Below, in pieces: positions 1 to 64,000 of a DNA stretch of 64,000 nt. The DNA is from Oscillospiraceae bacterium (lineage in GTDB: Bacteria; Bacillota; Clostridia; Oscillospirales; Ruminococcaceae). Position 1 is the stretch's first letter; each line of letters begins with the position of its first letter. The DNA is taken from positions 123,287 to 187,286 of the forward strand of contig JAFRTG010000011.1 of the NCBI GenBank assembly GCA_017427265.1. The letters run 5' to 3'. A program made the translations under genes and the position numbers. The notes under the pieces were generated by a model, which was not told the origin of the DNA, made no database searches, and worked only from the letters and a program-made list of their open reading frames with translations.

Positions 1-2
1 AT

Positions 3-2303
3 GTCCGCAAAGCGCTGTCTGTCCTCGGCCCCGGTGTTCTGGTGAACGGTTACGGCCCGACAGAGCAGACTGTCATTTCGACATATTACGAAGTGAATGC
101 ACTGGATGATGACATGCAGATCGTTCCGATCGGTGTGCCGGTTTCCAATTCCACGGTTTATATTACCGACCGCTGCGGAAATGTTCTGCCGCCTCATATG
201 ATCGGTGAGCTGTGTGTCGGCGGTATCGGTCTGGCTAAGGAATACCTGAACAATCCGGGCGTCACGGCTGAGAAATTCATTCAGCTGAAGGAACGGCCTG
301 ATGAGCGCGTTTACCGCACCGGCGATAACGCCATGATGCTCAGTGACGGCAATATCATCTATAAGGGCAGAATCGACACGCAGATCAAGCTGCGCGGTTA
401 CCGGATCGAGCTTGGCGAAATCGAGCGGAAGCTGATGGCCGTGACCGGTGTGCTGGAAGCAGCAGTGCTTTGTCTGACAGACAATACGGGCAGCCCGTAT
501 CTTGCAGCATATTACACAGCCGAAGAAGCTGCGAATATGACAGTGAACGACATCCGCTATGAGCTGCGGCAGTCGCTGCCGGATTACATGATTCCGTCCC
601 AGCTGATTCAGCTGCCGGATATGCCGATGACACTGAATAATAAGATTGACAGAAAGAAGCTGATGACATTACAGAATCCCGCGCAGCCTGAGCAGAAGCA
701 GGAAAGTCAGCGTGCACTTTCGCACACAACTGCTGTGATTCTCAAGGAGATGCAGGAGGTTCTGGGACGTCCCGATCTGAATGCAGATGATGACTTCCTT
801 GTAAACGGCGGTCACTCTATGAAGGCAATTCTGCTGGTACAGCGGCTCAAGAATGCGGGCATCGAGGTCATGGTAAATGATGTGATGCATCACCCGTCGG
901 CTGCGGCGCTGAGCAGTCTGTGCGGCGATTCGGAAGAGTTCGTCACAGAGGAAGCGGATACCGGAACTGCAGTCATGACGGATGCGCAGAAGACAGCGTT
1001 TGTCAAGCGTGTTTCGCATGAGCTGGAGTGGCTGAATGAGATTGTGACGGGCGGAGAGCTCGTTTGCGAATTCCCGATGGCGGATATTCAGAAGGCACAC
1101 CGGAGATCCGGTGCTGTGCAGAGCGGCTTTACGGTTGTTCTGCAGGATGACAGACACGCAACGCATGTCCGGAAACGGCTTGCAGCGCTGATCGTCCGGA
1201 ACCAGATTCTCCACTGCACAATGAAGCTGCCGGATGAAACATGGCTTGAATGGGATACCGCAGAGCAGCAGGCTGTTCTGGAACAGAGCATACCGTATGT
1301 TGATCTTTCCGGTTTTGAGGCAGAATCGCGTACAGCGATGATGCAGCAGCTGTTCACACAGATGATGTACCAGCCGTATCAGCCGGAATCGCTCCCGTGG
1401 CGTGCTGCTTGTGTGCAGTGCACCGCGTCCTCGGTTCAGGTAATCTGGACATTCCACCACAGTGCATTTGACGGCATGAGCGCAGAGATCCTGAAACGCG
1501 CCCTGCAGTCCGGTGCAGCAGATGATACAGCGGCGTGCTATTCGGATTATGTGAAGCAGATCGAAAAGGGACCGGAAGGAACAACACCTGCCGAATTTGC
1601 CGGAGCGCTTCAGATTCCGGCTTTTGCGGAACAAAACAGTGCGCTGCTGGAAGCGATGCGCAGGGAATCGGGTGATCTTTCAGAGCTTGTCATTACGGTT
1701 CCGATGCAGGAATCCGATGCGGATGCATGGGATACAGCCTATACAACAACGGAAAAAATTCTTGCGGCTTATTACGGCCTTCCGTCTGTCCCGATGGTGA
1801 TTGTGCACTACGGAAGACAGTATCAGGAGCAGAGCTATTTTGACTGTATCGGTGAGTTCCTCGATCTCGTGCCGCTGACGGCAGATGACAAGGGACATGA
1901 TACGGAGCAGCTGCTGGAATCGAAACTGCAATATCTGCGGGCACATAATATTTCCGTTTCGCATTTGCTGTTCGGAAAACAGGATACTGAGTATGCTGCA
2001 GCGGCAGAACCGCTCCGGGCATTTGTGCACGAAAACGGAAAGTTTGACATGATGATGTTCAATTTCCAGGGTAGAATCTCCGAAGAGGAACTGCAGATGT
2101 TTGCATCCAACGACGAACCTGCCGACGCACCGGAACAGTCTGTATTCGCACTGACTGCAACGGCTTGTTATCATGAATCCGATCTGCGTATTTCGCTGCA
2201 TGCTGTCAGCGGCTTTGATGAAGAAAAGCTGCAGGCAGCGGTGAAGGCGGTATGCGGTGAAGTCAGCTGTCAGGCGGACGGAAAAAATCTTCAGACAGTA
2301 TAA
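3..2303 (+). CDS. Non-ribosomal peptide synthetase, C-terminal part (A-PCP-C), 5' end outside window
   Basis: The frame is open from the first bases, so the gene begins to the left of the window; the GTG at 42 is an internal Val codon of adenylation motif A5 (NGYGPTE), not a start. Domains in the visible 766 residues: end of an adenylation domain (GELCVGG, YRTGD, KLRGYRIELGEIE, and A10 as NNKIDRK), a peptidyl carrier domain with GGHS (Ser about 272 of the fragment), and a C-terminal condensation-fold domain of about 430 residues with the HHxxxDG motif (HHSAFDG, His 485-486). There is no thioesterase or reductase domain at the end. Substrate specificity cannot be read because the binding-pocket core lies upstream. 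A terminal condensation domain needs an amine acceptor, which may come from the neighbouring beta-aminoacyl-ACP genes (inference). An epimerase-like reading of the last domain cannot be excluded. Confidence 0.93.
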   Translation, partial: VRKALSVLGPGVLVNGYGPTEQTVISTYYEVNALDDDMQIVPIGVPVSNSTVYITDRCGNVLPPHMIGELCVGGIGLAKEYLNNPGVTAEKFIQLKERPDERVYRTGDNAMMLSDGNIIYKGRIDTQIKLRGYRIELGEIERKLMAVTGVLEAAVLCLTDNTGSPYLAAYYTAEEAANMTVNDIRYELRQSLPDYMIPSQLIQLPDMPMTLNNKIDRKKLMTLQNPAQPEQKQESQRALSHTTAVILKEMQEVLGRPDLNADDDFLVNGGHSMKAILLVQRLKNAGIEVMVNDVMHHPSAAALSSLCGDSEEFVTEEADTGTAVMTDAQKTAFVKRVSHELEWLNEIVTGGELVCEFPMADIQKAHRRSGAVQSGFTVVLQDDRHATHVRKRLAALIVRNQILHCTMKLPDETWLEWDTAEQQAVLEQSIPYVDLSGFEAESRTAMMQQLFTQMMYQPYQPESLPWRAACVQCTASSVQVIWTFHHSAFDGMSAEILKRALQSGAADDTAACYSDYVKQIEKGPEGTTPAEFAGALQIPAFAEQNSALLEAMRRESGDLSELVITVPMQESDADAWDTAYTTTEKILAAYYGLPSVPMVIVHYGRQYQEQSYFDCIGEFLDLVPLTADDKGHDTEQLLESKLQYLRAHNISVSHLLFGKQDTEYAAAAEPLRAFVHENGKFDMMMFNFQGRISEEELQMFASNDEPADAPEQSVFALTATACYHESDLRISLHAVSGFDEEKLQAAVKAVCGEVSCQADGKNLQTV

Positions 2304-2407
2304 CACGGTCAGTCATCTGCACCGGTACAGGACAGCAGCCCTGTACCGGCAGCGGATGCTGCGATGGAACTGCGACAAAACAAATGACTGAGAAAGGAAC
2401 GAATTAT

Positions 2408-5400
2408 ATGATTGAAAAAAAGCCGATACCGAATGTACCGTATGTATATCAGAATTATCGGATTGTGTCGGATGTTCTGGAAACCGTCATTGCAAAACAG
2501 CCTCAGAAAGGCTGCGCTTATTACAGAGCTGACGGAACAGAGACATTTTATACGTACCCGGAAATCCGGTCGCGTGCACTGAAAATCCTTGATGCAATGC
2601 ATCAGGCCGGCATCCGGCAGGGTGACTGCGTCATGATGGAGACAGAGGAGCCGGAATTCTGCCATGCGGTTTTCTGGGCATGTATGTACGGCGGAATCAT
2701 GGTTGCAATGGTTCAGCAGCCGCAGTCATGGGATGCGGATTCAACTGCTGTTGAGATTTTCATGAAGCAGATGAAAAAGCTCGATATGCCGGTGCTGATT
2801 ACCCAGCAGACACATGCAAGCTATTATCAGGAGATCAAGACCGCATATCCGGATATGAAGCTGCTCGTCTTTGAGGAGCTGCAGTCCGACAAGGAAGCGG
2901 AGCCTGCTCCGCAGGAGCCGGATGATTCGGCTTACATTCAGTTCTCATCCGGAACGACCGGTATTCCGGAAGGTGCTGTGCTGACAGAGCGCAATCTGCT
3001 CAGCTGCTGCGAAGCCGTTGCGGAACGGTTCCATTTCCCGGAGGATGAGACAGCTGTCTCATGGCTGCCGCATACGCATAATCTGGGTCTGTTCGTCCCG
3101 TTGTTTGTCGGCATGATCCTGCATAACAGCTGCTGGTTTACAACGCCCGCAGTCTTTCTGCACGACCCGGCTGTGGTTTTGAGAAAAATCTCAGCAATTC
3201 AGACCGGTACATGGTTCTGCTCGAACAATTTCATGCTTGAATGGCTGATTCAGCGCGTGCCGGATGATGTGATTCCGGAGCTCGATCTGTCCCGCCTGCA
3301 CGGTGCATTCCTCGGCGCAGAGGTGATTTCGTCCAAGACGACCAACCGTCTGATTGCAAAATACGAAGCCTGCGGAATCAACAGTGAAATCATCCGTCCC
3401 GGATACGGTCTGACCGAAGCAACGGTGGTTGTCTGTGTCACCGGAAACGGCGGCGGTATGATAGAAGATATTGTGTCCCGTGATATTCTGATGCGGGAGC
3501 AGAAGGCTGTCCCGACTGCTGCGGACGCACACGATGCGGTGAGCTTTACAAGCAACGGCCCGGCGCTCACCGGCATTCGCGTCCGGATTACGGATGATGA
3601 ACGGAATGAACTGCCGGAGCGTATGGTCGGTGAGCTTGAAGTGCAGGGCGATACCGTGTTCAAGTACTATTATAATGAGCCGGAGAGCACTGCCAAAAAG
3701 CTGCGCGATGGCTGGCTCTGTACCGGCGATCTGGCTTATCTGGTTGACGGACACATCTATATTGTCGGCAGAAAGAAGGATGTCGTCATCATCCGCGGCG
3801 TCAATTATATTGCGACCGATATTGAGGACTGCATCAGTGCTGCAACCGGTATCCCGAAGATGACGCTTGCCGTAACCGGAATTATGCGGAACAATCAGGA
3901 GGAGCTGGCTGTATTCCTTGTGAATAAGGATGCACCGGAACAGTTTGCTGAGATTGCCCGCAGAATCAGACAGACTGTGCTTGCGCACTATCATCTGGAA
4001 ATAGATGTGATTCTGCCGGTTGAAGCGCTGCCGAAAACCGGTTCCGGAAAGGTCAAGCGCTATCAGCTGAAGATGCAGTATGAAAGCGGTTTGTATGCTG
4101 ATGCTGAAAAGGAGATTCAGGCACTGCTCATGCAGAGCCAGCAGACAGCGGCTGCAAAGGCAGAATCGGAAGCCAAAACAGGGATTGAAGAAACGGTTGT
4201 TGGCTGCTGGAGCAAAATCCTGAACCGTCCGGCCTCTGAGATCAACCGCGAGGCGACGTTCTACGAGTCCGGCGGAAATTCGATTCAGGCCTACCGGCTG
4301 ATCCTTGAGCTGTCCCGCGTATTCGGCATGAATCTGGGACAGGAGGTCTTTGCAAAATACAATACTGTCTCGAAGATGACGGACTATCTGAATACCCACC
4401 ATGAGCAGAAGGACACTGTCCGTCAGGATGCGCATGTGCAGGAAGAACAGGTCGTGATTTCGGGTATCGGTGTCAGACTGCCCGGCGCGGAGACACAGGA
4501 GCAGTTCTGGGAGAATCTTGTGAACGGCAGAGATTGTGTCGCACCGCCCTCCGAAGAGCGGAAACGGCTCGCAGGTGCGCCGGACTGGAACGATCCGATC
4601 GGTATGCTTTCGGATATTGACTGCTTTGACCATGATTTCTTTGAAATCTCCTATGAAGAAGCGAAATTCATGGATCCGCAGCAGCGCATGGTGATGGAAG
4701 CCGCATACGAGGCGCTGGAGGATGCGGGTATTCTTCAGGATGAAAAAGAGCATGAGAATGTCGGCGTATATGCCTGTACATGCTATAATACCTATTTGCT
4801 GCTCGTGCAGGATTATGTAAGAAAGCACGGTTGTTCCGAGCTTCCGGCGCGGACGCTCGTCAACAATATGAACAACATGATTGCTGCCCGGATTTCGCAT
4901 CAGTACGGCTTTACCGGTCCGGTTATGGCTGTCGATACGGCTTGCTCTGCATTTATGGCAGGCGTACATCTTGCACGCAATGCAATCCTGCAGGGCGAGA
5001 TCGAGGGTGCAGTGATTGTCGCCTCGAATATGTTTGCAACCAGATTCATGCACGATCTTGCCAAGCAGGCAGGCATCGTCGCGCCGTCCGGTGTGTCAAA
5101 GGTCTTTGACGAGAACGCAGACGGTTCGATTATGGGCGAAGGCATTGTCGTGTTCTATATCCAGAAAAAGAGCGATGCGATCCGGAATCACAGCCAGATC
5201 TACGGTATTGTGCACGGTACGGCCATCAACAATGACGGCTATGCGCTCAGCGTGACCTCGCCGAATCCGCGCGGAGAGTACGATGTGCTCCGAAAGGCCT
5301 ATGAGAATGCGGATGTATCTGTTGACGATATCAGCTATATCGAAGCCCACGGAACAGGTACGGTCATCGGTGATCCGATTGAGATCAACGCACTTTCCAG

Positions 5401-6439
5401 ACAGTTCTCTGCCAGAACGAATCAGGAGAAAATTCCTGTCGGTTCCGTCAAGACCAATATCGGTCATCTGCTTCCGGCTGCACCGGCTGCCGGTATTCTG
5501 AAAGCGCTGCTGTGCATCAATCACCGCAAGCTGGTGCCGAGTCTCCATATGGAGCATATCAATCCGCTGCTGAATATTGAGGATACACCGTTCCGTCTGC
5601 TCTCCGAAGGAGAGGACTGGGTCGTGCCGGAAGGCCGGAAGCGTGTTGCGGGCGTGACTTCGCTTGGCCTCGGCGGAACCAATGCACACCTGATCGTCGG
5701 CGAATATGTGCCGGAGCAGGTGACGGAGGTCAGGGCACCGCATTTCCGGCAGGTTCTGACTGTTTCTGCGAAATCTCCCGAAGCACTCGAAAAGCTGATT
5801 GCGGATACGATGAATGTGCTGAATGCACCTGAGACGGATGCTTCCGTACTTTGCATGACGCGCAACCGGTTCCGCCGCCATTATGCTTACCGTGCAGCAT
5901 GCATGCTCGATGAAAACGGAAAGCAGACCGGCGAGATCCGCCGCGGTACCATGCACCGGCAGACGGCTTCCGATGTACTGATTCAGCTCGGAGACACCGG
6001 CTGTGCCAGAGATGCTGAAGCATTCCGGCAGCTCAGCAGCAAGCTGATGCTCTGCAAAAAGCTGATTGGCCGGTTTGCGGGTGTCACCGGCAGCGGCAGC
6101 TGTCACTGGATTGCAGAATATGTCAACGGTTTGCTGTCAGAAGCTGAGGCATGCCGCCGCTATACAGAAGGCGTGCTCCCGGCCGAAGAAGCGGCGCAAA
6201 AGAGCAAAGCGGATCTGATTCTCCGGATCGGAACCGCTCCGGATACCGAAAACAAGTCCGCAATCGTTCTGGACGGCAAATTTGTGGCGGAGCATGATGA
6301 CGATGTGTACGAGAATCTGATGCAGCTGTATCTGAACGGTGCGGTCATTCAATGGGATGTGCTGTATCCGGCAGAGGGTCAGTCTGTCATGCATCTGCCG
6401 CCTTATCCGTTCGCCAAAAATCATATCTGGGTCGATTGA
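2408..6439 (+). CDS. Fatty-acyl-AMP ligase / ACP / ketosynthase hybrid protein, no acyltransferase
   Basis: 1343 aa. ATG 2408 is preferred over the in-frame ATG 2384 because AAAGGAAC (2394-2400) sits about 8 bases before it. Order: FAAL-type adenylation domain (about 20-590; SSGTTG at 180, GYGLTE at 332, CTGDLA, GRKKDVVIIRG, PKTGSGK), carrier domain with GGNS (Ser 625), ketosynthase (about 680-1105; DTACSA with Cys 846, EAHGTG with His 981, NIGHLLP with His 1020). After the ketosynthase come about 200 residues resembling KS-AT linker, ending in the post-AT linker motif LPPYPFAKNHIW, but no acyltransferase body or GHSxG is visible. Likely role: activate a fatty acid, load it on the carrier and extend it once with malonate supplied in trans. 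FAAL-ACP-KS plus an aminotransferase is the front-end logic of iturin/mycosubtilin synthetases; here the activities are split over several genes. Confidence 0.93.
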   Translation: MIEKKPIPNVPYVYQNYRIVSDVLETVIAKQPQKGCAYYRADGTETFYTYPEIRSRALKILDAMHQAGIRQGDCVMMETEEPEFCHAVFWACMYGGIMVAMVQQPQSWDADSTAVEIFMKQMKKLDMPVLITQQTHASYYQEIKTAYPDMKLLVFEELQSDKEAEPAPQEPDDSAYIQFSSGTTGIPEGAVLTERNLLSCCEAVAERFHFPEDETAVSWLPHTHNLGLFVPLFVGMILHNSCWFTTPAVFLHDPAVVLRKISAIQTGTWFCSNNFMLEWLIQRVPDDVIPELDLSRLHGAFLGAEVISSKTTNRLIAKYEACGINSEIIRPGYGLTEATVVVCVTGNGGGMIEDIVSRDILMREQKAVPTAADAHDAVSFTSNGPALTGIRVRITDDERNELPERMVGELEVQGDTVFKYYYNEPESTAKKLRDGWLCTGDLAYLVDGHIYIVGRKKDVVIIRGVNYIATDIEDCISAATGIPKMTLAVTGIMRNNQEELAVFLVNKDAPEQFAEIARRIRQTVLAHYHLEIDVILPVEALPKTGSGKVKRYQLKMQYESGLYADAEKEIQALLMQSQQTAAAKAESEAKTGIEETVVGCWSKILNRPASEINREATFYESGGNSIQAYRLILELSRVFGMNLGQEVFAKYNTVSKMTDYLNTHHEQKDTVRQDAHVQEEQVVISGIGVRLPGAETQEQFWENLVNGRDCVAPPSEERKRLAGAPDWNDPIGMLSDIDCFDHDFFEISYEEAKFMDPQQRMVMEAAYEALEDAGILQDEKEHENVGVYACTCYNTYLLLVQDYVRKHGCSELPARTLVNNMNNMIAARISHQYGFTGPVMAVDTACSAFMAGVHLARNAILQGEIEGAVIVASNMFATRFMHDLAKQAGIVAPSGVSKVFDENADGSIMGEGIVVFYIQKKSDAIRNHSQIYGIVHGTAINNDGYALSVTSPNPRGEYDVLRKAYENADVSVDDISYIEAHGTGTVIGDPIEINALSRQFSARTNQEKIPVGSVKTNIGHLLPAAPAAGILKALLCINHRKLVPSLHMEHINPLLNIEDTPFRLLSEGEDWVVPEGRKRVAGVTSLGLGGTNAHLIVGEYVPEQVTEVRAPHFRQVLTVSAKSPEALEKLIADTMNVLNAPETDASVLCMTRNRFRRHYAYRAACMLDENGKQTGEIRRGTMHRQTASDVLIQLGDTGCARDAEAFRQLSSKLMLCKKLIGRFAGVTGSGSCHWIAEYVNGLLSEAEACRRYTEGVLPAEEAAQKSKADLILRIGTAPDTENKSAIVLDGKFVAEHDDDVYENLMQLYLNGAVIQWDVLYPAEGQSVMHLPPYPFAKNHIWVD

Positions 6440-6495
6440 CTGCACGCAATCAATGCGTGAGCAATAAAATTCAAAACAGAAAGGAAATTTTAACG

Positions 6496-6744
6496 ATGTC
6501 TAAGCAGGAAATTATTGATTACATGAGCAAACTGATCGCAGAGGCTTCCGATGAACCGGTGGATGGCCTTGATGAGAACACGAGCTTTTTCAAGATCGGT
6601 GTCTCGTCTGTCTCCGCACTCAAAATCATGAACAAGCTCAGAAAGCAGCTTCAGGTTGATATCAACCCGGTTGCAATGTTTGAGTACAAGACGCTCGGTG
6701 AGATGGCAGACTATCTGCAGGAGTGCCTGGAAGAAGCAGTATAA
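6496..6744 (+). CDS. Free-standing acyl carrier protein
   Basis: 82 aa. The start at ATG 6496 follows AAAGGAAA (6480-6486), and the frame upstream of it is not coding. It is a single four-helix carrier domain: the core reads FFKIGVSSVSALKIM, with Ser 38 as the expected 4'-phosphopantetheine site. The usual Asp before this Ser (DSL) is replaced by Ser, as in many PKS/NRPS carriers. It lies 56 bases after the FAAL/KS gene and 120 bases before the aminotransferase, so it probably holds the beta-ketoacyl chain extended by the ketosynthase and then the beta-aminoacyl product. The Sfp-type transferase at 16409 is the likely activating enzyme. Confidence 0.92.
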   Translation: MSKQEIIDYMSKLIAEASDEPVDGLDENTSFFKIGVSSVSALKIMNKLRKQLQVDINPVAMFEYKTLGEMADYLQECLEEAV

Positions 6745-6864
6745 TTCCGCAGGACGTTTTCCGGGAACGGCATACACCGCTGCTCCCGGAAACAGTTCCG
6801 GAAAAAGCGTTATTCAGTATGGAACAATCTGAAATTATCAAAAAATAACAGGAGAGTGATACAG

Positions 6865-8184
6865 ATGTCTTCAAAAATGCAGGAATACCATGAAAAAGTC
6901 AAGCAGTTCCTTCCCGGCGGTGTCCACTATAATTTTAACCTTCCGTGGGAAGAATCCCCGCTGCACTTTGTAAAGACAGAGAACAGCCGTGTCTTTGACA
7001 TGGACGGAAACGAATATCTGGATTTGTACGCACGTTTCGGCGCAATGATCCTCGGACACGCAAATAAGGATTATCAGGATGCATTGAAAGAAGCAATCGA
7101 CCGTGTGCTGTGCGTCAGCCACTGCGATTTTGACTACGAAGTGCTGGAGCTGATCCATCGGCTGGTTCCGTCGGCAGAGATGATCCGTTTCGGTCTGGCC
7201 GGTACGGAAATCGTTCAGAACGCACTGCGCGTTGCCAGAGCTTACACCGGAAAGAACAGATTTGTCCGCTTTGAAAAGCACTATCACGGCAACAACGACA
7301 ATATCATGGGCGGAAAGGTTAAAGACAAGGAGTATCCTGTGCCGTCTGATTTTGCCGGTGATACCTACGGCACATCCGGCAGAGCTGCTGACTGTATGGA
7401 AAGCCAGTCCTTCCTGCTGCCGTGGAACGATGAGGAAGCACTGGAAAAGCTGCTCAAGGAGCACGGTGACGAAATCGCTGCGGTGATTACCGAGGCCATG
7501 TGCGTCAACGGCGGCAGCGTGGAGCCGAAGCCGGGCTATCTCCAGAAAATGCGCAGCCTGTGCGATCAGTATCACGTTGTGTTGATTTTTGACGAAATCA
7601 TCACCGGTTTCCGTGTCGGACTGGGCGGTGCACAGGGCTATTACGGCGTGACACCGGATCTGACGACATTCGGCAAGGCAATCGCAGGCGGCGGCGTGCC
7701 GGTTTCCGTGCTTGCCGGCAAAAAAGAGATCATGTCTCTGCTGGAAGCCAAAAAGGTCATCCATGCCGGTACCTTCAACGGCTATCCGCTGGGTCTGGCC
7801 GCTGTCAAGGCGACACTTGAGATTCTTTCCAAGGATAACGGTGCGATTTATCCGAAGATGCAGGAGAAAATCACTGCAATTCAGAATATTCTGGTACAGA
7901 ATGCAGCCAAGGCCGGTGTTCCGCTGATCGTGCAGGGTCTGCCGGGATGTGCAGCATACCATTGCTGCGAGAAGCCGCTGGAAAGCCCCTCGGAATATAA
8001 CTTTGATATTATCACAAAGGATATTATTCTCAACACCTGTATGCAGAAGCACGGAATCCTGATTTCCTCGATGTCGCGTCTGTACTCGAACATTACGCTC
8101 AGCGACGACGATGTTGCGTGGTTTGAGAAGAACTCGATGGGCGCGCTGCGTGATGCAGCTGAGATTTTTGAAGATATCTGCTGA
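6865..8184 (+). CDS. PLP aminotransferase of the glutamate-1-semialdehyde aminomutase type (PKS-associated)
   Basis: 439 aa. ATG 6865 is chosen over GTG 6856 because AGGAG ends at 6854, which is too close to 6856. It is a full-length class III aminotransferase: FDEIITGFRVG holds the cofactor-binding Asp and TTFGKAIAGGG the Schiff-base Lys (Lys 271). The GSA-aminotransferase-like subfamily occurs as AMT domains in iturin, mycosubtilin and microcystin synthetases, where it converts a beta-ketoacyl-carrier to a beta-aminoacyl-carrier. Its place directly after the FAAL-ACP-KS and ACP genes favours that role over haem synthesis, and no other hem gene is nearby. The donor amino acid is not predictable from sequence. 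Confidence 0.92.
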   Translation: MSSKMQEYHEKVKQFLPGGVHYNFNLPWEESPLHFVKTENSRVFDMDGNEYLDLYARFGAMILGHANKDYQDALKEAIDRVLCVSHCDFDYEVLELIHRLVPSAEMIRFGLAGTEIVQNALRVARAYTGKNRFVRFEKHYHGNNDNIMGGKVKDKEYPVPSDFAGDTYGTSGRAADCMESQSFLLPWNDEEALEKLLKEHGDEIAAVITEAMCVNGGSVEPKPGYLQKMRSLCDQYHVVLIFDEIITGFRVGLGGAQGYYGVTPDLTTFGKAIAGGGVPVSVLAGKKEIMSLLEAKKVIHAGTFNGYPLGLAAVKATLEILSKDNGAIYPKMQEKITAIQNILVQNAAKAGVPLIVQGLPGCAAYHCCEKPLESPSEYNFDIITKDIILNTCMQKHGILISSMSRLYSNITLSDDDVAWFEKNSMGALRDAAEIFEDIC

Positions 8185-8199
8185 GAGAGGGGAATGAAA

Positions 8200-9057
8200 A
8201 TGGCTGAAACAGCAAAGCCCAGAAAGTATCTGTTGATTTTTCTGTGCATATGTTTTGGAGTTTGCTGGGGAATCTGTTTGCTTTACGGACTGATGAGCGA
8301 TACGATGACAAAAACCTTCGGTGAACTGACGCTGAGCAATCCGCTGGTGCATATTATCATGAATATTCCGGCTTTTGCAGCGCTTCTGATGTATTTTCTG
8401 TATGACGGCAAAAAGGGCCTTCTGGATTTCCTGAAAACGCTCGTTCCGCGGAAAAAGGACCTGAAGTGGATTCCGATTGTAATCGTCGGCATGGTCTTAT
8501 ATCTGATTTGCGTGCGGCTGGTCTGCATCGCAGTCGGAATCGAAGTGCCGGAGCTGGAATATTCACTGCCGCAGATGCTGAAGATTTTCCTCGTGAATTT
8601 CATCGGCGAGACCGGCATGATCGGGCAGGTGTTCGGCTGGTTCGGATTTTTGCTGCCCTATATGTATGCCAAAACAAAGAAAGGCGTTGCGGCCGGTATC
8701 TGGACAGGCTTTATTTTCTCGATGTTCCTGATGCCCGGTTATGTTTTCTCCTCCTTTGAGGCAGCAACATCCTTCCCGTTCTATATGATACAGAACATTA
8801 TGTTCACCCTTTGCGCAACATTCATTCTGAATGAGGTGAAGGGAAATCTGCTGTTTATGCTGCTGGCATTCTGGATTGCAGCGACCGGAAGCAAAGTGAA
8901 CCTCTATTACTTCGTTCCGTCGGTGCAGATTATTCAGATTGCGCTGTTTGCTGTCCTGTTTGTGATTCTGTATTTTATTTTCAAGAAAAAGAACGCAGGC
9001 AAGCAGCCGGAGGAAGTGCTGCAGATGTTCCCGAAATTCCTGTACCAGAACGGCTGA
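8200..9057 (+). CDS. CPBP-like integral membrane protein lacking protease residues
   Basis: About 285 aa with roughly eight hydrophobic segments. ATG 8200 is better spaced from AGAGAGGGG (8184-8192) than ATG 8194. The segment GQVFGWFGFLLPYM followed by GIWTGFIFSMFLMPGYVF aligns by pattern to CPBP (Abi/Rce1-like) motifs EExxWRGxLLP and SxxxWxxxHxP, but the paired Glu, the Arg and the His are all missing, so it is unlikely to be an active protease. In the family, CPBP proteins act in peptide maturation, export or self-immunity; as part of this cluster it may be an immunity or transport accessory (inference). It follows the aminotransferase by 15 bases. Confidence 0.75.
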   Translation: MAETAKPRKYLLIFLCICFGVCWGICLLYGLMSDTMTKTFGELTLSNPLVHIIMNIPAFAALLMYFLYDGKKGLLDFLKTLVPRKKDLKWIPIVIVGMVLYLICVRLVCIAVGIEVPELEYSLPQMLKIFLVNFIGETGMIGQVFGWFGFLLPYMYAKTKKGVAAGIWTGFIFSMFLMPGYVFSSFEAATSFPFYMIQNIMFTLCATFILNEVKGNLLFMLLAFWIAATGSKVNLYYFVPSVQIIQIALFAVLFVILYFIFKKKNAGKQPEEVLQMFPKFLYQNG

Positions 9058-9109
9058 ACAGACACGAATCCGAAAAGAAATATGTTTGCAGAATGCAGGA
9101 GCTGATAAA

Positions 9110-9877
9110 ATGGAAAAGAAACTCTTTAATTGCATTCGGAAGGGCAATACAGACAAGCAGCTGATTGTTTTTCCTTATCTTGGCGGAAGCGCGAATACGC
9201 TGATGGGAATGATGCAGGCGATCAAGGATCCTGAGGTCGAAATCTGGGCTGCCAATCCGCCCGGTCATATCGGTTCTGAAATTTCGCTGGAGCAGGACAT
9301 GGATGCACTGACAGATATGTACTGCTCCGAGCTGAAGGACATCGTCAAGCCGGAATGCTACCTGTTCGGTTACAGCATGGGCGGCAATATCATCTACTTT
9401 ATCTCTCAGAAATGGGAACAGAAAGAGATGAATCCGGACTGGCTGAAGGGACTTATCATTTCGGCCAGCGGTCCGCCCTGTATCATGTATCACACCAGAA
9501 ATTCGGAGCTGCCGTCCAATGCCCTGATTGACAAGCTCATGAAGTACAAGGCGCTGCCGGACGAGGTGCTCGAATGCGACGATGTGATGGAGATGCTGCT
9601 TCCGATTTTCCGTGCGGATTACCGTGTCATCGAAACAGGAGCGGAAATCGAAATCTCCAAAAAGCTGGATATTGACCATTATCTGATCTGGGGCGATTCG
9701 GATCCGTCACTGCCCGTCGAGGACCTTGGAAAATGGAGTCAATATTTTGACAAATCCGGCACCGTTCTCCCGATTCGTGACGGTGAGCATATGTTCGTTC
9801 ACCGCGTTCCGGACAAGGTTGCAGAGTATGTGGAGAATATTTTCGCCGGTGCATACCGTTCAGAGGATGATTTCTGA
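9110..9877 (+). CDS. Type II thioesterase (alpha/beta hydrolase)
   Basis: 255 aa. ATG 9110 has GCAGGA at 9095-9100; the upstream TTG at 9086 has no suitable site. The nucleophile elbow is GYSMGG (Ser 89), the acid is probably Asp in WGDSDPS (about 196-198), and the base is His 227 in DGEHMFVH. FPYLGGSANT near the start is the oxyanion region seen in TEII enzymes (FPYAGGxxxx). TEII proteins hydrolyse wrong or stalled acyl groups from carrier proteins. As no terminal TE domain is visible in the synthetases here, this enzyme could also release the product (inference). It is the last gene of the tight biosynthetic block; a 364-base gap follows. Confidence 0.9.
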   Translation: MEKKLFNCIRKGNTDKQLIVFPYLGGSANTLMGMMQAIKDPEVEIWAANPPGHIGSEISLEQDMDALTDMYCSELKDIVKPECYLFGYSMGGNIIYFISQKWEQKEMNPDWLKGLIISASGPPCIMYHTRNSELPSNALIDKLMKYKALPDEVLECDDVMEMLLPIFRADYRVIETGAEIEISKKLDIDHYLIWGDSDPSLPVEDLGKWSQYFDKSGTVLPIRDGEHMFVHRVPDKVAEYVENIFAGAYRSEDDF

Positions 9878-10241
9878 GCATTCGCACAAGCTGTATGATT
9901 TGCTGTAAATCTGGCGTTCCGAATCTCGAAATATGTTCAAGTTGCTTTATGCATCGGAAAGTAGCATTGATTTTTGCCGTTTTGCAAACGTAAGATGGTG
10001 GAAAAAACTGCGGTATTGGATATAATATGCATATAACTGATTGGGATATGCAGACTGTATCGCAAGCTGCGGCGGTTGCTCCGGTGCAGGCGGACAGATG
10101 TTCGCGGCACGGAAATCAGAGCCTTTGAAGGCAGCGGCAACTTGTTCGGGATCAGCAGAATCATCGTATTTAATCAGTTAATTAAAAGGAGGTGCAGTCG
10201 CCGCAGCAATTCAGCTGAACGGCTGCGGCGATGTTTATTTT
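9878..10241. other. Intergenic region after thioesterase gene
   Basis: 364 bases without a supported gene. Short frames on both strands have no homology I recognise and no good ribosome site. The right end carries an AAAGGAGG tract (10186-10193) and the hairpin listed separately. No clear promoter with both hexamers is visible. Confidence 0.5.
10199..10230 (+). promoter_or_regulatory. 9-bp perfect hairpin after an orphan Shine-Dalgarno sequence
   Basis: CGCCGCAGC (10199-10207) and GCTGCGGCG (10222-10230) are perfect complements; the loop contains the palindrome TTCAGCTGAA. A strong AAAGGAGG lies just before it (10186-10193), but the GTG at 10192 opens only an 8-codon frame. The hairpin ends 11 bases before the start of the next gene, so it could act as an attenuator or mRNA stabiliser. 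It is followed by a T-rich but interrupted stretch, so it is weak as a terminator. Confidence 0.5.
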
Positions 10242-10709
10242 ATGTGGATTTTAGCGCTCATCGGATCCGGTGTTCTGACCGCACTGATCCATCTGACGAT
10301 CGTGGGATGGAACATCGGGACAGCAGGCATCTGCGAGATCTTCCTGCTGCATCAGTTTGCAGTCACGCACGGCCTGCTCGGCGTGCTCGGTTTTTATATC
10401 AATGTCATCAAAGCAGATGAAACTGCCAAAAAGCTGAACTGGCCGGGCGGTCCGTTTCAGGCAAAATACGGCTTTTCTCAGTTTGGTCTTGCCGTCATGG
10501 GTGTGCTGTCGATCTTTATTCGCGGAACATTCTGGATCGGCACACTGGTGTCACTTTATATCTATGGAATCAGCGGACTGTGGTCACATGTCGCGCAGAT
10601 GAAGCGAACCAAGGTGAATGCGATTGATATCTGGAATCTGATTCTGGATGTCATCTATCACATCGTTCTGACGATTTTGTTGCTGCAGATTCCGTCGGTT
10701 TGGGGCTAA
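10242..10709 (+). CDS. Small membrane protein resembling DUF6790
   Basis: 155 aa with four predicted membrane helices. The sequence LNWPGGPFQAKYGFSQFG followed by a second glycine-rich helix matches the pattern W..GSPFQ.E.GFANLG known from DUF6790 proteins, whose function is unknown. The start ATG 10242 has only a weak ribosome site directly upstream (GGCGGCG-like, within the hairpin 3' arm), so translation may depend on the hairpin. It lies between the thioesterase and the exporter genes on the same strand and is probably part of the same cluster. Confidence 0.65.
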   Translation: MWILALIGSGVLTALIHLTIVGWNIGTAGICEIFLLHQFAVTHGLLGVLGFYINVIKADETAKKLNWPGGPFQAKYGFSQFGLAVMGVLSIFIRGTFWIGTLVSLYIYGISGLWSHVAQMKRTKVNAIDIWNLILDVIYHIVLTILLLQIPSVWG

Positions 10710-10760
10710 ACCGGTATCAACCGGTTTTGAACCGGCAATAATACAGCTTGGAGGAACAGC

Positions 10761-12056
10761 ATGAAGAACTTTTTGTACATCTGGATCGGAGAGTTTATCT
10801 CCAGCATCGGAACCGGAATGACCTCATTTGCTTTGAGTGTCTATGTTTTTGAGAAATACGGGATTGCGTCTGCTGTGTCGCTGGTGACATTGCTTGCCTA
10901 TGTTCCCAGCATTTTGCTGAGCCCGATTGCCGGGCTGCTTGCAGACCGTTTTAACCGGAGACTGATGATGGTTGTCGGTGATGCGTGTTCCGCGCTCGGT
11001 CTTGTCTTTATTCTTCTGAATCTGCAGTTCGGAAATCTGCAGCTATGGATGATCTGTGTCGGCGTGACGATCAGTTCGATCTTCTCGTCTCTGCTGAATC
11101 CGGCCTATAAAGCGACCATTACGGATCTGCTGACCGAGGAAGAATACGCCAAGGCAAGCGGAATGGTTCAGATTGCATCTTCTGCACAATATCTGATTTC
11201 TCCGTTTATTGCAGGTATTCTGCTCAGCTTCACGGATATTCGTCTGATTCTTCTGATCGACATCTGCACGATTTTCGTCACTGTTTCCACGATTCTGATG
11301 GTAAACCGTCATATCAAGGAGAAGCCGCGCAAGGCAGGCGAATTCCATCCGTTCAAGGAGATGAAGGAAGGCTTTGCAAGTGTTGCAGGTCATCCGGGCA
11401 TCCGTACCCTTGTGTTCCTGATGTCCTTTGCCTGCTTTACCATCGGATTGCTGCAAACCATGATGTCCCCGATGGTGCTCTCGTTTACGAATTCCAAGAA
11501 TCTCGGATATCTGGAATCCATCAGTGCGATCGGTATGCTTGTGGGCAGTGTTGTCATCGGTGTTATGGCGATTAAGAAGCATTTCTGCCGGATGCTGTTT
11601 GTCGGTCTTGCTCTGAACGGTCTTGCAATGATCGGAATCGGTATGACATGCAATTTCTGGGTTATCCTGAGCACGCTGCTCTTGTTCTTTATCACACTGC
11701 CGTTTGTGAATGTTTCGGCTGATACAATGGCACGAATGAACATTCCGAATGAAGTGCAGGGACGCGCATGGGGCGTAATCAGTATCCTTTCCCAGATCGG
11801 CTGCGTGCTTTCTTACGGCTTATCCGGTGTCATGGCAGACTATGTATTCTGCCCGCTGCTGGAGGAGAACGGTGCGCTTGCAAACAGCGTCGGCAAAATC
11901 TTCGGAACCGGCAAGGGCAGAGGCATCGGTCTGATGGTGAGCATCTGCGGTGTGCTGATTCTGATTGTATTGGTACTGATGCTGCGCTCGAAGTCGCTGC
12001 GCGAGATGGATGTTACGGATGACGAGGCTGTCGCTGTTTCTCAGCCGACCGCCTGA
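10761..12056 (+). CDS. MFS efflux transporter (macrolide-efflux type)
   Basis: 431 aa, about twelve membrane segments, with the start preceded by GGAGGAAC (10751-10758). The N-terminus (WIGEFISSIGTGMTSFAL) and the loop 2-3 motif GLLADRFNRR are typical of the MefA/enterobactin-exporter group of MFS proteins. This group exports macrolides, siderophores and peptides by proton antiport. Placed between synthesis genes and an ABC exporter, it probably exports the cluster product or gives self-resistance (inference). Confidence 0.85.
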   Translation: MKNFLYIWIGEFISSIGTGMTSFALSVYVFEKYGIASAVSLVTLLAYVPSILLSPIAGLLADRFNRRLMMVVGDACSALGLVFILLNLQFGNLQLWMICVGVTISSIFSSLLNPAYKATITDLLTEEEYAKASGMVQIASSAQYLISPFIAGILLSFTDIRLILLIDICTIFVTVSTILMVNRHIKEKPRKAGEFHPFKEMKEGFASVAGHPGIRTLVFLMSFACFTIGLLQTMMSPMVLSFTNSKNLGYLESISAIGMLVGSVVIGVMAIKKHFCRMLFVGLALNGLAMIGIGMTCNFWVILSTLLLFFITLPFVNVSADTMARMNIPNEVQGRAWGVISILSQIGCVLSYGLSGVMADYVFCPLLEENGALANSVGKIFGTGKGRGIGLMVSICGVLILIVLVLMLRSKSLREMDVTDDEAVAVSQPTA

Positions 12057-12102
12057 CCAACGAATTCATATTTAGAATTAGAAAGAGTACTGGATTTAAC
12101 TT

Positions 12103-14448
12103 ATGAAAACAAAGAAAATAGGAATCAGCATGGTGCTGACATTCTTCATCATGCTGTCGGTCTGTATGCTGTCTGCAGGAACTTTGATCGTGATTCAGCT
12201 GTTCAGTGCAATCAATAACCTGTATGAAAAGGCGCAGCCGCCGCATTTTCTGCAGATGCATTCCGGTGATGTGGATGTGAAGGTGCTGGATGATCTGGCA
12301 GAATCAGATCCGCATGTGACGGACTGGCAGCTCATGGAGATGCTGAATGTCGATAACACGCAGATCTGGGTGACAAAGCCGGACGGCACCAGACTGCCCT
12401 TTTCAGACTGTCTGATTGATCTCGGTATCATCGTGCAGCCGGAAAAATATGACCTCCTGCTGGATACGGAGAACCAGAGAGTTACGCCTGCACGCGGAGA
12501 AATCGGTGTGCCGCTGATTCTGCTGGATCAGTATGATATGCAGATCGGTGATACGGTCACCTTGTCCGACGGAACCTTTTCCACGGATCTGACGGTGACA
12601 GCACTCCTGCGCGATGCGCAGATGAACAGTACGCTCTGTTCCTCTACGCGCTTCCTGATGAACGAGGAGGACTGGCAGGAAGTCCGGACGCATATGGGAA
12701 CCGTCGAATACATCATCGAATATTATTTTGATGATCCTTCATATGCATCCGAATTTCAGACGAAATACGAGAATTCCGGTATGCCGAAGGAGGGGCAGGC
12801 GATTACCTACACCCTTCTGAAGCTCGTCAGCGGTCTGCCGGATCTGATGACAGTTATGATTCTGATTCTGATGAGCATTATTCTGATGCTGATTGCTGCG
12901 ATGTGTCTGCGGTTTACGATTCTGGCTGCGATGGAAGAGGAAATCGAGGATATCGGTATTCTGAAGGCGATCGGTGTTTCCTTCCGGGATATCCGGAAGA
13001 TGTATCTGGACCGGTACCGCCTGCTGATTGTGATCGGCTGTGTGCTTGGATGTCTGGTCGCTGTTCCGGTGAACCAGATGTTGATTTCGCATATCACGGC
13101 AGCATTCGGAAAACCGTCGTTCAGCATTCTGATGATTCTGTTCCCGGTGCTGGCGGCAGTGCTGATTTATCTGGCTGACAATGCGATCTGCCGGAAAATC
13201 TTGAAGCGGGTCAAGCAGGTTTCTGTCATTGATACAATCAAAGGGCAGGCAGAAGCAAAATCGGCCGGCAAACGAGATGCTGTCCGGAAAACCGCAGCAC
13301 GCTCGGTGTTCAGACTGCCGGTTGACTGGTGGATGTCCTGGAAGCAGCTCCTGCTGCATAAGCGTTCGTGGCTGCTGATGACTTTTGTTGTGGCAGCGGC
13401 CTACTGCATGATGCTGCTCTCGACGAATGTGCTGACGACATTCCGCTCTCCCGCGTTTATCACGTATATGGGACAGCAGAAATGTGACATGATGATCAGT
13501 GTCACTTCGACAGAACGGCTTGCAGAGCGCTGTGAACGTGTGAAATCCATGCTGGAAAGCGATTCTTCCGTAATTGAAACCGTGCAGGATGCATTTGTCG
13601 TGCAAACCGCACAGAATACGGAAGGGGAGTGGGAGAATCTCCACATTACCTGTTCCGAATCGGCAGGCAGCGGACTGCAGTATCTGGAAGGATCTGCCCC
13701 GCAGCAGTCTGATGAAATTGCGCTTTCGTATCTGAATTCCAAGAAATACGGCGTGAAGGTCAACGATCAGATGACCGTTGTGAAGGATGAGAATGAGATG
13801 ACGCTGCGTGTCTGCGGCATCTATCAGGATGTTTCAAACGGCGGTTATACTGCGAAAATGAAGACCGAGTATCGTCCGGAGGATGTTTACCGCTATGATT
13901 TTCTGGTACGCTTCCAGGATGGTACGGATGTGCCGGCGAAGGCCGACATCTATGCAGAAGAAATCGGAACAGATGCAAATGTGAAGAGCATGGACGCATT
14001 TGTGCAGCAGACACTTTCCGGTCTGACGAATCAGTTCGGAAGCGTTGTATGTGTGATTGTCGGCGTTGCAATCGGTCTGATGATCCTGATTACTTCGCTG
14101 CTGATGTTGCTGATTCTGATTAAAAACCGGAAACAGACTGCCATTCAGCGTGTGACAGGCTTCTCAGTCCGGGATATCCGGAAGCAGTATGTTGTCCAGA
14201 CGCTGCTGGCTTCACTGTTAGGTCTGGTTCTGGGCGGTGTTCTGATCCTGCTCTTCGGTGAAGCGATTGTAAGCGGCGTTATCGGCATGATGGGCATGGG
14301 TATGCGCAGTCTTACATTTATTACTGTTCCATGGTTGGTCATTCTGATCTACCCGCTGATTTTACTTGCAGCGGCACTGATCACGACATATCTGTGTACC
14401 GGCAGAATCAAATCAGATGTCAAGCTGATGCAGCTGGTAAAAGGATGA
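12103..14448 (+). CDS. ABC transporter permease with two FtsX-like domains
   Basis: 781 aa. One N-terminal membrane helix, a long extracytoplasmic region, three helices (about 250-360), a linker with a further helix (about 425-445), a second extracytoplasmic region, and three C-terminal helices (about 645-775). This duplicated FtsX layout is that of MacB/BceB-type permeases. The cytoplasmic motif EEIEDIGILKAIGVSFRDI is repeated in weaker form as RVTGFSVRDIRK before the last helices. The cognate ATPase follows after 34 bases. Such pairs export or detoxify peptides and lipopeptides. Confidence 0.88.
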   Translation: MKTKKIGISMVLTFFIMLSVCMLSAGTLIVIQLFSAINNLYEKAQPPHFLQMHSGDVDVKVLDDLAESDPHVTDWQLMEMLNVDNTQIWVTKPDGTRLPFSDCLIDLGIIVQPEKYDLLLDTENQRVTPARGEIGVPLILLDQYDMQIGDTVTLSDGTFSTDLTVTALLRDAQMNSTLCSSTRFLMNEEDWQEVRTHMGTVEYIIEYYFDDPSYASEFQTKYENSGMPKEGQAITYTLLKLVSGLPDLMTVMILILMSIILMLIAAMCLRFTILAAMEEEIEDIGILKAIGVSFRDIRKMYLDRYRLLIVIGCVLGCLVAVPVNQMLISHITAAFGKPSFSILMILFPVLAAVLIYLADNAICRKILKRVKQVSVIDTIKGQAEAKSAGKRDAVRKTAARSVFRLPVDWWMSWKQLLLHKRSWLLMTFVVAAAYCMMLLSTNVLTTFRSPAFITYMGQQKCDMMISVTSTERLAERCERVKSMLESDSSVIETVQDAFVVQTAQNTEGEWENLHITCSESAGSGLQYLEGSAPQQSDEIALSYLNSKKYGVKVNDQMTVVKDENEMTLRVCGIYQDVSNGGYTAKMKTEYRPEDVYRYDFLVRFQDGTDVPAKADIYAEEIGTDANVKSMDAFVQQTLSGLTNQFGSVVCVIVGVAIGLMILITSLLMLLILIKNRKQTAIQRVTGFSVRDIRKQYVVQTLLASLLGLVLGGVLILLFGEAIVSGVIGMMGMGMRSLTFITVPWLVILIYPLILLAAALITTYLCTGRIKSDVKLMQLVKG

Positions 14449-14482
14449 CAAGCAGATGAAAGCAAGATAATGAGGATAATAT

Positions 14483-15253
14483 ATGAACGATACAGTGATA
14501 TTACAGGCAAAAGGCATTCAGAAATCCTATCAGCTGTCAAACGGGCAGGACATTGAGATCCTGAAAGGAATTGACCTGGAAATACAGGATGGCGAATTTG
14601 TTGCGATCATGGGACAGTCCGGCTCCGGAAAGTCTACGCTGCTCTACTGCATCAGCGGTATGGATCAGGTTTCCGGCGGCAGTGTGGTCTACAACGGAAA
14701 AGAGATTCATAAACTGTCCGATGATGAGATCAGCAAGGTTCGTCTGCTGAATATGGGCTTTGTGTTTCAGCAATCCTATTTGCTGAAGGACTTTACGATC
14801 AAGGAAAACATCATGCTTCCCGCGCTGAAAGCCGGAAAGGTGACGAAGGAACAGGCTGCACAGAATGCCCGTACCCGGATGGAACGTGTCGGCATTTCGC
14901 ATATTGCGGACAGCGACATCACACAGATTTCCGGCGGTCAGCTCCAGCGTGCTGCAATCTGCCGTGCGCTCATCAATCAGCCTGCAGTGCTGTTTGCCGA
15001 TGAGCCGACAGGTGCATTGAATTCCAAATCGACCGGCGAGATCATGGAGATCTTCAATCAGGTGAATGCAGCCGGAACGACAATCATTATGGTGACACAT
15101 GATGTAAAGGTGGCTGCCCGCGCCGACAGAGTGATTTATCTGGAGGACGGACAGCTGCGGCAGGAGTACCGTCTTGGCAAATGGAGCGATTCTGAAACGC
15201 TTCAGTCGCGTGAGGCAAATCTGTTTGAATGGCTTCAGAAGAACGGCTTCTGA
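14483..15253 (+). CDS. ABC transporter ATP-binding protein (MacB/LolD type)
   Basis: 256 aa. Walker A GQSGSGKST (44-52), Q-loop FVFQQSYLL, signature ISGGQLQRA, Walker B VLFADEPTGALNSK, and H-loop VTHDVKVAARADR. The ALNSK D-loop is typical of ATPases that pair with FtsX-like permeases. The start ATG 14483 lies just after the permease gene, so the two are probably cotranscribed. A C-terminal tail of about 25 residues goes beyond the usual fold. Confidence 0.92.
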   Translation: MNDTVILQAKGIQKSYQLSNGQDIEILKGIDLEIQDGEFVAIMGQSGSGKSTLLYCISGMDQVSGGSVVYNGKEIHKLSDDEISKVRLLNMGFVFQQSYLLKDFTIKENIMLPALKAGKVTKEQAAQNARTRMERVGISHIADSDITQISGGQLQRAAICRALINQPAVLFADEPTGALNSKSTGEIMEIFNQVNAAGTTIIMVTHDVKVAARADRVIYLEDGQLRQEYRLGKWSDSETLQSREANLFEWLQKNGF

Positions 15254-15422
15254 GCATATCCAAACCGACTGCTTTCGCGCAGAAAAAAGAAGTACGCAAA
15301 CGGTTGTTTGCTGTACGCTTATCACCATCTGAACTGGTTACAACACGGCGGCGCTCCGCTTCTCAGATCGTTTTATGCACAGTGATACGGGGGAACGACT
15401 TCATACACGCACAGAATCTCAC

Positions 15423-15451
15423 TTGCATTTCTGATAGATTTATGCTACAAT
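15423..15451 (+). promoter_or_regulatory. Sigma-A promoter for the XRE/PPTase pair
   Basis: TTGCAT (15423-15428), a 17-base spacer ending in TGC, and TACAAT (15446-15451), with an extended -10. It lies 49 bases before the XRE start and is the only clear promoter in the 247-base gap after the ABC ATPase. Confidence 0.6.
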
Positions 15452-15500
15452 ATGCATAAGTCAAAGTGTAGCTGCGTGTCGTCAGAAGGAGGAATACGTT

Positions 15501-16391
15501 ATGAAATTCGCTGATAAGCTGAGAGAACTCAGAAAACAGGAAAACATGTCGCAGGAGGCGCTTGCCGCAAAACTCGGTGTGTCCCGTCAGGCTGTTACGA
15601 AATGGGAAACGGACAAGGGGCTTCCGGACATCAGTAATTTTATGGAACTATCCGCTTTGTTCGGCATTACTGTCGAGGAACTTCTTTCAGGAGAGGAGAC
15701 CATTGTTGTGAAGCAGGAACCGTTGTATGAAAGCAGAACTGAATATGATATGGCAGGCGATAAGCGCATTGATATGCGTCTCGGCGGTGCAAAACATGTG
15801 CTGCTGAAAGGCTCGGATGATGAGAAAATTCTTGTTCGGCTGCTTTCCCGCAGCATTGAAACCGTCCGGCAGGATTTCAAGGTGAGAATCGAGGACGAAA
15901 AACACCGGATTGACGTTTCGGTGAACCGTATGAACAAGATGACTGAAATTGCAGCCAAGGACGGGCTTGACATTGAGGTGACACTGCCGAATCGCTGCCT
16001 GAATCATCTTGAGATGCAGGCGAACTGTTCTGAGCTGCGTGTCGCAAATATTGTTTGTGAAAATCTTGAGTTTTCCGGCAGAACAGAGCGCATGAGCATC
16101 GAAAAGCTGGATGCTGTGTTTGAAGTGGACTGCAATCTGGATATGGATATCAGCTGCTGCGGCCTGAACGGCGCACTGGAGCTGAATCAGATTTCAGCGA
16201 CCTCAGTTCTCCACGTACCGGACGATTTTGCGTTCCGCACGGTGGTCAAGGGCATCGGCAATTCCATCAGCTACGGCAACGGCGAATCCCTGACCGAGGA
16301 TTTTTCCAATCCGGATGCTGAAAGCTGCATTGAACTCAACGGCATGAAGAGTGAACTCAAAATCATGCGCGGAGCTGCGCTGCAGAAGTAA
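15501..16391 (+). CDS. XRE-type HTH regulator with C-terminal adhesin-like beta-repeat domain
   Basis: 296 aa. Residues 5-60 form a classic HTH_3 domain (QEALAAKLGVSRQAVTKWE). Residues about 80-290 are rich in short alternating strands (LHVPDDFAFRTVVKG, MKSELKIMRGA) and resemble DUF4097/DUF2807-type putative adhesin domains often fused to or near XRE regulators. The ribosome site AGAAGGAGG (15484-15492) precedes ATG 15501. Its operon partner 17 bases downstream is the phosphopantetheinyl transferase, so it is a candidate pathway regulator. Confidence 0.85.
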   Translation: MKFADKLRELRKQENMSQEALAAKLGVSRQAVTKWETDKGLPDISNFMELSALFGITVEELLSGEETIVVKQEPLYESRTEYDMAGDKRIDMRLGGAKHVLLKGSDDEKILVRLLSRSIETVRQDFKVRIEDEKHRIDVSVNRMNKMTEIAAKDGLDIEVTLPNRCLNHLEMQANCSELRVANIVCENLEFSGRTERMSIEKLDAVFEVDCNLDMDISCCGLNGALELNQISATSVLHVPDDFAFRTVVKGIGNSISYGNGESLTEDFSNPDAESCIELNGMKSELKIMRGAALQK

Positions 16392-16408
16392 CAGGGAGGT
16401 ATGCCGGC

Positions 16409-17098
16409 TTGGTCTATCCATTTGCAGTGAATATCAGGGATATTGTCAGGTTTGACCAGATCTCTGCGCTGTGCGGCGCTGTCTCGGCAGAACGGCAGGC
16501 GCGGATTGCGAGATTCCGTTTTGACAAGGATAAAATCCGCTGCCTGACGGCAGAGCTGCTTGTTCGCTATGCTCTTTCGGTGCAATTCGGCATGGATCTG
16601 GGGTCGGCTGCGTTTCAGTGCGCCGAAAACGGCAAGCCGCTTCTGGTGGACAGTGATGTGCATTTCAATCTGTCGCATTCGGGTGAATGGGTTGTCTGTG
16701 CAGTCGGAAAAACCGAAATCGGCATTGATGTGGAAGAGATCCGGCAAACGGATTATCAGGATATTTACTGCTCCTTTGCAGAGCCGGAAATCGCACGGCT
16801 GAACAGCACGGAACCGGATCGGAAGGCAGATGTGTTTTATCAGCTCTGGACATTGAAGGAAAGCTATGTCAAGTATTGCGGGAGCGGGCTGCGTTGTCCG
16901 TTTTCGGATTTTACTGTTGAGCTGCTTCCGGACGGCAGCGCAAAGCTCGCCCGTGCAGCCGCAGGTGTATCAGATATCTGCTTTGACAGCAGAAAGCTCG
17001 ATGCCGCGCACTGGTATGCGCTCTGTATACCGGACGGAACACAGGCTGCTGCAATCTGCACGGTAACGCCGCAGCGCGTTTTCAGTATTGTCAAATGA
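16409..17098 (+). CDS. 4'-phosphopantetheinyl transferase, Sfp type
   Basis: 229 aa from TTG 16409; GGGAGG at 16394-16399 fits this start, while the nearby ATG 16401 opens a frame that stops within ten codons. Family motifs: FNLSHSGEWVVCAVG, EIGIDVEEI (Mg-binding Asp and Glu) and FYQLWTLKESYVKYCGSGL (catalytic Glu/Lys). The Sfp group transfers phosphopantetheine from CoA to the Ser of PCP and ACP domains, so this enzyme is expected to activate the carrier domains encoded at the left of the window. It marks the likely right boundary of the biosynthetic cluster. Confidence 0.93.
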   Translation: MVYPFAVNIRDIVRFDQISALCGAVSAERQARIARFRFDKDKIRCLTAELLVRYALSVQFGMDLGSAAFQCAENGKPLLVDSDVHFNLSHSGEWVVCAVGKTEIGIDVEEIRQTDYQDIYCSFAEPEIARLNSTEPDRKADVFYQLWTLKESYVKYCGSGLRCPFSDFTVELLPDGSAKLARAAAGVSDICFDSRKLDAAHWYALCIPDGTQAAAICTVTPQRVFSIVK

Positions 17099-17182
17099 TT
17101 CACAAAACCGTATTCCGCGGGAGGATGTATCCTTTGCGGGATACGGTTTTCTGCTGCTGAGCGGATCCTGCCGAATGCCGCA

Positions 17183-17230
17183 GGTAAGATGTATTTTTCA
17201 CGCGGTAAGATGCATTTTCAGAGGGGTAAG
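17183..17230 (+). promoter_or_regulatory. Three GGTAAG direct repeats with 21-bp period (activator site candidate)
   Basis: GGTAAGATGTATTTT begins at 17183, GGTAAGATGCATTTT at 17204 and GGTAAGCAGCATT at 17225. The exact 21-base spacing is two helical turns, so all copies face the same side of DNA, and the last copy runs into the -35 box of the next promoter. Direct repeats with about 21-bp period are the known pattern for LytTR-family response regulators; no LytTR gene is present in this window. Confidence 0.6.
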
Positions 17231-17235
17231 CAGCA

Positions 17236-17264
17236 TTGACAATTCCCTTGTGCCGTGTTATGAT
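17236..17264 (+). promoter_or_regulatory. Strong sigma-A promoter of the Cache-domain gene
   Basis: TTGACA (17236-17241), a 17-base spacer and TATGAT (17259-17264), 67 bases before the start codon. The -35 box overlaps the third 21-bp repeat. Confidence 0.8.
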
Positions 17265-17330
17265 AAGATATATAAGAATGACTGCTGAACGGAAAACAGC
17301 AGTTTATCTGATTGAGAGGTGTTTGATCGT

Positions 17331-18176
17331 ATGAATAAGAAGAAACTGGTACTGCCGGTCATTGCGGGAACTGCTGCAGCCGCTGCGCTGATTGCCGTAC
17401 TTGTCAAAACGCATTCCGATTCCGTGAAGCAAACCGTCACGGATACAATGACCGCGATGGTCGATGAAAGGGCGCAGAATATAAAGGGATTCGTTCAGGA
17501 GTCGGAACAGTTTATTCGGCAGTACAGTGAAGCGGATGAGATTACGGCGCTGCTTGCGGATCCGGATAACAAGTCGCTCGCAGAAGCCGCGCAGAGCTTT
17601 ACAGAAACATATTCCGGGCAGATGGAAGATCTTGAAGGCATCTATGCTTCCACATATGATACCCTTGTTCTGACGCATACGGACAGCCGTTGCATCGGCA
17701 TGATTACCAGAGCGGATTCCAAGTCACGCGATGCACTTCAGGATGCACTGGAATCTGCAGATGACGGGCTCTATCGTCCGGGAATTCTGAGATCTCCGGC
17801 ATCGGGCAGTCAGTGCCTCAGCATGTATCAGATTGTCCGGAATGAACAGAATGAGCCGGTCGGGTTTACGGGGCTCGGAATTCTGACAGAAACGCTGTTG
17901 CAGGAGCTGCAGCCGAATGCTGTCAGCGGGACAAAAAATGCCGCATTTTCGATGCTGAGTGCTGCGGAGGCAAAATATATTTTTCATAAAAATGATGATC
18001 TGATCGGAAAAGAGACAGAGAATGCGAGTATCAAATCCCTGTGCACCGAGGTCACCGGGGAAAATGCCGCGAAGAACGGAACGCTTGCATATCAGGACAA
18101 CGGGGAAAAACATGTCGCAGCGTATTCCTATATGCCGGAATACGGCTGGCTGCTTGTGATGGATGCCGGTATATAA
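17331..18176 (+). CDS. Membrane-anchored Cache-type sensor protein without output domain
   Basis: 281 aa. ATG 17331 has GAGAGGT (17314-17320) 10 bases upstream. One N-terminal helix (VLPVIAGTAAAAALIAVLV), then an extracytoplasmic region with two alpha/beta units (DTLVLTHTDSRCIGMITR, and YSYMPEYGWLLVMDAG at the end). This is the dCache_1 pattern of chemoreceptors and histidine kinases. The protein stops exactly where a second membrane helix and HAMP/kinase domain would begin, so it looks like a free ligand-binding module. No signalling partner lies next to it. Confidence 0.7.
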   Translation: MNKKKLVLPVIAGTAAAAALIAVLVKTHSDSVKQTVTDTMTAMVDERAQNIKGFVQESEQFIRQYSEADEITALLADPDNKSLAEAAQSFTETYSGQMEDLEGIYASTYDTLVLTHTDSRCIGMITRADSKSRDALQDALESADDGLYRPGILRSPASGSQCLSMYQIVRNEQNEPVGFTGLGILTETLLQELQPNAVSGTKNAAFSMLSAAEAKYIFHKNDDLIGKETENASIKSLCTEVTGENAAKNGTLAYQDNGEKHVAAYSYMPEYGWLLVMDAGI

Positions 18177-18250
18177 TCCTTGCATGCTGTGCGGATGATG
18201 CCTGAATACGTTTGCTATTTTGAAAAAATAAGAATTATTGTATAAATTGC

Positions 18251-18279
18251 TTGACAAACGGTTCCGATTATGGTATATT
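18251..18279 (+). promoter_or_regulatory. Sigma-A promoter of the surface protein/SGNH operon
   Basis: TTGACA (18251-18256), a 17-base spacer and TATATT (18274-18279), about 60 bases before the TTG start at 18340. Confidence 0.8.
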
Positions 18280-18339
18280 AAAAGTATATTGCAATGAATC
18301 CGCCGCATTTGACGGCTGCTTATAAAAGGAAGAGATATT

Positions 18340-19566
18340 TTGAAGCGCAAGAAACCCCTGTTTTTTCTGCTTGCAGCAGCATTGAGCATCCGTTTCTCCG
18401 GCATCTGTGCTGATGCCGCAGAACAGATACAAAACGGTGTAAAAGTTGAAATTTCTGCCGGGAAAACCGCATACAGTGCTGACGAGCAGATTGCTGTCGG
18501 CATCAGACTTGAAAATAACAGCGGCTTTGACATCACGGATGTTTCTGTCAAAAACATCATCCCGCAGAATTACCGTGCTGCAGACGGTTCCGATGCGGTT
18601 TTGCGTGCAACCTATATACAGGCCGGAAACGCGATCTCAGGAGAGCTGATTCTCGTTCCGGAGCAGCTTAACAGCGAAGCGTCCTCCGACAAAAAGACAG
18701 AGACTGCCACAGCCGCTGAACAGACCGTACCGGCACAGTCTGCGACGGAAATTTCTTCTGTACAGAATACACAGACAACTCCTTTCTCCGGTCAGGAGCA
18801 GGAGAAAACAGGCAGCAGCAAGCTCCTTATAATTCCGGTAATTGCTGCAGCTTTGTGCGGTGCCGGTTTTCTGATCCGGAAGAAGGGGAGAGGCAAAAAA
18901 CTCGTCATCCTGTTCTGTATTGCAGCGGCAGGTTCGCTGTACCCTGCTGCGGATGTCAAGGCAGCAGAGTCGGAGACAAAGTCCTTTTCGGTCACGGAAT
19001 CTGTTACGGCAGGCGGGAAAAAGTATGATCTGACGGCAGAGGTTACCTTCACAATCGAAACAGAGGACATGCAGGCTGCTGCCGCGGAATACTATGAAGA
19101 TAACTCCGATCAGATCATAACGGTAGAAGCGGTTGAAGAAACGTCGGATGTTTTTACGGAAAAGGAAGCAATCCGGTTCATGGCGGAGCGCGGGTTTACC
19201 GAGTATCCGCTGACCTATGACTACCGCATGGACGGTTCCTACGCGGATGAAACGGAGGCTTCTCCGGATTCCGATGAAAAGCATCCCATGTATCAGACTT
19301 ATTTTGTTTCGGACGACGGCTCGATCTGGACAGTTTTCATCGTCGGCCGGATGATTGCCGCGAATCCCGCTTCCTATAATCTGCAGTCTGATCTTGATAC
19401 ACAGGTTCTGATCTCAGAAACAGAAACGCTGACGAGCTATACCGAGATGGGAAATAAGCTGTACACGACAATTCCGAAAGAATCTGCGGTCCTGTTAAGG
19501 GTCGTGGATCAGATAACCAGCAAAAAACTAAATGAACTGACGTTTGAGGAGGTAATCAGCCAATGA
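18340..19566 (+). CDS. Exported membrane-anchored protein, function unknown
   Basis: 408 aa from TTG 18340, with AAAGGAAGAG 6 bases upstream. A signal peptide (FFLLAAALSIRFSGICADA) is followed by a region with CARDB/DUF11-like features (VGIRLENNSGFDITDVSVKN), a Ser/Thr/Gln-rich linker, then two hydrophobic stretches (LLIIPVIAAALCGAGFLI and KLVILFCIAAAGSLYPAA) separated by RKKGRGKK. The second looks like another signal peptide, followed by an acidic domain of about 200 aa. The layout suggests two exported domains on either side of a membrane hairpin. The gene overlaps the next by 4 bases (ATGA), so the two are translationally coupled. I do not recognise the family. Confidence 0.75.
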   Translation: MKRKKPLFFLLAAALSIRFSGICADAAEQIQNGVKVEISAGKTAYSADEQIAVGIRLENNSGFDITDVSVKNIIPQNYRAADGSDAVLRATYIQAGNAISGELILVPEQLNSEASSDKKTETATAAEQTVPAQSATEISSVQNTQTTPFSGQEQEKTGSSKLLIIPVIAAALCGAGFLIRKKGRGKKLVILFCIAAAGSLYPAADVKAAESETKSFSVTESVTAGGKKYDLTAEVTFTIETEDMQAAAAEYYEDNSDQIITVEAVEETSDVFTEKEAIRFMAERGFTEYPLTYDYRMDGSYADETEASPDSDEKHPMYQTYFVSDDGSIWTVFIVGRMIAANPASYNLQSDLDTQVLISETETLTSYTEMGNKLYTTIPKESAVLLRVVDQITSKKLNELTFEEVISQ

Positions 19567-20978
19567 AGAAAAACGTACTGAAGAGATTTGTATCAGCAGC
19601 ACTTGCGTGCGCAATGCTCGGTTCGGTTATGCCGTTCGGTGCATCCGCAGCGGGCAGCAGCGATCCTGTGATTGTTGTCTCGCTCGGCGACTCCTACTCA
19701 TCCGGAGAGGGCATTCCTGCGTTCTACGGACAGGATAAGGCATGGGAGAAGCGTGTCTATGATGAGGACTGGCTTGCACACCGCTCCACAAAGAGCTGGC
19801 CGGGTCAGCTTGAATTTTCCGGTGTCAGCGGAATTGCAAGAAATTATAATGTGAAAGAAACCAATTCTGCAAACTGCAAGTGGTATTTCGGTGCCGCTTC
19901 CGGTGCTGAGACAAAACATATCAGCAAGCAGACCCAGCAGAAGAAAACCTATAAGAGAATTTCTCTGTTCAAAACGATGCAAACGACCTATCAGCTGCCG
20001 AAACAGCTTGATGTTTTCAATAAGGTCAGCGGGGATGTCGATTATGTGACACTGACGATCGGCGGAAATGATGTGAAATTTGCCGATATCATCACAACCT
20101 GCGCAACCGGCAGTACCTATCTGCACTTCGGCAGCGGCAAGCTCAAGCTCGAAAAGGAAATCGACAGCATCTGGGAACAGTTTGATACAACGCGCGCAAA
20201 CATCAAGGGTGTTTACAAGGACATCCGCAATGCAGCAGGCGAACAGGCAGATATCATTGTAGCCGGTTATCCGAAGCTGCTCGATAAAGAAGGCAAGGGC
20301 GTTCTGATCAGCCAAAAAGAAGCCACGATTGTCAACCAGAATGTGACCAAGTTCAACAACCGTATTGCAGGAATCGTCAATGAATGCAAAGCGGAAGGCA
20401 TGAAGATTCACTTTGTGGATGTGGAAACAGAATTCGATAAGGACGGCGGTCATCAGGCCTATTCTGACGATGCATGGATTAACAGCATTATTCTGTTGAA
20501 GCAGGATCAGGATCTCGAACAGAACGGCGTCGGCAGTGCATATTCGGTTCACCCGAATGAAAAGGGTGCAAAGGCATATGCAAGATGCGTGAATGCGAAG
20601 ATCAAAGAGATCGAAAACAGCAAGACGGCTCTCCGGGCTGCTGTGATGACGGCAGGTGTTGAGGAGCCGGAAACGGCTGCAATCAACGGCAAGCTCTGCG
20701 ATGCACTGGATCAGACACTTCCTGTTTCGGATGCTGTCATCAATGTCTACAAGGACGATGAGCTGATTCTGACGGCCGGAACAGATGAAGAAGGCGTTTT
20801 TGCATTTGATCTGGATGACGGTGAATATCAGATTCAGATTCTGGCGGAGGGCTATGCTGACTATGTGACGGCTCTCAGTATCGAAGATCATACAGCAGCA
20901 GCGCTTGATCTGATTTCGCTTGAAAAGGAAGCGGATGCAGAACCGGCTGCTGATGCGGCTGAGACAGATCCTGCATGA
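19563..20978 (+). CDS. Secreted SGNH/GDSL hydrolase with C-terminal carboxypeptidase-regulatory-like domain
   Basis: 471 aa. Signal peptide (VSAALACAMLGSVMPFGASA), then an SGNH hydrolase: block I GDSYSSGEG with the catalytic Ser, block III GGNDVKF, and block V with catalytic His in YSVHPNEKG. The domain is like secreted esterase/lipase proteins of actinobacteria and clostridia. After about residue 365 a carboxypeptidase-regulatory-like beta domain follows (INVYKDDELILTAGTDEEG), with an acidic Ala-rich tail. Substrate is unknown; acyl or acetyl esters on polysaccharides or lipids are possible. It shares its promoter with the overlapping upstream gene. Confidence 0.9.
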   Translation: MKKNVLKRFVSAALACAMLGSVMPFGASAAGSSDPVIVVSLGDSYSSGEGIPAFYGQDKAWEKRVYDEDWLAHRSTKSWPGQLEFSGVSGIARNYNVKETNSANCKWYFGAASGAETKHISKQTQQKKTYKRISLFKTMQTTYQLPKQLDVFNKVSGDVDYVTLTIGGNDVKFADIITTCATGSTYLHFGSGKLKLEKEIDSIWEQFDTTRANIKGVYKDIRNAAGEQADIIVAGYPKLLDKEGKGVLISQKEATIVNQNVTKFNNRIAGIVNECKAEGMKIHFVDVETEFDKDGGHQAYSDDAWINSIILLKQDQDLEQNGVGSAYSVHPNEKGAKAYARCVNAKIKEIENSKTALRAAVMTAGVEEPETAAINGKLCDALDQTLPVSDAVINVYKDDELILTAGTDEEGVFAFDLDDGEYQIQILAEGYADYVTALSIEDHTAAALDLISLEKEADAEPAADAAETDPA

Positions 20979-21031
20979 TTCTGCAGATTCACAGATCAGA
21001 TACTCTGTGACCTGATATATCATGAAACAAA

Positions 21032-21068
21032 AGCGGGTATGTGTTTCCGACGGGAACATATGCCCGCT
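21032..21068 (+). terminator. Rho-independent terminator after SGNH gene
   Basis: A 17-base stem (21032-21048 with 21052-21068, with mismatch or G-T pairs) is closed by a three-base loop and followed by GGTTTTATT. Confidence 0.75.
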
Positions 21069-21154
21069 GGTTTTATTAAATCAGACGCGCGGCATGAACT
21101 GTTTTACAATATCAATCAAAGTGTTCAGATTCATTAGAAAAAAGCCCTTTCCGC

Positions 21155-21183
21155 TTGCATTTTGAATATTCTTGTGCTATAAT
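21155..21183 (+). promoter_or_regulatory. Promoter of the dockerin/BSP peptidase gene
   Basis: TTGCAT (21155-21160), a 17-base spacer and a perfect TATAAT (21178-21183). The -35 is weak. Confidence 0.6.
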
Positions 21184-21247
21184 GAAAAAAGAATCCGTAT
21201 CTTACAGAGAAACCGCATAAGACTGATCATTCGGGAGGAAAATGGCT

Positions 21248-22372
21248 ATGAAATGCAAGACGTTTTTACGCAGGGCAGCATCTGCATTGCTTTCCTGTCT
21301 GCTGGGCTGTTCCTGCATGGCTGTTCAGCCGGTTTTTGCGGATGAGACTGCGCTGAGCATACGCGGCGATCTGAACCGTGACGGTCTGGTGAATGCCGCC
21401 GATCTTTCTCTGCTGGAACAGATTCTGCTCGGCCGTGAACGCAATGACATGGATGCTTCGGCTGCTGACTGGGACGGAAACGGCTCACTGACTGCTGCGG
21501 ATGCATGGGGGCTGCAGGGTTTTCTGCTCGGGATTCCGGAGAACAGCACCGGGCTGAACCCGAAGATGTTTGCTGCGGCGCTGGACGGGATTGACGTCCG
21601 GATCGAAGGGGATGACATCCTGCAGACCGGCACCGTCAACGGGCAGGATTATACGATGACACTCAATCTCTCAAAGTGGGAAAAAAATACAACGCCGGAA
21701 CAGCTGGTGACGCTTTCGCGCCTGTTCTGGCAATGCTATCCGAGAATGTATGCACGCTACGCCGATCTTTCCGAAGCGCCGAGTGCGGTGACACTGGCAA
21801 TCGAAAATGAAGGATATGAGGTTGCCGGCGCAAGCGGAAATTTCGTGCATCTGCATGATACATGGCTGAAGCGGTATCCGAATGATTTTGACTGTATTAC
21901 GCATGAGCTGGCGCATGTTATCCAGAACGGCTGGTACGGGGAATATCTTGAGGACAGCGGTTTCATCGAGCGCTTTGCCGATTGCAGCCGGTATGAATAT
22001 GCGCTGGACAGCGGACGCTACAACGACGGGGGATGGACGCTCCAGACAATCGCGGATGAATCAACCCGCAGCACATCTGTCCGGTTCCTGGTTTGGCTGG
22101 ACTACAATTATACGGATGCCGATACGGACATTCTGCGGAATTATCTTGACGTCTGCCGGAACAGCAAAATCAGCAGCGATCAGTGGGAACGCGCATGGAA
22201 TGAAATATTTGCCGGCACAAAGCTCGCCGATCGGACGATTGATGAGGTCTGGGCGATGTTTGCTGCGTCAGATTTCGCAAATCTGTCATCGCACAGCAGT
22301 TCCGGCTCCGGCTCAGAGCTGCTGAACCGGTATCCCATCCGCGAAAAGATTCTTTCGCTTGAACAGCAATAA
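21248..22372 (+). CDS. Secreted dockerin-bearing metallopeptidase of the BSP (basic secretory protein) type
   Basis: 374 aa. ATG 21248 lies 9 bases after GGGAGG (21233-21238); ATG 21242 is too close. A signal peptide with LLGCSCMAVQP is followed by a type I-like dockerin (GDLNRDGLVNAADLSLLEQ and DWDGNGSLTAADAWG), placed unusually at the N-terminus. The catalytic part has HELAH (His 219, Glu 220, His 223) followed by IQNGWYGEYLEDSGFIERFADCSRY, the pattern of peptidase family PF04450, in which HExxH is followed by an acidic region and ADY/ADC. The dockerin should attach the enzyme to a scaffoldin cohesin at the cell surface. Only protease, not sugar-degrading, features are seen. Confidence 0.88.
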   Translation: MKCKTFLRRAASALLSCLLGCSCMAVQPVFADETALSIRGDLNRDGLVNAADLSLLEQILLGRERNDMDASAADWDGNGSLTAADAWGLQGFLLGIPENSTGLNPKMFAAALDGIDVRIEGDDILQTGTVNGQDYTMTLNLSKWEKNTTPEQLVTLSRLFWQCYPRMYARYADLSEAPSAVTLAIENEGYEVAGASGNFVHLHDTWLKRYPNDFDCITHELAHVIQNGWYGEYLEDSGFIERFADCSRYEYALDSGRYNDGGWTLQTIADESTRSTSVRFLVWLDYNYTDADTDILRNYLDVCRNSKISSDQWERAWNEIFAGTKLADRTIDEVWAMFAASDFANLSSHSSSGSGSELLNRYPIREKILSLEQQ

Positions 22373-22376
22373 AATG

Positions 22377-22404
22377 AATGAGGGAGCCTTCCGGTTCCCT
22401 CATT
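22377..22404 (+). terminator. Terminator after dockerin/BSP gene
   Basis: AATGAGGGA (22377-22385) pairs with TCCCTCATT (22396-22404), followed by TTGATC. It could work in both directions. Confidence 0.7.
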
Positions 22405-22460
22405 TTGATCTTTTGAACGGATTCTTACTGTATCATCATTTTATTTCGGTTGTTCCGGAA

Positions 22461-22490
22461 TTGACTTTTTCACCCTGTGTGTGATATAAT
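22461..22490 (+). promoter_or_regulatory. Promoter of the HTH protein gene
   Basis: TTGACT (22461-22466), an 18-base spacer and TATAAT (22485-22490), about 27 bases before GTG 22517. Confidence 0.75.
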
Positions 22491-22516
22491 TGAAAAAAAC
22501 AGACGGAGGGGATGTT

Positions 22517-24205
22517 GTGAAACAGAAACTGACAGAGCAGGAGCTTTGTTTGCTGCAAAACGTGCAGAATGATCTGGATATTGCTGTGAAGAACTATCCC
22601 TGTACAATCACCCGGGATCAGCTTCTTTCAAAAGGGCTGCAGCGCTCTGCAAATCCGGTCAGACCGGAGGATGCAGAACTGTTTTTCTCCGGTGTGCTCC
22701 CTGCTGGCTGGAATCAGACGTATTTCAAGGAGCCGAATGCAGTTGCCGATTTTCTGAAAAGTCTCCGAAAACTGATCTCGGTAATATGGGTTGAGGAATA
22801 TGTCGAGCAGGAGCTTCGCGGACTGAAACGCTGTACACCGCTGAAACGAGAAGATATTTCCCTCAGCCGGATGAAAGCGGATTTGGGTTACCGTCAGCGG
22901 AAAGAGGACATGCTCGAATCTCATGAGATGATTGAATCCTATCTGCGGGAACTGAGAAAACGTGCAGATATTGCACCGGATTTCCGTTTCATTCCCCCGA
23001 ACCGGTTTGCGGAGATTGTGGTTATTTATCTGGATGCTATGGAGGAACGCGGCGACTGCACGCAGAAACAGCTCGGCGATTTCCTTGGAATGGCACAGAG
23101 CTCTGTCAGCAAGTTCCGGACGGAAAAGAAAAACATTCCAACGGAAACGGAATACCGTTTGCTGCTGGCGATTGCCTATCTGCTCACATGGGAATCGCAT
23201 AACATCTCCCGTGAATTTGGCAGCGGTATGCAGCGATGCATCAAGCGTTCCTGTATTGATCTGCAGCATACGAAAATCAACCGTGACTTTGCCTCTGCCT
23301 ATCTTGCGGTTCTGCTGCGTTTTCAGTTGTTTGACGGCAAGCCTGAAAAGACGCATACGCCTGCTTCCGTAGCGCAGATCAATCAGCTTTTGGAGAAGCG
23401 CGGTTTTTCTGAACGGTTTGATCCGGATGCGAAGCGTACATTCAGCCCGATTCAGACGGAAAAGACAGAGAGCGGCACGATTTCGCTGTATACACTGATC
23501 CGGAAGCCGGATGATGCAGTTGAAAATTGGGAATGCAATACCGTTGTTGATGAAATCATGAAGATGGACGCTGCGTATTTGCGAATTCTTTATCAGGCGC
23601 CGGAAGTGTTTTTCAATGATCTCATTTCTTCACCCGGAAAAACGGGAAATCCCTATGTTTTTCTCAGTGAGATGCGTGCGCTGAAGCCTGCCGGTTTCAA
23701 TTATCTGATCGAAAAACTGGAGGATCTCCCGATCAGCGGGGAGGTGCTTTCTTACGGTTCAAAGGTGTATCTGACCCGGAAACGCTCCGCTTTTCTAAGG
23801 GATTTTTATCAGGTTATGGTATTTCTGACCGATTATTCATCGCAGGACTGCTTTCGGAAGGCGTTCCGGAAACATCCCTTGCTGATAAGCTGCGATCTTG
23901 CGGTTGCTGCGAGTCAGCAGTATGAAAAACAGAAACTGCTGAAAGGAAAGCAGGAGCAGGAATACCGCAGACAGTTTGAATTTTACGCATCGGAGTTCGG
24001 CACTGCCGGTCTGCTGGAAAAAATCAGGCTTAAATTCAGCATGACTATACCGGAATGGCGGATCTGGCTGCAGATGGAGCTGCTTGGTTTTCATGAGACA
24101 GATGATGAAAAGCTGCAGGCCTTCATGACAGAATGTCTGGATGAAGCGCGGGAGGTTGACCGCCTGAAATCCGATCCGGACGCTGATGCTGAACAATCTC
24201 TCTGA
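22517..24205 (+). CDS. Large HTH-containing protein of unknown function
   Basis: About 562 aa from GTG 22517, with GGAGGG at 22505-22510; the upstream TTG at 22490 overlaps the -10 box and cannot be used. Near residues 175-225 lies an XRE-like HTH (CTQKQLGDFLGMAQSSVSKF). The rest is mainly helical, with basic and acidic heptad-like stretches (EKQKLLKGKQEQEYRRQFEF) and an acidic C-terminus. No signal peptide or membrane helix is seen. It is convergent with the zinc-finger AAA+ ATPase gene and shares its terminator, so the two may form one module. I do not recognise a family beyond the HTH. Confidence 0.75.
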   Translation: MKQKLTEQELCLLQNVQNDLDIAVKNYPCTITRDQLLSKGLQRSANPVRPEDAELFFSGVLPAGWNQTYFKEPNAVADFLKSLRKLISVIWVEEYVEQELRGLKRCTPLKREDISLSRMKADLGYRQRKEDMLESHEMIESYLRELRKRADIAPDFRFIPPNRFAEIVVIYLDAMEERGDCTQKQLGDFLGMAQSSVSKFRTEKKNIPTETEYRLLLAIAYLLTWESHNISREFGSGMQRCIKRSCIDLQHTKINRDFASAYLAVLLRFQLFDGKPEKTHTPASVAQINQLLEKRGFSERFDPDAKRTFSPIQTEKTESGTISLYTLIRKPDDAVENWECNTVVDEIMKMDAAYLRILYQAPEVFFNDLISSPGKTGNPYVFLSEMRALKPAGFNYLIEKLEDLPISGEVLSYGSKVYLTRKRSAFLRDFYQVMVFLTDYSSQDCFRKAFRKHPLLISCDLAVAASQQYEKQKLLKGKQEQEYRRQFEFYASEFGTAGLLEKIRLKFSMTIPEWRIWLQMELLGFHETDDEKLQAFMTECLDEAREVDRLKSDPDADAEQSL

Positions 24206-24217
24206 CCCAAACAGGAA

Positions 24218-24247
24218 CCGCCCTTTGCCGCAGTCGGCAAAGGGCGG
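24218..24247. terminator. Bidirectional terminator between convergent genes
   Basis: A perfect 13-bp stem (24218-24230 with 24235-24247) has a CAGT loop, with TATTTG on one side and AACAGG/TTCC on the other. It serves the + strand HTH gene and probably the minus-strand ATPase gene that ends 7 bases further on. Confidence 0.85.
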
Positions 24248-24253
24248 TATTTG

Positions 24254-25906
24254 TCAGCAGGCTTCACATATGTCGTTGATTTTCTCATAGTGAATCACGC
24301 CGCCGGCTTCATGGCCGGTGAGGAAGCCGTGCGTCAGATCCTCGATGATGACGCAGATTTTTTGGGAAGCCGTTCCGTCATCGAAAAACCGGGCGGATAC
24401 AGTGTTCAGTGCAATTTCCCGTATTTTATTGAGCGGTTTCCGTACACCCAGATTTCCGAACGCGACGGAAAGCAGCTCCTGCTCGGCTCTTTCTGTCAGC
24501 CGGATCTCAAAGCCGAGTTCGCCGGAGATCTCACGGGTTTTGCTCTGTATGAGTGCGAGCATGCTTTCGTCGGACATTCTGCGGAAGTTGACGACCTGCT
24601 GAATTCGGCCGGCCAGTTCTTCCTGCAGGCCTTCATTTATCATATCCTCGATCGAAATCGGGCTGTAGAATGTTTCCGAAGCATCTGCCGGGACGGTCGC
24701 TGCTGTCATGAAACCGAGCGTATGCGGAGCGGTTGTCCGGTTCTGCCGGCTGCTGCGAAGCGCCTGAAAGGCACCCATGAAGATAAACATTGTTTTGCTC
24801 GTGTCAAAATCTACGGTTTCGTCGTCGATTTCGACCGTGCATTTGCAGCCTTCCACCATTGTCAGCAGATTGCTCTGCACCTGCGCGTTGACATCTTGAC
24901 CCTGTGAGTTGTAGCTCGGATACAGCTTCTTGTCTGCCTCATCCAGAAAGCAGATCGCGTAACCGTTCGTGTGACTGTTTTCGTTTACAATCACCTTCAC
25001 GATCTCGGAAGGATCCATTCCCTTGAATCCTTCCTCTGTCACGCGGCTGAGGTCAATCTGAATGACCGGAACCGGAACCTGATGCTCTTTGAAATACGTA
25101 CGGACAGTCCGGAACAGCTCTGTTTTGCCGCAGCCGCTCGGAGCTGTCAGAAACCAGTTGTATGCCTGGAACGGCTCACCTCTGGAGATCGACTGGAGAT
25201 ACTGCCAGATCAGAAACATTGCCTTTTTCAGTTCCGTTCCCTGTCCCTGAATGCGGCTCTCGCAGTATCGGATCAGGTCGGCAGGATCGAGATTTTGGAT
25301 CGCATCGCGGCAAGATACAGCGAAATCGGTATTGTCGTATTGCTGTTCCAGCGCATCCCTGTGAATGCAGCAGATCCGGTTCCTGAGAGATTCATCTGTT
25401 GTGATGAGTTCCACGGGAAGATTCGGCGTTGACGTGAACCCGCAGACATTCCGGCTGTTATCAATCAGAATGTATTCAGCACGGCACTTCAGAGCGGAAT
25501 AAACCGGATCGCATTCCAGAATACGTTCCAGTTTTTTCCACGGCATCTGCAGCTTTTCCGGGAGCAGAATCATGTAGACGGTCGAAGAACGGTAATCGAG
25601 TGTCAGCTTTGTTCCGAACGGCACCGGTCTGTTGAGCTTCTTGACCGTCAGATGTGATTCAACTGCTTCCAGTTCATATTTTCCGCGCGGAAGGCTGTGC
25701 TGCGGGAGAGACTCCAGAATCATGACAGCCTTTTTGTTATGGAAAATATAGTTGGGTGCGATCCGTCTGCCGATGCATCTTCGGCAGTGAACCTTGCTTT
25801 CGCTGGAAAAGGATTTGTACACATTGATCCCGATGTAAATGAGATCATTCTCTTCAAAACTGCGATTACAGATTTCGCAGTTTCGGACATTGACTGTGAC
25901 ATCCAT
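24254..25906 (-). CDS. ClpX-like AAA+ ATPase with N-terminal zinc-finger-like region
   Basis: 550 aa; the ribosome site AAGGAGAATT lies just before the ATG. Residues 10-44 contain CEIC...CRRC, spaced as a treble-clef or zinc-ribbon pair. A region of about 190 aa without recognised homology follows. The AAA+ core has Walker A TAPSGCGKT (Lys 261), Walker B AICFLDEADK, and then GLQEELAGRIQQVVNF, which corresponds to the sensor/arginine-finger region GLIPEFIGRLP of ClpX. The C-terminal small domain (LGVRKPLNKIREI) also fits ClpX/HslU. It lacks the pore-loop and IGF signatures as I know them from ClpX, so partnership with ClpP is doubtful. Likely an unfoldase-like remodelling ATPase with specialised substrates. 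Confidence 0.82.
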   Translation of the reverse strand: MDVTVNVRNCEICNRSFEENDLIYIGINVYKSFSSESKVHCRRCIGRRIAPNYIFHNKKAVMILESLPQHSLPRGKYELEAVESHLTVKKLNRPVPFGTKLTLDYRSSTVYMILLPEKLQMPWKKLERILECDPVYSALKCRAEYILIDNSRNVCGFTSTPNLPVELITTDESLRNRICCIHRDALEQQYDNTDFAVSCRDAIQNLDPADLIRYCESRIQGQGTELKKAMFLIWQYLQSISRGEPFQAYNWFLTAPSGCGKTELFRTVRTYFKEHQVPVPVIQIDLSRVTEEGFKGMDPSEIVKVIVNENSHTNGYAICFLDEADKKLYPSYNSQGQDVNAQVQSNLLTMVEGCKCTVEIDDETVDFDTSKTMFIFMGAFQALRSSRQNRTTAPHTLGFMTAATVPADASETFYSPISIEDMINEGLQEELAGRIQQVVNFRRMSDESMLALIQSKTREISGELGFEIRLTERAEQELLSVAFGNLGVRKPLNKIREIALNTVSARFFDDGTASQKICVIIEDLTHGFLTGHEAGGVIHYEKINDICEAC

Positions 25907-26404
25907 ATGAATTCTCCTTTCTTTTCATTATTTTGCCGTCCGGTTCCCGGTATGATCCTATCATAGCATATCTGACAAAAAAAGAAAAGCAGGATAATGG
26001 AATTATTGCAATATTCCAAAACACCGGGTTGATGCAGGTCGTATAGCAGGGGGAGTCTGATGCTGCATCTTCTCCGAGCGAACGTTCCGGAGTGGCGTGA
26101 GATTGCTGCACTTGCAACCATTGATGATGTAGCGAACTATATCTTCAAACTCCGGAATCCGGTAAAGGAATCTTGAATTGGATGTCCGGATGCGGGAAAA
26201 ATCTTGTCCCTGCGACGCCGGCATCCTGAATGTTGAAAACTGCCAGATGGCGGTACGAGTGCTTCTCCAAGGCATTTTTGTGCTGAAAAATGCGCTATTT
26301 TCGATTCCACGGATCGTAGAATTGACGTTTTTCCCCGAAAAGGGGGTTACTTTTTGCCCGATAACGTGTATGATAGGAGTATCAACAGCAAAGGAGGGTT
26401 ACCT
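25907..26404. other. Intergenic region upstream of the broken XRE gene
   Basis: 498 bases. Frames such as minus 26003-26275 have no recognised homology or good start. CCCCGAAAAGGGG at 26333-26345 forms a small hairpin. A promoter candidate for the XRE gene is TTACTT (26347-26352), a 16-base spacer and TATGAT (26369-26374). The middle part looks like decayed coding DNA, but I cannot assign it. Confidence 0.4.
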
Positions 26405-27013
26405 ATGGATCAGATCCAGATTGGAAAATTTATAGCATCCGAACGCAAAAAGCAGCAGCTCACACAGCAGTAGCTTGCCGAGCGCCTTGGAATCAGCAAC
26501 AAGACCGTCTCAAAATGGGAATGCGGAAACGGATTTCCGGATGTTTCGATCCTGCAGCCGCTCTGTAAAGAGCTGCGTGTGGATGTCACGGAGCTTCTGG
26601 CAGGAAAGCGGCTGGACGCCGCGGAACTGCAAAGGCAGGCAGAGGAGAATGTTCTGACACAGATCCGGCTCCATCAGGAGACCAAGCGTTCCAAAATCCG
26701 GTTCCTGTACGCTGCGGTGGCGGCCAACGCAATCGATATGTCACTCATGATCTATGTTATTTCTAAATATAAAGATCTGCTGCCGAATTATATCAAGGGA
26801 ATTTTGGCCGTATTTTTCGGATGGATGCTGGGCATCTCTATTTTTATCGCACTGATGCAGGAGCGAAAAACCGCCCGGTACAAATGTTCAAAATGTGAAA
26901 CCAGCTTTCAGCCGTCTGTGATCGGATTTATCCTTTCTTCCAAGAAGATGAATGATCGCTGGCTGAGATGTCTGAATTGTCATAAGTTTGTACGATGCAG
27001 CAGACATTTCTGA
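26405..27013 (+). pseudogene. XRE-family membrane regulator interrupted by an in-frame amber codon
   Basis: ATG 26405 follows AAGGAGGG (26391-26398). The frame encodes the first HTH helices, reads TAG at 26471-26473, and then continues without shift to 27013. The interrupted segment reads LTQQ-stop-LAERLGISNKTVSKWE; the family normally has Glu, Gln or Lys at the stop position, so one base change of CAG or AAG explains it. After the HTH come two membrane helices (about 105-160) and a CxxC...CxxC zinc-ribbon-like end (YKCSKCETSF, WLRCLNCHKF). Either a pseudogene, an amber-read-through gene, or a sequence error. Confidence 0.85.
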
Positions 27014-27070
27014 TGCGGCAATCGTATCTATATGCTAAAATATTAAATTGAAATGAGGCGCTATTATATC

Positions 27071-27304
27071 ATGAACAGCATAATATCTGCAAGTGAATCC
27101 GGTACTCTGACTCCGTATCTTCCGATTGTGATCCCGTTTGTTATTATCGAACTGATTCTTCTGATCGCAGCTTTTGTACATCTTCTGACACACAAAAAAT
27201 ACAAATACGGAACAAGATTGCTCTGGGTTGTCATTCTGCTGCTCGGTGCTAATCTGATCGGACCGATTCTCTATTTTATTCCGGGCAGATCCGGAGACGA
27301 ATAA
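27071..27304 (+). CDS. Small PLDc_N-domain membrane protein (YxlE-like)
   Basis: 77 aa from ATG 27071 (the in-frame ATG 27053 lacks a site; GAGGCG precedes 27071 at a long spacing). Two membrane helices: IVIPFVIIELILLIAAFV, and LLWVVILLLGANLIGPILYF followed by IPGR, the hallmark of the PLDc_N domain. In Bacillus, such a protein (YxlE) is encoded beside the ABC ATPase YxlF; the same neighbour order is seen here, with the ATPase starting 4 bases later. It probably inserts in the membrane and modulates the transporter (inference). Confidence 0.75.
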   Translation: MNSIISASESGTLTPYLPIVIPFVIIELILLIAAFVHLLTHKKYKYGTRLLWVVILLLGANLIGPILYFIPGRSGDE

Positions 27305-27307
27305 TGT

Positions 27308-28021
27308 ATGAATATACTTGAAATTTCGCATGTATCCAAATGCTTCGGGAGCAAGCAGGTATTGAATGATATCAGCTTCACCGTAGCGGAAAATGAGATT
27401 GTCGGTCTCATCGGTGTCAACGGCGCGGGAAAAACAACGACCATGAAAGCGATACTGGGACTGCTCAGAACAGATCAGGGTTCCATTACGCTTTGCGGAG
27501 AACAAGTGCGGTTTCGCGCTGTTCCGTCGAACCATTTGATTGGCTTTTTGCAGGATGTGCCGGAATTTTACTCCTATATGACTGCAAAAGAATATCTTGA
27601 CCTGTGCGGAAAAATAGCCGGCATCGAGAAGGATCAGCGAAAAAGGCAGCGTGACGAAATACTGGAGCTTGTCGGTCTGGAAAATGAAAAAGCACGCATC
27701 AGGGGCTATTCCAGAGGCATGAAGCAGCGGCTCGGCATCGCGCAGGCATTGATCGGCGAACCCAAGCTGTTGATTTGCGATGAGCCGACTTCTGCGTTTG
27801 ATCCGCTTGGCAGGCACGCCGTGCTGGAAATGCTTTCAAAGATCAAATCCAGAACCTCCGTTCTGCTTTCGGTACATATTCTCTCAGATGCAGAAAATGT
27901 ATGTGACCGGATCGCTATGCTGAATCAAGGAAAAATCGTTCTTTCCGGAGATCTCAGCACAATCCGCTGGATGCATTCTGATATGGGTATTCAGCTCAAA
28001 TTTTACAGGCATGCAGCGTGA
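27308..28021 (+). CDS. ABC transporter ATPase, C-terminal end lost at a deletion junction
   Basis: 237 aa. Walker A GVNGAGKTTT, signature YSRGMKQRLG, Walker B LLICDEPTSAFDP, and H-loop SVHILSDAENV are all intact, so the nucleotide-binding domain is complete. Related CcmA-type ATPases run to about 290-310 aa, whereas this one ends soon after the fold (LKFYRHAA-stop). The last residues come from a different gene on the other strand (ZIP transporter) joined near 28010. No permease gene follows. It may still fold, but it has lost its transporter partner here. Confidence 0.82.
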   Translation: MNILEISHVSKCFGSKQVLNDISFTVAENEIVGLIGVNGAGKTTTMKAILGLLRTDQGSITLCGEQVRFRAVPSNHLIGFLQDVPEFYSYMTAKEYLDLCGKIAGIEKDQRKRQRDEILELVGLENEKARIRGYSRGMKQRLGIAQALIGEPKLLICDEPTSAFDPLGRHAVLEMLSKIKSRTSVLLSVHILSDAENVCDRIAMLNQGKIVLSGDLSTIRWMHSDMGIQLKFYRHAA

Positions 28022-28373
28022 CCGCAAGCACCATCATTGTTGTGCGTGCCAGCTTTGAAGGAACGCCCTCTGCCTTTTCTGCATTCATGTGCAGATGCGG
28101 TATCAGGGTATCGAGCAGAAGCAGGAACAGAATTCCGCACCAGAACCCGATAACCGCGGGCAAAAAGGCGAGTTTTCCTTTATCTTCTGCCATATCCATT
28201 GCGGGTATGATCAGGCTCCAGATCGAAGCGGCAGTCATCACACCTGCGGCAAATCCCGTCAGGGCCCTTTGTACTTGCTTGCTGAGGCTTCGCTTCATGA
28301 AGAACACACAGGCTGAACCTGCTGCTGTTCCGATAAACGGTATCAGAAGCCCTGTAATGATCTGACTGTTCAT
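27996..28373 (-). pseudogene. ZIP-family metal transporter, 3' part deleted
   Basis: The start ATG at 28373 is intact and overlaps the HMA gene stop. The N-terminal 120 residues are typical of ZIP/GufA transporters (PFIGTAAGSACVFF, GFAAGVMTAASIWSLIIPA, the His-containing loop DTLIPHLH, ARTTMMVLAVTLH). The family continues HNIPEG, the metal-binding motif of helix IV, but here the frame changes after LAVTLH to ACKI-stop. About half of the protein, including the metal site, is missing. The break coincides with the truncated end of the convergent ABC ATPase gene. Confidence 0.85.
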
Positions 28374-28621
28374 TTTCTGCCGAATAATCCTTTTTTCTCA
28401 TAGTGCTCGCAGGATACATTCATCACGGTGTATCCGGAACCGTCCAGTGCTGCTGATACCGTTTCTCTCGTCAGCTCATTTTCGCTAATGATGATTGTTT
28501 CACCCTTTTTATGTGAGGACCGCACATTTTTGACTAACAGCTTTGAACGAATCGCATCGTTGACATGGGATTCGCACATCCCGCACATCATACCGTCTAT
28601 GTTCACGATTGTCCGAAACAT
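28370..28621 (-). CDS. Heavy-metal-associated (HMA) domain protein
   Basis: 83 aa. IDGMMCGMCESHVNDAI is the GMxCxxC metal site of HMA/CopZ proteins, followed by the usual beta-alpha-beta order; the tail HYEKKGLFGRK is short and basic. It overlaps the ZIP transporter start by 4 bases (ATGA), so both were one translational unit. Cu(I) or Zn(II) binding is expected from the family; the metal cannot be read from sequence. It sits 49 bases after the ATC-hydrolase-like gene and may belong to that operon. Confidence 0.85.
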   Translation of the reverse strand: MFRTIVNIDGMMCGMCESHVNDAIRSKLLVKNVRSSHKKGETIIISENELTRETVSAALDGSGYTVMNVSCEHYEKKGLFGRK

Positions 28622-28670
28622 GATCTTTTCATTCCTTTCTGAAATATTGTTTTTTCATGATTATCAAATG

Positions 28671-29333
28671 TCATAAACCGATTTTCTTTGTCTTTTCTGA
28701 TGTTTTACGGAAACAAAAATCACAGCGGTCTCCGTCCTTTCCGAGTGTTGTGTTCCGTTCAAACTTTAATCCGGGCAGATTTCCGTAACCGCGCTCATCA
28801 TTCTCGCAGAAGATTTTTGTCAGTTCAGGACATCCAAGCTCCGTAAAGTATTTGCAGTATGGACAGGCAAGGATATCCATGCGGTATTCTCCCTTTTTCT
28901 TCGGATAAAACCGGTTCTGAAAGCCGCAATTTTTTCCGAACTTCTTTTTTGTCATCTTGTTCATCATTTTGAGAAAGATATCACGCATGAAGGGGAGTGC
29001 CATGATTTTTGCAAGCATTCTGCCGATTTTTTCCGTTCTTTCAGCGGCTGCGTTTTCAATGAAAGAATACGCCTGTTCTTTGCTCACATATTTTTGTGCC
29101 GTAAGGTAAATGGCCGCTGACGGGAATATAAACACATCCGTATGTGCATGAATACCGTCCGGGATATCTGCATATTTCCGAAGAATCCGTGTCAATACAG
29201 CAGCAGATTCTTTCCAGATTTGATTGCTCAGCTCCATCCGGAGCTGTCTGTCCATTTCTGCTTTTATAAACTGTTTCTTTTTCAAGATTTTTTCTGCTGT
29301 ACACGTTTCTTTTACCGATCTATAATCTTTCAT
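28671..29333 (-). CDS. L-2-amino-thiazoline-4-carboxylate hydrolase-family protein (copy A)
   Basis: 220 aa. The C-terminal half shows the family signature: CPYCKYFTELGCPELTKIFCENDE, then LKFERNTTLGKDGDRCDFCF. The Cys-rich core (CPYC, GCPEL, FC, CDFCF) is shared with ATC hydrolase-like proteins, which are widespread in Firmicutes and mostly uncharacterised; the named member opens the thiazoline ring in cysteine synthesis by Pseudomonas. The N-terminus is helical and basic. A second, diverged copy lies at the other end of the same operon (31396-32040). Confidence 0.75.
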   Translation of the reverse strand: MKDYRSVKETCTAEKILKKKQFIKAEMDRQLRMELSNQIWKESAAVLTRILRKYADIPDGIHAHTDVFIFPSAAIYLTAQKYVSKEQAYSFIENAAAERTEKIGRMLAKIMALPFMRDIFLKMMNKMTKKKFGKNCGFQNRFYPKKKGEYRMDILACPYCKYFTELGCPELTKIFCENDERGYGNLPGLKFERNTTLGKDGDRCDFCFRKTSEKTKKIGL

Positions 29334-29346
29334 CCGATCACTTCCG

Positions 29347-29838
29347 TTACATTACTTTTGCAAGCAGAACCACAAGTCCTGCGGCGATCGCCGCACCGAT
29401 TATCCATATCAGCGCAAGAAATGAGCGCTTTTTCAGTACCTGCATCCATGTCTGCACAAACGGGATATCTTCCGTTCCTTTCAGAATCCAGAATTTGCTG
29501 TGTCCGACCCATAGCTTGTCGATCACGGTGCCGTCATAGATATTCATGACCTCCAGAAAGAGCAGTGCCTGCAAATAGGCAGTCTCGAAGTCACAGATTT
29601 GATTCCATACGGCGATGATAAGCACAAGTGCAGTCAGCATGACAATATAGAACAGTGTCATAAAGCGTCTGCGCTGTTTTTTCACAGTCTCCCTGTCAGT
29701 CAGACCGATCTCATATGCACGTTCCTGCACAGCTTTCGGATAGAAATACAGTCCGTTTATCGCTCCGCCTCTGACCGAATACCTGACCATTGCCGTGAAC
29801 AGCAGGCAATATAAGCATAATTGCAGACAGATCATCAT
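29347..29838 (-). CDS. Small four-helix membrane protein, paralogue 4 of a tandem family
   Basis: 163 aa with about four membrane segments. Shared family traits: a YPKAVQ motif after the first helix and an Asp-x4-Asp motif in a membrane helix (YDGTVIDKLW), followed by FWILKGTEDI. It follows the previous paralogue by 8 bases and precedes the ATC-hydrolase-like gene by 13. I do not recognise a named family; the conserved acidic pair inside the membrane suggests cation binding or proton use (inference). Confidence 0.7.
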   Translation of the reverse strand: MMICLQLCLYCLLFTAMVRYSVRGGAINGLYFYPKAVQERAYEIGLTDRETVKKQRRRFMTLFYIVMLTALVLIIAVWNQICDFETAYLQALLFLEVMNIYDGTVIDKLWVGHSKFWILKGTEDIPFVQTWMQVLKKRSFLALIWIIGAAIAAGLVVLLAKVM

Positions 29839-29847
29839 GTACGCTCC

Positions 29848-30348
29848 TCACCAACCAAGCAAAGCACCGATTCCCGCAACAATCACGCCTGTCAGCGGAC
29901 AGAACAGCAGCGGCCACCCAAGACCGTGTTCGGGCACCGCGAGCTTTCGCCAACCGTTCCATTTCCAGTCTGGATGTCCCTCTGCACCTTTTATAAAGCC
30001 TTTCTCCATAACATATTTTCTCGCAAGGACATCCAGCAGGAAGAAATCTCCGGCGTTGACAAACATCATTTCAACGTATCCCGTCCAGAACAAATTCTGA
30101 AAACCTCTGACGCCTGCTGAATGCGCACGGACTGCCATATACAGAAACATCAGCAGATATATGGCAATCAGAACACAGCGCAGCACCTTGACATCCTTCA
30201 TATTGACATAGGGGGCTGCCGCTTGTTTGATCCCCTTCGGAAACATTCTGCTGTAAGCCTGCGGAAATATAAAAAAGAACAGCCCGACCAAACCATTGAA
30301 TATGACGCACATTACAATACCGTCTAATATCGTTCTTGACCAGTTCAC
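29848..30348 (-). CDS. Small four-helix membrane protein, paralogue 3 of a tandem family
   Basis: 166 aa from GTG 30348; AGGAGG (about 30354-30359) is ideally placed for it, while the upstream ATG at 30399 overlaps the previous gene. It carries the family traits FPQAYS and the membrane motif GDFFLLDVLARKY (Asp-x4-Asp), then KGAEGHPDWKWNGW. About four membrane helices. Same operon as its three paralogues. Confidence 0.7.
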   Translation of the reverse strand: MNWSRTILDGIVMCVIFNGLVGLFFFIFPQAYSRMFPKGIKQAAAPYVNMKDVKVLRCVLIAIYLLMFLYMAVRAHSAGVRGFQNLFWTGYVEMMFVNAGDFFLLDVLARKYVMEKGFIKGAEGHPDWKWNGWRKLAVPEHGLGWPLLFCPLTGVIVAGIGALLGW

Positions 30349-30359
30349 AGCGCGGCCTC

Positions 30360-30863
30360 CTACATTCTTGAAAATACAAATGACATTCCAAAACAACATA
30401 TCAGCATAAAAATGCTTTGTCTGAGATGCTGTTTTCGGTTATATCCGAATTGCTGCCAGCCTGCACAGCCTTTGGTTTCGGGGAAGAAACGGGGGAAGAA
30501 GCTCGTTTTGGTCAGCAGGAAATAATCCAGAGCGATGATGTCAAACGCCTTTACGCCGAATGCAATCATCAGAAACCGCAGCAGATGCTGACCGAATGAA
30601 AAACCACGGTGCGTTCCTTCAATGCCTCCGATCATAAACACAGCGACAAACAGCAGGCACATAATAATGATGAGGATGCCGCCGAAAATCCTCGGTGCTT
30701 TCGGCTGCCTGTCAATTTGATCAAGGCGGGGCTTCAGTGCTTCCTGCACATCCTGCGGGAAGTTCTTTGCAAGTCCGCGATACGGCATAAAAACGGTTGC
30801 AGTCAGGATCATCAGGCACAGCAGCACAATATTGCAGAGTGTCAGAAGAAGTGTCAAAAGCAT
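30360..30863 (-). CDS. Small four-helix membrane protein, paralogue 2 of a tandem family
   Basis: 167 aa. Family traits: FPQDVQEALKPR after helix 1, and FDIIALDYFLLTK (Asp-x4-Asp) in helix 3, followed by RFFPETKGC. The first helix is a long Leu-rich stretch without charged residues. Gene spacing to neighbours is 16 and 11 bases. Confidence 0.7.
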   Translation of the reverse strand: MLLTLLLTLCNIVLLCLMILTATVFMPYRGLAKNFPQDVQEALKPRLDQIDRQPKAPRIFGGILIIIMCLLFVAVFMIGGIEGTHRGFSFGQHLLRFLMIAFGVKAFDIIALDYFLLTKTSFFPRFFPETKGCAGWQQFGYNRKQHLRQSIFMLICCFGMSFVFSRM

Positions 30864-30879
30864 GATTCTACCCCACCTT

Positions 30880-31380
30880 TTATCTGACCAGCATCACGAT
30901 CAGGCCGACTGCCGCAGACGGTATCAAAGCAAACACAATTCCCGGAAACAGCATTCCTTTCAGATGAAACCACTTCTGATGATAGGCTTGATCCATATGT
31001 TCCGTGCCGGGCAGACGAAAGCACTTCAGATTCGCAAACAGCACCCAATCAATAAAAAAGGTATCATATGCGCCAATCCAGAACATCAAACCGAAGCTAA
31101 GCAGAAATCCCTGCATAAAGGTTTCTGCACCTGCAATCAGCGCACAGCCTGTCAGAATCGCAGTGAACATCAGCACGCCAAGTGATTTTGCAAGCACAAC
31201 CTGATTGGATTGATAGGACACATCCCTGCGGGGATGCGTTTTGAAGTATTCCGCCTGAATGTCCGGCGGATAGTTGTGTATGCTTGCAGTCGTTTCCTTT
31301 TTATTGAGCGATGCAGCAATGATTGCGGTGAATATGCCAGCAAATACGAGCATTTCAACCAGAATTACAGTTGACTTCAT
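30880..31380 (-). CDS. Small four-helix membrane protein, paralogue 1 of a tandem family
   Basis: 166 aa. Family traits: YPPDIQAEYFKTHPRR after helix 1, and YDTFFIDWVLFANLKCF (Asp-x4-Asp) in helix 3, followed by RLPGTEHMD. This copy and paralogue 4 share the GTE after the acidic helix. It follows ATC-hydrolase-like copy B by 15 bases. Confidence 0.7.
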   Translation of the reverse strand: MKSTVILVEMLVFAGIFTAIIAASLNKKETTASIHNYPPDIQAEYFKTHPRRDVSYQSNQVVLAKSLGVLMFTAILTGCALIAGAETFMQGFLLSFGLMFWIGAYDTFFIDWVLFANLKCFRLPGTEHMDQAYHQKWFHLKGMLFPGIVFALIPSAAVGLIVMLVR

Positions 31381-31395
31381 ACAGACTGACTCCTT

Positions 31396-32040
31396 TCATT
31401 GCGGATTGTTCAGCTTATCTCCGACATACCAGTAATCGCAGATTTTTCCGCCGCCTGCCAGCGTATTCTCCCGGTGCAGCTTTGCGTGCATCAGACCGGC
31501 GGTCAGAAAATCCATGTCGCACATCACAGGCAGAACATCAAGCAGTCCCTCACGCCTTGCAAAGTTGTTCAGCGGACACTGCGTAAAATGATAATAGTAT
31601 CCGTCACGATGTTTGTTTTCGTCAAAATTGAAATCCCACGATACTTTTTTGTATTTTGGGTGCTTTTCGAGCCATTCGGCGTTTTTCAGCATCATTCTGC
31701 GTATCGCACGGATTCCGCCCGGTTTATTGAGATTTATGAATAATCCCATCAATCTCAGCGGTTTCCATTCCATCGCTTCATGCGCGATCTTTCTCAAGGC
31801 ATTGATTGTGATTCTGCCGTTTGCCGACCGGTAAACAGCCAAAAACACGAAGCTCATATAGATATTGGAAGCCATCGGATTATCCGCGCCGATATCGTCC
31901 ACACGTTCCAGCATGGCTCGGTATTCCGTTTTCGCGTTTGCCATCGTCTGATCGGCAAACGTCTTGCCGTAATGCTTTTTCAGAGACTTTCTGGCAAGCG
32001 GCGCAAGAATCATCCAGTATTTACCGGTGTATTTCAGCAT
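31396..32040 (-). CDS. L-2-amino-thiazoline-4-carboxylate hydrolase-family protein (copy B)
   Basis: 214 aa, first gene of the operon; AGGTGAT precedes the ATG. Family signature: TQCPLNNFARREGLLDVLP, VMCDMDF, LHRENTLAGGGKICDYWYVGD. Compared with copy A, it has fewer Cys residues: CPL replaces CPYC and CDYW replaces CDFCF. An N-terminal helical region of about 110 aa has two moderately hydrophobic stretches. Enzymatic action on thiazolines is only suggested by family name. Confidence 0.78.
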   Translation of the reverse strand: MLKYTGKYWMILAPLARKSLKKHYGKTFADQTMANAKTEYRAMLERVDDIGADNPMASNIYMSFVFLAVYRSANGRITINALRKIAHEAMEWKPLRLMGLFINLNKPGGIRAIRRMMLKNAEWLEKHPKYKKVSWDFNFDENKHRDGYYYHFTQCPLNNFARREGLLDVLPVMCDMDFLTAGLMHAKLHRENTLAGGGKICDYWYVGDKLNNPQ

Positions 32041-32067
32041 AAAGTATCACCTCATGATCTGCATTCG

Positions 32068-32110
32068 AGTTAGCGGTTGCAAACTTACAGTTCTATTATA
32101 GCATATGCTA
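32068..32110 (-). promoter_or_regulatory. Two palindromes over the start region of the ATC/membrane operon
   Basis: AGTTAGCGGTTGCAAACT (32068-32085) is an 18-bp near-perfect inverted repeat between the transcription start and the gene. TAGCATATGCTA (32099-32110) is a perfect 12-bp palindrome that overlaps the -10 box. The arms share GTTAGC/GCTAAC. This is typical of TetR- or MarR-type repression; no such intact regulator gene is next to it. Confidence 0.6.
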
Positions 32111-32123
32111 ACTGGAATTTCAA
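32095..32123 (-). promoter_or_regulatory. Sigma-A promoter of the ATC/membrane operon
   Basis: On the minus strand TTGAAA (32123-32118), a 17-base spacer ending in TGC, and TATAAT (32100-32095), with an extended -10. It is 55 bases before the first gene start. Confidence 0.8.
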
Positions 32124-32137
32124 GATCTTTCCATCAG

Positions 32138-32164
32138 AAAAGCCGTCCAAGAATGAACGGCTTT
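32138..32164 (-). terminator. Terminator hairpin after the XRE-AbrB gene
   Basis: AAAGCCGT (32139-32146) pairs with ACGGCTTT (32157-32164). It lies between the end of the ABC/regulator operon and the next minus-strand promoter. A/T-rich arms give run-off T residues on the minus strand. Confidence 0.55.
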
Positions 32165-32331
32165 CCCAAATGATTTCTGTACTGTTTTTCCCTTTTTGCT
32201 CGTTTTGACGCCGAATATAAAATATATCACTCAGCATACCCATACCGCGCCGCCGGTGAGATAAGATATTCAATCGGCAGTTTCTTCCGGTATTATACTG
32301 TCAGGTGCGACAATTTCCTGTGACTGCGCGA

Positions 32332-32772
32332 TTATTCTTCCGGAATAATCGAAGCGGACTCCATTGCTTTTCGCATTTTCATCTCAAACATCTCTGCCGG
32401 AATCAGAGCGATGCCTTCATGATCGTCCGTCAGAACAATCAGCCGCTGGCCGCCCGTAAGATTGAATTTTTCCCTGACATCTTTGGGAATCACAAGCTGA
32501 CCGCGCTCGTTAATGACAACAGAACCAAAAATGCTTTTGCCGGTTGGCGGCGGGGGAATGACTTCTTTGCCGTCAATTGTTGTTGTTTGAACGAGGCTGT
32601 CAATCGTCACACCGTGAATTTCAGCAAGGAGCATGCACTTTTCAATATCAGGAACGGTCGCACCATTCTCCCATTTTGCGTATGCCTGACGGGATATGCC
32701 GATTTTCTCAGCGATTTCTTCCTGTGAGTAGCCATTCAGTTTCCGGAGCATAATGAGGTTATCTTTCAGCAT
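32332..32772 (-). CDS. Fusion regulator: XRE HTH plus AbrB/MazE-like DNA-binding domain
   Basis: 146 aa. Residues 1-60 are an HTH_3 domain (YSQEEIAEKIGISRQAYAKWE). After a Pro-rich linker, residues about 80-130 are a SpoVT-AbrB swapped-hairpin domain (VVINERGQLVIPKDVREKFNLTGGQRLIVL). Two separate DNA-binding folds in a short protein is a known clostridial combination. It is the third gene of the ABC operon 13 bases after the permease, so autoregulation through the palindrome at 34195 is likely (inference). Confidence 0.9.
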   Translation of the reverse strand: MLKDNLIMLRKLNGYSQEEIAEKIGISRQAYAKWENGATVPDIEKCMLLAEIHGVTIDSLVQTTTIDGKEVIPPPPTGKSIFGSVVINERGQLVIPKDVREKFNLTGGQRLIVLTDDHEGIALIPAEMFEMKMRKAMESASIIPEE

Positions 32773-32784
32773 ACGATACCTCCC

Positions 32785-33435
32785 TTACAGATCAATTTTC
32801 TCAAATCTTGCACAGGCGGTTTTATAGGACACGCCCGTCAGCAGAATATAAATTGCGAAACCGCCCAGCAGCATGGAAATTTGCAGCGGAAAACAGTCAA
32901 AACCAAATGCATTGAGCGCTTCCAGTCCCGGAATATGATGCACCGCTTCCGCTGCAACGATTGTCAGGAACGCCGCAATGATATAGTTTATGAACGGGGA
33001 CAGCTTGTAGGCTGTTTTGAAGAATCCGCCGATGAAAATCAGATTGAACAGCCCAAAAATGACAAGTGCCATACCGAGAAAGAACAGATTTGCGTTCATC
33101 AGCGCGTTCTGGCGGTAGGGCTGCGCATCCGACAGAACAGTCATTCGCAGAATTGTCAGCAGCGCCATGATGAGGAACCCGAACATTTCAATCATCACAG
33201 AAAACAGATATTTTCCTTTTACGACATCTGTTTTTGCAACGGGAAGCAGTGCGGAGTACACAATATCATTGGCTTCCCGCGCATTCTGAAAGCTCTGAAA
33301 AATTCCCAGCGTCACGAAAAAAACGCCGCATAGAATCGGGTATCCGGGAAACAGTGTCATGACCGCAGCTGCAATGAAAAAATAAGTCAGAACCGATGAA
33401 CTCAGGCGGATTTCTTTTTGCAGTAACGCATTCAT
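32785..33435 (-). CDS. ABC-2 type transporter permease
   Basis: 216 aa with six membrane segments. The N-terminus MNALLQKEIRLSSSVLTYFF is typical of ABC-2 permeases, and the loop FQNAREANDIVYSALLPVAKTDVVKGKYLF is the conserved region after the second helix. It overlaps the ATPase gene by 4 bases. The substrate is unknown; this small ATPase-permease-regulator arrangement is common for peptide or drug export. Confidence 0.85.
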   Translation of the reverse strand: MNALLQKEIRLSSSVLTYFFIAAAVMTLFPGYPILCGVFFVTLGIFQSFQNAREANDIVYSALLPVAKTDVVKGKYLFSVMIEMFGFLIMALLTILRMTVLSDAQPYRQNALMNANLFFLGMALVIFGLFNLIFIGGFFKTAYKLSPFINYIIAAFLTIVAAEAVHHIPGLEALNAFGFDCFPLQISMLLGGFAIYILLTGVSYKTACARFEKIDL

Positions 33436-34151
33436 GCGATCGCCTCCCGTTCCAGTCTCAGGAAGATTTCTTCCAGTGTTTCATCGGATTTCCCGTAGTT
33501 CTGCATGAAATCTGTTTTGCGGCAGTCTGCCTTGATCGCACCGTGACTGATATAGATGATGTTATCCGCACAACGCTCCAGATCAGAGGTGATATGTGTC
33601 GAAAACAGAATCGTCACGCCGTTTTCTTTCAGCTTTTTGAACAGTTCCAGCAGCTCGTCCCGCGAGAAGGGGTCGAGCCCGCTCGTCGGTTCATCCAGAA
33701 TCAGGACTTCTGCGCCGTGCGACAGCGCGAACAGCAGATTGCATTTCACCTTCATGCCCTCGGAAAGCTCCATCGGCTTTTTGCGTTCGTCAAGCGCGAA
33801 CAGTTCCATATAGCGGCGGCAGGCGTTTTCATCCCAGTTCCGGTAGAACCGCCTGGTCACATCCATGATCTGCCGGATGGTTTTGCGCGGATACCAGCTG
33901 ACTGTTCCGGTCGAATAGCCGATCCGCTGCTTGATCTCCGATTCATGTCCGGTGAGCGGCAATCCGAAATAGCAGATTTCTCCGCAGTCCGTGTGAATGA
34001 GATTGAGCATGGACTTGATGGTGGTGGTTTTTCCTGCGCCGTTCCGACCGATAAATCCGGTGATTTTTCCGCTTTCCAGTGAGAATGAAATATTGTTCAG
34101 ACGGAATGCAGAATAGCTTTTGCAGACGCCCTTGAGTGTTACGATATCCAT
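33432..34151 (-). CDS. ABC transporter ATP-binding protein
   Basis: 239 aa. Walker A GRNGAGKTTT, Q-loop YSTGTVSWYP, signature LSEGMKVKCN (LSEGM replaces LSGGQ), Walker B VLILDEPTSGLDP, H-loop STHITSDLERCAD. The LSEGM signature and a Trp-Tyr at the Q-loop are typical of the BcrA/YtrB-like drug and peptide transport group. First gene of the operon, behind an operator-containing promoter. Confidence 0.92.
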   Translation of the reverse strand: MDIVTLKGVCKSYSAFRLNNISFSLESGKITGFIGRNGAGKTTTIKSMLNLIHTDCGEICYFGLPLTGHESEIKQRIGYSTGTVSWYPRKTIRQIMDVTRRFYRNWDENACRRYMELFALDERKKPMELSEGMKVKCNLLFALSHGAEVLILDEPTSGLDPFSRDELLELFKKLKENGVTILFSTHITSDLERCADNIIYISHGAIKADCRKTDFMQNYGKSDETLEEIFLRLEREAIA

Positions 34152-34183
34152 AGTTTTGACCTCCTTGTGTGATTTCTATGAAT

Positions 34184-34215
34184 ATTGTAACATATGGTTG
34201 CGTGCTCGTCAACCA
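34184..34215 (-). promoter_or_regulatory. Promoter with overlapping TGGTTG-N9-CAACCA operator
   Basis: On the minus strand the promoter is TTGACG (34212-34207), a 17-base spacer and TACAAT (34189-34184), with TG before the -10. The perfect inverted repeat TGGTTG (34195-34200) / CAACCA (34210-34215) spans spacer and -35. The operon's own XRE-AbrB protein is the obvious candidate ligand. Confidence 0.65.
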
Positions 34216-34327
34216 ACCAGACTTGTCAAAAAAAGCGAATTTTTGTTATGTCCGGTTGCGTAACTGCAGTAAAAGCATCGAGAAGTACAGATGGCAGCAT
34301 TGCTGATATCTGCATCAGGTTTGGGGT

Positions 34328-36661
34328 TCATGGCTTCAGATACCGCATCTGCCGCAAGGTTTCCATGAATTCTGCAAATGCTTCGTCAGTACAGCCGGCG
34401 GTTTTCAGCATCAGGCTGACGGTGTCCTTCGCGGTGTATTGATATGTCGTAATTACGGCTTCCCACGGCAGCCCGTTCGCGTCCATGAAACGATGCAGAG
34501 CAGCGTTCAGTTCCGGGTTTTCATAGATTTCCTTGATGCTCGTATTAGAACCCCAGCTGTAAGGGGATTCTCCGTCACAGCGCAGTATGATGTCAGCACG
34601 GTTCCGCCAGTTGATGTCATCCGGCGTTTCAACGGTCGCATTGAGAATATAGTTTCCGTCCTCCAGCGTCCAAGTGTGCAGATCGGAATCCCAGCTTTCA
34701 AAGGCACGGCGGTCAATGTGCAGCCGCACGGTCACGGTCTGATGCGGTTCAGCATAAACTTTCCGGAACGCGCAGAGCTCGCAGACCGGTTTTGTCAGCG
34801 CGGATACCGGATCATGCACATAGACCTGCACAACGGTCTTTCCGGCTATATCGCCGGTGTTTTCGACATCTGCAAGCAGGTCAAGTCCGTCTGCGATGCA
34901 TCCGCTTTCCACGCGCAGATTCCGCACTGCAAATGTCGTGTAGGACAGGCCGTAACCGAAAATATACTCGGCAAATCTATCGTCAATATCACGTTGATGC
35001 CTTGTCAGATAATAACGATAACCGACAAAAATGCCCTCGCCGTAGTGCACGGTCATGCCGTCACCGGGGAAATTCAGATAGGTCGGCATATCATGTTCGC
35101 TGTACGGAAATGAAACAGGCAGACGTCCGGACGGATTGACTTTTCCGCAGAGGATGTCCGCCAGTGCAGCTGCACCCTGCATACCAGGCAGCGACACCCA
35201 GAACGATGCATCCCAGCATGAGAGCGCCCGGCCGGTAACCGGTCCGGAGGTGTTGAGGATCAGAACAGTGCGCATATGATGCCGGTTCGCATATTCGTTC
35301 AGTTCGCGCATGCGCTGCTGTTCTTCCCGATCAACGCGGATCGTTTTGCGGTCATTGCCCTCCTGTCCGGGTACATTGAGTACGTAGATCAGCGTATCGG
35401 CTTCATCATACAGACCGATGCGAACATCTGCAAACCGCTTACGAAGTTCTGTCAGTAGATTTGTATTGCGGTTTGTCCAGACACATGCACTGCCGCCCCC
35501 GCAGACGAGAAGCTCCCCGTTCAGCGTACCGGTCAGTGCAATTTTCGAGGAAACCGGCAGCGGGCAGCATCGCTGCTTTTTATCCGGATCGCTGTGATTC
35601 GGCGCGTTTTCCAGCATGACAATGCCCTCTGCTGCTGCCTTGTAGGCTGCACTGTCGGTCATTTCCAGGTCGATATGACCGGTCGGCGGCTGTACATATC
35701 TGCGTGCCAGCGTGACCGCACGTTCAGCCGATTCCGCCAGCTTTTCAGGATCAAGTGTGCCGTCAGCGAGAGCACTGCGCAGCGGTTCTGATGAAACCGG
35801 TCCCGGCATATTGACATCACAGCCTGCATTGACAGCCGCAGCCGGATGATACACCGCGTACCAGTCGCTCATGACAAGCCCCTCAAAGCACCATTCATCC
35901 CGCAGAAGATCGGTCAGAAGCCATTTGTTTTCCGTGCAGGATATACCGTTGATCTGATTGTATGCCGCCATGACAGTTGCACAGCCGGCTTTCACACAGG
36001 CCTCAAATCCCGGCAGATAGAGCTCATGCAGGGCACGTTCCGGAATGATCTCGTTGATGCCCTGCCGGTTCGTTTCCTGATTATTTGCCGCGAAATGCTT
36101 GACATTTGCTGCAACGCCCTGTGACTGCACTCCCTCAACAAGTGCGGGTGCCAGCTGTGAGATCAGGTACGGATCCTCGGAATAGCCTTCAAACAGGCGT
36201 CCGGCTCTGAGGTCACGGTGCAGGTTGATATTAGGTGTTCCGAGCAGAACATGAATGCCGTAGGCGCGTGCCTCATGTCCCAGCGCCTGACCGACCTGAT
36301 AAACGGTTTCCGGATCCCATGCTGCACCGAGCATCATGCCGGGCGGATAACAGCCCGGCGCCGTCATCTCCGGGACGCGGGCGCGCAGCCGATCGCGGAT
36401 CCATTTATAGAGTTCAAGTTCTTCCTCTGTATCAAGCGAATCGGGGCAGAAGAAATTTTCCAGCACCCTGCGGAAGGCGGCGGTTCCCTTTCCGGGATGA
36501 TTAGCCTGCGAGAGCATATCCCCGAACATCTGCTCATAATTGAGCCCTGTGCCGCCGTCCAGCATCTGAACGCGCGGAATGCTCTTTTCCGGCTGTTCAC
36601 CCATACCGAAAAATGTCTGCCCGTTGACCATATAGATCTGCTCATCAGATGTAAGTTCCAT
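34328..36661 (-). CDS. Glycoside hydrolase family 3 beta-glycosidase
   Basis: 777 aa from ATG 36661, preceded by GGGAGAAG; the upstream ATG 36685 has no site. The N-terminal (beta/alpha)8 domain includes KHFAANNQE and the catalytic nucleophile in LVMSDWYAV (Asp 266). The alpha/beta sandwich and the C-terminal FnIII-like domain (YTTFAVRNLRVE...VQVYVHDP) follow. No signal peptide, so it is cytoplasmic and probably cleaves imported oligosaccharides; beta-glucosidase or beta-xylosidase activity cannot be told apart here. No transporter gene is next to it. Confidence 0.93.
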   Translation of the reverse strand: MELTSDEQIYMVNGQTFFGMGEQPEKSIPRVQMLDGGTGLNYEQMFGDMLSQANHPGKGTAAFRRVLENFFCPDSLDTEEELELYKWIRDRLRARVPEMTAPGCYPPGMMLGAAWDPETVYQVGQALGHEARAYGIHVLLGTPNINLHRDLRAGRLFEGYSEDPYLISQLAPALVEGVQSQGVAANVKHFAANNQETNRQGINEIIPERALHELYLPGFEACVKAGCATVMAAYNQINGISCTENKWLLTDLLRDEWCFEGLVMSDWYAVYHPAAAVNAGCDVNMPGPVSSEPLRSALADGTLDPEKLAESAERAVTLARRYVQPPTGHIDLEMTDSAAYKAAAEGIVMLENAPNHSDPDKKQRCCPLPVSSKIALTGTLNGELLVCGGGSACVWTNRNTNLLTELRKRFADVRIGLYDEADTLIYVLNVPGQEGNDRKTIRVDREEQQRMRELNEYANRHHMRTVLILNTSGPVTGRALSCWDASFWVSLPGMQGAAALADILCGKVNPSGRLPVSFPYSEHDMPTYLNFPGDGMTVHYGEGIFVGYRYYLTRHQRDIDDRFAEYIFGYGLSYTTFAVRNLRVESGCIADGLDLLADVENTGDIAGKTVVQVYVHDPVSALTKPVCELCAFRKVYAEPHQTVTVRLHIDRRAFESWDSDLHTWTLEDGNYILNATVETPDDINWRNRADIILRCDGESPYSWGSNTSIKEIYENPELNAALHRFMDANGLPWEAVITTYQYTAKDTVSLMLKTAGCTDEAFAEFMETLRQMRYLKP

Positions 36662-36810
36662 ATATGCTTCTCCCTTCCGTATCATGCATGAGGATCAAAC
36701 GTCCGGCCATGATTTCTGTGATAGTTCACCGGCTTTCTCAAAACAAAGCCCCAGTACCGTGTTCGCAATATCGGACGGCTCATCTCTGCCGGAATTCATT
36801 ACAGATCAGG

Positions 36811-37101
36811 TCAGCGCTTTTCTCCGTTGACAAGTACGACATTGAGCGGTTCAGTTTCAATTTTCTGCCAGACACCTTCGACAACATAGGTTTCGTGCTC
36901 CAGATAATCATTCAGTGCGGCACGGTCCGGAAAATCGACAATCAGAACAGAACCCTTCATTTTGCCCGTATCGTCCAGCAACCCGCCGGCACAGATAATC
37001 TGCTTTCCAAGCGCTTTCATTCCTTCCAGATGCCGGGGACGAACCTCCATCCGCTTTTCCAGCATTCCTTCACCGTCATAGGCTTTGATTAAAAACTGCA
37101 T
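36811..37101 (-). CDS. YciI-like protein
   Basis: 96 aa. FLIKAYDGEGMLEKRMEVRPRHL, GGLLDDTGKMKGSVLIVDFPDR and the DYLEHETYV turn match the ferredoxin-like YciI fold with its His/Asp pair. Function of the family is mostly unknown; some members act as small dehydrochlorinase-like enzymes. It has a good site (AAGGAGAAAG) before the ATG. It lies 149 bases from the GH3 gene and may be transcribed alone. Confidence 0.85.
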   Translation of the reverse strand: MQFLIKAYDGEGMLEKRMEVRPRHLEGMKALGKQIICAGGLLDDTGKMKGSVLIVDFPDRAALNDYLEHETYVVEGVWQKIETEPLNVVLVNGEKR

Positions 37102-37335
37102 ATTCTTTCTCCTTTTTTCATTTTTTGAGCTTCTGTTGTATCAGAATAACAATATTTACAGAAAGCAGGGCAATCACCCTGCTTTCATTATAATTCCTGA
37201 TTGAATGAATGTCAAGCATATTTAGAGAGAATCCGGATAATGAACGTTTTATCTGATATAAAACAAGCAGTTGACCGTCTAGGCGCGAAAATGGTCGTTT
37301 GCTTTTTCAGATGTCCGAAACTTGTAAATTCTTGC

Positions 37336-37364
37336 TTGCTTTCCGGAGACAGCTATGCTATAAT
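37336..37364 (+). promoter_or_regulatory. Promoter of the dockerin/C1A protease gene
   Basis: TTGCTT (37336-37341), a 17-base spacer and TATAAT (37359-37364), about 75 bases before ATG 37439. The rest of the 337-base gap (37102-37438) shows no gene. Confidence 0.6.
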
Positions 37365-37438
37365 GAAGAAAAACGGACAATACAACTTCAGGGGTGAACA
37401 TAAAAAGCATATCAAGGAAACGGGGAGGATCTCAAACT

Positions 37439-39009
37439 ATGAAACACACATCTTTTCTGCGTAAACTCACAGCCGCAGTGTTGAGCTGCACGCTCTGCTT
37501 TACCGGTTTGACGGTTCCTGCAAGTTCAGCGGAGGAAACCGAAGTACTCCCGCACGCTTCGACTGGCGAGATTCGGACACGCCGATCCTGACACCTGTCA
37601 AAACGCAGTACGGCGGCACTTGTTGGGTGTACGGACCGATGGGGTGCATTGAAGCTGACATGGTAAAAAAAGGCTATGCGGACAGCAGCCTTGACCTTTC
37701 CGAAACGCATCTGATATGGTTTACCAACGGTCAGGGTTCGCCGACTGATCCCGATAATCCATGTTACGGCGGCGGTCCGGAGCACGGCATTGAAGGCTAC
37801 AAAACAGGCGGAAATACTTATCGTGTCCTCGCTGCGCTTGCTGCTTGGCAGGGCGTTGTCTATGAAAGTGATTACCCTGCACATGCCGCCTTGCAGCCTC
37901 TGGACGAATCAGTGCGCTATCGATCTGTTGCACATTTTCAGAACGGAGAAATCTACAGCATTTCAGACAGGGATCATTTTAAAAAAATGATCATGGAAAA
38001 AGGACCGCTGTGCGGATCGTTTTTTCAAAGCTACGAAGTGTCTCTCTCGGAAAAAAGCGGATATTATAATCCTGATTACAAAAGCAGCGAGACAGATAAA
38101 GGGGGATGGCATGTTATCGCGATCGTGGGCTGGGATGATCATTTTCCGAAGGAGTATTTTAACAAGGAAGCAACCTCTGACGGCGCATGGATCATCCGGA
38201 ACAGCTACGGTGAAAACCATAAGAACTCCGATCACGGATATTTCTATATGAGTTACAGCGAAAAGACACTGCTGAACGGCTGCTATTATGATATGCAGCC
38301 GGTAACCAATTACGGGAATGTGTACCACTACAACAATATGTCATTCAAAAAGCAAGACACTTCGGGGAAGAACTGCGGTTATGTGACAGCGAATGTATTT
38401 GAAGCGGAAAAGGATAAAACGATCGCCGCGGCCGGCTTTTTTACAGCGTTAAGTCCGGAGGACTATGATCTGTCTGTGTATCTGCTGAATCCCGACTGTA
38501 CCGGACCACAGGACGGAACGCTGGTCTGCCAGACAAGCGGTACTTTGGATTTCAAAGGATTCCACACAATCGAACTCCCTGAACATATTGCGGTAAAAAA
38601 GGGACAGAAATATTCCGTCGTGATCAAACAGCCGATCGGCACAAATCATGCCGCATACTTTGATGTTTATAATTATAAAAGGGGCGTATCCTACTACGCA
38701 GAATATACGGCAGAAACAGATTTGTCCGATCTGGCATGGAAAGATTGCTATGATACAGAATTCGGAGATGTATGCATCCATGTATATACAGAATACGAGG
38801 GCGAAACGGAGCAGTTCATCCGCGGCGATCTAAACTGCGACGGCATAGTTGAAGCCGTTGATCTTTCGTTGCTGAAACAGGTATTGCTCGGCAGTGAACG
38901 GACGGACATTGACCGCAAGGCGACTGACTGGAACGGGGACGAAAATCTCGATATTGAGGATGCACGCGGCCTGCTTGACTTTTTGATGCAGGTTCCGGAA
39001 ACAGAATAA
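37439..39009 (+). pseudogene. Secreted papain-like (C1A) cysteine protease with C-terminal dockerin, broken by a frameshift
   Basis: ATG 37439 starts a signal peptide (LTAAVLSCTLCFTGLTVPASSA). Around 37550 the frame shifts: upstream it reads EVLPHASTGEIRTRRS-stop, while the other frame reads FDWRDSDTPILTPVKTQ, the start of a mature C1A enzyme (family: xFDWRxxxxVTPVKxQ). Restoring one base after CTCCCG would give LPARFDWR. Downstream all catalytic parts are present: Gln in VKTQ, Cys at 37621 (GGTCWVYG), His at 38110 (GGWHVIAIVGWDD), Asn in WIIRNSYG. The C-terminus is a full dockerin (GDLNCDGIVEAVDLSLLKQ...DWNGDENLDIEDARG). Either a recent pseudogene or a sequencing error. Confidence 0.85.
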
Positions 39010-39018
39010 AGGTATGGT

Positions 39019-39663
39019 ATGATGAGAGAAGAAAGGGATCGCTCGCTGGAATACTGGGAGCAGATTTTTGAAGAGACAAGGGAACTGAAGATTCAGACGG
39101 ATGACTGGCTGGACGAATTTGACAGCATCATTCGGGGGTGCAGCAAGCCGGTGCTCGATCTTGGCTGCGGGTTCGGCAATGATACGCTTGCGCTGATGCA
39201 GAAGGGCAAACAGGTCATCGCCTGCGATCAGTGTGAAAATGCGCTCAGCAATCTGCGGCGGAATCTGCCGGATGTGTACGAAACAAAGCGCGCGAATATG
39301 CTGGACGGGCTGCCCTTTGCGGATGATTCCTTTGAGGTCGTGATTGCAGACCTCTGCCTGCATTACTTCACAAAGGCTGATACGCTGCACATTTTGGATG
39401 AAATCCGGCGGGTGCTGGTATCGGGCGGGCATCTGTTTGTCCGCGTCAATTCGATCAACGATGTCAATTACGGTGCGTGTCAGGGCGAAGAGATCGAGCA
39501 TCATCTTTATCTGAATGCGGACGGCTGCCTGAAGCGCTTCTTTGATGAAGCGGATATCCGTGAAATATTTGGTGCGTTTGAGACCGTATTCCTGCGTGAG
39601 GAACGCATGATGCGGTATGCTGCTGACAAATATCTTTTCCGCATTGTTATGCGGAAAAAGTGA
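39019..39663 (+). CDS. Class I SAM-dependent methyltransferase
   Basis: 214 aa. Motif I VLDLGCGFGNDTLAL, motif II acidic region VIACDQC, motif IV FEVVIADLCLHYF, post-motif DEIRRVLVSGGHLFVRVNS. This is the Methyltransf_11/25 fold. The start at ATG 39019 (or 39022) follows AAAGG with about 5-base spacing, just 9 bases after the protease stop. The substrate is unknown; the C-terminal substrate part (ERMMRYAADKYLFRIV) is like small-molecule enzymes of the Tehb/UbiE type. Confidence 0.88.
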   Translation: MMREERDRSLEYWEQIFEETRELKIQTDDWLDEFDSIIRGCSKPVLDLGCGFGNDTLALMQKGKQVIACDQCENALSNLRRNLPDVYETKRANMLDGLPFADDSFEVVIADLCLHYFTKADTLHILDEIRRVLVSGGHLFVRVNSINDVNYGACQGEEIEHHLYLNADGCLKRFFDEADIREIFGAFETVFLREERMMRYAADKYLFRIVMRKK

Positions 39664-39963
39664 TTCAATCAAGTCCTAACTCACGAGGAGCTCTGTTGTT
39701 ACACCGGAGTAAAAGGGCATTTCTTTCAGGCTGTCTGCAATAATATCCAATATCATCAATGTACAGGCATTCCCGAAATCCGGTTTTACATGTCCGGCTA
39801 TACATTCAGAGACATACCGGAGTGTTTTTTCTGCTTGATTATTTGCTTGCTTTCCATTTCATATGATTGAAAGAGAAACGAAAATAGGAGAAGTTATACC
39901 TTGCCGGCGGAACTTCTCCTATTATCAATGATATTCAAATTTTGAAGTGCATAGATTACAGTC
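39664..39963. other. Intergenic region between methyltransferase and RiPP operon
   Basis: 300 bases between convergent genes. Apart from the strong terminator at 39883-39923 I see no coding or regulatory signal. Confidence 0.5.
39883..39923 (-). terminator. Terminator at the end of the RiPP maturation operon
   Basis: AATAGGAGAAGTT (39883-39895) and AACTTCTCCTATT (39911-39923) are perfect complements with a 15-base loop. On the minus strand the stem is followed by TTTTCGTTTCTC. It may also terminate the + strand methyltransferase transcript. Confidence 0.75.
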
Positions 39964-41136
39964 TTATCTTTTTTTTTGTATTCTTTTTCTGAATATTCTC
40001 ACAATAGGAAACATTACTATCAGAAAGAGATACTGTTTGATGCTCCAGAAGGCATTTGAAATACCGCCGTCTAAATTTTTCCGGAAAAGAATAATCATTG
40101 CAGACAATTCTCTCAGAACCAGAAATGCAATCATGCTCATGCTCAGCGTGAAATAAATAAGCTGCGGAACTGTGATTTTGATTTTCCCGCTTTTGAAGAT
40201 ATCCTTTACGGACGAGAAAGAGCGTTTTCTCAGATTCGGACTCTTCATAATGGTTGCAAGGATGAAATAACCGTCCAGCGGCAGCAAGGGGCATAAATTC
40301 ACGATAAAGTATGTAAAATTGATATAACATACATAATTGAGCGTGAAAATCAGATGCTCTGACGCGCCGAGCTGCTTGCATATCAGAGCCATTATAAATC
40401 CGGTACATCCGATAAATGCATTTGCCATGACACCGGCAAACCAGATATGAATACGTTGAATTGGCTTGACCGTATATAATCCGGGCAGTTTGATATAGAA
40501 AATTGGACTGATATACAGATACAATGTCAGCGATATGGATTTCGGAGCAAGACCGTATTTTGCTGCTGTGATGCCATGCGATAATTCATGCATAGAAATG
40601 GAGATTGACGACACCAAAAACATCAATATAAAATTTCGGATGTAGTGATCCTGAAAACCAAGCAAACTGAAATCAGTTATGCTGATTTTGTTCAGAAAAA
40701 ATAAAACTAAGGAAAGCACAGTCAATAAGACGGTTATGAGCGATGCAGGCATAACGAAGCGGGAAAGACGATCAAAAATGCCCTTCATTTTATCAATGCG
40801 AATGCCGATGACCTTGAATCCGAATCTCTCAAACTCGTTTTTTTGTGCATTGGGGTGATTTTCTTCCTGTAACAGGTCCGCTTTTTCCAGAATCGCGTAC
40901 ATTTTTCTGGAATTGATTGTCAGACCGGTATCAGCAGTGACTTTCTCTTCGATTTCATCAAAAGTATTGGTTCCGTCCATAAAAGAAATTGTTTTCAGAA
41001 CAATATCCTTTTTGCTTTCAGTAACCTCAATAAAACGATCTCTGTCGATGCTTCCGATTGCATATTTGTCCTCTTTGTTTTTATACTGATACAAGAGATA
41101 TGCGTGAATGTCTGGGGCTACACATGGCAGATCCAA
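39964..41136 (-). CDS. M50-type membrane peptidase/transport protein of a RiPP cluster
   Basis: About 390 aa. No ATG exists near the N-terminus; TTG 41136 has AGAGGTGAG directly upstream and begins 7 bases after the maturase stop, so it is preferred over TTG 41175. Residues about 40-110 (KTISFMDGTNTFDEIEEKV...KMYAILEKADLL) look like a PqqD-like RiPP recognition domain. Then come eight or so membrane helices with HELSHG (His 183, Glu 184, His 187) and a second metal motif in NLCPLLPLDGYF, the site-2-protease pattern. In RiPP loci such proteins remove the leader and/or help export. The partner genes are the radical SAM maturase and three precursors. Confidence 0.82.
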   Translation of the reverse strand: MDLPCVAPDIHAYLLYQYKNKEDKYAIGSIDRDRFIEVTESKKDIVLKTISFMDGTNTFDEIEEKVTADTGLTINSRKMYAILEKADLLQEENHPNAQKNEFERFGFKVIGIRIDKMKGIFDRLSRFVMPASLITVLLTVLSLVLFFLNKISITDFSLLGFQDHYIRNFILMFLVSSISISMHELSHGITAAKYGLAPKSISLTLYLYISPIFYIKLPGLYTVKPIQRIHIWFAGVMANAFIGCTGFIMALICKQLGASEHLIFTLNYVCYINFTYFIVNLCPLLPLDGYFILATIMKSPNLRKRSFSSVKDIFKSGKIKITVPQLIYFTLSMSMIAFLVLRELSAMIILFRKNLDGGISNAFWSIKQYLFLIVMFPIVRIFRKRIQKKR

Positions 41137-41143
41137 AATCAGC

Positions 41144-42478
41144 TCACCTCTTATTTGATATATTTGACAATGCAATCAATACCTGTTCGGTTAAAGCACG
41201 CTGCATATCGCAATCAAGATCTGACGTTTCAAAAACATCGCCTGTAGCGAAGTAATTCGCGCCGATACAGCCGGAACAAATTCTGTTGTTGAAACAGTCT
41301 TTGCACTTGGGATACTGATATTTGCTGAATCCGCTGAATCTGGATTTTTGTGCTGTAAAGGTCTCATTTTCAAAGAAGGGAACCTTATCATATACATTTC
41401 CTAAGCGGAATTCCGGCATATCCGTAAACAAAAAGCAAGGATAAATATCACCTTTACTGGAAACGGAAAACTGTGTGATGCCCGCCATACACAAATGACA
41501 GTTTGATTTTTTCCACTTCAGTGCCTCCAGAATTCTGCCGACAAAAGAATAAGTATATTCTTTCTTATTCTCAACTTTTTCTTTGAAAATTTCGCTGACC
41601 GAGTCAACGAAACCGCTTCTGTCCTCGATTTTATAATCTGCACTGTCGTCACCGGATGCAGGAACAAGATGAATATCAGAAATCTGCAGTTCATCTTTAA
41701 GATACCTGATCGTATCCATAACGGACAATTTCTGATTGACATGGTTGATGTTATAAGTTGTTTCAGCTCCTACGATCGGAACACCTGCATTCCGATATTT
41801 CTCGATATTTTCAATCACTTTGTCAAATGATCCGGTTCCTTCTTTATAAATACGCATACTGTCATGCACGGATTTCGGACCGTCAATGCTGAATGTCAAT
41901 CCAATTTGATACTTTTTAATTGTTTCCGCCAGCTGATCCGAATAAATTGTACCGTTTGAAATTGTGCCGAATGCAGGCAATCCGGCCAGCTTTTTTTCTT
42001 CCACAAGCTTTGTAAAATATTCACATACAAAGCGAATGACCGGCTCATTCAATAACGGCTCTCCGCCGAAAAACTGAATGCTCTGAATAACATTGTATTT
42101 TTGCAGAACCGTGTCAATCGCCAGTTTCGCGGTCGGAATATCCATCATGCATTCTGATGAACCGTAACTGCCGCCGCATGCATAGCAGTATTTGCAGTCA
42201 AGATTACATTTATTCGTTACATTCAGCACCAGTTTTGAAAGAAAACCTTCCCGATCAGGGTTAAATTCCTCAATCGGCTCCGCATATATGGTGTTATATA
42301 AATTTTGGAATGTTTCCTCAGATATGCTGTATTTTGAGATGATTTCCTCTTTTGAAATTTCGTTTTCGATATCTGTAACAACATTCTTTACAGTTCCGTT
42401 GACATTAAAAAATTTCAATGTCTGCGGAACAAATAAAAGATATTGATCATTTCCTTTATCTATAAAATGAATTTTCAT
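41144..42478 (-). CDS. Radical SAM/SPASM peptide maturase
   Basis: 444 aa from ATG 42478 (AAGAGG upstream; TTG 42484 is too close). The N-terminal 80 residues (YLLFVPQTLKFFNVNG...IISKYSISEETFQNLY) resemble a PqqD-like leader-binding domain. The radical SAM core has CNLDCKYC (Cys 91, 95, 98) and GGEPLL. The C-terminal SPASM part has several Cys groups for auxiliary iron-sulfur clusters (CHLCMAG, YPCFLF, CKDCFNNRICSGC). This layout is that of enzymes that form thioether crosslinks in Cys-rich precursors (sactipeptides and ranthipeptides). The three upstream precursors supply the expected Cys-rich cores. Confidence 0.92.
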   Translation of the reverse strand: MKIHFIDKGNDQYLLFVPQTLKFFNVNGTVKNVVTDIENEISKEEIISKYSISEETFQNLYNTIYAEPIEEFNPDREGFLSKLVLNVTNKCNLDCKYCYACGGSYGSSECMMDIPTAKLAIDTVLQKYNVIQSIQFFGGEPLLNEPVIRFVCEYFTKLVEEKKLAGLPAFGTISNGTIYSDQLAETIKKYQIGLTFSIDGPKSVHDSMRIYKEGTGSFDKVIENIEKYRNAGVPIVGAETTYNINHVNQKLSVMDTIRYLKDELQISDIHLVPASGDDSADYKIEDRSGFVDSVSEIFKEKVENKKEYTYSFVGRILEALKWKKSNCHLCMAGITQFSVSSKGDIYPCFLFTDMPEFRLGNVYDKVPFFENETFTAQKSRFSGFSKYQYPKCKDCFNNRICSGCIGANYFATGDVFETSDLDCDMQRALTEQVLIALSNISNKR

Positions 42479-42538
42479 CTTCAATGATCCTCTTAAATTA
42501 TTTTATAACATTCATGATTGTTTTATGGATGCGGCAAA

Positions 42539-42626
42539 GAAGCCGCGCAGAAGAAATCTTCCGGGCATTGTATCTGAATTATATCCGGTACAGTGCCGTT
42601 TACGGATTTCAGTTCAGCGCGGTTCT
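42539..42626 (-). repeat. Post-precursor hairpin repeat, copy 1
   Basis: An imperfect inverted repeat with arms around GCCGCGC (42542-42548) and GCGCGGTTCT (42617-42626), just after the stop of precursor 1 and before the maturase gene. It is the most diverged of three related copies. On the minus-strand RNA it forms a long stem that could terminate partially and set the ratio of precursor to maturase. Confidence 0.6.
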
Positions 42627-42649
42627 TGTTGCCTGGAATGTACAGTCAA

Positions 42650-42808
42650 TTACAGACATCCGATGCCAAAGCAGCCCCAGCCGCATGCAACACCACAACT
42701 GGTTCTTGCACCGCAGAAGAAACCGCCGCTGTTAGCTCCGATGGGAGTATCGGACTCCTCGAGAACTTCGATTTCCTCGATTTCGACTTCATTCATCTTG
42801 AATTCCAT
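42650..42808 (-). CDS. Cys-rich RiPP precursor peptide 1
   Basis: 52 aa, too short for routine gene calling. ATG 42808 is preceded by AAAGGAG. The leader begins MEFKMNEVEIEEIEVLEE and is shared with the two other precursors. The core is Gly/Cys-rich with five Cys (positions 32, 38, 42, 46, 51) spaced x5, x3, x3, x4, ending in GCFGIGCL. Closest to the maturase gene (172 bases). Such acidic helical leaders bind PqqD-like domains. Thioether links from Cys to residues in between are expected if the maturase acts as in ranthipeptides (inference). Confidence 0.9.
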   Translation of the reverse strand: MEFKMNEVEIEEIEVLEESDTPIGANSGGFFCGARTSCGVACGWGCFGIGCL

Positions 42809-42869
42809 GTTCAGAATCTCCTTTCGTCAGATTTACCATAGTACTAATTTGTACGAATGGCATAAATGT

Positions 42870-42898
42870 ATTATATCATCTAAAGACAGTATTGTCAA
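42870..42898 (-). promoter_or_regulatory. Consensus promoter of precursor 1
   Basis: Minus strand TTGACA (42898-42893), a 17-base spacer and TATAAT (42875-42870). Both boxes are perfect. The start of transcription is expected near 42863, giving a leader of about 55 bases. Confidence 0.85.
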
Positions 42899-43068
42899 TA
42901 CTGGAACTGAAAACGCTCCAGAATTTGTAGAAAGTGTTTATGTTTTTGTAGTGCTATTGCTCGATTTGTATAAACATCACTGATAATATTGCCGTCAAGA
43001 TGTTTACTTTTTTATAAGCCCTGAAAATGCCAAGCCTCTGAAAAGGAATCAATTCAGCACCTGCAAAA

Positions 43069-43144
43069 AGCCGCGCTGAAGAAATCTGCTGTACATTGAT
43101 CGGAATCTGATACAATGCCTTGCAGAAATATCTTCAACGCGGCT
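43069..43144 (-). repeat. Post-precursor hairpin repeat, copy 2
   Basis: AGCCGCGCTGAAGA (43069-43082) and TCTTCAACGCGGCT (43131-43144) pair with only one U-G wobble on the minus-strand RNA. It lies 20 bases after the stop of precursor 2. The internal sequence (CTGTACATT, GATACAATGC) is shared with copy 3. Confidence 0.75.
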
Positions 43145-43164
43145 CTGTTGTATCTGGCATGATA

Positions 43165-43299
43165 TTACCAGCAAATATAGCCCCTAATACCCGTGCAACC
43201 AAATCCACAGAAATGGCCATACAAAGAATGGCTCAGCGAGTCAGTTCCATCGAGAAATTCAATTTCCTCGATGACAACTTCGTCCATTTTGAATTCCAT
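43165..43299 (-). CDS. Cys-rich RiPP precursor peptide 2
   Basis: 44 aa. ATG 43299 is preceded by GAAAGGAGA. The leader MEFKMDEVVIEEIEFLDG matches precursors 1 and 3; the core (from about residue 24) is HSLYGHFCGFGCTGIRGYICW with Cys 31, 35 and 43 (CxxxC then x7). Ends in CW, like precursor 3 (CWY). Own promoter at 43362-43390 and own downstream hairpin. Confidence 0.88.
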   Translation of the reverse strand: MEFKMDEVVIEEIEFLDGTDSLSHSLYGHFCGFGCTGIRGYICW

Positions 43300-43361
43300 G
43301 TACACAATCTCCTTTCATTCATATTTGTCATTGTACAATATTGTGATAATGACATGTACTT

Positions 43362-43390
43362 ATTATATCATTAAGCCGCGAAAATGTCAA
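43362..43390 (-). promoter_or_regulatory. Consensus promoter of precursor 2
   Basis: Minus strand TTGACA (43390-43385), a 17-base spacer and TATAAT (43367-43362), both perfect. Confidence 0.85.
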
Positions 43391-43560
43391 TACAGAATTT
43401 GACCTGTTCATGATTCTGTCAATAGTGTACGATTTATTCGACTGATATTGCTCAATTTGTGTTTGACGGCAAGAGTATATTGCTGGCAAGATAATTGTTC
43501 TTTGAAAGGATGCATGAAAATTCAGCTCCTCTGAAAACCAGATGCGTCCAGTCAATGCAA

Positions 43561-43639
43561 GAACCGCGCTGAAGAAATCCGCTGTACATTATAGTCCAAT
43601 TCGATACAATGCATTTGCAGATTTATTTCAACGCGGCTC
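43561..43639 (-). repeat. Post-precursor hairpin repeat, copy 3
   Basis: GAACCGCGCTGAA (43561-43573) pairs with TTCAACGCGGCTC (43627-43639) on the minus-strand RNA with G-U wobbles. It lies 21 bases after the stop of precursor 3. Strongly similar to copy 2 over its full length. Confidence 0.75.
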
Positions 43640-43660
43640 TTTTGGGCATAGTATTCAGGA

Positions 43661-43807
43661 TTAGTACCAGCAAAAGAAACCGCCGATACATCTATAACCA
43701 CACCAGCCCCCACTTGTTGGACGGATTCCGGGCGGATAACTCGGCGTAATCGTTTCTTCGAGAACTTCAATTTCCTCGATTTCAACTTCATCCATTTTGA
43801 ATTCCAT
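43661..43807 (-). CDS. Cys-rich RiPP precursor peptide 3
   Basis: 48 aa. ATG 43807 is preceded by GAAAGGAG. The leader MEFKMDEVEIEEIEVLEE is shared almost exactly with the other copies. The core contains a Pro-rich segment (PSYPPGIRP) and WCGYRCIGGFFCWY at the end, with Cys 36, 40 and 46 (CxxxC then x5). Its promoter is the first on the transcribed strand of the locus. Confidence 0.9.
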   Translation of the reverse strand: MEFKMDEVEIEEIEVLEETITPSYPPGIRPTSGGWCGYRCIGGFFCWY

Positions 43808-43853
43808 GTTCAAAGACTCCTTTCATCATATTTACCATAAACGGTATGTTTTT

Positions 43854-43883
43854 ATTTTAGCATATATGTCGCCTGCGTGTCAA
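43854..43883 (-). promoter_or_regulatory. Promoter of precursor 3
   Basis: Minus strand TTGACA (43883-43878), an 18-base spacer ending in TATATGC, and TAAAAT (43859-43854), with an extended -10. Confidence 0.8.
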
Positions 43884-44510
43884 TACTGTTGACGTGTTTT
43901 ATATAAATTTTGTGAACAACGTATATTATGTATGGATATTATTGCTTGGGTTGTACATATTATATGAAAAATAATGCTAAAAGTCATTTTGTTTTCATAA
44001 GGCTTCCGGATATGCCCGAAAGCAGCAGGCAGAGCGCAGGAGCTGCGGCCGTTCCGGTTTTTTATGGCTTATTTCTGCTGTCCGGCATAGTTTCTCCCTT
44101 TTCAATGCACGTATCATTCTGTTCGTCGATCTTTTCCGTACCGCTTGCTACGTTCCTGTTCTGTGGAAATTCAGAAATATCAGGTGACTCGATGCCTTTC
44201 ACCCGCATAATGTCGATCAATTTCATCAGTTGCACGGCAGCCTGCGGTCTGTCACCGGGTATAAACTAAATTCCCGTTTTTCTAGTTGCGCTGATCATGG
44301 AATTTCAGCGTGCGTGAAAAAAATTGCCAAGCGCTGACAAGAAGTTTAACAGGAAATCCCCCTTATCAGGCAATTCAAAGGAGTATCTCTGCTCCTGCTT
44401 GATCAGGGGGATCAATTCGTATTACTTGTAAAAAGTATAGAGACCGGAAAAACTCCATGGTACTGCGATTAAAAGAAAGTACGGCCGCCTCTATAACGCC
44501 TATGTAAAAA
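43884..44510. other. Gene-poor region between RiPP locus and LRR gene
   Basis: About 630 bases. A minus-strand frame around 44062-44265 reads like the end of a soluble protein (GDRPQAAVQLMKLIDIM) but begins at a stop without a start codon, so it is at best a gene remnant. Nothing else is supported. Confidence 0.4.
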
Positions 44511-45170
44511 TCAGATTTGAATAATCTTTGTTTGAATCGGGAAGGCATCCTCTGCAATGATTGCACCAGCCGGAACCCCTGCTGACAGCAATGCGGTGCA
44601 GCCGTAGAATGCATGTGATTCAATGCGGCGGAGTGCGGCAGGGAAATGAATCGTTTTTAGTGCGGTGCAGCCCCAGAAGGTGTCAGCCGCAACTGTCTGA
44701 ACGCCATTCGGGATCGTGAACTCTGTCAGCGATTTACAGCTGGAAAAAGCGCCCTTGCCGATCAGGGTGACCGTGTCCGGAATGCGTAATTTGATCAGTT
44801 GCCGGCACTCCGAAAATGCCTGTGCGCCGATTTGGGTGATGCTGTCCGGCATTACGACACTGCGCAGGTTACGTGCGGAGAGAAATGCGTTGCTGCCGAT
44901 CTCTTTGATGCTGTCCGGCAGGATGACATAGCTGTTTTTGCCTTTATAGCGTACCAGCACACCGCGGTCGATCTCAAGATCGCTCAGGGGCGTCGCCGAA
45001 AATTCCTTTTTCGAGAAGGATGTCGTCTGCGGTACCGGTGTCGAGTTGGCAAAAATCGCTTTCGCGGTGAAAAACGGTTTGCCGCAGGCAGGACAGATCA
45101 TCGCTTCCCTTGCGCGGTCAACGGTAATGACTGCCCCGCATAAGGGGCAGAATGCGTGATTCAGGTTCAT
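44511..45170 (-). CDS. Zinc-ribbon protein with BspA-type leucine-rich repeats
   Basis: 219 aa. The N-terminus has CPLCG...CPACG, a zinc ribbon. Residues about 75-215 hold five LRR_5 repeats with the pattern IPDSVTxIGxxAFxxCxxLxxxxIP (KEIGSNAFLSARNL, TQIGAQAFSECRQL, TLIGKGAFSSCKSL). No signal peptide, so probably cytoplasmic or non-classically exported, unlike the surface BspA proteins. Function unknown. Confidence 0.82.
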   Translation of the reverse strand: MNLNHAFCPLCGAVITVDRAREAMICPACGKPFFTAKAIFANSTPVPQTTSFSKKEFSATPLSDLEIDRGVLVRYKGKNSYVILPDSIKEIGSNAFLSARNLRSVVMPDSITQIGAQAFSECRQLIKLRIPDTVTLIGKGAFSSCKSLTEFTIPNGVQTVAADTFWGCTALKTIHFPAALRRIESHAFYGCTALLSAGVPAGAIIAEDAFPIQTKIIQI

Positions 45171-45308
45171 ATGCTTTATCCTTTCTCAATTCAGTAAATG
45201 CGCGAAATCAGTACGCCTCAATGAATGCATATGCACTCTGACAGAAGCATCCGGTCAGTTTGTCATCGGATGAAACGATACAAAGCCCGCAGCCCTCTGT
45301 ATACCAGA

Positions 45309-45337
45309 ATTATAGCACAAAAGAAGGAATAAGTCAA
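45309..45337 (-). promoter_or_regulatory. Promoter of the zinc-ribbon LRR gene
   Basis: Minus strand TTGACT (45337-45332), a 17-base spacer ending in TGC, and TATAAT (45314-45309). It is 139 bases before the start. The remainder of the 335-base gap to 45505 holds only the extended -10 (TGCTATAAT, 45457-45465) of the next + strand gene. Confidence 0.75.
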
Positions 45338-45505
45338 TCAGAAATCCAGGACAGGCGGCACTGCGAAGAACCGGCGGTGCTGATGTGTATGGGATTATAA
45401 AGGAGCCGTTGGGTTCCCATGTCTGCACACAGTTAAAGACTTATTAAGTATTTCCGTGCTATAATCGTAGCATAGAGAAACCCACATACGAAATGAGGTA
45501 TTGAC

Positions 45506-46434
45506 ATGTTCTGGAGAATACTCAAAAAAGATCTGAAACGCAAGAAAACGATGAATGTGATTCTGCTGCTGTTTGTGATCCTGTGTGCAATGTTTGCATC
45601 GGCGGCAGTCAATAACATCATCGCTGTGACAGGCGGTATTGAGCACTATTTTGAAGCAGCCAATATGCCGGATGTCACTGTACAGATGCTCGCCGAGGAA
45701 AGTACGGCAGAGGAACGAATCAGAGTGCTGCCGTCCGTGAAGGAAGTCAAGGCGGAGCAATGGCTGATCGTTCTGAGCTCAAAGAGCTTTGAGCACAACG
45801 GAAAAAAGCTCGAAAACTTCTTTAATCCTGCGGGGCTGATTTCCGAATCCGAAATGGGCATCCACTATTTCGATCATGAAAACAAGATCATCGAACAGGT
45901 CGGAAAGGGCTGTTTCTACGCAAACAAACCGTTCTTTCAGGATACAGATATCCGGATCGGTGATGATGTCGTGCTGACGGTCGGAGATACGAAACGGACG
46001 CTGAAATTCTGGGACAGTTCAAGGGTGCGCTGTTCAGCAATGAAACAAATTCCAATCCGTTCCTGATTCTGAACGCAAACGATTACATTGATTTTGACAG
46101 GGAAGAAAGTACACATTTTCAGAATTTCAAGATGCTCTATGTAAAATCATCGGATGCAGAAGCAATCCGGGATATTGCGAAAGACTACGATTATGTGAAT
46201 GTCAGCACCAAAGAAGACAGCAGGAATATTCACCTGTATGACATGATTGCGGCATATATCATGATGGTAATCAGCATTGCGCTGATGATTACCGCATTTG
46301 TGGTGCTGCAGTTTACGATCGGCTTCACGATCAGCGATGAATTACGCGAGATCGGCGTGATGAAAGCGGTCGGTATCGGCAGCCGCAGCATCCGCGGATT
46401 GTATATTGGTTGCAAGGCTGGCATAAATATCTAA
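45506..46434 (+). pseudogene. FtsX-like ABC permease, frameshifted and truncated
   Basis: The N-terminus MFWRILKKDLKRKKTMNVILLLF is a normal FtsX permease start with a first helix. Near 46008 one base is missing: the frame reads LKFWDSSRVRC-stop at 46066, while the +1 frame reads LGQFKGALFSNETNSNPFLIL and continues into the FtsX domain (AFVVLQFTIGFTISDELREIGVMKAVG). It then ends after IRGLYIGCKAG with a stop at 46434, although the family needs a further 400-500 residues. No ATPase gene follows. A decayed relic. Confidence 0.88.
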
Positions 46435-46487
46435 CCGACAAGTGAAGCATCTGAGTACCGAACAAAACGGCCAAGAAAGAGAAAGGC

Positions 46488-46534
46488 TATGCATAATCTG
46501 ATACTGCGTATGAATCCTCCTCTCTGCTCGAATG
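46488..46534 (+). repeat. Dispersed intergenic repeat R2, copy A
   Basis: Shares the exact 19-mer TATGCATAATCTGATACTG with 54252-54270 and then a looser TCTCTGC-CGAATG block. No coding sense. Confidence 0.65.
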
Positions 46535-46587
46535 TTCAACATTCTGCAGGAATATACTCTGCAATGTATATGAAAGCCCGGCATCCC

Positions 46588-46700
46588 GGGCTTTTCCTTA
46601 TCATCTTGCAATTTCAGCCATAATATGCTATACTACACTTGGATTGGTATATCTTTTTCGCGGAGGTTTCTTCTGATAACAGGCGAGAGCAGGAATGCTC
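46588..46700 (+). repeat. Dispersed promoter-bearing repeat R1, copy A
   Basis: Similar to 51250-51360: a CGGGCTTTT block, then CTTGCAATTTCAGCC-TAAT-TGCTATACT and a trailing GATAA...AGGAATG. It contains TTGCAA (46606-46611), a 17-base spacer and TATACT (46629-46634), which could drive the transglutaminase gene. Confidence 0.65.
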
Positions 46701-46759
46701 ATCAGTCTGAGTCAGCTGATTCCGGAAGGAATGCTGCTGTATGCTGTAAAGGAGAGAAT

Positions 46760-47928
46760 ATGAAAGAGGACAATTACGGAATGCAGGCCATGCAGGCGGA
46801 GGCGCCGCAGAAACCGGAAGCAGCCGTTCCGCCGCTGAATACAGAAAAGCTGCCAAAGGAAAAGAAGATACGCAGAAAGCCGAATGCCGCTGCTGAGGTC
46901 ATCAACGGGACTGTGATCGAAGCCGAGATTGAAACCAGAATGCGAAAAAAAATGCTGCGCAAATATCTGATCCGGGTCGGGGCATGTGTGCTGATTTTTT
47001 CGGCTGTGTTCCTGCGTATCTTCGGGAGCTCTCTGCTGTCGCTGCTCCACGGCTCGGATGATATGTTCATCCGGCATTTCCGCGAGCCGGTCAGTCTGGA
47101 AGAAAATCCGAAGCTGGTCGAGCTGATGTATGACGCTGCACGGGACGGCGGACGGGATTTTTCGTTTGACACGGAGCTTCTGCGCTGCAATACTGCTGAA
47201 CAGGCATTCAAGATCATCAGCGCATCCTGTATGGCAATGTTGGACGAGCATCCGGAAATTTTTTTCTCTACGGTGCTGATCCGACGATATATACCGGCGG
47301 AAAGGACGGCGCACAGCTTGGCAAAAGGATTGATTGCTCGTTTTTCATCTTTGAAGAATTTCAGCATATGCCGCGCAAAAAAATGTATTCGGAAATGGAA
47401 AAAGAAGCAAAGCGTATTGTGTCGCTGGCGCCGAAGCATTGCAGTGATTCTGAGAAGGCGTTGTTTATCCACGATTACCTCGCCGGCAATGTGGAGTATG
47501 ATGTAGCCGGCAGCAAGAGCGACGACTATGATCTTTGTTTTACCGCCTACGGCGCACTGAAAGATCACTCTGCCGTCTGTAACGGCTATGCCTGTGCCTA
47601 TGCGTATCTGATGCATCTGATGGATATTGACTGCAAGGTCGTCACGGGAGAGGCCAAAACGGAAGGCCTTGAAACGCTGCTTGTGAAGCTGTCACTGATC
47701 GACAACAGGCATGCGTGGAATTGTATCGAACTGGACGGCGAGCATTACTGGGTCGATGTCACATGGGACGATTTTGATCCCGTTTCGCATACCTATTGTT
47801 TTATTGATGACAAAACGCTGTTTGAAAGCCATAAGCTGAATGACGCCTATAAGGATCTTCCGTCCTGCAAGAGTACGAAGCTGAACGACAGTCTGCTTCT
47901 GGCCGATCAGAACGGTGCAGCAAACTGA
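46760..47928 (+). pseudogene. Membrane-anchored transglutaminase-like protein, frameshift in a T7 run
   Basis: ATG 46760 has AAAGGAGAG upstream. After a Pro/Lys-rich cytoplasmic part comes one membrane helix (VGACVLIFSAVFLRIFG). The frame breaks at the T7 run 47259-47265: upstream EHPEIFF, and in the +1 frame YGADPTIYTGGKDGAQL; one more T would give EIFFLYGADPTI. Downstream is a full transglutaminase-like core with Cys in AVCNGYACAYA, His in NRHAWNCIEL and Asp in YWVDVTWDD. The second half runs to 47928. Gene may be off by slippage or switch by phase variation; a sequencing error in the run is also possible. Confidence 0.82.
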
Positions 47929-47942
47929 TGAGGGATAACCAC

Positions 47943-49793
47943 ATGAAACCACATTTTACAGTGCGCATCACAGCAGCCGGAACAGCATTGCTCCTTGCCT
48001 TTGCAAATGTCGGGGCTCTGCCTGTTTCTGCGGAAACCGTAGTACCTGCTCCGGAATTCTCACAGGAAAGCGGCTTCTATGCAGATTCCTTTGCTTTGCG
48101 TCTGACCGCGCCGGAGGGCTTTACCGTCTACTATACACTCGACGGCAGCGACCCCACTGCTGATTCACAGCAGTATCAGGCACCGATTACCGTTTATGAC
48201 CGGACGCCGGAGGAGAATATTTACGCTGCGGTCAAGGATGTTGATGTGGGTTATATTCCGCCGGAGGAGCCTGTTGACAAAGCGATGATCGTGCGGGCAG
48301 CAGCGGCGGATGCAGCAGGCCATTTCAGCGAGACCGTGACCAAGACTTATTTCATCGGCTATTCAGAAAGCGATTACCTGATGAAAATACCGATCATCTC
48401 GCTGGTTACTGACCCGGCGAATCTGTTTGACCCGCAAAAGGGTATTTATATCGACGGCTCTGATGATAATCCGAACGGCGGATTTTTGCCGAACTTTATG
48501 CGGGAGGGAAAGGAGTGGGAGCGTCCCGCGCACTTCACAGTGTTTGAAAACGGTGCAGCTGCCTACAGTGCCGAAATCGGCATCCGCATTCACGGAAACT
48601 CCTCCCGCTACTCCCCGCAGAAGAGCTTTTCGTTCTATTCGCGCAAGGAATACGGCACCAAGCGTATCAAATATGATTTCTTTGACGGTGCGCGAAAGGA
48701 CATCGACGGTAATGTACTGGAATCGGTCAATCACGTTGTCGTGCGGAACGGCGGCAACGATCAGCATCTGAAAATCCGTGACCGGCTGAATCAGGAGATG
48801 GCTGCGGGTCTCCGCTGCGGTACGCAGGCACAGCATGAATGTATTCTGTTCCTCGACGGCGAATACTGGGGGCTTTACAATATCACAGAAAAGGTAAACG
48901 AATCCTATGTCGCAGATCATTATCATATCAGCAAGGATGACGTCCTTCTGATGAAAAACCTTCCGGTTCCTGAGGATGACATCGGCGGTTTACTGGATTT
49001 GTATGCACTTTCGCAGCGGGTCTGGAGCGAAGAGGATCCCTATGATCTGTTTGCCGAACGCATGGATATGGGGAGCTTTGCCGATTATGCTGCGGTTGAG
49101 CTGATTGTCGGGAACATTGACTGCGGCTACAACAATTATGCGCTCTGGAAAAGCAAGACGATTGACCCGGCGAATCCCTATGCGGACGGCCGATGGCGCT
49201 TTGTTTTGTACGATACGGAATACGGTCAGGGGCTTTTCGGCATGTCGGAGCCGGATCAAAGTGTTTTTGAGGAGCTGCAAAGCAGGGGCGGCGGAATTTT
49301 GGACATTCTGTTTACGCTGCTGCAATACAGTCCGCGGTTCCGCACAGAGTTTGCAGCAGCCTATCTGCGCATCTGCGGGGAGAATTATAATTCCGGCAGG
49401 GTGCTGAGCCGAATGGATGAGCTGTGGCTTGCATATCGTGAGCCGCTGACAGAGACCTATGCGCGGTTCCGCTTCAATACTTATGACAGCTATGACCTCG
49501 CAGATCTGTCGTATGAGGAAGCACTGACGAAGCTCTGTACCGTCCTGCAGAACTTTTGGGAAAAGCGTCCGGAATACGCGGCGGCGCAATCCATTCAGCA
49601 GCTGCAGCTCTATATCATAATCGGAGATGTGAACGGTGACGGAATAACCGGTGCAGCAGATGCGGCACTGCTCCGTGACTGGCTGCTTGGCAATCCGGAT
49701 GCAGTGCTGACTGAATGGTACGCTGCTGATATGAATACAGACGGCAAGCTCGATGCAGCCGATCTGACGCTGCTGCAGCAGATGTTGCTGTGA
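47943..49793 (+). CDS. Secreted CotH-kinase-family protein with C-terminal dockerin
   Basis: 616 aa from ATG 47943 (GAGGGA 7 bases upstream; the overlapping ATG 47928 lacks a site). Signal peptide (LLLAFANVGALPVSA), then a chitobiase C-terminal-like beta domain (FTVYYTLDGSDPTADSQQY), then a CotH domain (IRIHGNSSRYSPQKSFSFY, LFLDGEYWGLYNITEKVNESYV, DTEYGQGLF). The C-terminus is a dockerin (GDVNGDGITGAADAALLRDW and DMNTDGKLDAADLTLLQQM). CotH proteins of spores are protein kinases; in rumen bacteria dockerin-CotH proteins are known as cell-surface or cellulosome components of unclear role. Confidence 0.9.
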   Translation: MKPHFTVRITAAGTALLLAFANVGALPVSAETVVPAPEFSQESGFYADSFALRLTAPEGFTVYYTLDGSDPTADSQQYQAPITVYDRTPEENIYAAVKDVDVGYIPPEEPVDKAMIVRAAAADAAGHFSETVTKTYFIGYSESDYLMKIPIISLVTDPANLFDPQKGIYIDGSDDNPNGGFLPNFMREGKEWERPAHFTVFENGAAAYSAEIGIRIHGNSSRYSPQKSFSFYSRKEYGTKRIKYDFFDGARKDIDGNVLESVNHVVVRNGGNDQHLKIRDRLNQEMAAGLRCGTQAQHECILFLDGEYWGLYNITEKVNESYVADHYHISKDDVLLMKNLPVPEDDIGGLLDLYALSQRVWSEEDPYDLFAERMDMGSFADYAAVELIVGNIDCGYNNYALWKSKTIDPANPYADGRWRFVLYDTEYGQGLFGMSEPDQSVFEELQSRGGGILDILFTLLQYSPRFRTEFAAAYLRICGENYNSGRVLSRMDELWLAYREPLTETYARFRFNTYDSYDLADLSYEEALTKLCTVLQNFWEKRPEYAAAQSIQQLQLYIIIGDVNGDGITGAADAALLRDWLLGNPDAVLTEWYAADMNTDGKLDAADLTLLQQMLL

Positions 49794-49827
49794 TGGCAGT
49801 GGGCTGTGTCCTGTTATCAATGAGAAA

Positions 49828-49889
49828 CCCTCCGGCATTGCCGGAGGGGGGTGAAAAGAAAGCCAGCGTGTATCACACACGCCGGCTTT
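49828..49889. terminator. Double terminator between convergent CotH and M4 peptidase genes
   Basis: CCCTCCGGC-ATT-GCCGGAGGG (49828-49848) is a perfect stem. A second stem, AAAGCCAGCGTG (49859-49870) with CACGCCGGCTTT (49878-49889), has one mismatch and is followed by CCATTTTTGG. Together they serve both directions. Confidence 0.8.
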
Positions 49890-49938
49890 CCATTTTTGGT
49901 ATATATCCAGTTTGCTTTTGGAGCTATTGAACTGCAAT

Positions 49939-51078
49939 TTACGTTCTGCTGTAGATGCCGACCTCATCGAATGCGGACATCAGATCGAAAACCTGCGCGA
50001 TGTAATATCTGCCGCCGATCTGGCTGAGCACCTCAACAGCTGCTTCAAAGAATGCTTCTCGGCAATCTGCGAAGCCGGCATTGGTGCCTGTCGTGTACTT
50101 CGAGATGGATTTCAGCCAGATCTTTGCAAGCGTCTGATCGGAATAACCCTTTTCATGCATCAGATAGGCTGCGTGGGAAATGACAGTCGAGCCGGCTGCC
50201 GCAAAGTTTTGGTAATTCGGATATACGGCCATGAAATATGTGAATTCCTGATATGTGGTGCAGTAGTGTTCGTTCGGCGCGTCCGGGTTGTTCGTTGCGG
50301 AAGGACACGCAATATTGCGGTAGCAGTAATCCTTGGCGGGGGAGTTGTTAAGGAACAGCGTTGCGCCGAATTTCCAGTCATGCTGCTCGTCTGCCAGTTC
50401 AGCCAGAATATCGCTGTATGCTTCCATCAATGCCGTTGTCTCGGTAGAAACAGCGCCGTAATCAATCCACCCGATTTCTTTTCCGGTAACAAGGTGCATC
50501 AGCTCATGCGTTACGATATCGGTTGCGCTGCCGTTGAATCCGGTTGCGTTTTCCTTTGTTGTATCTGTGGAGCCCATGCCGAGGAAGATGGTATTATCGG
50601 CCGCCCATGCGTTTTCGCGCGCGCCGTCTCCGGTGTGCGAATGTGTGATGAAATCGTTGATTGCAATATAAAGCGGTTCCGTGTAGGTGTAGCCGTTGGT
50701 GCTCAGAAAATCGTATGCCTTTTCAGCATTGTAAAGACCGCACTGGCCTGCCTGGCTGATCTGATAATCGGAACCGTATACGCGGAGTACATCGTTGTAG
50801 TTTGCTGAGATGATGTCGTGAAAACTGCTTGTGCTGACGGCACGGATATTCCGTCCGGGCGTATAGAGATAGTCCTGATGGTCCTGATTGCTTCTGCAGT
50901 AATCCAGAACGATGTTGCCGTAATTGCTGTGCCAGTACGAATTCCAGAATGTGCCGTGTTTGGGCGTCACGGTATTGGGGGACAAGGTAACGGCACTGGC
51001 TGTCAGGGATGTGCAGAATGTTGCAGCAAGGCAGATTGCGGAAACGGAAGCGGCAATCCTTTTGAGGCGGTTTTTCAT
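49939..51078 (-). CDS. Secreted thermolysin-like (M4) metallopeptidase
   Basis: 379 aa with a signal peptide (ASVSAICLAATFCTSLTASA). The catalytic part has DIVTHELMHLVTG (His 191, Glu 192, His 195) and the third ligand in TALMEAYSDILAE (Glu 219), as in M4 gluzincins. The C-terminal His is likely in STVISHAAYLMHEKGY. Unlike classic thermolysins, it lacks a long propeptide and the total length is short, so it may be made without autocatalytic processing. No dockerin. Four to six Cys residues are unusual for the family. Confidence 0.85.
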   Translation of the reverse strand: MKNRLKRIAASVSAICLAATFCTSLTASAVTLSPNTVTPKHGTFWNSYWHSNYGNIVLDYCRSNQDHQDYLYTPGRNIRAVSTSSFHDIISANYNDVLRVYGSDYQISQAGQCGLYNAEKAYDFLSTNGYTYTEPLYIAINDFITHSHTGDGARENAWAADNTIFLGMGSTDTTKENATGFNGSATDIVTHELMHLVTGKEIGWIDYGAVSTETTALMEAYSDILAELADEQHDWKFGATLFLNNSPAKDYCYRNIACPSATNNPDAPNEHYCTTYQEFTYFMAVYPNYQNFAAAGSTVISHAAYLMHEKGYSDQTLAKIWLKSISKYTTGTNAGFADCREAFFEAAVEVLSQIGGRYYIAQVFDLMSAFDEVGIYSRT

Positions 51079-51249
51079 AGTGGTACTCCTTTTCTAAAAA
51101 TTAGGATGCGGTGCATACTGCATCCGTTTCTATTGTATGATAACTGAGCGGTCGCTCACAAGTTATATATTGCTGATGTTTTGTTTTTTGTTGCGGCTTT
51201 GGCGCGGCGTACAGGATTTTGTATTCTCCTTTTTGATGCAATTAGAAAG

Positions 51250-51360
51250 CCGGGCTTTTTATATTTCCTTGCAATTTCAGCCTTAATGTGCTATACTGTA
51301 TTGGGATTATTATATCCTTTTCATGGAAGAATCTCATGATAATCTGTGAGATCAGGAATG
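51250..51360 (+). repeat. Dispersed promoter-bearing repeat R1, copy B
   Basis: Second copy of the R1 repeat at 46588. It keeps TTGCAA (51269-51274), a 17-base spacer and TATACT (51292-51297), but no gene follows within 180 bases, so it may make a short transcript. Confidence 0.65.
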
Positions 51361-51434
51361 CGGACGGATTTGCAGGACGTAAACAGCATAAGATCAGGCA
51401 ATCTATGCCTGATTTCGTTCTATCATTGCTGTTA

Positions 51435-51506
51435 TGACAGTTTTGTGACATTTTCCTGACAGAATTCCGGGGAAATCTTTTGCCTGCTGTGGTATGATTA
51501 TGACAG
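51435..51506 (+). promoter_or_regulatory. Phased TGACAG/T repeats (Pho-box-like) before the two-component operon
   Basis: TGACAG at 51435, TGACAT at 51446, TGACAG at 51457 and TGACAG at 51501 are 11, 11 and 44 bases apart, all multiples of 11. Read on the other strand, the first three are CTGTCA-type half sites as in OmpR/PhoB-family boxes. A TATGAT -10 lies at 51493-51498 without a clear -35, so activation by a bound regulator is plausible. Confidence 0.65.
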
Positions 51507-51548
51507 GCCGAACGAAACGGTCAAATCAAATTTACAGGAGGTTTTCCC

Positions 51549-52175
51549 ATGAAAACAAAAATGATTTTTACAGCAGCACTCTCTGTACTGGCAGCATGTG
51601 TTCCGGTCAATGCACTGGCGGCACCGACGGAGAAAAACACAGCAGCGGTTTATGAAGCATTCGAGGATGAGAACGGCGGGATCGTGTGCAAGGTCAGTAC
51701 GGAAACCGATGAAAATGCTGATATGCCGACATACATCTGCTGTACTGCAGCCGGCGACAGCACAGGCTGTGCTGTGGTGGAAGGAGACGGCGATTTCGGC
51801 GATCTGACAAAGGAAGAACTGGATGAGCTGAAAAATCTCTTTGCGCGTCAAAATGCAATCTATGATGAAGTCTGCGGCGGTGACACTGAACTGACTGAGG
51901 CGGAATACAAGGCTGCATTGGATGCGCGCAGACCGGAGCTTGATGTGATTGAGGCGCGCATCAGTGAACTGCTTGAAAAGTCCGGCGAGGAGGTCTATAT
52001 CTACAAGGAAGGCGACTGCATGGAATACGCTTCTTCGCTGACTATTGATGATGACGGTACAATCACTTATATGGCGGGGGACGGAGAAGGTACCGAACTG
52101 ACTGAAGATGAGGTGAACGAGTTCCTCAATAACGGCACCCTGACCAGGACACTGGAGATTTCTGACGGAAACTGA
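51549..52175 (+). CDS. Small secreted acidic protein, function unknown
   Basis: 208 aa; AGGAGG precedes the ATG by 6 bases. Signal peptide (MIFTAALSVLAACVPVNALAA). The mature part is very acidic, with a predicted helical hairpin in the middle (LTKEELDELKNLFARQNAIYDE...LDVIEARISELLEKS) and beta-rich ends. Four Cys residues may form disulfides. It is cotranscribed with the response regulator and kinase, whose operator lies upstream, so it is likely a product and perhaps a ligand or modulator of that system (inference). Confidence 0.8.
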   Translation: MKTKMIFTAALSVLAACVPVNALAAPTEKNTAAVYEAFEDENGGIVCKVSTETDENADMPTYICCTAAGDSTGCAVVEGDGDFGDLTKEELDELKNLFARQNAIYDEVCGGDTELTEAEYKAALDARRPELDVIEARISELLEKSGEEVYIYKEGDCMEYASSLTIDDDGTITYMAGDGEGTELTEDEVNEFLNNGTLTRTLEISDGN

Positions 52176-52192
52176 GTGAATTACACAGATAC

Positions 52193-52230
52193 TGCGGAAC
52201 CTGCCTGATATCACGGGCAGGTATTCCGCA
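52193..52230 (+). terminator. Hairpin between secreted protein and response regulator genes
   Basis: TGCGGAACCTGCC (52193-52205) pairs with GGCAGGTATTCCGCA (52216-52230), with a two-base bulge. It is directly followed by TTTGGAGG, the ribosome site of the next gene. Probably a leaky terminator that makes the secreted protein more abundant than the regulators. Confidence 0.6.
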
Positions 52231-52243
52231 TTTGGAGGTACAT

Positions 52244-52933
52244 ATGGAAAAACTGATTTATGCCGCAGACGACGAACAGGATATTCTGGATGTGATGCAG
52301 GAATTCCTGCAAAATGCCGGGTTTGCCGTTCGCACTTTTCCGACAGGCGACGCGCTGTTTGCTGCTTTTCAGGAACAGCCCTGCGACCTGGTCGTACTGG
52401 ATATTATGATGCCCGGCACGGACGGACTGACGGTCTGCAAGCAGCTGCGCGCCGTTTCCAATGTACCGATTGTGATTCTGACCGCCCGTGAGAGCGAGGC
52501 GGATCATATGCGCGGCTTTCTGCTCGGCGGAGATGACTATCTCATCAAGCCGTTTTCCGCGTCGCTGCTGGTTGTGCGCATCAAGGCGCTGCTCCGTCGG
52601 ATGGAAATGCTTCAGCCTGCGTCGCCTGTCCGATGCTTCGGCGATCTGCAGTATTCCGAAGCAGACCATACGGTAATCTGCCGGGAGCAGACAGTTCCGC
52701 TCTCCATGACGGAATTTTCGCTGCTGGGCTGTTTGATGGAGCATACCGGTGTCGCGGTTTCAAGAGATGATCTGCTCAACCGTGTATGGGGTATCGAAAA
52801 CGAGGACATTGAGACGCGGGTAACGGACGAAACGGTGCGCCGCATCCGGCATAAGCTCAAAACAGCAGGCAGTTCGGTGAAAATTACCGCGGTCTGGGGT
52901 TATGGCTATAAACTGGAGGCGGAACATGCATAA
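52244..52933 (+). CDS. OmpR/PhoB-family response regulator
   Basis: 229 aa from ATG 52244 (GGAGG at 52234-52238; ATG 52232 lies on the site). Receiver domain with DDEQD acidic pair, phospho-acceptor Asp 53 (VVLDIMMPGTDG), Thr in ILTARE and Lys in LIKPFSA. C-terminal winged helix (DLLNRVWGIENEDIETRVTDETVRRIRHKL...WGYGYKLE) is the standard DNA-binding domain. Overlaps the kinase gene by 8 bases. Confidence 0.95.
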   Translation: MEKLIYAADDEQDILDVMQEFLQNAGFAVRTFPTGDALFAAFQEQPCDLVVLDIMMPGTDGLTVCKQLRAVSNVPIVILTARESEADHMRGFLLGGDDYLIKPFSASLLVVRIKALLRRMEMLQPASPVRCFGDLQYSEADHTVICREQTVPLSMTEFSLLGCLMEHTGVAVSRDDLLNRVWGIENEDIETRVTDETVRRIRHKLKTAGSSVKITAVWGYGYKLEAEHA

Positions 52934-54203
52934 GCTCCGATGGCATATTGCGCTGCTGGTCGGCGGTTCCGTGCTGCTGATGCTGCTGATTTTTATGGGT
53001 GCATTCAATCTCCTTATGCATCATCGGATTGAAGTCGATGCAGACGAATCCATGCGTCTCATTTTGATGCCGGATACCGTAAATATCAGCGGTTCGCTTG
53101 TGTACTCGCCGGAGACAATCGCCATATTTGAAAAAGACGGCGACGCTTCAGGTTCGTTCCCGATTTATTCACAGAAGGATAAATTGATTATGCAATGGTG
53201 TGAGAACAATCTCCCCGGAATCACGCAGGCGGCTGAGATCGACGGCAACCAGTACTATATCATGTTTACGGATTCCGATTTCATCAAAGAGATGTATAAA
53301 AACGAGGACGATGAGGAGAATCCGGGCAGCATATATATGAATGGCGTCACAATTCAGACAGATGAAGACGGAGAAACGGTGGAATCCGTTTATACCTCTG
53401 ATTTCTCCGGCAGCGTGAATGAATTGATCTGTTATGTGGACATCACCGGAGAGCTGGAAGTGATTCGGAAAATGAATATTGTGTTCCTGATTGCGGCACT
53501 TGTCATCGGCTTGTTCGGCAGTACAATGGGGTATTTTATCGGCAGAAAGCTGGAGCAGAATCAGCTGGCGCAAAAACAGTTTTTTGAAAATACCTCGCAT
53601 GAACTGAAAACGCCGCTTACTTCAATTCACGGCTATGCAGAGGGCATTGAAAAGGGCGTTATCACAGATTATCCGCGTACCGGCAGGATTATTGCAGCGC
53701 AGACAGAAAAGATGAGTCAGCTTGTTGAGGAGATTCTCTGTATGGCCAAGCTCGAGAGCGGTACCGTGACACTTGACCGTGAACCCGTGGACCTGCCCGA
53801 TTTTTTGCAGGACTGCCTGATGCCGTATGAAGGAACGGTACTCAGCAGGGGACTCAATGTCACACTTGATCTGCATCCGATGACTGTTTCAGCTGACCCC
53901 GGCAAGCTAGAGCACGCAGTCTCGAATCTGCTGACAAATGCGCTGAAATATGCGCAGACTTATATCCGCATTTCCTGCGGCGACGGGTTTATCCGAATTT
54001 CCAACGACTGCACAGCGCTTTCTGACGATACACTGTCGCACCTGTTTGAGCGCTTTTATACCGGGCGGGAGGGGAATACCGGCATCGGACTTTCCATTTC
54101 CAGGGAACTGATTGCGCTGCACGGCTGGCATATTATCGCAGCCAGGACGGAAGAAGGCATCTGCTTTGAGATTCGATGCAGCTGCTCAAAAAATAAATTG
54201 TAA
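52926..54203 (+). CDS. Sensor histidine kinase
   Basis: 425 aa from ATG 52926, which overlaps the regulator stop. Two membrane helices (about 8-30 and 180-200) enclose an extracytoplasmic sensor of about 150 aa without recognised fold. Dimerisation domain with phospho-acceptor His 225 (NTSHELKTPLTSIHGY), N-box AVSNLLTNALKYA, then a short ATP region with G-box GNTGIGLSIS. No HAMP is evident. Partner of the upstream regulator. Confidence 0.94.
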   Translation: MHKLRWHIALLVGGSVLLMLLIFMGAFNLLMHHRIEVDADESMRLILMPDTVNISGSLVYSPETIAIFEKDGDASGSFPIYSQKDKLIMQWCENNLPGITQAAEIDGNQYYIMFTDSDFIKEMYKNEDDEENPGSIYMNGVTIQTDEDGETVESVYTSDFSGSVNELICYVDITGELEVIRKMNIVFLIAALVIGLFGSTMGYFIGRKLEQNQLAQKQFFENTSHELKTPLTSIHGYAEGIEKGVITDYPRTGRIIAAQTEKMSQLVEEILCMAKLESGTVTLDREPVDLPDFLQDCLMPYEGTVLSRGLNVTLDLHPMTVSADPGKLEHAVSNLLTNALKYAQTYIRISCGDGFIRISNDCTALSDDTLSHLFERFYTGREGNTGIGLSISRELIALHGWHIIAARTEEGICFEIRCSCSKNKL

Positions 54204-54251
54204 TGCTTTTATAATGCTGCATACAACGCGCAAGCGCAATAATCATGCTCT

Positions 54252-54297
54252 TATGCATAATCTGATACTGTATCAGAATCCACTTCTCTGCCGAATG
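54252..54297 (+). repeat. Dispersed intergenic repeat R2, copy B
   Basis: Shares TATGCATAATCTGATACTG exactly with 46488-46506, followed by a looser second block. Confidence 0.65.
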
Positions 54298-54585
54298 CCT
54301 AGTGCGGTATAATAATCGCTAAGCAGATCCATATTGATACAATGCGTGACGTTATGACTGCCTTTAATAAGCTCTCAGTATTTATCTATCTGATGCCTAC
54401 ATTGTTCTTTCTGGAACTGACCGGATGGGCGCTGTACAGGCGTTCGATCCGGACAATCATCCGCAGCAGAACAGCAATATACTGTACAAAAAGTGAATCG
54501 GAGCAGCTCAATACCAATGGTTAGCTGCTCCGGTTGTAGCCAAATTGGGGTCAAACCAATATGTTCGAGATTTTATGACAAAGCC

Positions 54586-54619
54586 AAAGCCTCGTAGAAC
54601 AGCGTATCTACGAGGCTTT
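54586..54619 (+). terminator. Strong terminator-like hairpin
   Basis: AAAGCCTCGTAGA (54586-54598) and TCTACGAGGCTTT (54607-54619) are perfect complements, followed by TGATTAG. It could end transcription from the kinase operon. Confidence 0.75.
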
Positions 54620-54676
54620 TGATTAGCGTCAAATAGCTTGCAAGACTTCCTCGGAACTCATCTTCGAAGTATTATA

Positions 54677-54711
54677 AAACGCAGGCGATCAAAAGCAGAT
54701 CGTCTGCGTTT
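54677..54711 (-). terminator. Terminator of the minus-strand membrane protein gene
   Basis: A 14-base stem (54677-54690 with 54698-54711) has one G-U pair; on the minus strand it is followed by TTTTATAAT. Confidence 0.7.
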
Positions 54712-54731
54712 CTATTCTTTGGGGGATTATA

Positions 54732-55232
54732 TTATTCATATCCCTTGGCTTTGTCCGGGTAGTTCTGCTCGATATACCGATACAGTTTTATCAGTTCCGT
54801 CCAATCGAAGTTGCGTCGGATACACGCCTCAGCACTATGCTGTTCAAGACTTTCCTTCAGACATTTGAAATGTTCCGCATCATCATAAAACATCATATGA
54901 AGCGAGTAGTGTGTTCCGCCGCCTCTCGTCCGATTAGACACGAGCTTATATGTCACTGCGTTGTATTTATCCAGGTCGATCTTCCAGAACAGGAAAAGCC
55001 ACTGGCATTTTATGATACCGCCTTTGCCAAATCTCACTGTTGTCTTTGCAAGTCCGGCAAAAATGAGCAGTGCAAATAATAACACGGTAAGAATTAGTCC
55101 GTAGATTAAATCCGATCGCTCCGGGTGGGATTCTGTTTTAAGCGTGAGACTCGCACCGTATGCCATAATTGAAACGATGATGATTGTTATTAAAACGCCT
55201 TTGGGGAGATGCTTGATTTTAATTTTGTCCAT
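54732..55232 (-). CDS. Two-helix membrane protein, function unknown
   Basis: 166 aa. Two membrane helices near the N-terminus (VLITIIIVSIMAYGASLTL and LIYGLILTVLLFALLIFAGL), then a cytoplasmic domain with a PH-like beta pattern (TTVRFGKGGIIKCQWLFLFWKI) and a charged helix. It resembles small PH-domain membrane proteins, but I cannot name a family. Confidence 0.65.
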   Translation of the reverse strand: MDKIKIKHLPKGVLITIIIVSIMAYGASLTLKTESHPERSDLIYGLILTVLLFALLIFAGLAKTTVRFGKGGIIKCQWLFLFWKIDLDKYNAVTYKLVSNRTRGGGTHYSLHMMFYDDAEHFKCLKESLEQHSAEACIRRNFDWTELIKLYRYIEQNYPDKAKGYE

Positions 55233-55394
55233 TCCTTCACCTATAATCCTTTCGTTATGACTGACGCGAACACTTGGCTGCGTTTTCTGTATAATTATAA
55301 TTCAAATCGGCTTTTTTGTCAAGGAATAAACTTTAGACGGGAAAGCTTTATGAAATGTATCATTCAAATCATAATAAGCCAGCCAATCAACTGA

Positions 55395-56993
55395 TCATGC
55401 CGGGGCAATGGTAATCTTGCAGCCGGTGTTTTCGTCGAAGTCGCTGACCGTGATCGTGATGCCAGGATCGACCGTCCGGTCGCCGTTTTCATCGTACCAC
55501 GCAAAGCCCTTTGTCTCATTCGTGATGACCATGCCTTCTTTGAAGTAAGCGTTGTTGTAATTAATTACCCGCAGCACACGCTGTTTCTTGTTGCTGATGT
55601 CATAATTTTTGCCGTTGAGGCGCCATTTCAGCTCAGTGCCGCGACGTCCTTCCGCTAGCTCTGCATCGCAGTGCATCACGCGCACCCCGCCGTGCTGGAA
55701 CAGAATATGCCGGTTATTCACAGCGAATCCGCCGGTATAGTTCCCAGTCGGGGTGTTGAATTCGACCAGAAAATATTCGCTGTAGAAGCCGTTGAACACG
55801 CCGTGCGGGATGAGTACACAGTTCGGCGTGTCCTGCATTGATTTCAGCTCATAGGTCTGGGTGCCGCCGGTGTAGATCTGCACCTCATTTCCCTTGAACC
55901 ACCCGTACATCAGCTTGGAGAAGGACGAAAAATCGCCGTCAGCATCGTCCATCATCTCCCAGCCGGAGGAGCCGGTCAGTCCCTGATAGTCGTTCTGGTT
56001 GTTTGCATTGAGATACTGATAGTAGTCCGGCAGACCCATTGCGTGACCGAGCTCGTGAATCCATGTGCCGTTGAAATCGGCTTGGTTGATCGGGTCTCGC
56101 GCACCGATGCACATTTTGGCGGGCGTGACGCCGTCATGCTTCGCCGAACCGTAATAGTAGCCGGAACAAGGCACCCAGTCCTCCGTGCCGTCCTCGTTGG
56201 AATCTCTGCCCTTTGCTTCCTTGGGCAGAACGATCACCACACTGTCGAGAATACCGTTTCCGTCCAGATCGTAATCCTTGTAGTCAACGACGCTGTCCAG
56301 TGCTTCGAGCACCTCATCCAACAGATCATCGCGGGTACGGTAATCGACCTTCCGGGGATCAGTCTGCATATAGGCATCTATCTCATATTTGGCGGTGTAG
56401 GAGAAGACCTTTCCGGTCAGGTTCAATCTGCCGTAGGAAGCGCGGGAATAGAATGCGCTGATGCTCTCCTGCGGGTAATAAGGAGACTGCGGATCTTCCG
56501 GACCGAAGCATTGCTTTTGAAGTTCGTCAGCGGAGAGAACGTGCTGTGCGTCCGGAAAGCTGACCGCAATCATCAGTACATGCGCTTCTCCGACACAGGG
56601 CATGGTCGGATTGACTGCACGAATGGGCGGCGGAATGAGCTCATCGCTGTTAATACTTTCATCGTAGATGGGGATCAGCGGGTCAATGTGCAGGGTGATG
56701 CGCTTGAGCAGCGTGAGGTCAGCAGCATTCAGCGATTTGCTGTCATCAAGGTCAGCATTCATTAGATGACTGGATTCATCTGCGCTCATTTCCGTGCTGT
56801 CACCGAGCAGATATGATTTCAGAAGCAGAACATCGGTGCGGTCGATTTTCATGTCATGATTGATATCACCGCGATAGCCGATGAGAATGGGAACATTCGC
56901 GGCAGATGTCTGCATAAGAGGATGTACAGCGAAAGAAAGCGCTGTGATGCAGGCAGCCATCAAGCCTGCCATGGTACGAGTCAAACATTTCAT
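55395..56993 (-). CDS. Secreted M6-type metallopeptidase with N-terminal dockerin
   Basis: 532 aa. Signal peptide, then a dockerin right after it (GDINHDMKIDRTDVLLLKSYLLG and DLDDSKSLNAADLTLLKRITL). Catalytic part: TWIHELGHAMGLPDYYQ (His 313, Glu 314, His 317; the HExxHxxGxxD pattern of immune inhibitor A-like M6 enzymes), with GWEMMDDADG as the Met-turn region. The Ca-binding-like DLDGNGILDSVV is typical of M6. Enzyme would be tethered by the dockerin to a cohesin scaffold. Confidence 0.92.
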   Translation of the reverse strand: MKCLTRTMAGLMAACITALSFAVHPLMQTSAANVPILIGYRGDINHDMKIDRTDVLLLKSYLLGDSTEMSADESSHLMNADLDDSKSLNAADLTLLKRITLHIDPLIPIYDESINSDELIPPPIRAVNPTMPCVGEAHVLMIAVSFPDAQHVLSADELQKQCFGPEDPQSPYYPQESISAFYSRASYGRLNLTGKVFSYTAKYEIDAYMQTDPRKVDYRTRDDLLDEVLEALDSVVDYKDYDLDGNGILDSVVIVLPKEAKGRDSNEDGTEDWVPCSGYYYGSAKHDGVTPAKMCIGARDPINQADFNGTWIHELGHAMGLPDYYQYLNANNQNDYQGLTGSSGWEMMDDADGDFSSFSKLMYGWFKGNEVQIYTGGTQTYELKSMQDTPNCVLIPHGVFNGFYSEYFLVEFNTPTGNYTGGFAVNNRHILFQHGGVRVMHCDAELAEGRRGTELKWRLNGKNYDISNKKQRVLRVINYNNAYFKEGMVITNETKGFAWYDENGDRTVDPGITITVSDFDENTGCKITIAPA

Positions 56994-57026
56994 GAACGGG
57001 ACCCCCTTCCAAAAAAGTTTATAATC

Positions 57027-57055
57027 ATTATACCACTTTTACACGCAAACATCAA
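57027..57055 (-). promoter_or_regulatory. Promoter of the M6 peptidase gene
   Basis: Minus strand TTGATG (57055-57050), a 17-base spacer and TATAAT (57032-57027), 34 bases before the start codon. Confidence 0.7.
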
Positions 57056-57194
57056 TGCTTTTCCAGTCAAGGGTTTATTGGTATTGAAAACTACAATGCT
57101 TTTTTGAATGTTTTACAGTTCTCTTTGCCGCAGCACACCTTGACAAATCTCATCTACTCATCCGCAAGATCAGTATGGTATGAAGGGAAGGAAA

Positions 57195-58874
57195 TCAGTT
57201 GTTGCTGTCACAATCCGAAATGATCTGTTCAAATGCCTGCAGGTATTCCGGATATTTGCCGCTGATCGTCTGGAAATACCGGCGGCAGAATCTGCAGTGC
57301 TTTTTCAGAAAATCAAGGTACATATCAACTGGCGGTTCATGGATGAGACGGTCGCTTCGCAGCACATCCACGGCAATAAGCGCCTTGATCTTATGGGTCA
57401 TTGTCAGATAGAGCTTTTGTTTCCAATGACTTTCTCCCATTCTCTTATGTTCTCTGCCACTCAGCATGGCAAGCGCTTGGTTATTGTCTGAGTTGATCCG
57501 CCGATGCGGAAAGATCGAGTCTATGATCTGCCTGTTATAGACCGTGTGTCTGAAACCGTTTTCACAGGGGACAGTGCAGGGCGCGAAAGCAAATGTCAGG
57601 ATTGTATGAACGGTATAGGATACCAGCTCTTGGGGCGGGATATACTTTGTATACATCTGCCCCTTGTACCGGAAGGTTACCTTTCTCAGATCAACGCAGA
57701 ACAGCGAGAAAACCGTGTCCTCGGGGCGGAAATCATCAAAGGTGATCTCCTGCAGCTGGTAAAAATTGACCGCATATCTGTCTGCCTTCGCATGCCCGGC
57801 AATCCGGATTTTGTCCCATTTCTCACCGACAGAACGTGCCGGAAGATAATCCGCAACAGGGGTGACGACGCAGCTGTCATTATCATCGTCGTAGTCGATC
57901 TCAACAGGACCTTTGTACAGCCTTCCATTCTCAGAGAAATAATTGACGACAGTTACATGCTTCGGGAACGCATAATGCTGCTTGTTTTCTTCACTTTCGG
58001 GAAGTATCATGAGACTGGGGTTGACAACGTAGGCGACCGTTTCACGATCTCTTTCCCGTTCATCGCGAATCGCATTCCGACAGAAACGGACTTTTTTGCA
58101 CTCAGACAGATCAATGCTGAAGCAGCGCAGAGACCAGCGGCAGAATGTGATCGAATCGGCTTTGAATTTGATCGGAGCGCCGCATTCAGAGTACGGGCGG
58201 AACGGAGCGCCGACATGGAGCACAGTAAGGTTTGAAGAATCCGGATAGGCACATACGACCTGATTTTCTTCCAGCAAAGGTGTAACGGAAAAGGCTTCTC
58301 CGTTATAGATGCCCGGTGTGCGTGCTTCCACACCGAAGCCTTCCAGTCCACATGCGCAGAAAGCCAGATCTTCCATGACACAGATGCTTTTCGGAAATTC
58401 GATGTATTTCAGGTTTTTGCAGCGCATGAAGCATCTTTTTCCGATGTACTTCAAGGTCAGCGGAAGGTGTACCTGTTCCAGAGATTCGCAATCAGAAAAT
58501 ATATATTCGTGCAATGCGGTCAGACCGTCTTCAAATATCACTGTTTTCGCAGTACAGTCATAGAAAACACCTTTCCCGAGTTTGCGGATATTTCCGTGGA
58601 TATTGATCGTATTGCAGGGCATTTCTTTAAAGGTGTGCGCACAGACTTCATCCACAGGCATCCCGTCGATGGTATAGGGGATATTCAGCTGCATCTGCGC
58701 CTTTCCGCGGTATTGGGTGATCTTCACGCTGTGCCGCTTTTTTCGGAAGGAATAGCCCGCGGCCACAGCCTCCTTCGCAGTCATCTCAATATGCGGCACT
58801 GTGCTTGATACCGCAGTAAACAGCTTCGGGAAATAGATTTGCGGTTTCTGGAATTTGGCAGGATTCTGGCTCAC
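57195..58874 (-). CDS. BspA-like leucine-rich-repeat protein
   Basis: 559 aa from GTG 58874 with GGAGGTGAT directly upstream. Residues about 60-180 contain LRR_5 units (KLGKGVFYDCTAKTVIFEDG, YIFSDCESLEQVHLPLTLKYIGKRCFMRC). The rest is beta-rich without clear repeats, ending in a Cys/His-containing helical tail (LDFLKKHCRFCRRYF). No signal peptide, as with the zinc-ribbon LRR protein at 44511. Its ribosome site begins only a few bases after the terminator of the tRNA-like RNA, so expression should depend on read-through there. Confidence 0.8.
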   Translation of the reverse strand: MSQNPAKFQKPQIYFPKLFTAVSSTVPHIEMTAKEAVAAGYSFRKKRHSVKITQYRGKAQMQLNIPYTIDGMPVDEVCAHTFKEMPCNTINIHGNIRKLGKGVFYDCTAKTVIFEDGLTALHEYIFSDCESLEQVHLPLTLKYIGKRCFMRCKNLKYIEFPKSICVMEDLAFCACGLEGFGVEARTPGIYNGEAFSVTPLLEENQVVCAYPDSSNLTVLHVGAPFRPYSECGAPIKFKADSITFCRWSLRCFSIDLSECKKVRFCRNAIRDERERDRETVAYVVNPSLMILPESEENKQHYAFPKHVTVVNYFSENGRLYKGPVEIDYDDDNDSCVVTPVADYLPARSVGEKWDKIRIAGHAKADRYAVNFYQLQEITFDDFRPEDTVFSLFCVDLRKVTFRYKGQMYTKYIPPQELVSYTVHTILTFAFAPCTVPCENGFRHTVYNRQIIDSIFPHRRINSDNNQALAMLSGREHKRMGESHWKQKLYLTMTHKIKALIAVDVLRSDRLIHEPPVDMYLDFLKKHCRFCRRYFQTISGKYPEYLQAFEQIISDCDSNN

Positions 58875-58902
58875 ACTATCACCTCCGGGATTATAAAACG
58901 AA

Positions 58903-58924
58903 CTGCCCTCCGAAGAAGGCAGTC
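58903..58924 (-). terminator. UUCG-capped terminator of the tRNA-like RNA
   Basis: On the minus strand ACTGCCTTC, loop TTCG, GAGGGCAGT, then TCGTTTTATAAT. All nine base pairs form (one U-G). UUCG loops make very stable hairpins. Confidence 0.85.
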
Positions 58925-58933
58925 ATTCAAGAA

Positions 58934-59006
58934 GCCCGTTGACGGAGTTGAACCGTCGCACACCACGTCTTTCACACGTGAATCTCTCACGTTGAGTTAT
59001 ACGGGC
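58934..59006 (-). tRNA. Atypical tRNA-Phe-like sequence (anticodon loop GTGAAAG, GAA)
   Basis: 73 bases. Acceptor GCCCGTA/AACGGGC (six of seven pairs), D-stem CTC/GAG with a seven-base loop without the usual GG, anticodon stem CACGT/ACGTG with loop GTGAAAG (U33 present, GAA), and a canonical T-arm GACGG-TTCAACT-CCGTC. The missing GG, the lack of CCA and the U discriminator base make normal charging doubtful. Best called a tRNA-like element, possibly a domesticated or decayed tRNA. Confidence 0.5.
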
Positions 59007-59066
59007 ATCGGGCGGCAAGCCGCATCTGCTGAGGACAGCTGTTTTAATTAAACTACCGATGTCTGG

Positions 59067-59095
59067 ATTATACCACAGACTGCGGAAAATGTCAA
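59067..59095 (-). promoter_or_regulatory. Perfect promoter of the tRNA-like RNA
   Basis: Minus strand TTGACA (59095-59090), a 17-base spacer and TATAAT (59072-59067). The expected start of transcription coincides with the first base of the mini cloverleaf. Confidence 0.85.
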
Positions 59096-59153
59096 TACAG
59101 AAGGTGGCCCTCACGCGTATCTTTCGTTACAAAAGCAATTGGAAAGAGTTAAA

Positions 59154-59522
59154 CTAGGTTTCTGCCGTTGAATATTCATCAGAAGTTTTCCGCTTAAACT
59201 CAAACCTGACCTTCCGCTTGGTAAGTTTGGAAATATATTTGCTGTATGCGTTCATTTCTCCGATATCACCGTGAAACATCTTCCCGTTCACATAGCTGAC
59301 GGAGTTTAAGATCAGATGGACATGGAAGCACGATTTTCCATGTTCTTTTTCGTGTACAGCCCAGATCACCTGATATTTATCCATATAATAGCGTGCGAAT
59401 TTATTAGCTAATTCGCACGCTTTTTCTTTTGTTTCAGCACATTCGTCCAGTGAAATCATGATATGGATTCGGAATATTCCTCTTTTGTCGGATATCGCAA
59501 GCATTGTGTGACAGCGCGACAC
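59154..59522 (-). pseudogene. MobA-type relaxase fragment
   Basis: About 110 residues of a relaxase/mobilisation nuclease: VIWAVHEKEHGKSCFHVHLILNSVSYVNGKMFH contains the HxHxxxN metal site (HVHLILN). The N-terminal part with the nicking Tyr and the long C-terminal region are both missing (full proteins are over 350 aa). Start region is unclear. This is a relic of a mobilisable element and fits the tRNA fragment at 63555. Confidence 0.85.
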
Positions 59523-59637
59523 GTGACAAGCATATTGAGGACCTGCTTGTCAGAGCCGACGAACTGACTGCGGTTATCCAAATGCCGCATGAACAAATAA
59601 AATACAAAAGTGTCTTCTCAAAAGCGGGCAGTCATGT

Positions 59638-59663
59638 TATAATATAATTGACCGAACGGTCAA
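59638..59663 (+). promoter_or_regulatory. Extended -10 promoter with TetR-type operator
   Basis: TGTTATAAT (TATAAT 59638-59643) with TTCTCA as -35 (59615-59620, 17-base spacer). The palindrome TTGACCGAACGGTCAA (59648-59663) follows at about +5, the standard form of a TetR autoregulatory operator. Confidence 0.7.
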
Positions 59664-59678
59664 GAGGAGAAAACAGAT

Positions 59679-59756
59679 ATGAATAATAGCATTCTTCATT
59701 TGCCCAATGATAAACGCACAACTATATCTGTTCCGAATGTGAAACGCAAAAATTAA
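59679..59756 (+). pseudogene. 5' stub of a TetR-family regulator gene
   Basis: 25 codons after AAGAGGAG: MNNSILHLPNDKRTTISVPN, then VKRKN-stop. The first 16 residues match the usual TetR start (M-N-x-x-I-x-x-L-P-x-x-K-R-x-x-I), but the helix-turn-helix that should follow is absent. A deletion seems to have joined this start to foreign sequence near 59727. Its operator and promoter are intact, so it is still transcribed. Confidence 0.6.
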
Positions 59757-59765
59757 CATATGTCA

Positions 59766-59794
59766 ATGACAAGCGCCGTTCATTATGCTATAAT
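59766..59794 (+). promoter_or_regulatory. Promoter of the Crp/AKR operon
   Basis: ATGACA (59766-59771), a 17-base spacer ending in TGC and TATAAT (59789-59794). Confidence 0.75.
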
Positions 59795-59848
59795 ACTATT
59801 ACGCACGATGGTGTCGGAGTAATTTCGGTTAGCTAAAGGAGTGTACTT

Positions 59849-60451
59849 ATGGATAAAACTTACATTATCAGTCAGATGAAGGCGCTTTCCAAAAAACTAT
59901 GCCTTGACTTTGATGATGAGGTATATGCTTCAGTGATTGAGTTTTCGGAATTCAAGGTCTATTCAAAATGCAGCTTACTCGCATGTATCGGTGACAAAGC
60001 ATCGAAGGCGGGGCTCGTGATGAACGGTGTTGTCCGCAGCTACTATATAGACGGTGACGGGAACGACATAACTCAGTTTTTTTCAAAAGAAGGCAGCTTC
60101 TGTATGGACGAGGGCATGATGGGCTTTGACGAGATCATCAAGATGTGGGAAGCTGTCGAGGAATCAACGGTCATGATATTTGATGTCAAAAAGATGAAGG
60201 AGCTTATTTTCAGCAGCGAAAAACTGAAAACCATATGGATAGAGCTGCTTGAAAGCGGAATGCGTTATAAAATATACCGTGAGAACGGATTCCTTGTGGA
60301 AAATGCCACAGAGCGTTATCTTCATTTCAGAAAGCTGTATCCCGAACTCTGCGGCAGAGTTCCTCAAAAGCATATTGCAACTTATTTAGGGATTGCTCCT
60401 GAATCTCTGAGCAGGATAAGAAGCGCAGTAAAAGAGGTGGACAGTGAATGA
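59849..60451 (+). CDS. Crp/Fnr-family transcription regulator
   Basis: 200 aa; AAAGGAG precedes the ATG. N-terminal cyclic-nucleotide-binding-like fold (LLACIGDKASKAGLVMNGVVRSYYIDGDGNDITQFFSKEGSF), central dimer helix, C-terminal HTH (VPQKHIATYLGIAPESLSRIR). The cNMP phosphate-binding Arg/Ser motif is not evident, so the signal is not cAMP. Overlaps the aldo-keto reductase gene by 4 bases; such pairs are common, with the regulator controlling its neighbour. Confidence 0.9.
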   Translation: MDKTYIISQMKALSKKLCLDFDDEVYASVIEFSEFKVYSKCSLLACIGDKASKAGLVMNGVVRSYYIDGDGNDITQFFSKEGSFCMDEGMMGFDEIIKMWEAVEESTVMIFDVKKMKELIFSSEKLKTIWIELLESGMRYKIYRENGFLVENATERYLHFRKLYPELCGRVPQKHIATYLGIAPESLSRIRSAVKEVDSE

Positions 60452-61368
60452 ACAAGGATATCATGATAGGCACCTGGGCTTGGGGCGCAGGATACAACGG
60501 TTCCAGAATGATTTTTGGAAAAAAGTATGATGAGGCAGAACTGACAGAAGCATTCAATACCTCGGTCAGACTCGGTTTTCTCAACTGGGATACCGCTGCT
60601 GTATACGGTATGGGTTCATGTGAAAAATTGCTTGGCAGACATATCAGCGGAAAAGATGATATTTTCATATCCACAAAGTATTTCCCGAACAAGAAGTTCA
60701 AAAGCGGCGCACTGGAAAACTCATTCAATGAAAGTATGGAGCGTCTGGGGCGAAAATCAGCCGATCTTTTCTGGATACATAAGCCGAATAACCTGCCCCA
60801 AAACCTCAGAGAAGCAATACCGCTCATTAAGGACGGCAGGATAAAGTCAATCGGCATTTCCAATGTGTCAATGGAGAATATCAAAAAGGCTGAAAAACTC
60901 CTCGCAAAGGAAGGCTTGAAACTTGGTGCTGTGCAGAATCATTTCAGCCTTTTGAGAAACGATCAGCAGCCGATCATTGACTACTGCAACAGCAAAGGGA
61001 TACGCTACTACGCATACATGGTGCTTGAACAGGGAGCACTTGCAGGACGATACGATGCAGATCATCATTTCCCGACCTTTTCAATGAGAAATCTTGCATT
61101 CCCGAAAAGCAAGTTCAGAAAGATAGAAAGCCTTTTGAGTATGATGAAGGATATTGCCGATAAATACGGTATTGACAGATCGCAGATCCCGATACTGTGG
61201 GCAATAGCTAAGGGGGCAACTCCCATAGTGGGTATCACAAAGCCGACTTATGCTGAAAAGCTGTCTGATGCGTTAAAGATCAGCTTGTCAGATGAGGAGA
61301 TCAACAGGCTCACGGAAGAAGCCCGAAAGACGGGTATCCGTCAGCAGGGTTCATGGGAACCGCAGTAG
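60448..61368 (+). CDS. Aldo/keto reductase
   Basis: 306 aa. Catalytic tetrad: Asp in NWDTAAVYG, Tyr in AVYGMG, Lys in FISTKYF, His in LFWIHKPNN. C-terminal NADP region includes VGITKP. AKRs reduce aldehydes and ketones with NADPH; substrate unknown. Translationally coupled to the Crp gene. Codon use looks more A/T-rich than the left part of the window, as do its neighbours to 63199. Confidence 0.93.
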   Translation: MNKDIMIGTWAWGAGYNGSRMIFGKKYDEAELTEAFNTSVRLGFLNWDTAAVYGMGSCEKLLGRHISGKDDIFISTKYFPNKKFKSGALENSFNESMERLGRKSADLFWIHKPNNLPQNLREAIPLIKDGRIKSIGISNVSMENIKKAEKLLAKEGLKLGAVQNHFSLLRNDQQPIIDYCNSKGIRYYAYMVLEQGALAGRYDADHHFPTFSMRNLAFPKSKFRKIESLLSMMKDIADKYGIDRSQIPILWAIAKGATPIVGITKPTYAEKLSDALKISLSDEEINRLTEEARKTGIRQQGSWEPQ

Positions 61369-61420
61369 AAACAGCTTGTTACTGTTGCGATAAAAACAAG
61401 TTTGATCGGGAGCTATTCAG

Positions 61421-61933
61421 ATGAAAGATTATGCTTTACTACTGCCAATACTCTTTATTTTTCATGATATGGAGGAAATTATTGGGTTTGGTTACTTTTT
61501 CAGAAACAATAAACAGCTTTTTGAGCGTTTCCCGAGGATAACCGCTGTATACAAAGATTTCTCGACAGAGGGTTTTGCATTAGCTGTATATGAGGAGTTT
61601 ATCCCATTCTTTGGAATCAGTTTATTAGATTATTTCATTCCATGTAAAGTGCTGAACGCACTGTGGCTTGGTACTATGATCTCTTTGACAGCACATTTCC
61701 TCGTGCATATTTGGCAGAGCATTTATATCAGGAAGTATATACCTTCGCTGATAACGAGTCTTATCTGCTTACCTCTGAGTGTAATTATCATCATAAAATC
61801 ATTGAGCATTATCAGTATTGATCTGTTGACTATCATTCTGATACCTGTCGCAATCATCGGAATGATTTTAAATCTAAAGTTTGCCCATGGTCTCATGCAT
61901 AAATATGGTAAAAAACTCAGCGGCAGATCCTGA
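61421..61933 (+). CDS. HXXEE-domain membrane protein
   Basis: 170 aa. IFIFHDMEEIIGF holds the eponymous HxxEE motif; five or so membrane helices follow, with a second His pair (AHFLVHIW). Start ATG 61421 after GGGAGC (61409-61414). PF13787-type proteins are of unknown function; the His/Glu residues in the membrane suggest a metal site. Lies 52 bases after the aldo-keto reductase. Confidence 0.85.
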   Translation: MKDYALLLPILFIFHDMEEIIGFGYFFRNNKQLFERFPRITAVYKDFSTEGFALAVYEEFIPFFGISLLDYFIPCKVLNALWLGTMISLTAHFLVHIWQSIYIRKYIPSLITSLICLPLSVIIIIKSLSIISIDLLTIILIPVAIIGMILNLKFAHGLMHKYGKKLSGRS

Positions 61934-62095
61934 TCTATCACAGTAACACTGTTGTAAACTATGTTATTTCAGCATTTAGTAGAAGATGATGCCGATATAA
62001 TGGTAGAATAATAAAAGGCAAATGCACGATGAAAACGCTTTTCAAGACAGTATAAAAAACGATTTGATGAGCTAAATCAGATTTAAGAGGTGTTT

Positions 62096-63199
62096 ATGAT
62101 GAAAAAAATTCTGAAAACGCTGATAAAGATATTAAAATGGATCGGTATCATAATTCTTGGTCTTATAATCGTTCTTCTGCTTGTTCGTTGTGTCGGAAAA
62201 CTGTATTATAACAGAACTCCTGAAGGCGGCATCAATGAAACGATGTATGTCGATATCAACGGCACGAAGCAATGGATCAGTATTTATGGGCATGACAAGG
62301 GGAATCCCGTATTGCTGTATCTGCACGGCGGTCCGTGCTCTCCTACAGTCGCGCTGGATTGGAGCATTTTCCGCAAATTGAGTGCGGATTATACGATAGT
62401 TGAATGGGATCAGCGAGGCTGTGGACATAACTATCCCGATTATAAGGAAACCGAGCCAATCACTGCGGAGATCATGATCTCGGACGGCAAGGAAATGACC
62501 GATTATCTATGTGATTATCTGCAAAAAGAGAAAATCACACTTTACGGACATTCATGGGGCTCGCTTCTGGCGGCGAATCTTGCACTTGACTATCCTGATC
62601 AGTATGACGCTCTGATTGTATCAAGTCTGGTGGTGGATGAGGAAATCAGTCGGCAGTACTTCCGGGAATATCTGCTGGAGCAGTCGGCGGATGACCCGGA
62701 AATCCACGCTGCTGCGGAGAAATTTGACCCGGAAAAGGGGTTGAGGTCACAGGAGGATACATTCCTGAAGCTTGCATACTCAAAATATATGTACATCGAC
62801 AATATATTCAACGACAGTGATGTGAATATGTATGCGGCATTATTCTTCAATCCTTACTGCACACTTACAGAGGAGTATCGTTTGCTGATGGGGACAAACG
62901 TTTATGACAGATATCTTGATGAAGTGCTGCTTGACGGAGATATCTACGGTGACGGAATTTGTTCACAGATTCCAATCAGTCAGCGGACAGAATATGAAAT
63001 GCCTTTTTATCTGATCGAGGGTAGCAAGGATCACGGTGTCAGCAATATGGTCGAATTGGCTGCTGATTATTTTGAAACAGTGAATGCGCCCGACAAGGAA
63101 ATTACCTATGTTGACGGCGGACACGGCTCTCCGATGCTTCGCTGTGATCAGTTGGCGGCGTTCGTCCATCAAATTGCAGAAAAACGAAACAGCCAATAG
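62096..63199 (+). CDS. Membrane-anchored alpha/beta hydrolase (prolyl-aminopeptidase-like)
   Basis: 367 aa from ATG 62096 (or 62099; AAGAGG at 62085-62090). One N-terminal helix (WIGIIILGLIIVLLLVRCV), then the S33-like hydrolase fold: oxyanion loop LHGGPCSPT, DQRGCG, nucleophile GHSWGS, Asp in EGSKDHG, His in DGGHGSPM. The membrane anchor and a change in HGGPG (to HGGPC) differ from typical prolyl iminopeptidases, so the exact substrate is uncertain. Confidence 0.9.
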   Translation: MMKKILKTLIKILKWIGIIILGLIIVLLLVRCVGKLYYNRTPEGGINETMYVDINGTKQWISIYGHDKGNPVLLYLHGGPCSPTVALDWSIFRKLSADYTIVEWDQRGCGHNYPDYKETEPITAEIMISDGKEMTDYLCDYLQKEKITLYGHSWGSLLAANLALDYPDQYDALIVSSLVVDEEISRQYFREYLLEQSADDPEIHAAAEKFDPEKGLRSQEDTFLKLAYSKYMYIDNIFNDSDVNMYAALFFNPYCTLTEEYRLLMGTNVYDRYLDEVLLDGDIYGDGICSQIPISQRTEYEMPFYLIEGSKDHGVSNMVELAADYFETVNAPDKEITYVDGGHGSPMLRCDQLAAFVHQIAEKRNSQ

Positions 63200-63257
63200 A
63201 CATCGTGGGCTAAGCTTATCCCACGTCGGTCTGAATTCTTTATCCCTAGCATACAAT

Positions 63258-63291
63258 GAGCCTGTGGAGACTTTTTCAGCTCCGCAGGCTC
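63258..63291 (+). terminator. Terminator after the hydrolase gene
   Basis: GAGCCTGTGGAG (63258-63269) pairs with CTCCGCAGGCTC (63280-63291), with one mismatch, followed by GTTTTTTT. Confidence 0.9.
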
Positions 63292-63554
63292 GTTTTTTTA
63301 TGCCCGGATGACGCTCAAACCGGTCGAAATCTAAAATGCACCCCCTGATTAACGAAATAGCCAATAAAAAAACGATGGCAAGGTAATCGTTTTTTTATTG
63401 ACAGGGTAATGCATCTGAAAGCGGTATTTCGGGGCTGAAAACGGTCTACTATCCGACCAATTGTTTTCTTATATCCTCGAAAACAACGCAATATCTACAT
63501 TTTAATGGCATGAAAATGCACCCTAACTTTGTATCAAAATTAGGGTGCTAATAT

Positions 63555-63599
63555 GGTTGCGGAGGGCGGATTTGAACCACCGACCTTCGGGTTATGAGG
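63555..63599 (-). tRNA. 3' half of an initiator tRNA (fMet, CAU), attachment-site remnant
   Basis: On the minus strand the sequence runs from CTCATAACCCGAAGG (CAU anticodon loop and 3' stem arm) through the T-arm GGTTCAAATCC to CCTCCGCAACCA, with an encoded CCA. It matches the 3' half of bacterial tRNA-fMet. The 5' half is missing; the match breaks at 63599. Half tRNAs ending in CCA are typical att sites left by tyrosine-integrase elements. Confidence 0.88.
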
Positions 63600-63716
63600 A
63601 CATGATTTGCCATTTTAACATATTCTCAATCGTATGAGTATAGGTTCGATAAGCTCGTATCTGCTTTGTTTTTCAATTGTGACTGTTCATCAGCTTACGC
63701 ACTGTGAGAACGCTGA

Positions 63717-63740
63717 TTGGGGTCGTAATTGGGGTCAAAA
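63717..63740 (+). repeat. TTGGGGTC direct repeats near the att remnant
   Basis: TTGGGGTC at 63717 and TTGGGGTCAAAA at 63729, 12 bases apart; a third TTGGGGTCAAA is at 54545. Short direct repeats beside an att core may be integrase arm sites (inference). Confidence 0.45.
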
Positions 63741-63896
63741 ACAACAATTTAAAAGCTGTTTAGCTAAGTAATATAACACTGAAATTACTTGAATTACGAC
63801 TTTGAAACTAATGCATTAGTACAAGAATGTCGATTGATATCGTCGCAGAACTGGTTATATTAGTCTTTCCTCAAGCCAAATAAAAAGCGCGAATTA

Positions 63897-63926
63897 TCGA
63901 CAAAAAATGACAAAACATGGTATAAT
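63897..63926 (+). promoter_or_regulatory. Promoter of the gene at the right edge
   Basis: TCGACA (63897-63902), an 18-base spacer and TATAAT (63921-63926). Confidence 0.65.
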
Positions 63927-63983
63927 AGAAGTGCAAGGAAAAAGGCAGAAAACGAGGAAAAAGCTTGCACTTTGGAGGATACC

Positions 63984-64000
63984 ATGTATAAATTCAAGAG
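63984..64000 (+). CDS. Start of a gene cut by the window edge
   Basis: ATG 63984 follows GGAGG (63974-63978) and begins MYKFK. A 9-bp inverted repeat (AAGTGCAAG 63929-63937, CTTGCACTT 63964-63972) flanks the leader and ends next to the ribosome site, a feature seen in transposase leaders that are silenced on read-through. Too little remains to name the product. Confidence 0.6.

Follow-up and report, generated by a model that had tools for sequence, protein, structure and literature searches.

On the minus strand at 39964–43883 of the window (the whole 64,000-nucleotide stretch of DNA that was analysed), three precursor genes, a radical SAM/SPASM maturase gene and an M50 protease gene occupy ~4 kb (Table 1). 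The G+C content of the locus is 39%, compared with 49% in its flanks, and the RiPP island was probably acquired horizontally. The tandem precursors, the orthologous loci, and the CteB-like fold and RRE-like front of the maturase give good support to its assignment as a Cys-rich radical SAM RiPP locus.

Table 1. Features of the locus, with positions numbered along the window
Feature	Position	Strand	Details
Sigma-70 promoter match, copy 3	43854..43883	-	TTGACA-18-TAAAAT, TG before -10; 11/12
Precursor copy 3, 48 aa	43661..43807	-	leader ...LEETITP, predicted core SYPPGIRPTSGGWCGYRCIGGFFCWY; SD AAAGGAG 43817-43823
Long hairpin 3' of copy 3	43558..43644	-	-44.2 kcal/mol, z -7.8
Sigma-70 promoter match, copy 2	43362..43390	-	TTGACA-17-TATAAT; 12/12
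Precursor copy 2, 44 aa	43165..43299	-	same register, Leu replaces motif Pro; core ...CGFGCTGIRGYICW
Hairpin 3' of copy 2	43066..43150	-	-44.1 kcal/mol, z -7.3
Sigma-70 promoter match, copy 1	42870..42898	-	TTGACA-17-TATAAT; 12/12
Precursor copy 1, 52 aa	42650..42808	-	leader ...LEESDTP, predicted core IGANSGGFFCGARTSCGVACGWGCFGIGCL
Hairpin between copy 1 and maturase	42538..42630	-	-37.5 kcal/mol, z -5.7
Radical SAM/SPASM maturase, 444 aa	41144..42478	-	RRE-like front 1-65, CxxxCxxC 91-98, seven SPASM Cys 330-423
M50 site-2 protease, PqqD-like front, 390 aa	39964..41136	-	TTG start

Precursor units

The three precursor open reading frames reported in the initial annotation are all present, at the lengths given there, and so is their common leader: MEFKMDEVEIEEIEVLEE is exactly that of copy 3, and 13 of 18 positions are invariant across the three copies. 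Each precursor forms a unit of its own, in which a strong sigma-70 promoter match is followed by AAAGGAG (at -16 to -10 in all three cases), the reading frame and a long hairpin. Given the promoter matches, the strong hairpins and the equivalents standing before homologous maturases in other genera, it is very unlikely that these reading frames arose by chance. The separate promoters and hairpins, like the daptide-like pairing of leader and protease described below, were absent from the initial annotation. The hairpin 3' of copy 3 may be a terminator or an RNA stabiliser; a second full copy was not found elsewhere in the genome, outside the locus, and an Rfam search of 39000–45500 gave chance-level matches only. 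Among the promoter matches listed, none lies on the minus strand between the hairpin that follows copy 1 and the start of the maturase.

With NCBIfam, the three precursors and eleven precursors of relatives fall into no family (one chance match, E 0.1), and with Pfam the three precursors and four others gave two chance matches only, below cut-off. Of the core pattern described earlier, C-x3-C holds for all three copies, in the form CGxxC, but the terminal Cys-Trp holds for copy 2 only, copy 1 ending in Cys-Leu and copy 3 in Cys-Trp-Tyr.

Maturase and protease

The maturase gene product matches Radical_SAM and SPASM in Pfam (SPASM at 27.2 bits, cut-off 21.5) and the protease matches M50 (36.7 bits, cut-off 27.2), as had been proposed for both. 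The PqqD-like N terminus ascribed to the maturase is borne out by the predicted model, with three strands and three helices, but not by Pfam, which shows no PqqD domain. The best fold match of the maturase model is CteB, over the full length from residue 1 and with the N-terminal RRE included. The Cys pattern of the SPASM region (C330-x12-G343-x4-C348, C392, C395, C401, C404, C423) follows the pattern CX9-15GX4C, CX2CX5CX3C, C used as a criterion, except that C401 and C404 are spaced by x2 instead of x3; the seven SPASM Cys are all present in 17 of 17 aligned maturases. The Aux I cluster is predicted to have an open site. Cys327, near the first SPASM Cys and found in the window maturase only (1/17), could fill that cluster.

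The SPASM match and the predicted RRE-pattern front together correspond to the SPASM or Twitch radical SAM enzyme with a leader-binding RRE that is one criterion for sactipeptides. The maturase lies below the cut-offs of all 25 NCBIfam families listed, the nearest being PapB (NF047865; 191.1 bits, cut-off 340), with SCIFF (TIGR03974; 169.8, cut-off 425), CcpM (TIGR04068; 136.7, cut-off 500), GggB (113, cut-off 650), RumMC (100, cut-off 720) and the Clo7bot maturase (TIGR04334; 61.3, cut-off 600) also short of theirs. The fold is matched too by TigE, SuiB, ChlB and EpeE, which are related SPASM folds with non-Cys chemistry.

For the protease, the TTG at 41136 is most likely the start rather than position 41175, given AAGAGGTGAG upstream of the TTG and agreement with the closest homologue; a start at 41175 would overlap the maturase gene. 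HExxH and DGYF are invariant in 12 of 12 aligned sequences. The nearest NCBIfam family is the daptide protease (98.2 bits, cut-off 300), whose profile gives E below 0.001 in five of five family members; the epipeptide protease profile (NF058609) gives 35.9 bits against a cut-off of 225. The predicted model of the PqqD-like front comprises three strands and three helices, with no PqqD in Pfam. Searches of the PDB found nothing significant with the predicted model of the protease and, with a profile of its front, a non-significant best match to Pcc2 (E 0.12); profile comparison gave no support for kinship between the fronts of protease and maturase.

Relatives, leader motif and cores

The precursor–maturase–protease order is kept in relatives, which belong to Clostridia-type bacteria and one Paenibacillus, a distribution that suggests an undescribed peptide family. 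The list of relatives is incomplete, since genome contigs were scanned with one peptide pattern. A plasmid search yielded two records at about 30% identity, and IMG/VR no relative. In the literature, searched with core strings included, no description of this family was recognised; it could be an unnamed cluster in a network like that of PMC9062424.

Most leaders of the family carry L-E-[ED]-x-x-T-P, in the same register as the daptide motif ELExMEAP, after whose Pro the daptide leader is reported to be cut (PMC10036551). Compared with ELExMEAP, copies 1 and 3 keep L(-7), E(-6) and P(-1), not M(-4)E(-3)A(-2), and copy 2 is without P. The association between this motif and the M50 protease, with states scored by hand, comes down to three phylogenetically independent pairs (sign test, median p 0.25). 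A further M50 locus, L095, whose candidate precursor is without the motif, was omitted from this contrast; with L095 counted, p is 0.0010, or 0.0075 if the EYTP of Anaerocolumna is scored as motif. Loci L092 and L096 have the M50 protease and are without the motif Pro.

CGxxC is common to many cores (post hoc set: 13/13; 21 sites versus 2.5 in shuffles) and does not occur in the outgroups or in the GFGCPxGWFGxYC group. In the window products, thioether chemistry is likely, in keeping with the thioether product family proposed earlier; a PapB-kind ranthipeptide is disfavoured. In a ranthipeptide, the maturase would form beta or gamma thioethers in the style of PapB or SCIFF, to residues other than Asp/Glu, and the PapB profile does match seven of seven family maturases with the best E-value overall, while the best fold match is a SCIFF enzyme; with both profiles far below cut-off on the window maturase and Cys-x3-Asp/Glu found in none of the three window cores and none of 32 overall, whereas Cys/Asp or Cys/Glu pairs serve PapB (PMC9413430), such a product is unlikely. 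Less probable still is a modification away from Cys (epimerisation, or C–C or C–O links at Trp, Tyr or Phe) with the Cys left as disulfides. Aromatic residues are plentiful in many cores and strongly conserved in position in the GFGCPxGWFGxYC group, and SuiB, TigE and EpeE share the fold of the maturase; however, Cys and Gly occur in every core listed and aromatic residues do not (e.g. R. hungatei ACGGGCGAGC), and the Aux I site is predicted open.

As regards function, lantibiotic-protection is the best family for three of three ABC ATPases beside relatives, all below cut-off, and these neighbours of relatives only would suggest antimicrobial use of the product. Among nine neighbours tested at the window locus there is no lantibiotic-protection-like ATPase and no recognised immunity or export gene. 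FtsX-like fragments at 45506–46434 were considered as an immunity remnant and rejected, showing no similarity at E 1e-3 to the loci of 23 relatives. That the product is a cell–cell signal and not antibacterial seems rather doubtful in view of the ATPases, despite the LytTR regulator and the GHKL kinase that lie immediately upstream in Paraclostridium ghonii and two reading frames of similar size at the same place in Clostridiaceae 14S0207. A decaying or silent locus would fit the lack of a recognised immunity or export gene among the tested neighbours, the lost Pro of copy 2 and the decayed relative in Peptoniphilus lacydonensis; with uninterrupted reading frames in all five genes, undamaged catalytic motifs and two perfect promoter matches, it is the least credible of these alternatives.

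Proposed pathway and comparison with known systems

The products of the locus are most likely thioether RiPPs of a new and probably sactipeptide-like subfamily, freed by a daptide-type protease; for the explanation as a whole (RiPP island, sactionine-like links and daptide-type release) a probability of roughly 0.6 is estimated. Each precursor gene would be strongly transcribed from its own promoter up to its hairpin, and maturase and protease would be expressed less strongly, from transcripts that read through the third hairpin. The acidic leader would be bound by the RRE of the CteB-like maturase, which, with its predicted open Aux I site, would join Cys sulfurs to backbone carbons of neighbouring residues around CGxxC, with 2 Da lost per link. 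These carbons are most likely alpha (sactionine-like) rather than beta or gamma, since the cores are without the Asp/Glu that PapB uses. By homology and the motif register shared with daptides, the M50 protease, membrane-bound and with an RRE of its own, would read L-E-[ED]-x-x-T-P and cut after Pro, freeing the core at the membrane. The product would probably be a secreted set of antibacterial or signalling peptides with three different cores.

A broader proposal, at somewhat less than even odds, is that of a distinct Bacillota class of radical SAM peptides, in which the leader code L-E-[ED]-x-x-T-P, with the RRE–site-2 protease that reads it, is common to daptides as well and the modifying chemistry has been swapped, a CteB-like enzyme making small thioether rings from CGxxC. 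Leader and protease would then be a release module portable across RiPP classes, with ...TP-ACGGGCGAGC and ...TP-GSGFGCNC as minimal substrates. If so, many uncharacterised radical SAM peptides could be found and released with the help of a single short motif, and a membrane protease of the daptide type would prove to serve unrelated chemistry. With their predicted cores of 10 residues, the R. hungatei precursors would then offer unusually simple substrates for studies of radical SAM sulfur cross-linking.

With sactipeptides (subtilosin A, ruminococcin C, streptosactin) the locus shares a Cys-rich core and a SPASM/Twitch enzyme, and S–C-alpha links are expected in its products; leader, protease and core pattern differ from those of known sactipeptides, and the RumMC and GggB cut-offs are not reached. 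CteB/PapB-type maturases likewise combine RRE, radical SAM and SPASM in the same fold over the full length, whereas the window maturase scores well below both cut-offs and is adjoined by an M50 protease, its precursors belong to no NCBIfam family and its cores lack Cys-x3-Asp/Glu. Epipeptides (EpeE/YydG with EpeP/YydH) also pair an M50 protease with a radical SAM enzyme, the protease serving release (PMC10885120 and PMC7026026). Daptide clusters have several precursors each and an N-terminal RRE fused to the site-2 protease (MpaP), and some encode radical SAM enzymes too (PMC10036551). Unlike daptides, the window precursors end in Tyr, Trp or Leu instead of an invariant C-terminal Thr, the M50 protein is below the daptide cut-off, and the radical SAM enzyme is the sole modifying enzyme within 39964–43883, with no daptide oxidase, aminotransferase or methyltransferase gene. 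What appears daptide-like is the combination of multiple precursors, an RRE-like front on a site-2 protease and, in copies 1 and 3, a leader with L(-7)E(-6)...P(-1).

Precursors, maturase and protease of the window locus

The three precursor ORFs, the maturase gene and the M50 gene lie where the initial annotation had placed them, and together they are a real RiPP island, which is probably functional. The leader quoted there for copy 3 was recovered unchanged (13 of 18 leader positions are invariant across the three copies), and the claimed divergence of the cores is borne out by the aligned copies. Over codons 1–20, pairwise comparison of the copies gives 2–5 synonymous and 3–6 non-synonymous codon differences, the latter mostly beyond codon 14. 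The M50 reading frame is open from 41175, where no ribosome site is evident; an alternative start, the TTG at 41136, is preceded by AAGAGGTGAG and yields an N-terminus that agrees with the closest homologue, from Ruminococcus sp. HAN027. Precursors and maturase have no NCBIfam family of their own (release 20, among the matches listed), and the Cys-rich peptide/maturase island was not recognised in the literature searched.

Features of the window locus, its surroundings and loci of relatives
Feature	Source	Position	Strand
Whole locus	window	39964–43883	minus
Precursor copy 3, 48 aa	window	43661–43807	minus
Precursor copy 2, 44 aa	window	43165–43299	minus
Precursor copy 1, 52 aa	window	42650–42808	minus
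Radical SAM/SPASM maturase	window	41144–42478	minus
M50 site-2 protease	window	39964–41136	minus
Dockerin-bearing protein, lectin-like domain	window	37627–39009	
Dockerin-bearing protein, CotH and chitobiase-type domain	window	47928–49793	
Two adjoining ORFs, second with FtsX domain	window	45506–46434	plus
Near-identical predicted peptide SFGF[GA]CP[HN]GWFGx[YH]C[HN]	L061, Paenibacillus phytohabitans	6927–7211	
Same peptide	L055, Clostridium hydrogenum	6698–6832 and 7059–7193	
Same peptide	L056, Bacillota MAG	2396–2554	
Decayed locus	L057, Peptoniphilus lacydonensis	6990–9760	
51-aa Cys-rich ORF	L095	3744–3899	

A precursor unit of ~495 bases is present three times; in each, a promoter match precedes AAAGGAG and the ORF, and a long hairpin follows. 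The sigma-70 matches are 12/12 for copies 1 and 2 and 11/12 for copy 3; since the scan as a whole yielded 15 promoter-like sites where 13.5 were expected, these three matches are telling only by quality and position. The hairpins fold at energies between −37.5 and −44.2 kcal/mol (z between −5.7 and −7.8). They reach no Rfam gathering score, and no further full copy turned up elsewhere in the genome. Their consensus fold holds 34 pairs, two of which are changed on both sides, without a favourable covariation term, so that an RNA function is not provable from three copies; the simplest reading is a terminator or 3′ stabiliser. No promoter match appears in the scan listing directly upstream of the maturase, which would therefore be expressed by low-level read-through.

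Origin, host and relatives

The island has 39.1% G+C, against 49.1 and 48.7% in its flanks. Among 30 genomes of the genus the maturase occurs in its own genome only, the remaining matches having 26–29% identity; within the class, four genomes out of 391 reach 1e-50 or better, and within the phylum three out of 398 reach 1e-55 (own included in both), as do five of 146 in one related family. The adjacent dockerin proteins suggest a cellulosome-bearing host and, together with nearby glycoside hydrolase genes, a plant-fibre-degrading one.

Scanning contigs for a single peptide pattern gave 61 matching stretches, of which 24 were confirmed as loci. Ruminococcus sp. HAN027, the closest of these relatives (49% across the query part and 51% across the protein), has a contig that starts just upstream of the maturase. 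The order precursor–maturase–M50 is kept in Clostridium luticellarii (three precursors), C. hydrogenum (two), Ruminiclostridium hungatei (five, near-identical), Paraclostridium ghonii, Paenibacillus phytohabitans and two other Bacillota, and Peptoniphilus lacydonensis carries a decayed version with a broken precursor remnant and the M50 gene in two pieces. In a maturase tree of 31 rows (short search), the window falls inside a 16-row group with SH-aLRT 94. Some relatives without M50 have as neighbours what we take to be CPBP-like membrane proteins, the one tested giving no Pfam match; others adjoin a ~600-aa ABC transporter (Pfam-based for Anaerocolumna only).

Several relatives have ABC-2 type transporters downstream of M50; for the three ATPases tested, the best NCBIfam family is lantibiotic protection ATPase, at 210–237 bits, below the cut-off of 310. 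Two kinds of two-component regulators adjoin some relatives. No such transporter, protection ATPase or regulator was recognised among nine neighbours tested at the window locus. The two adjoining ORFs at 45506–46434, on the plus strand of the window, resemble parts of a shortened ABC permease and show no similarity to loci of the Cys-rich peptide family.

Related maturases also occur at L062–L066, in rumen/gut MAGs of Lachnospiraceae and Peptostreptococcaceae, with candidate precursors ending in [IM]GxxCV-like sequences, a ~600–700 aa ABC transporter in four of five (judged from length and sequence start) and no M50 seen at the loci. Two Methanosarcinaceae MAGs (L067, L068) encode a related SPASM maturase; no precursor was recognised.

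Cores and bond chemistry

CGxxC is found in all three window cores; 13 precursors with such cores, picked after the motif was noticed, hold 21 sites against 2.46 in shuffles (0/5000 as high). A second core group without CGxxC, GF[GA]CP[HN]GWFGx[YH]C, occurs in Paenibacillus as well as in C. hydrogenum and two further Bacillota. Near-identical peptides of this kind, predicted in P. phytohabitans, C. hydrogenum and a Bacillota MAG, suggest that one product has been conserved and has passed between genera that are far apart.

We prefer alpha thioethers as the product of the maturase, with a probability of about 0.45, because Cys-x3-Asp/Glu occurs in none of 32 cores, whereas PapB, a ranthipeptide maturase, links Cys to Asp or Glu (PMC9413430). 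The same absence of the PapB acceptor pattern weighs on beta/gamma thioethers, the second choice after alpha and an unlikely one.

A wider group of loci (L092, L093, L094 and L096; genomes G790, G792, G826 and G781) combines RRE-M50, radical SAM and tandemly arranged precursors whose Cys-ended cores are very short (GSGFGCNC, GYGFGCNC, GFSFGGYHCC, NWTGCANCCN). Nearby lie a BtrH_N protein and an FtsX-type permease (Pfam for L093 each), and genes resembling ACP and ketosynthase.

Leader motif, M50 protease and daptides

HExxH and DGYF are kept in all 12 M50 proteins aligned (window and relatives), and the front of the predicted model forms three strands and three helices (pLDDT 80). The nearest profile is the daptide intramembrane protease, at 98 bits, below the cut-off of 300, the match beginning at profile position 14.

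The loose motif [LIVM][EDT][EDST]xx[TQSN]P is present in 19 of 27 distinct precursors of M50 loci (strict form, 14) and in none of the five precursors of three loci without M50. By locus, it accompanies 10/12 with M50 versus 0/8 others (Fisher 0.0007, or 0.0045 counting Anaerocolumna EYTP), a count that omits a thirteenth M50 locus, L095, whose candidate precursor has no motif and with which p becomes 0.0010 (0.0075 counting EYTP); on the tree only three of its contrasts are independent of one another (median p 0.25). In window copy 2, Leu occupies the expected Pro position, and L092 and L096, M50 loci with distant maturases, have Gly or Ala. The L095 ORF follows a good ribosome site and adjoins RRE-M50 and radical SAM genes, its maturase being a distant branch of the tree.

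The window-family leader, L-E-[ED]-x-x-T-P (ELESTVTP in R. hungatei), is in the same register as the daptide motif ELExMEAP, which is reported to be cleaved behind its Pro (PMC10036551); positions −7, −6 and −1 are Leu, Glu and Pro in both. No earlier description of radical SAM and M50 combined with such precursors was found in the literature searched. The component parts are already known: some daptide clusters are reported to include genes for radical SAM enzymes (PMC10036551), and epipeptides and pearlins to involve M50 proteases (PMC10885120). The window island unites a maturase like CteB, that of SCIFF peptides, with a daptide-like release module.
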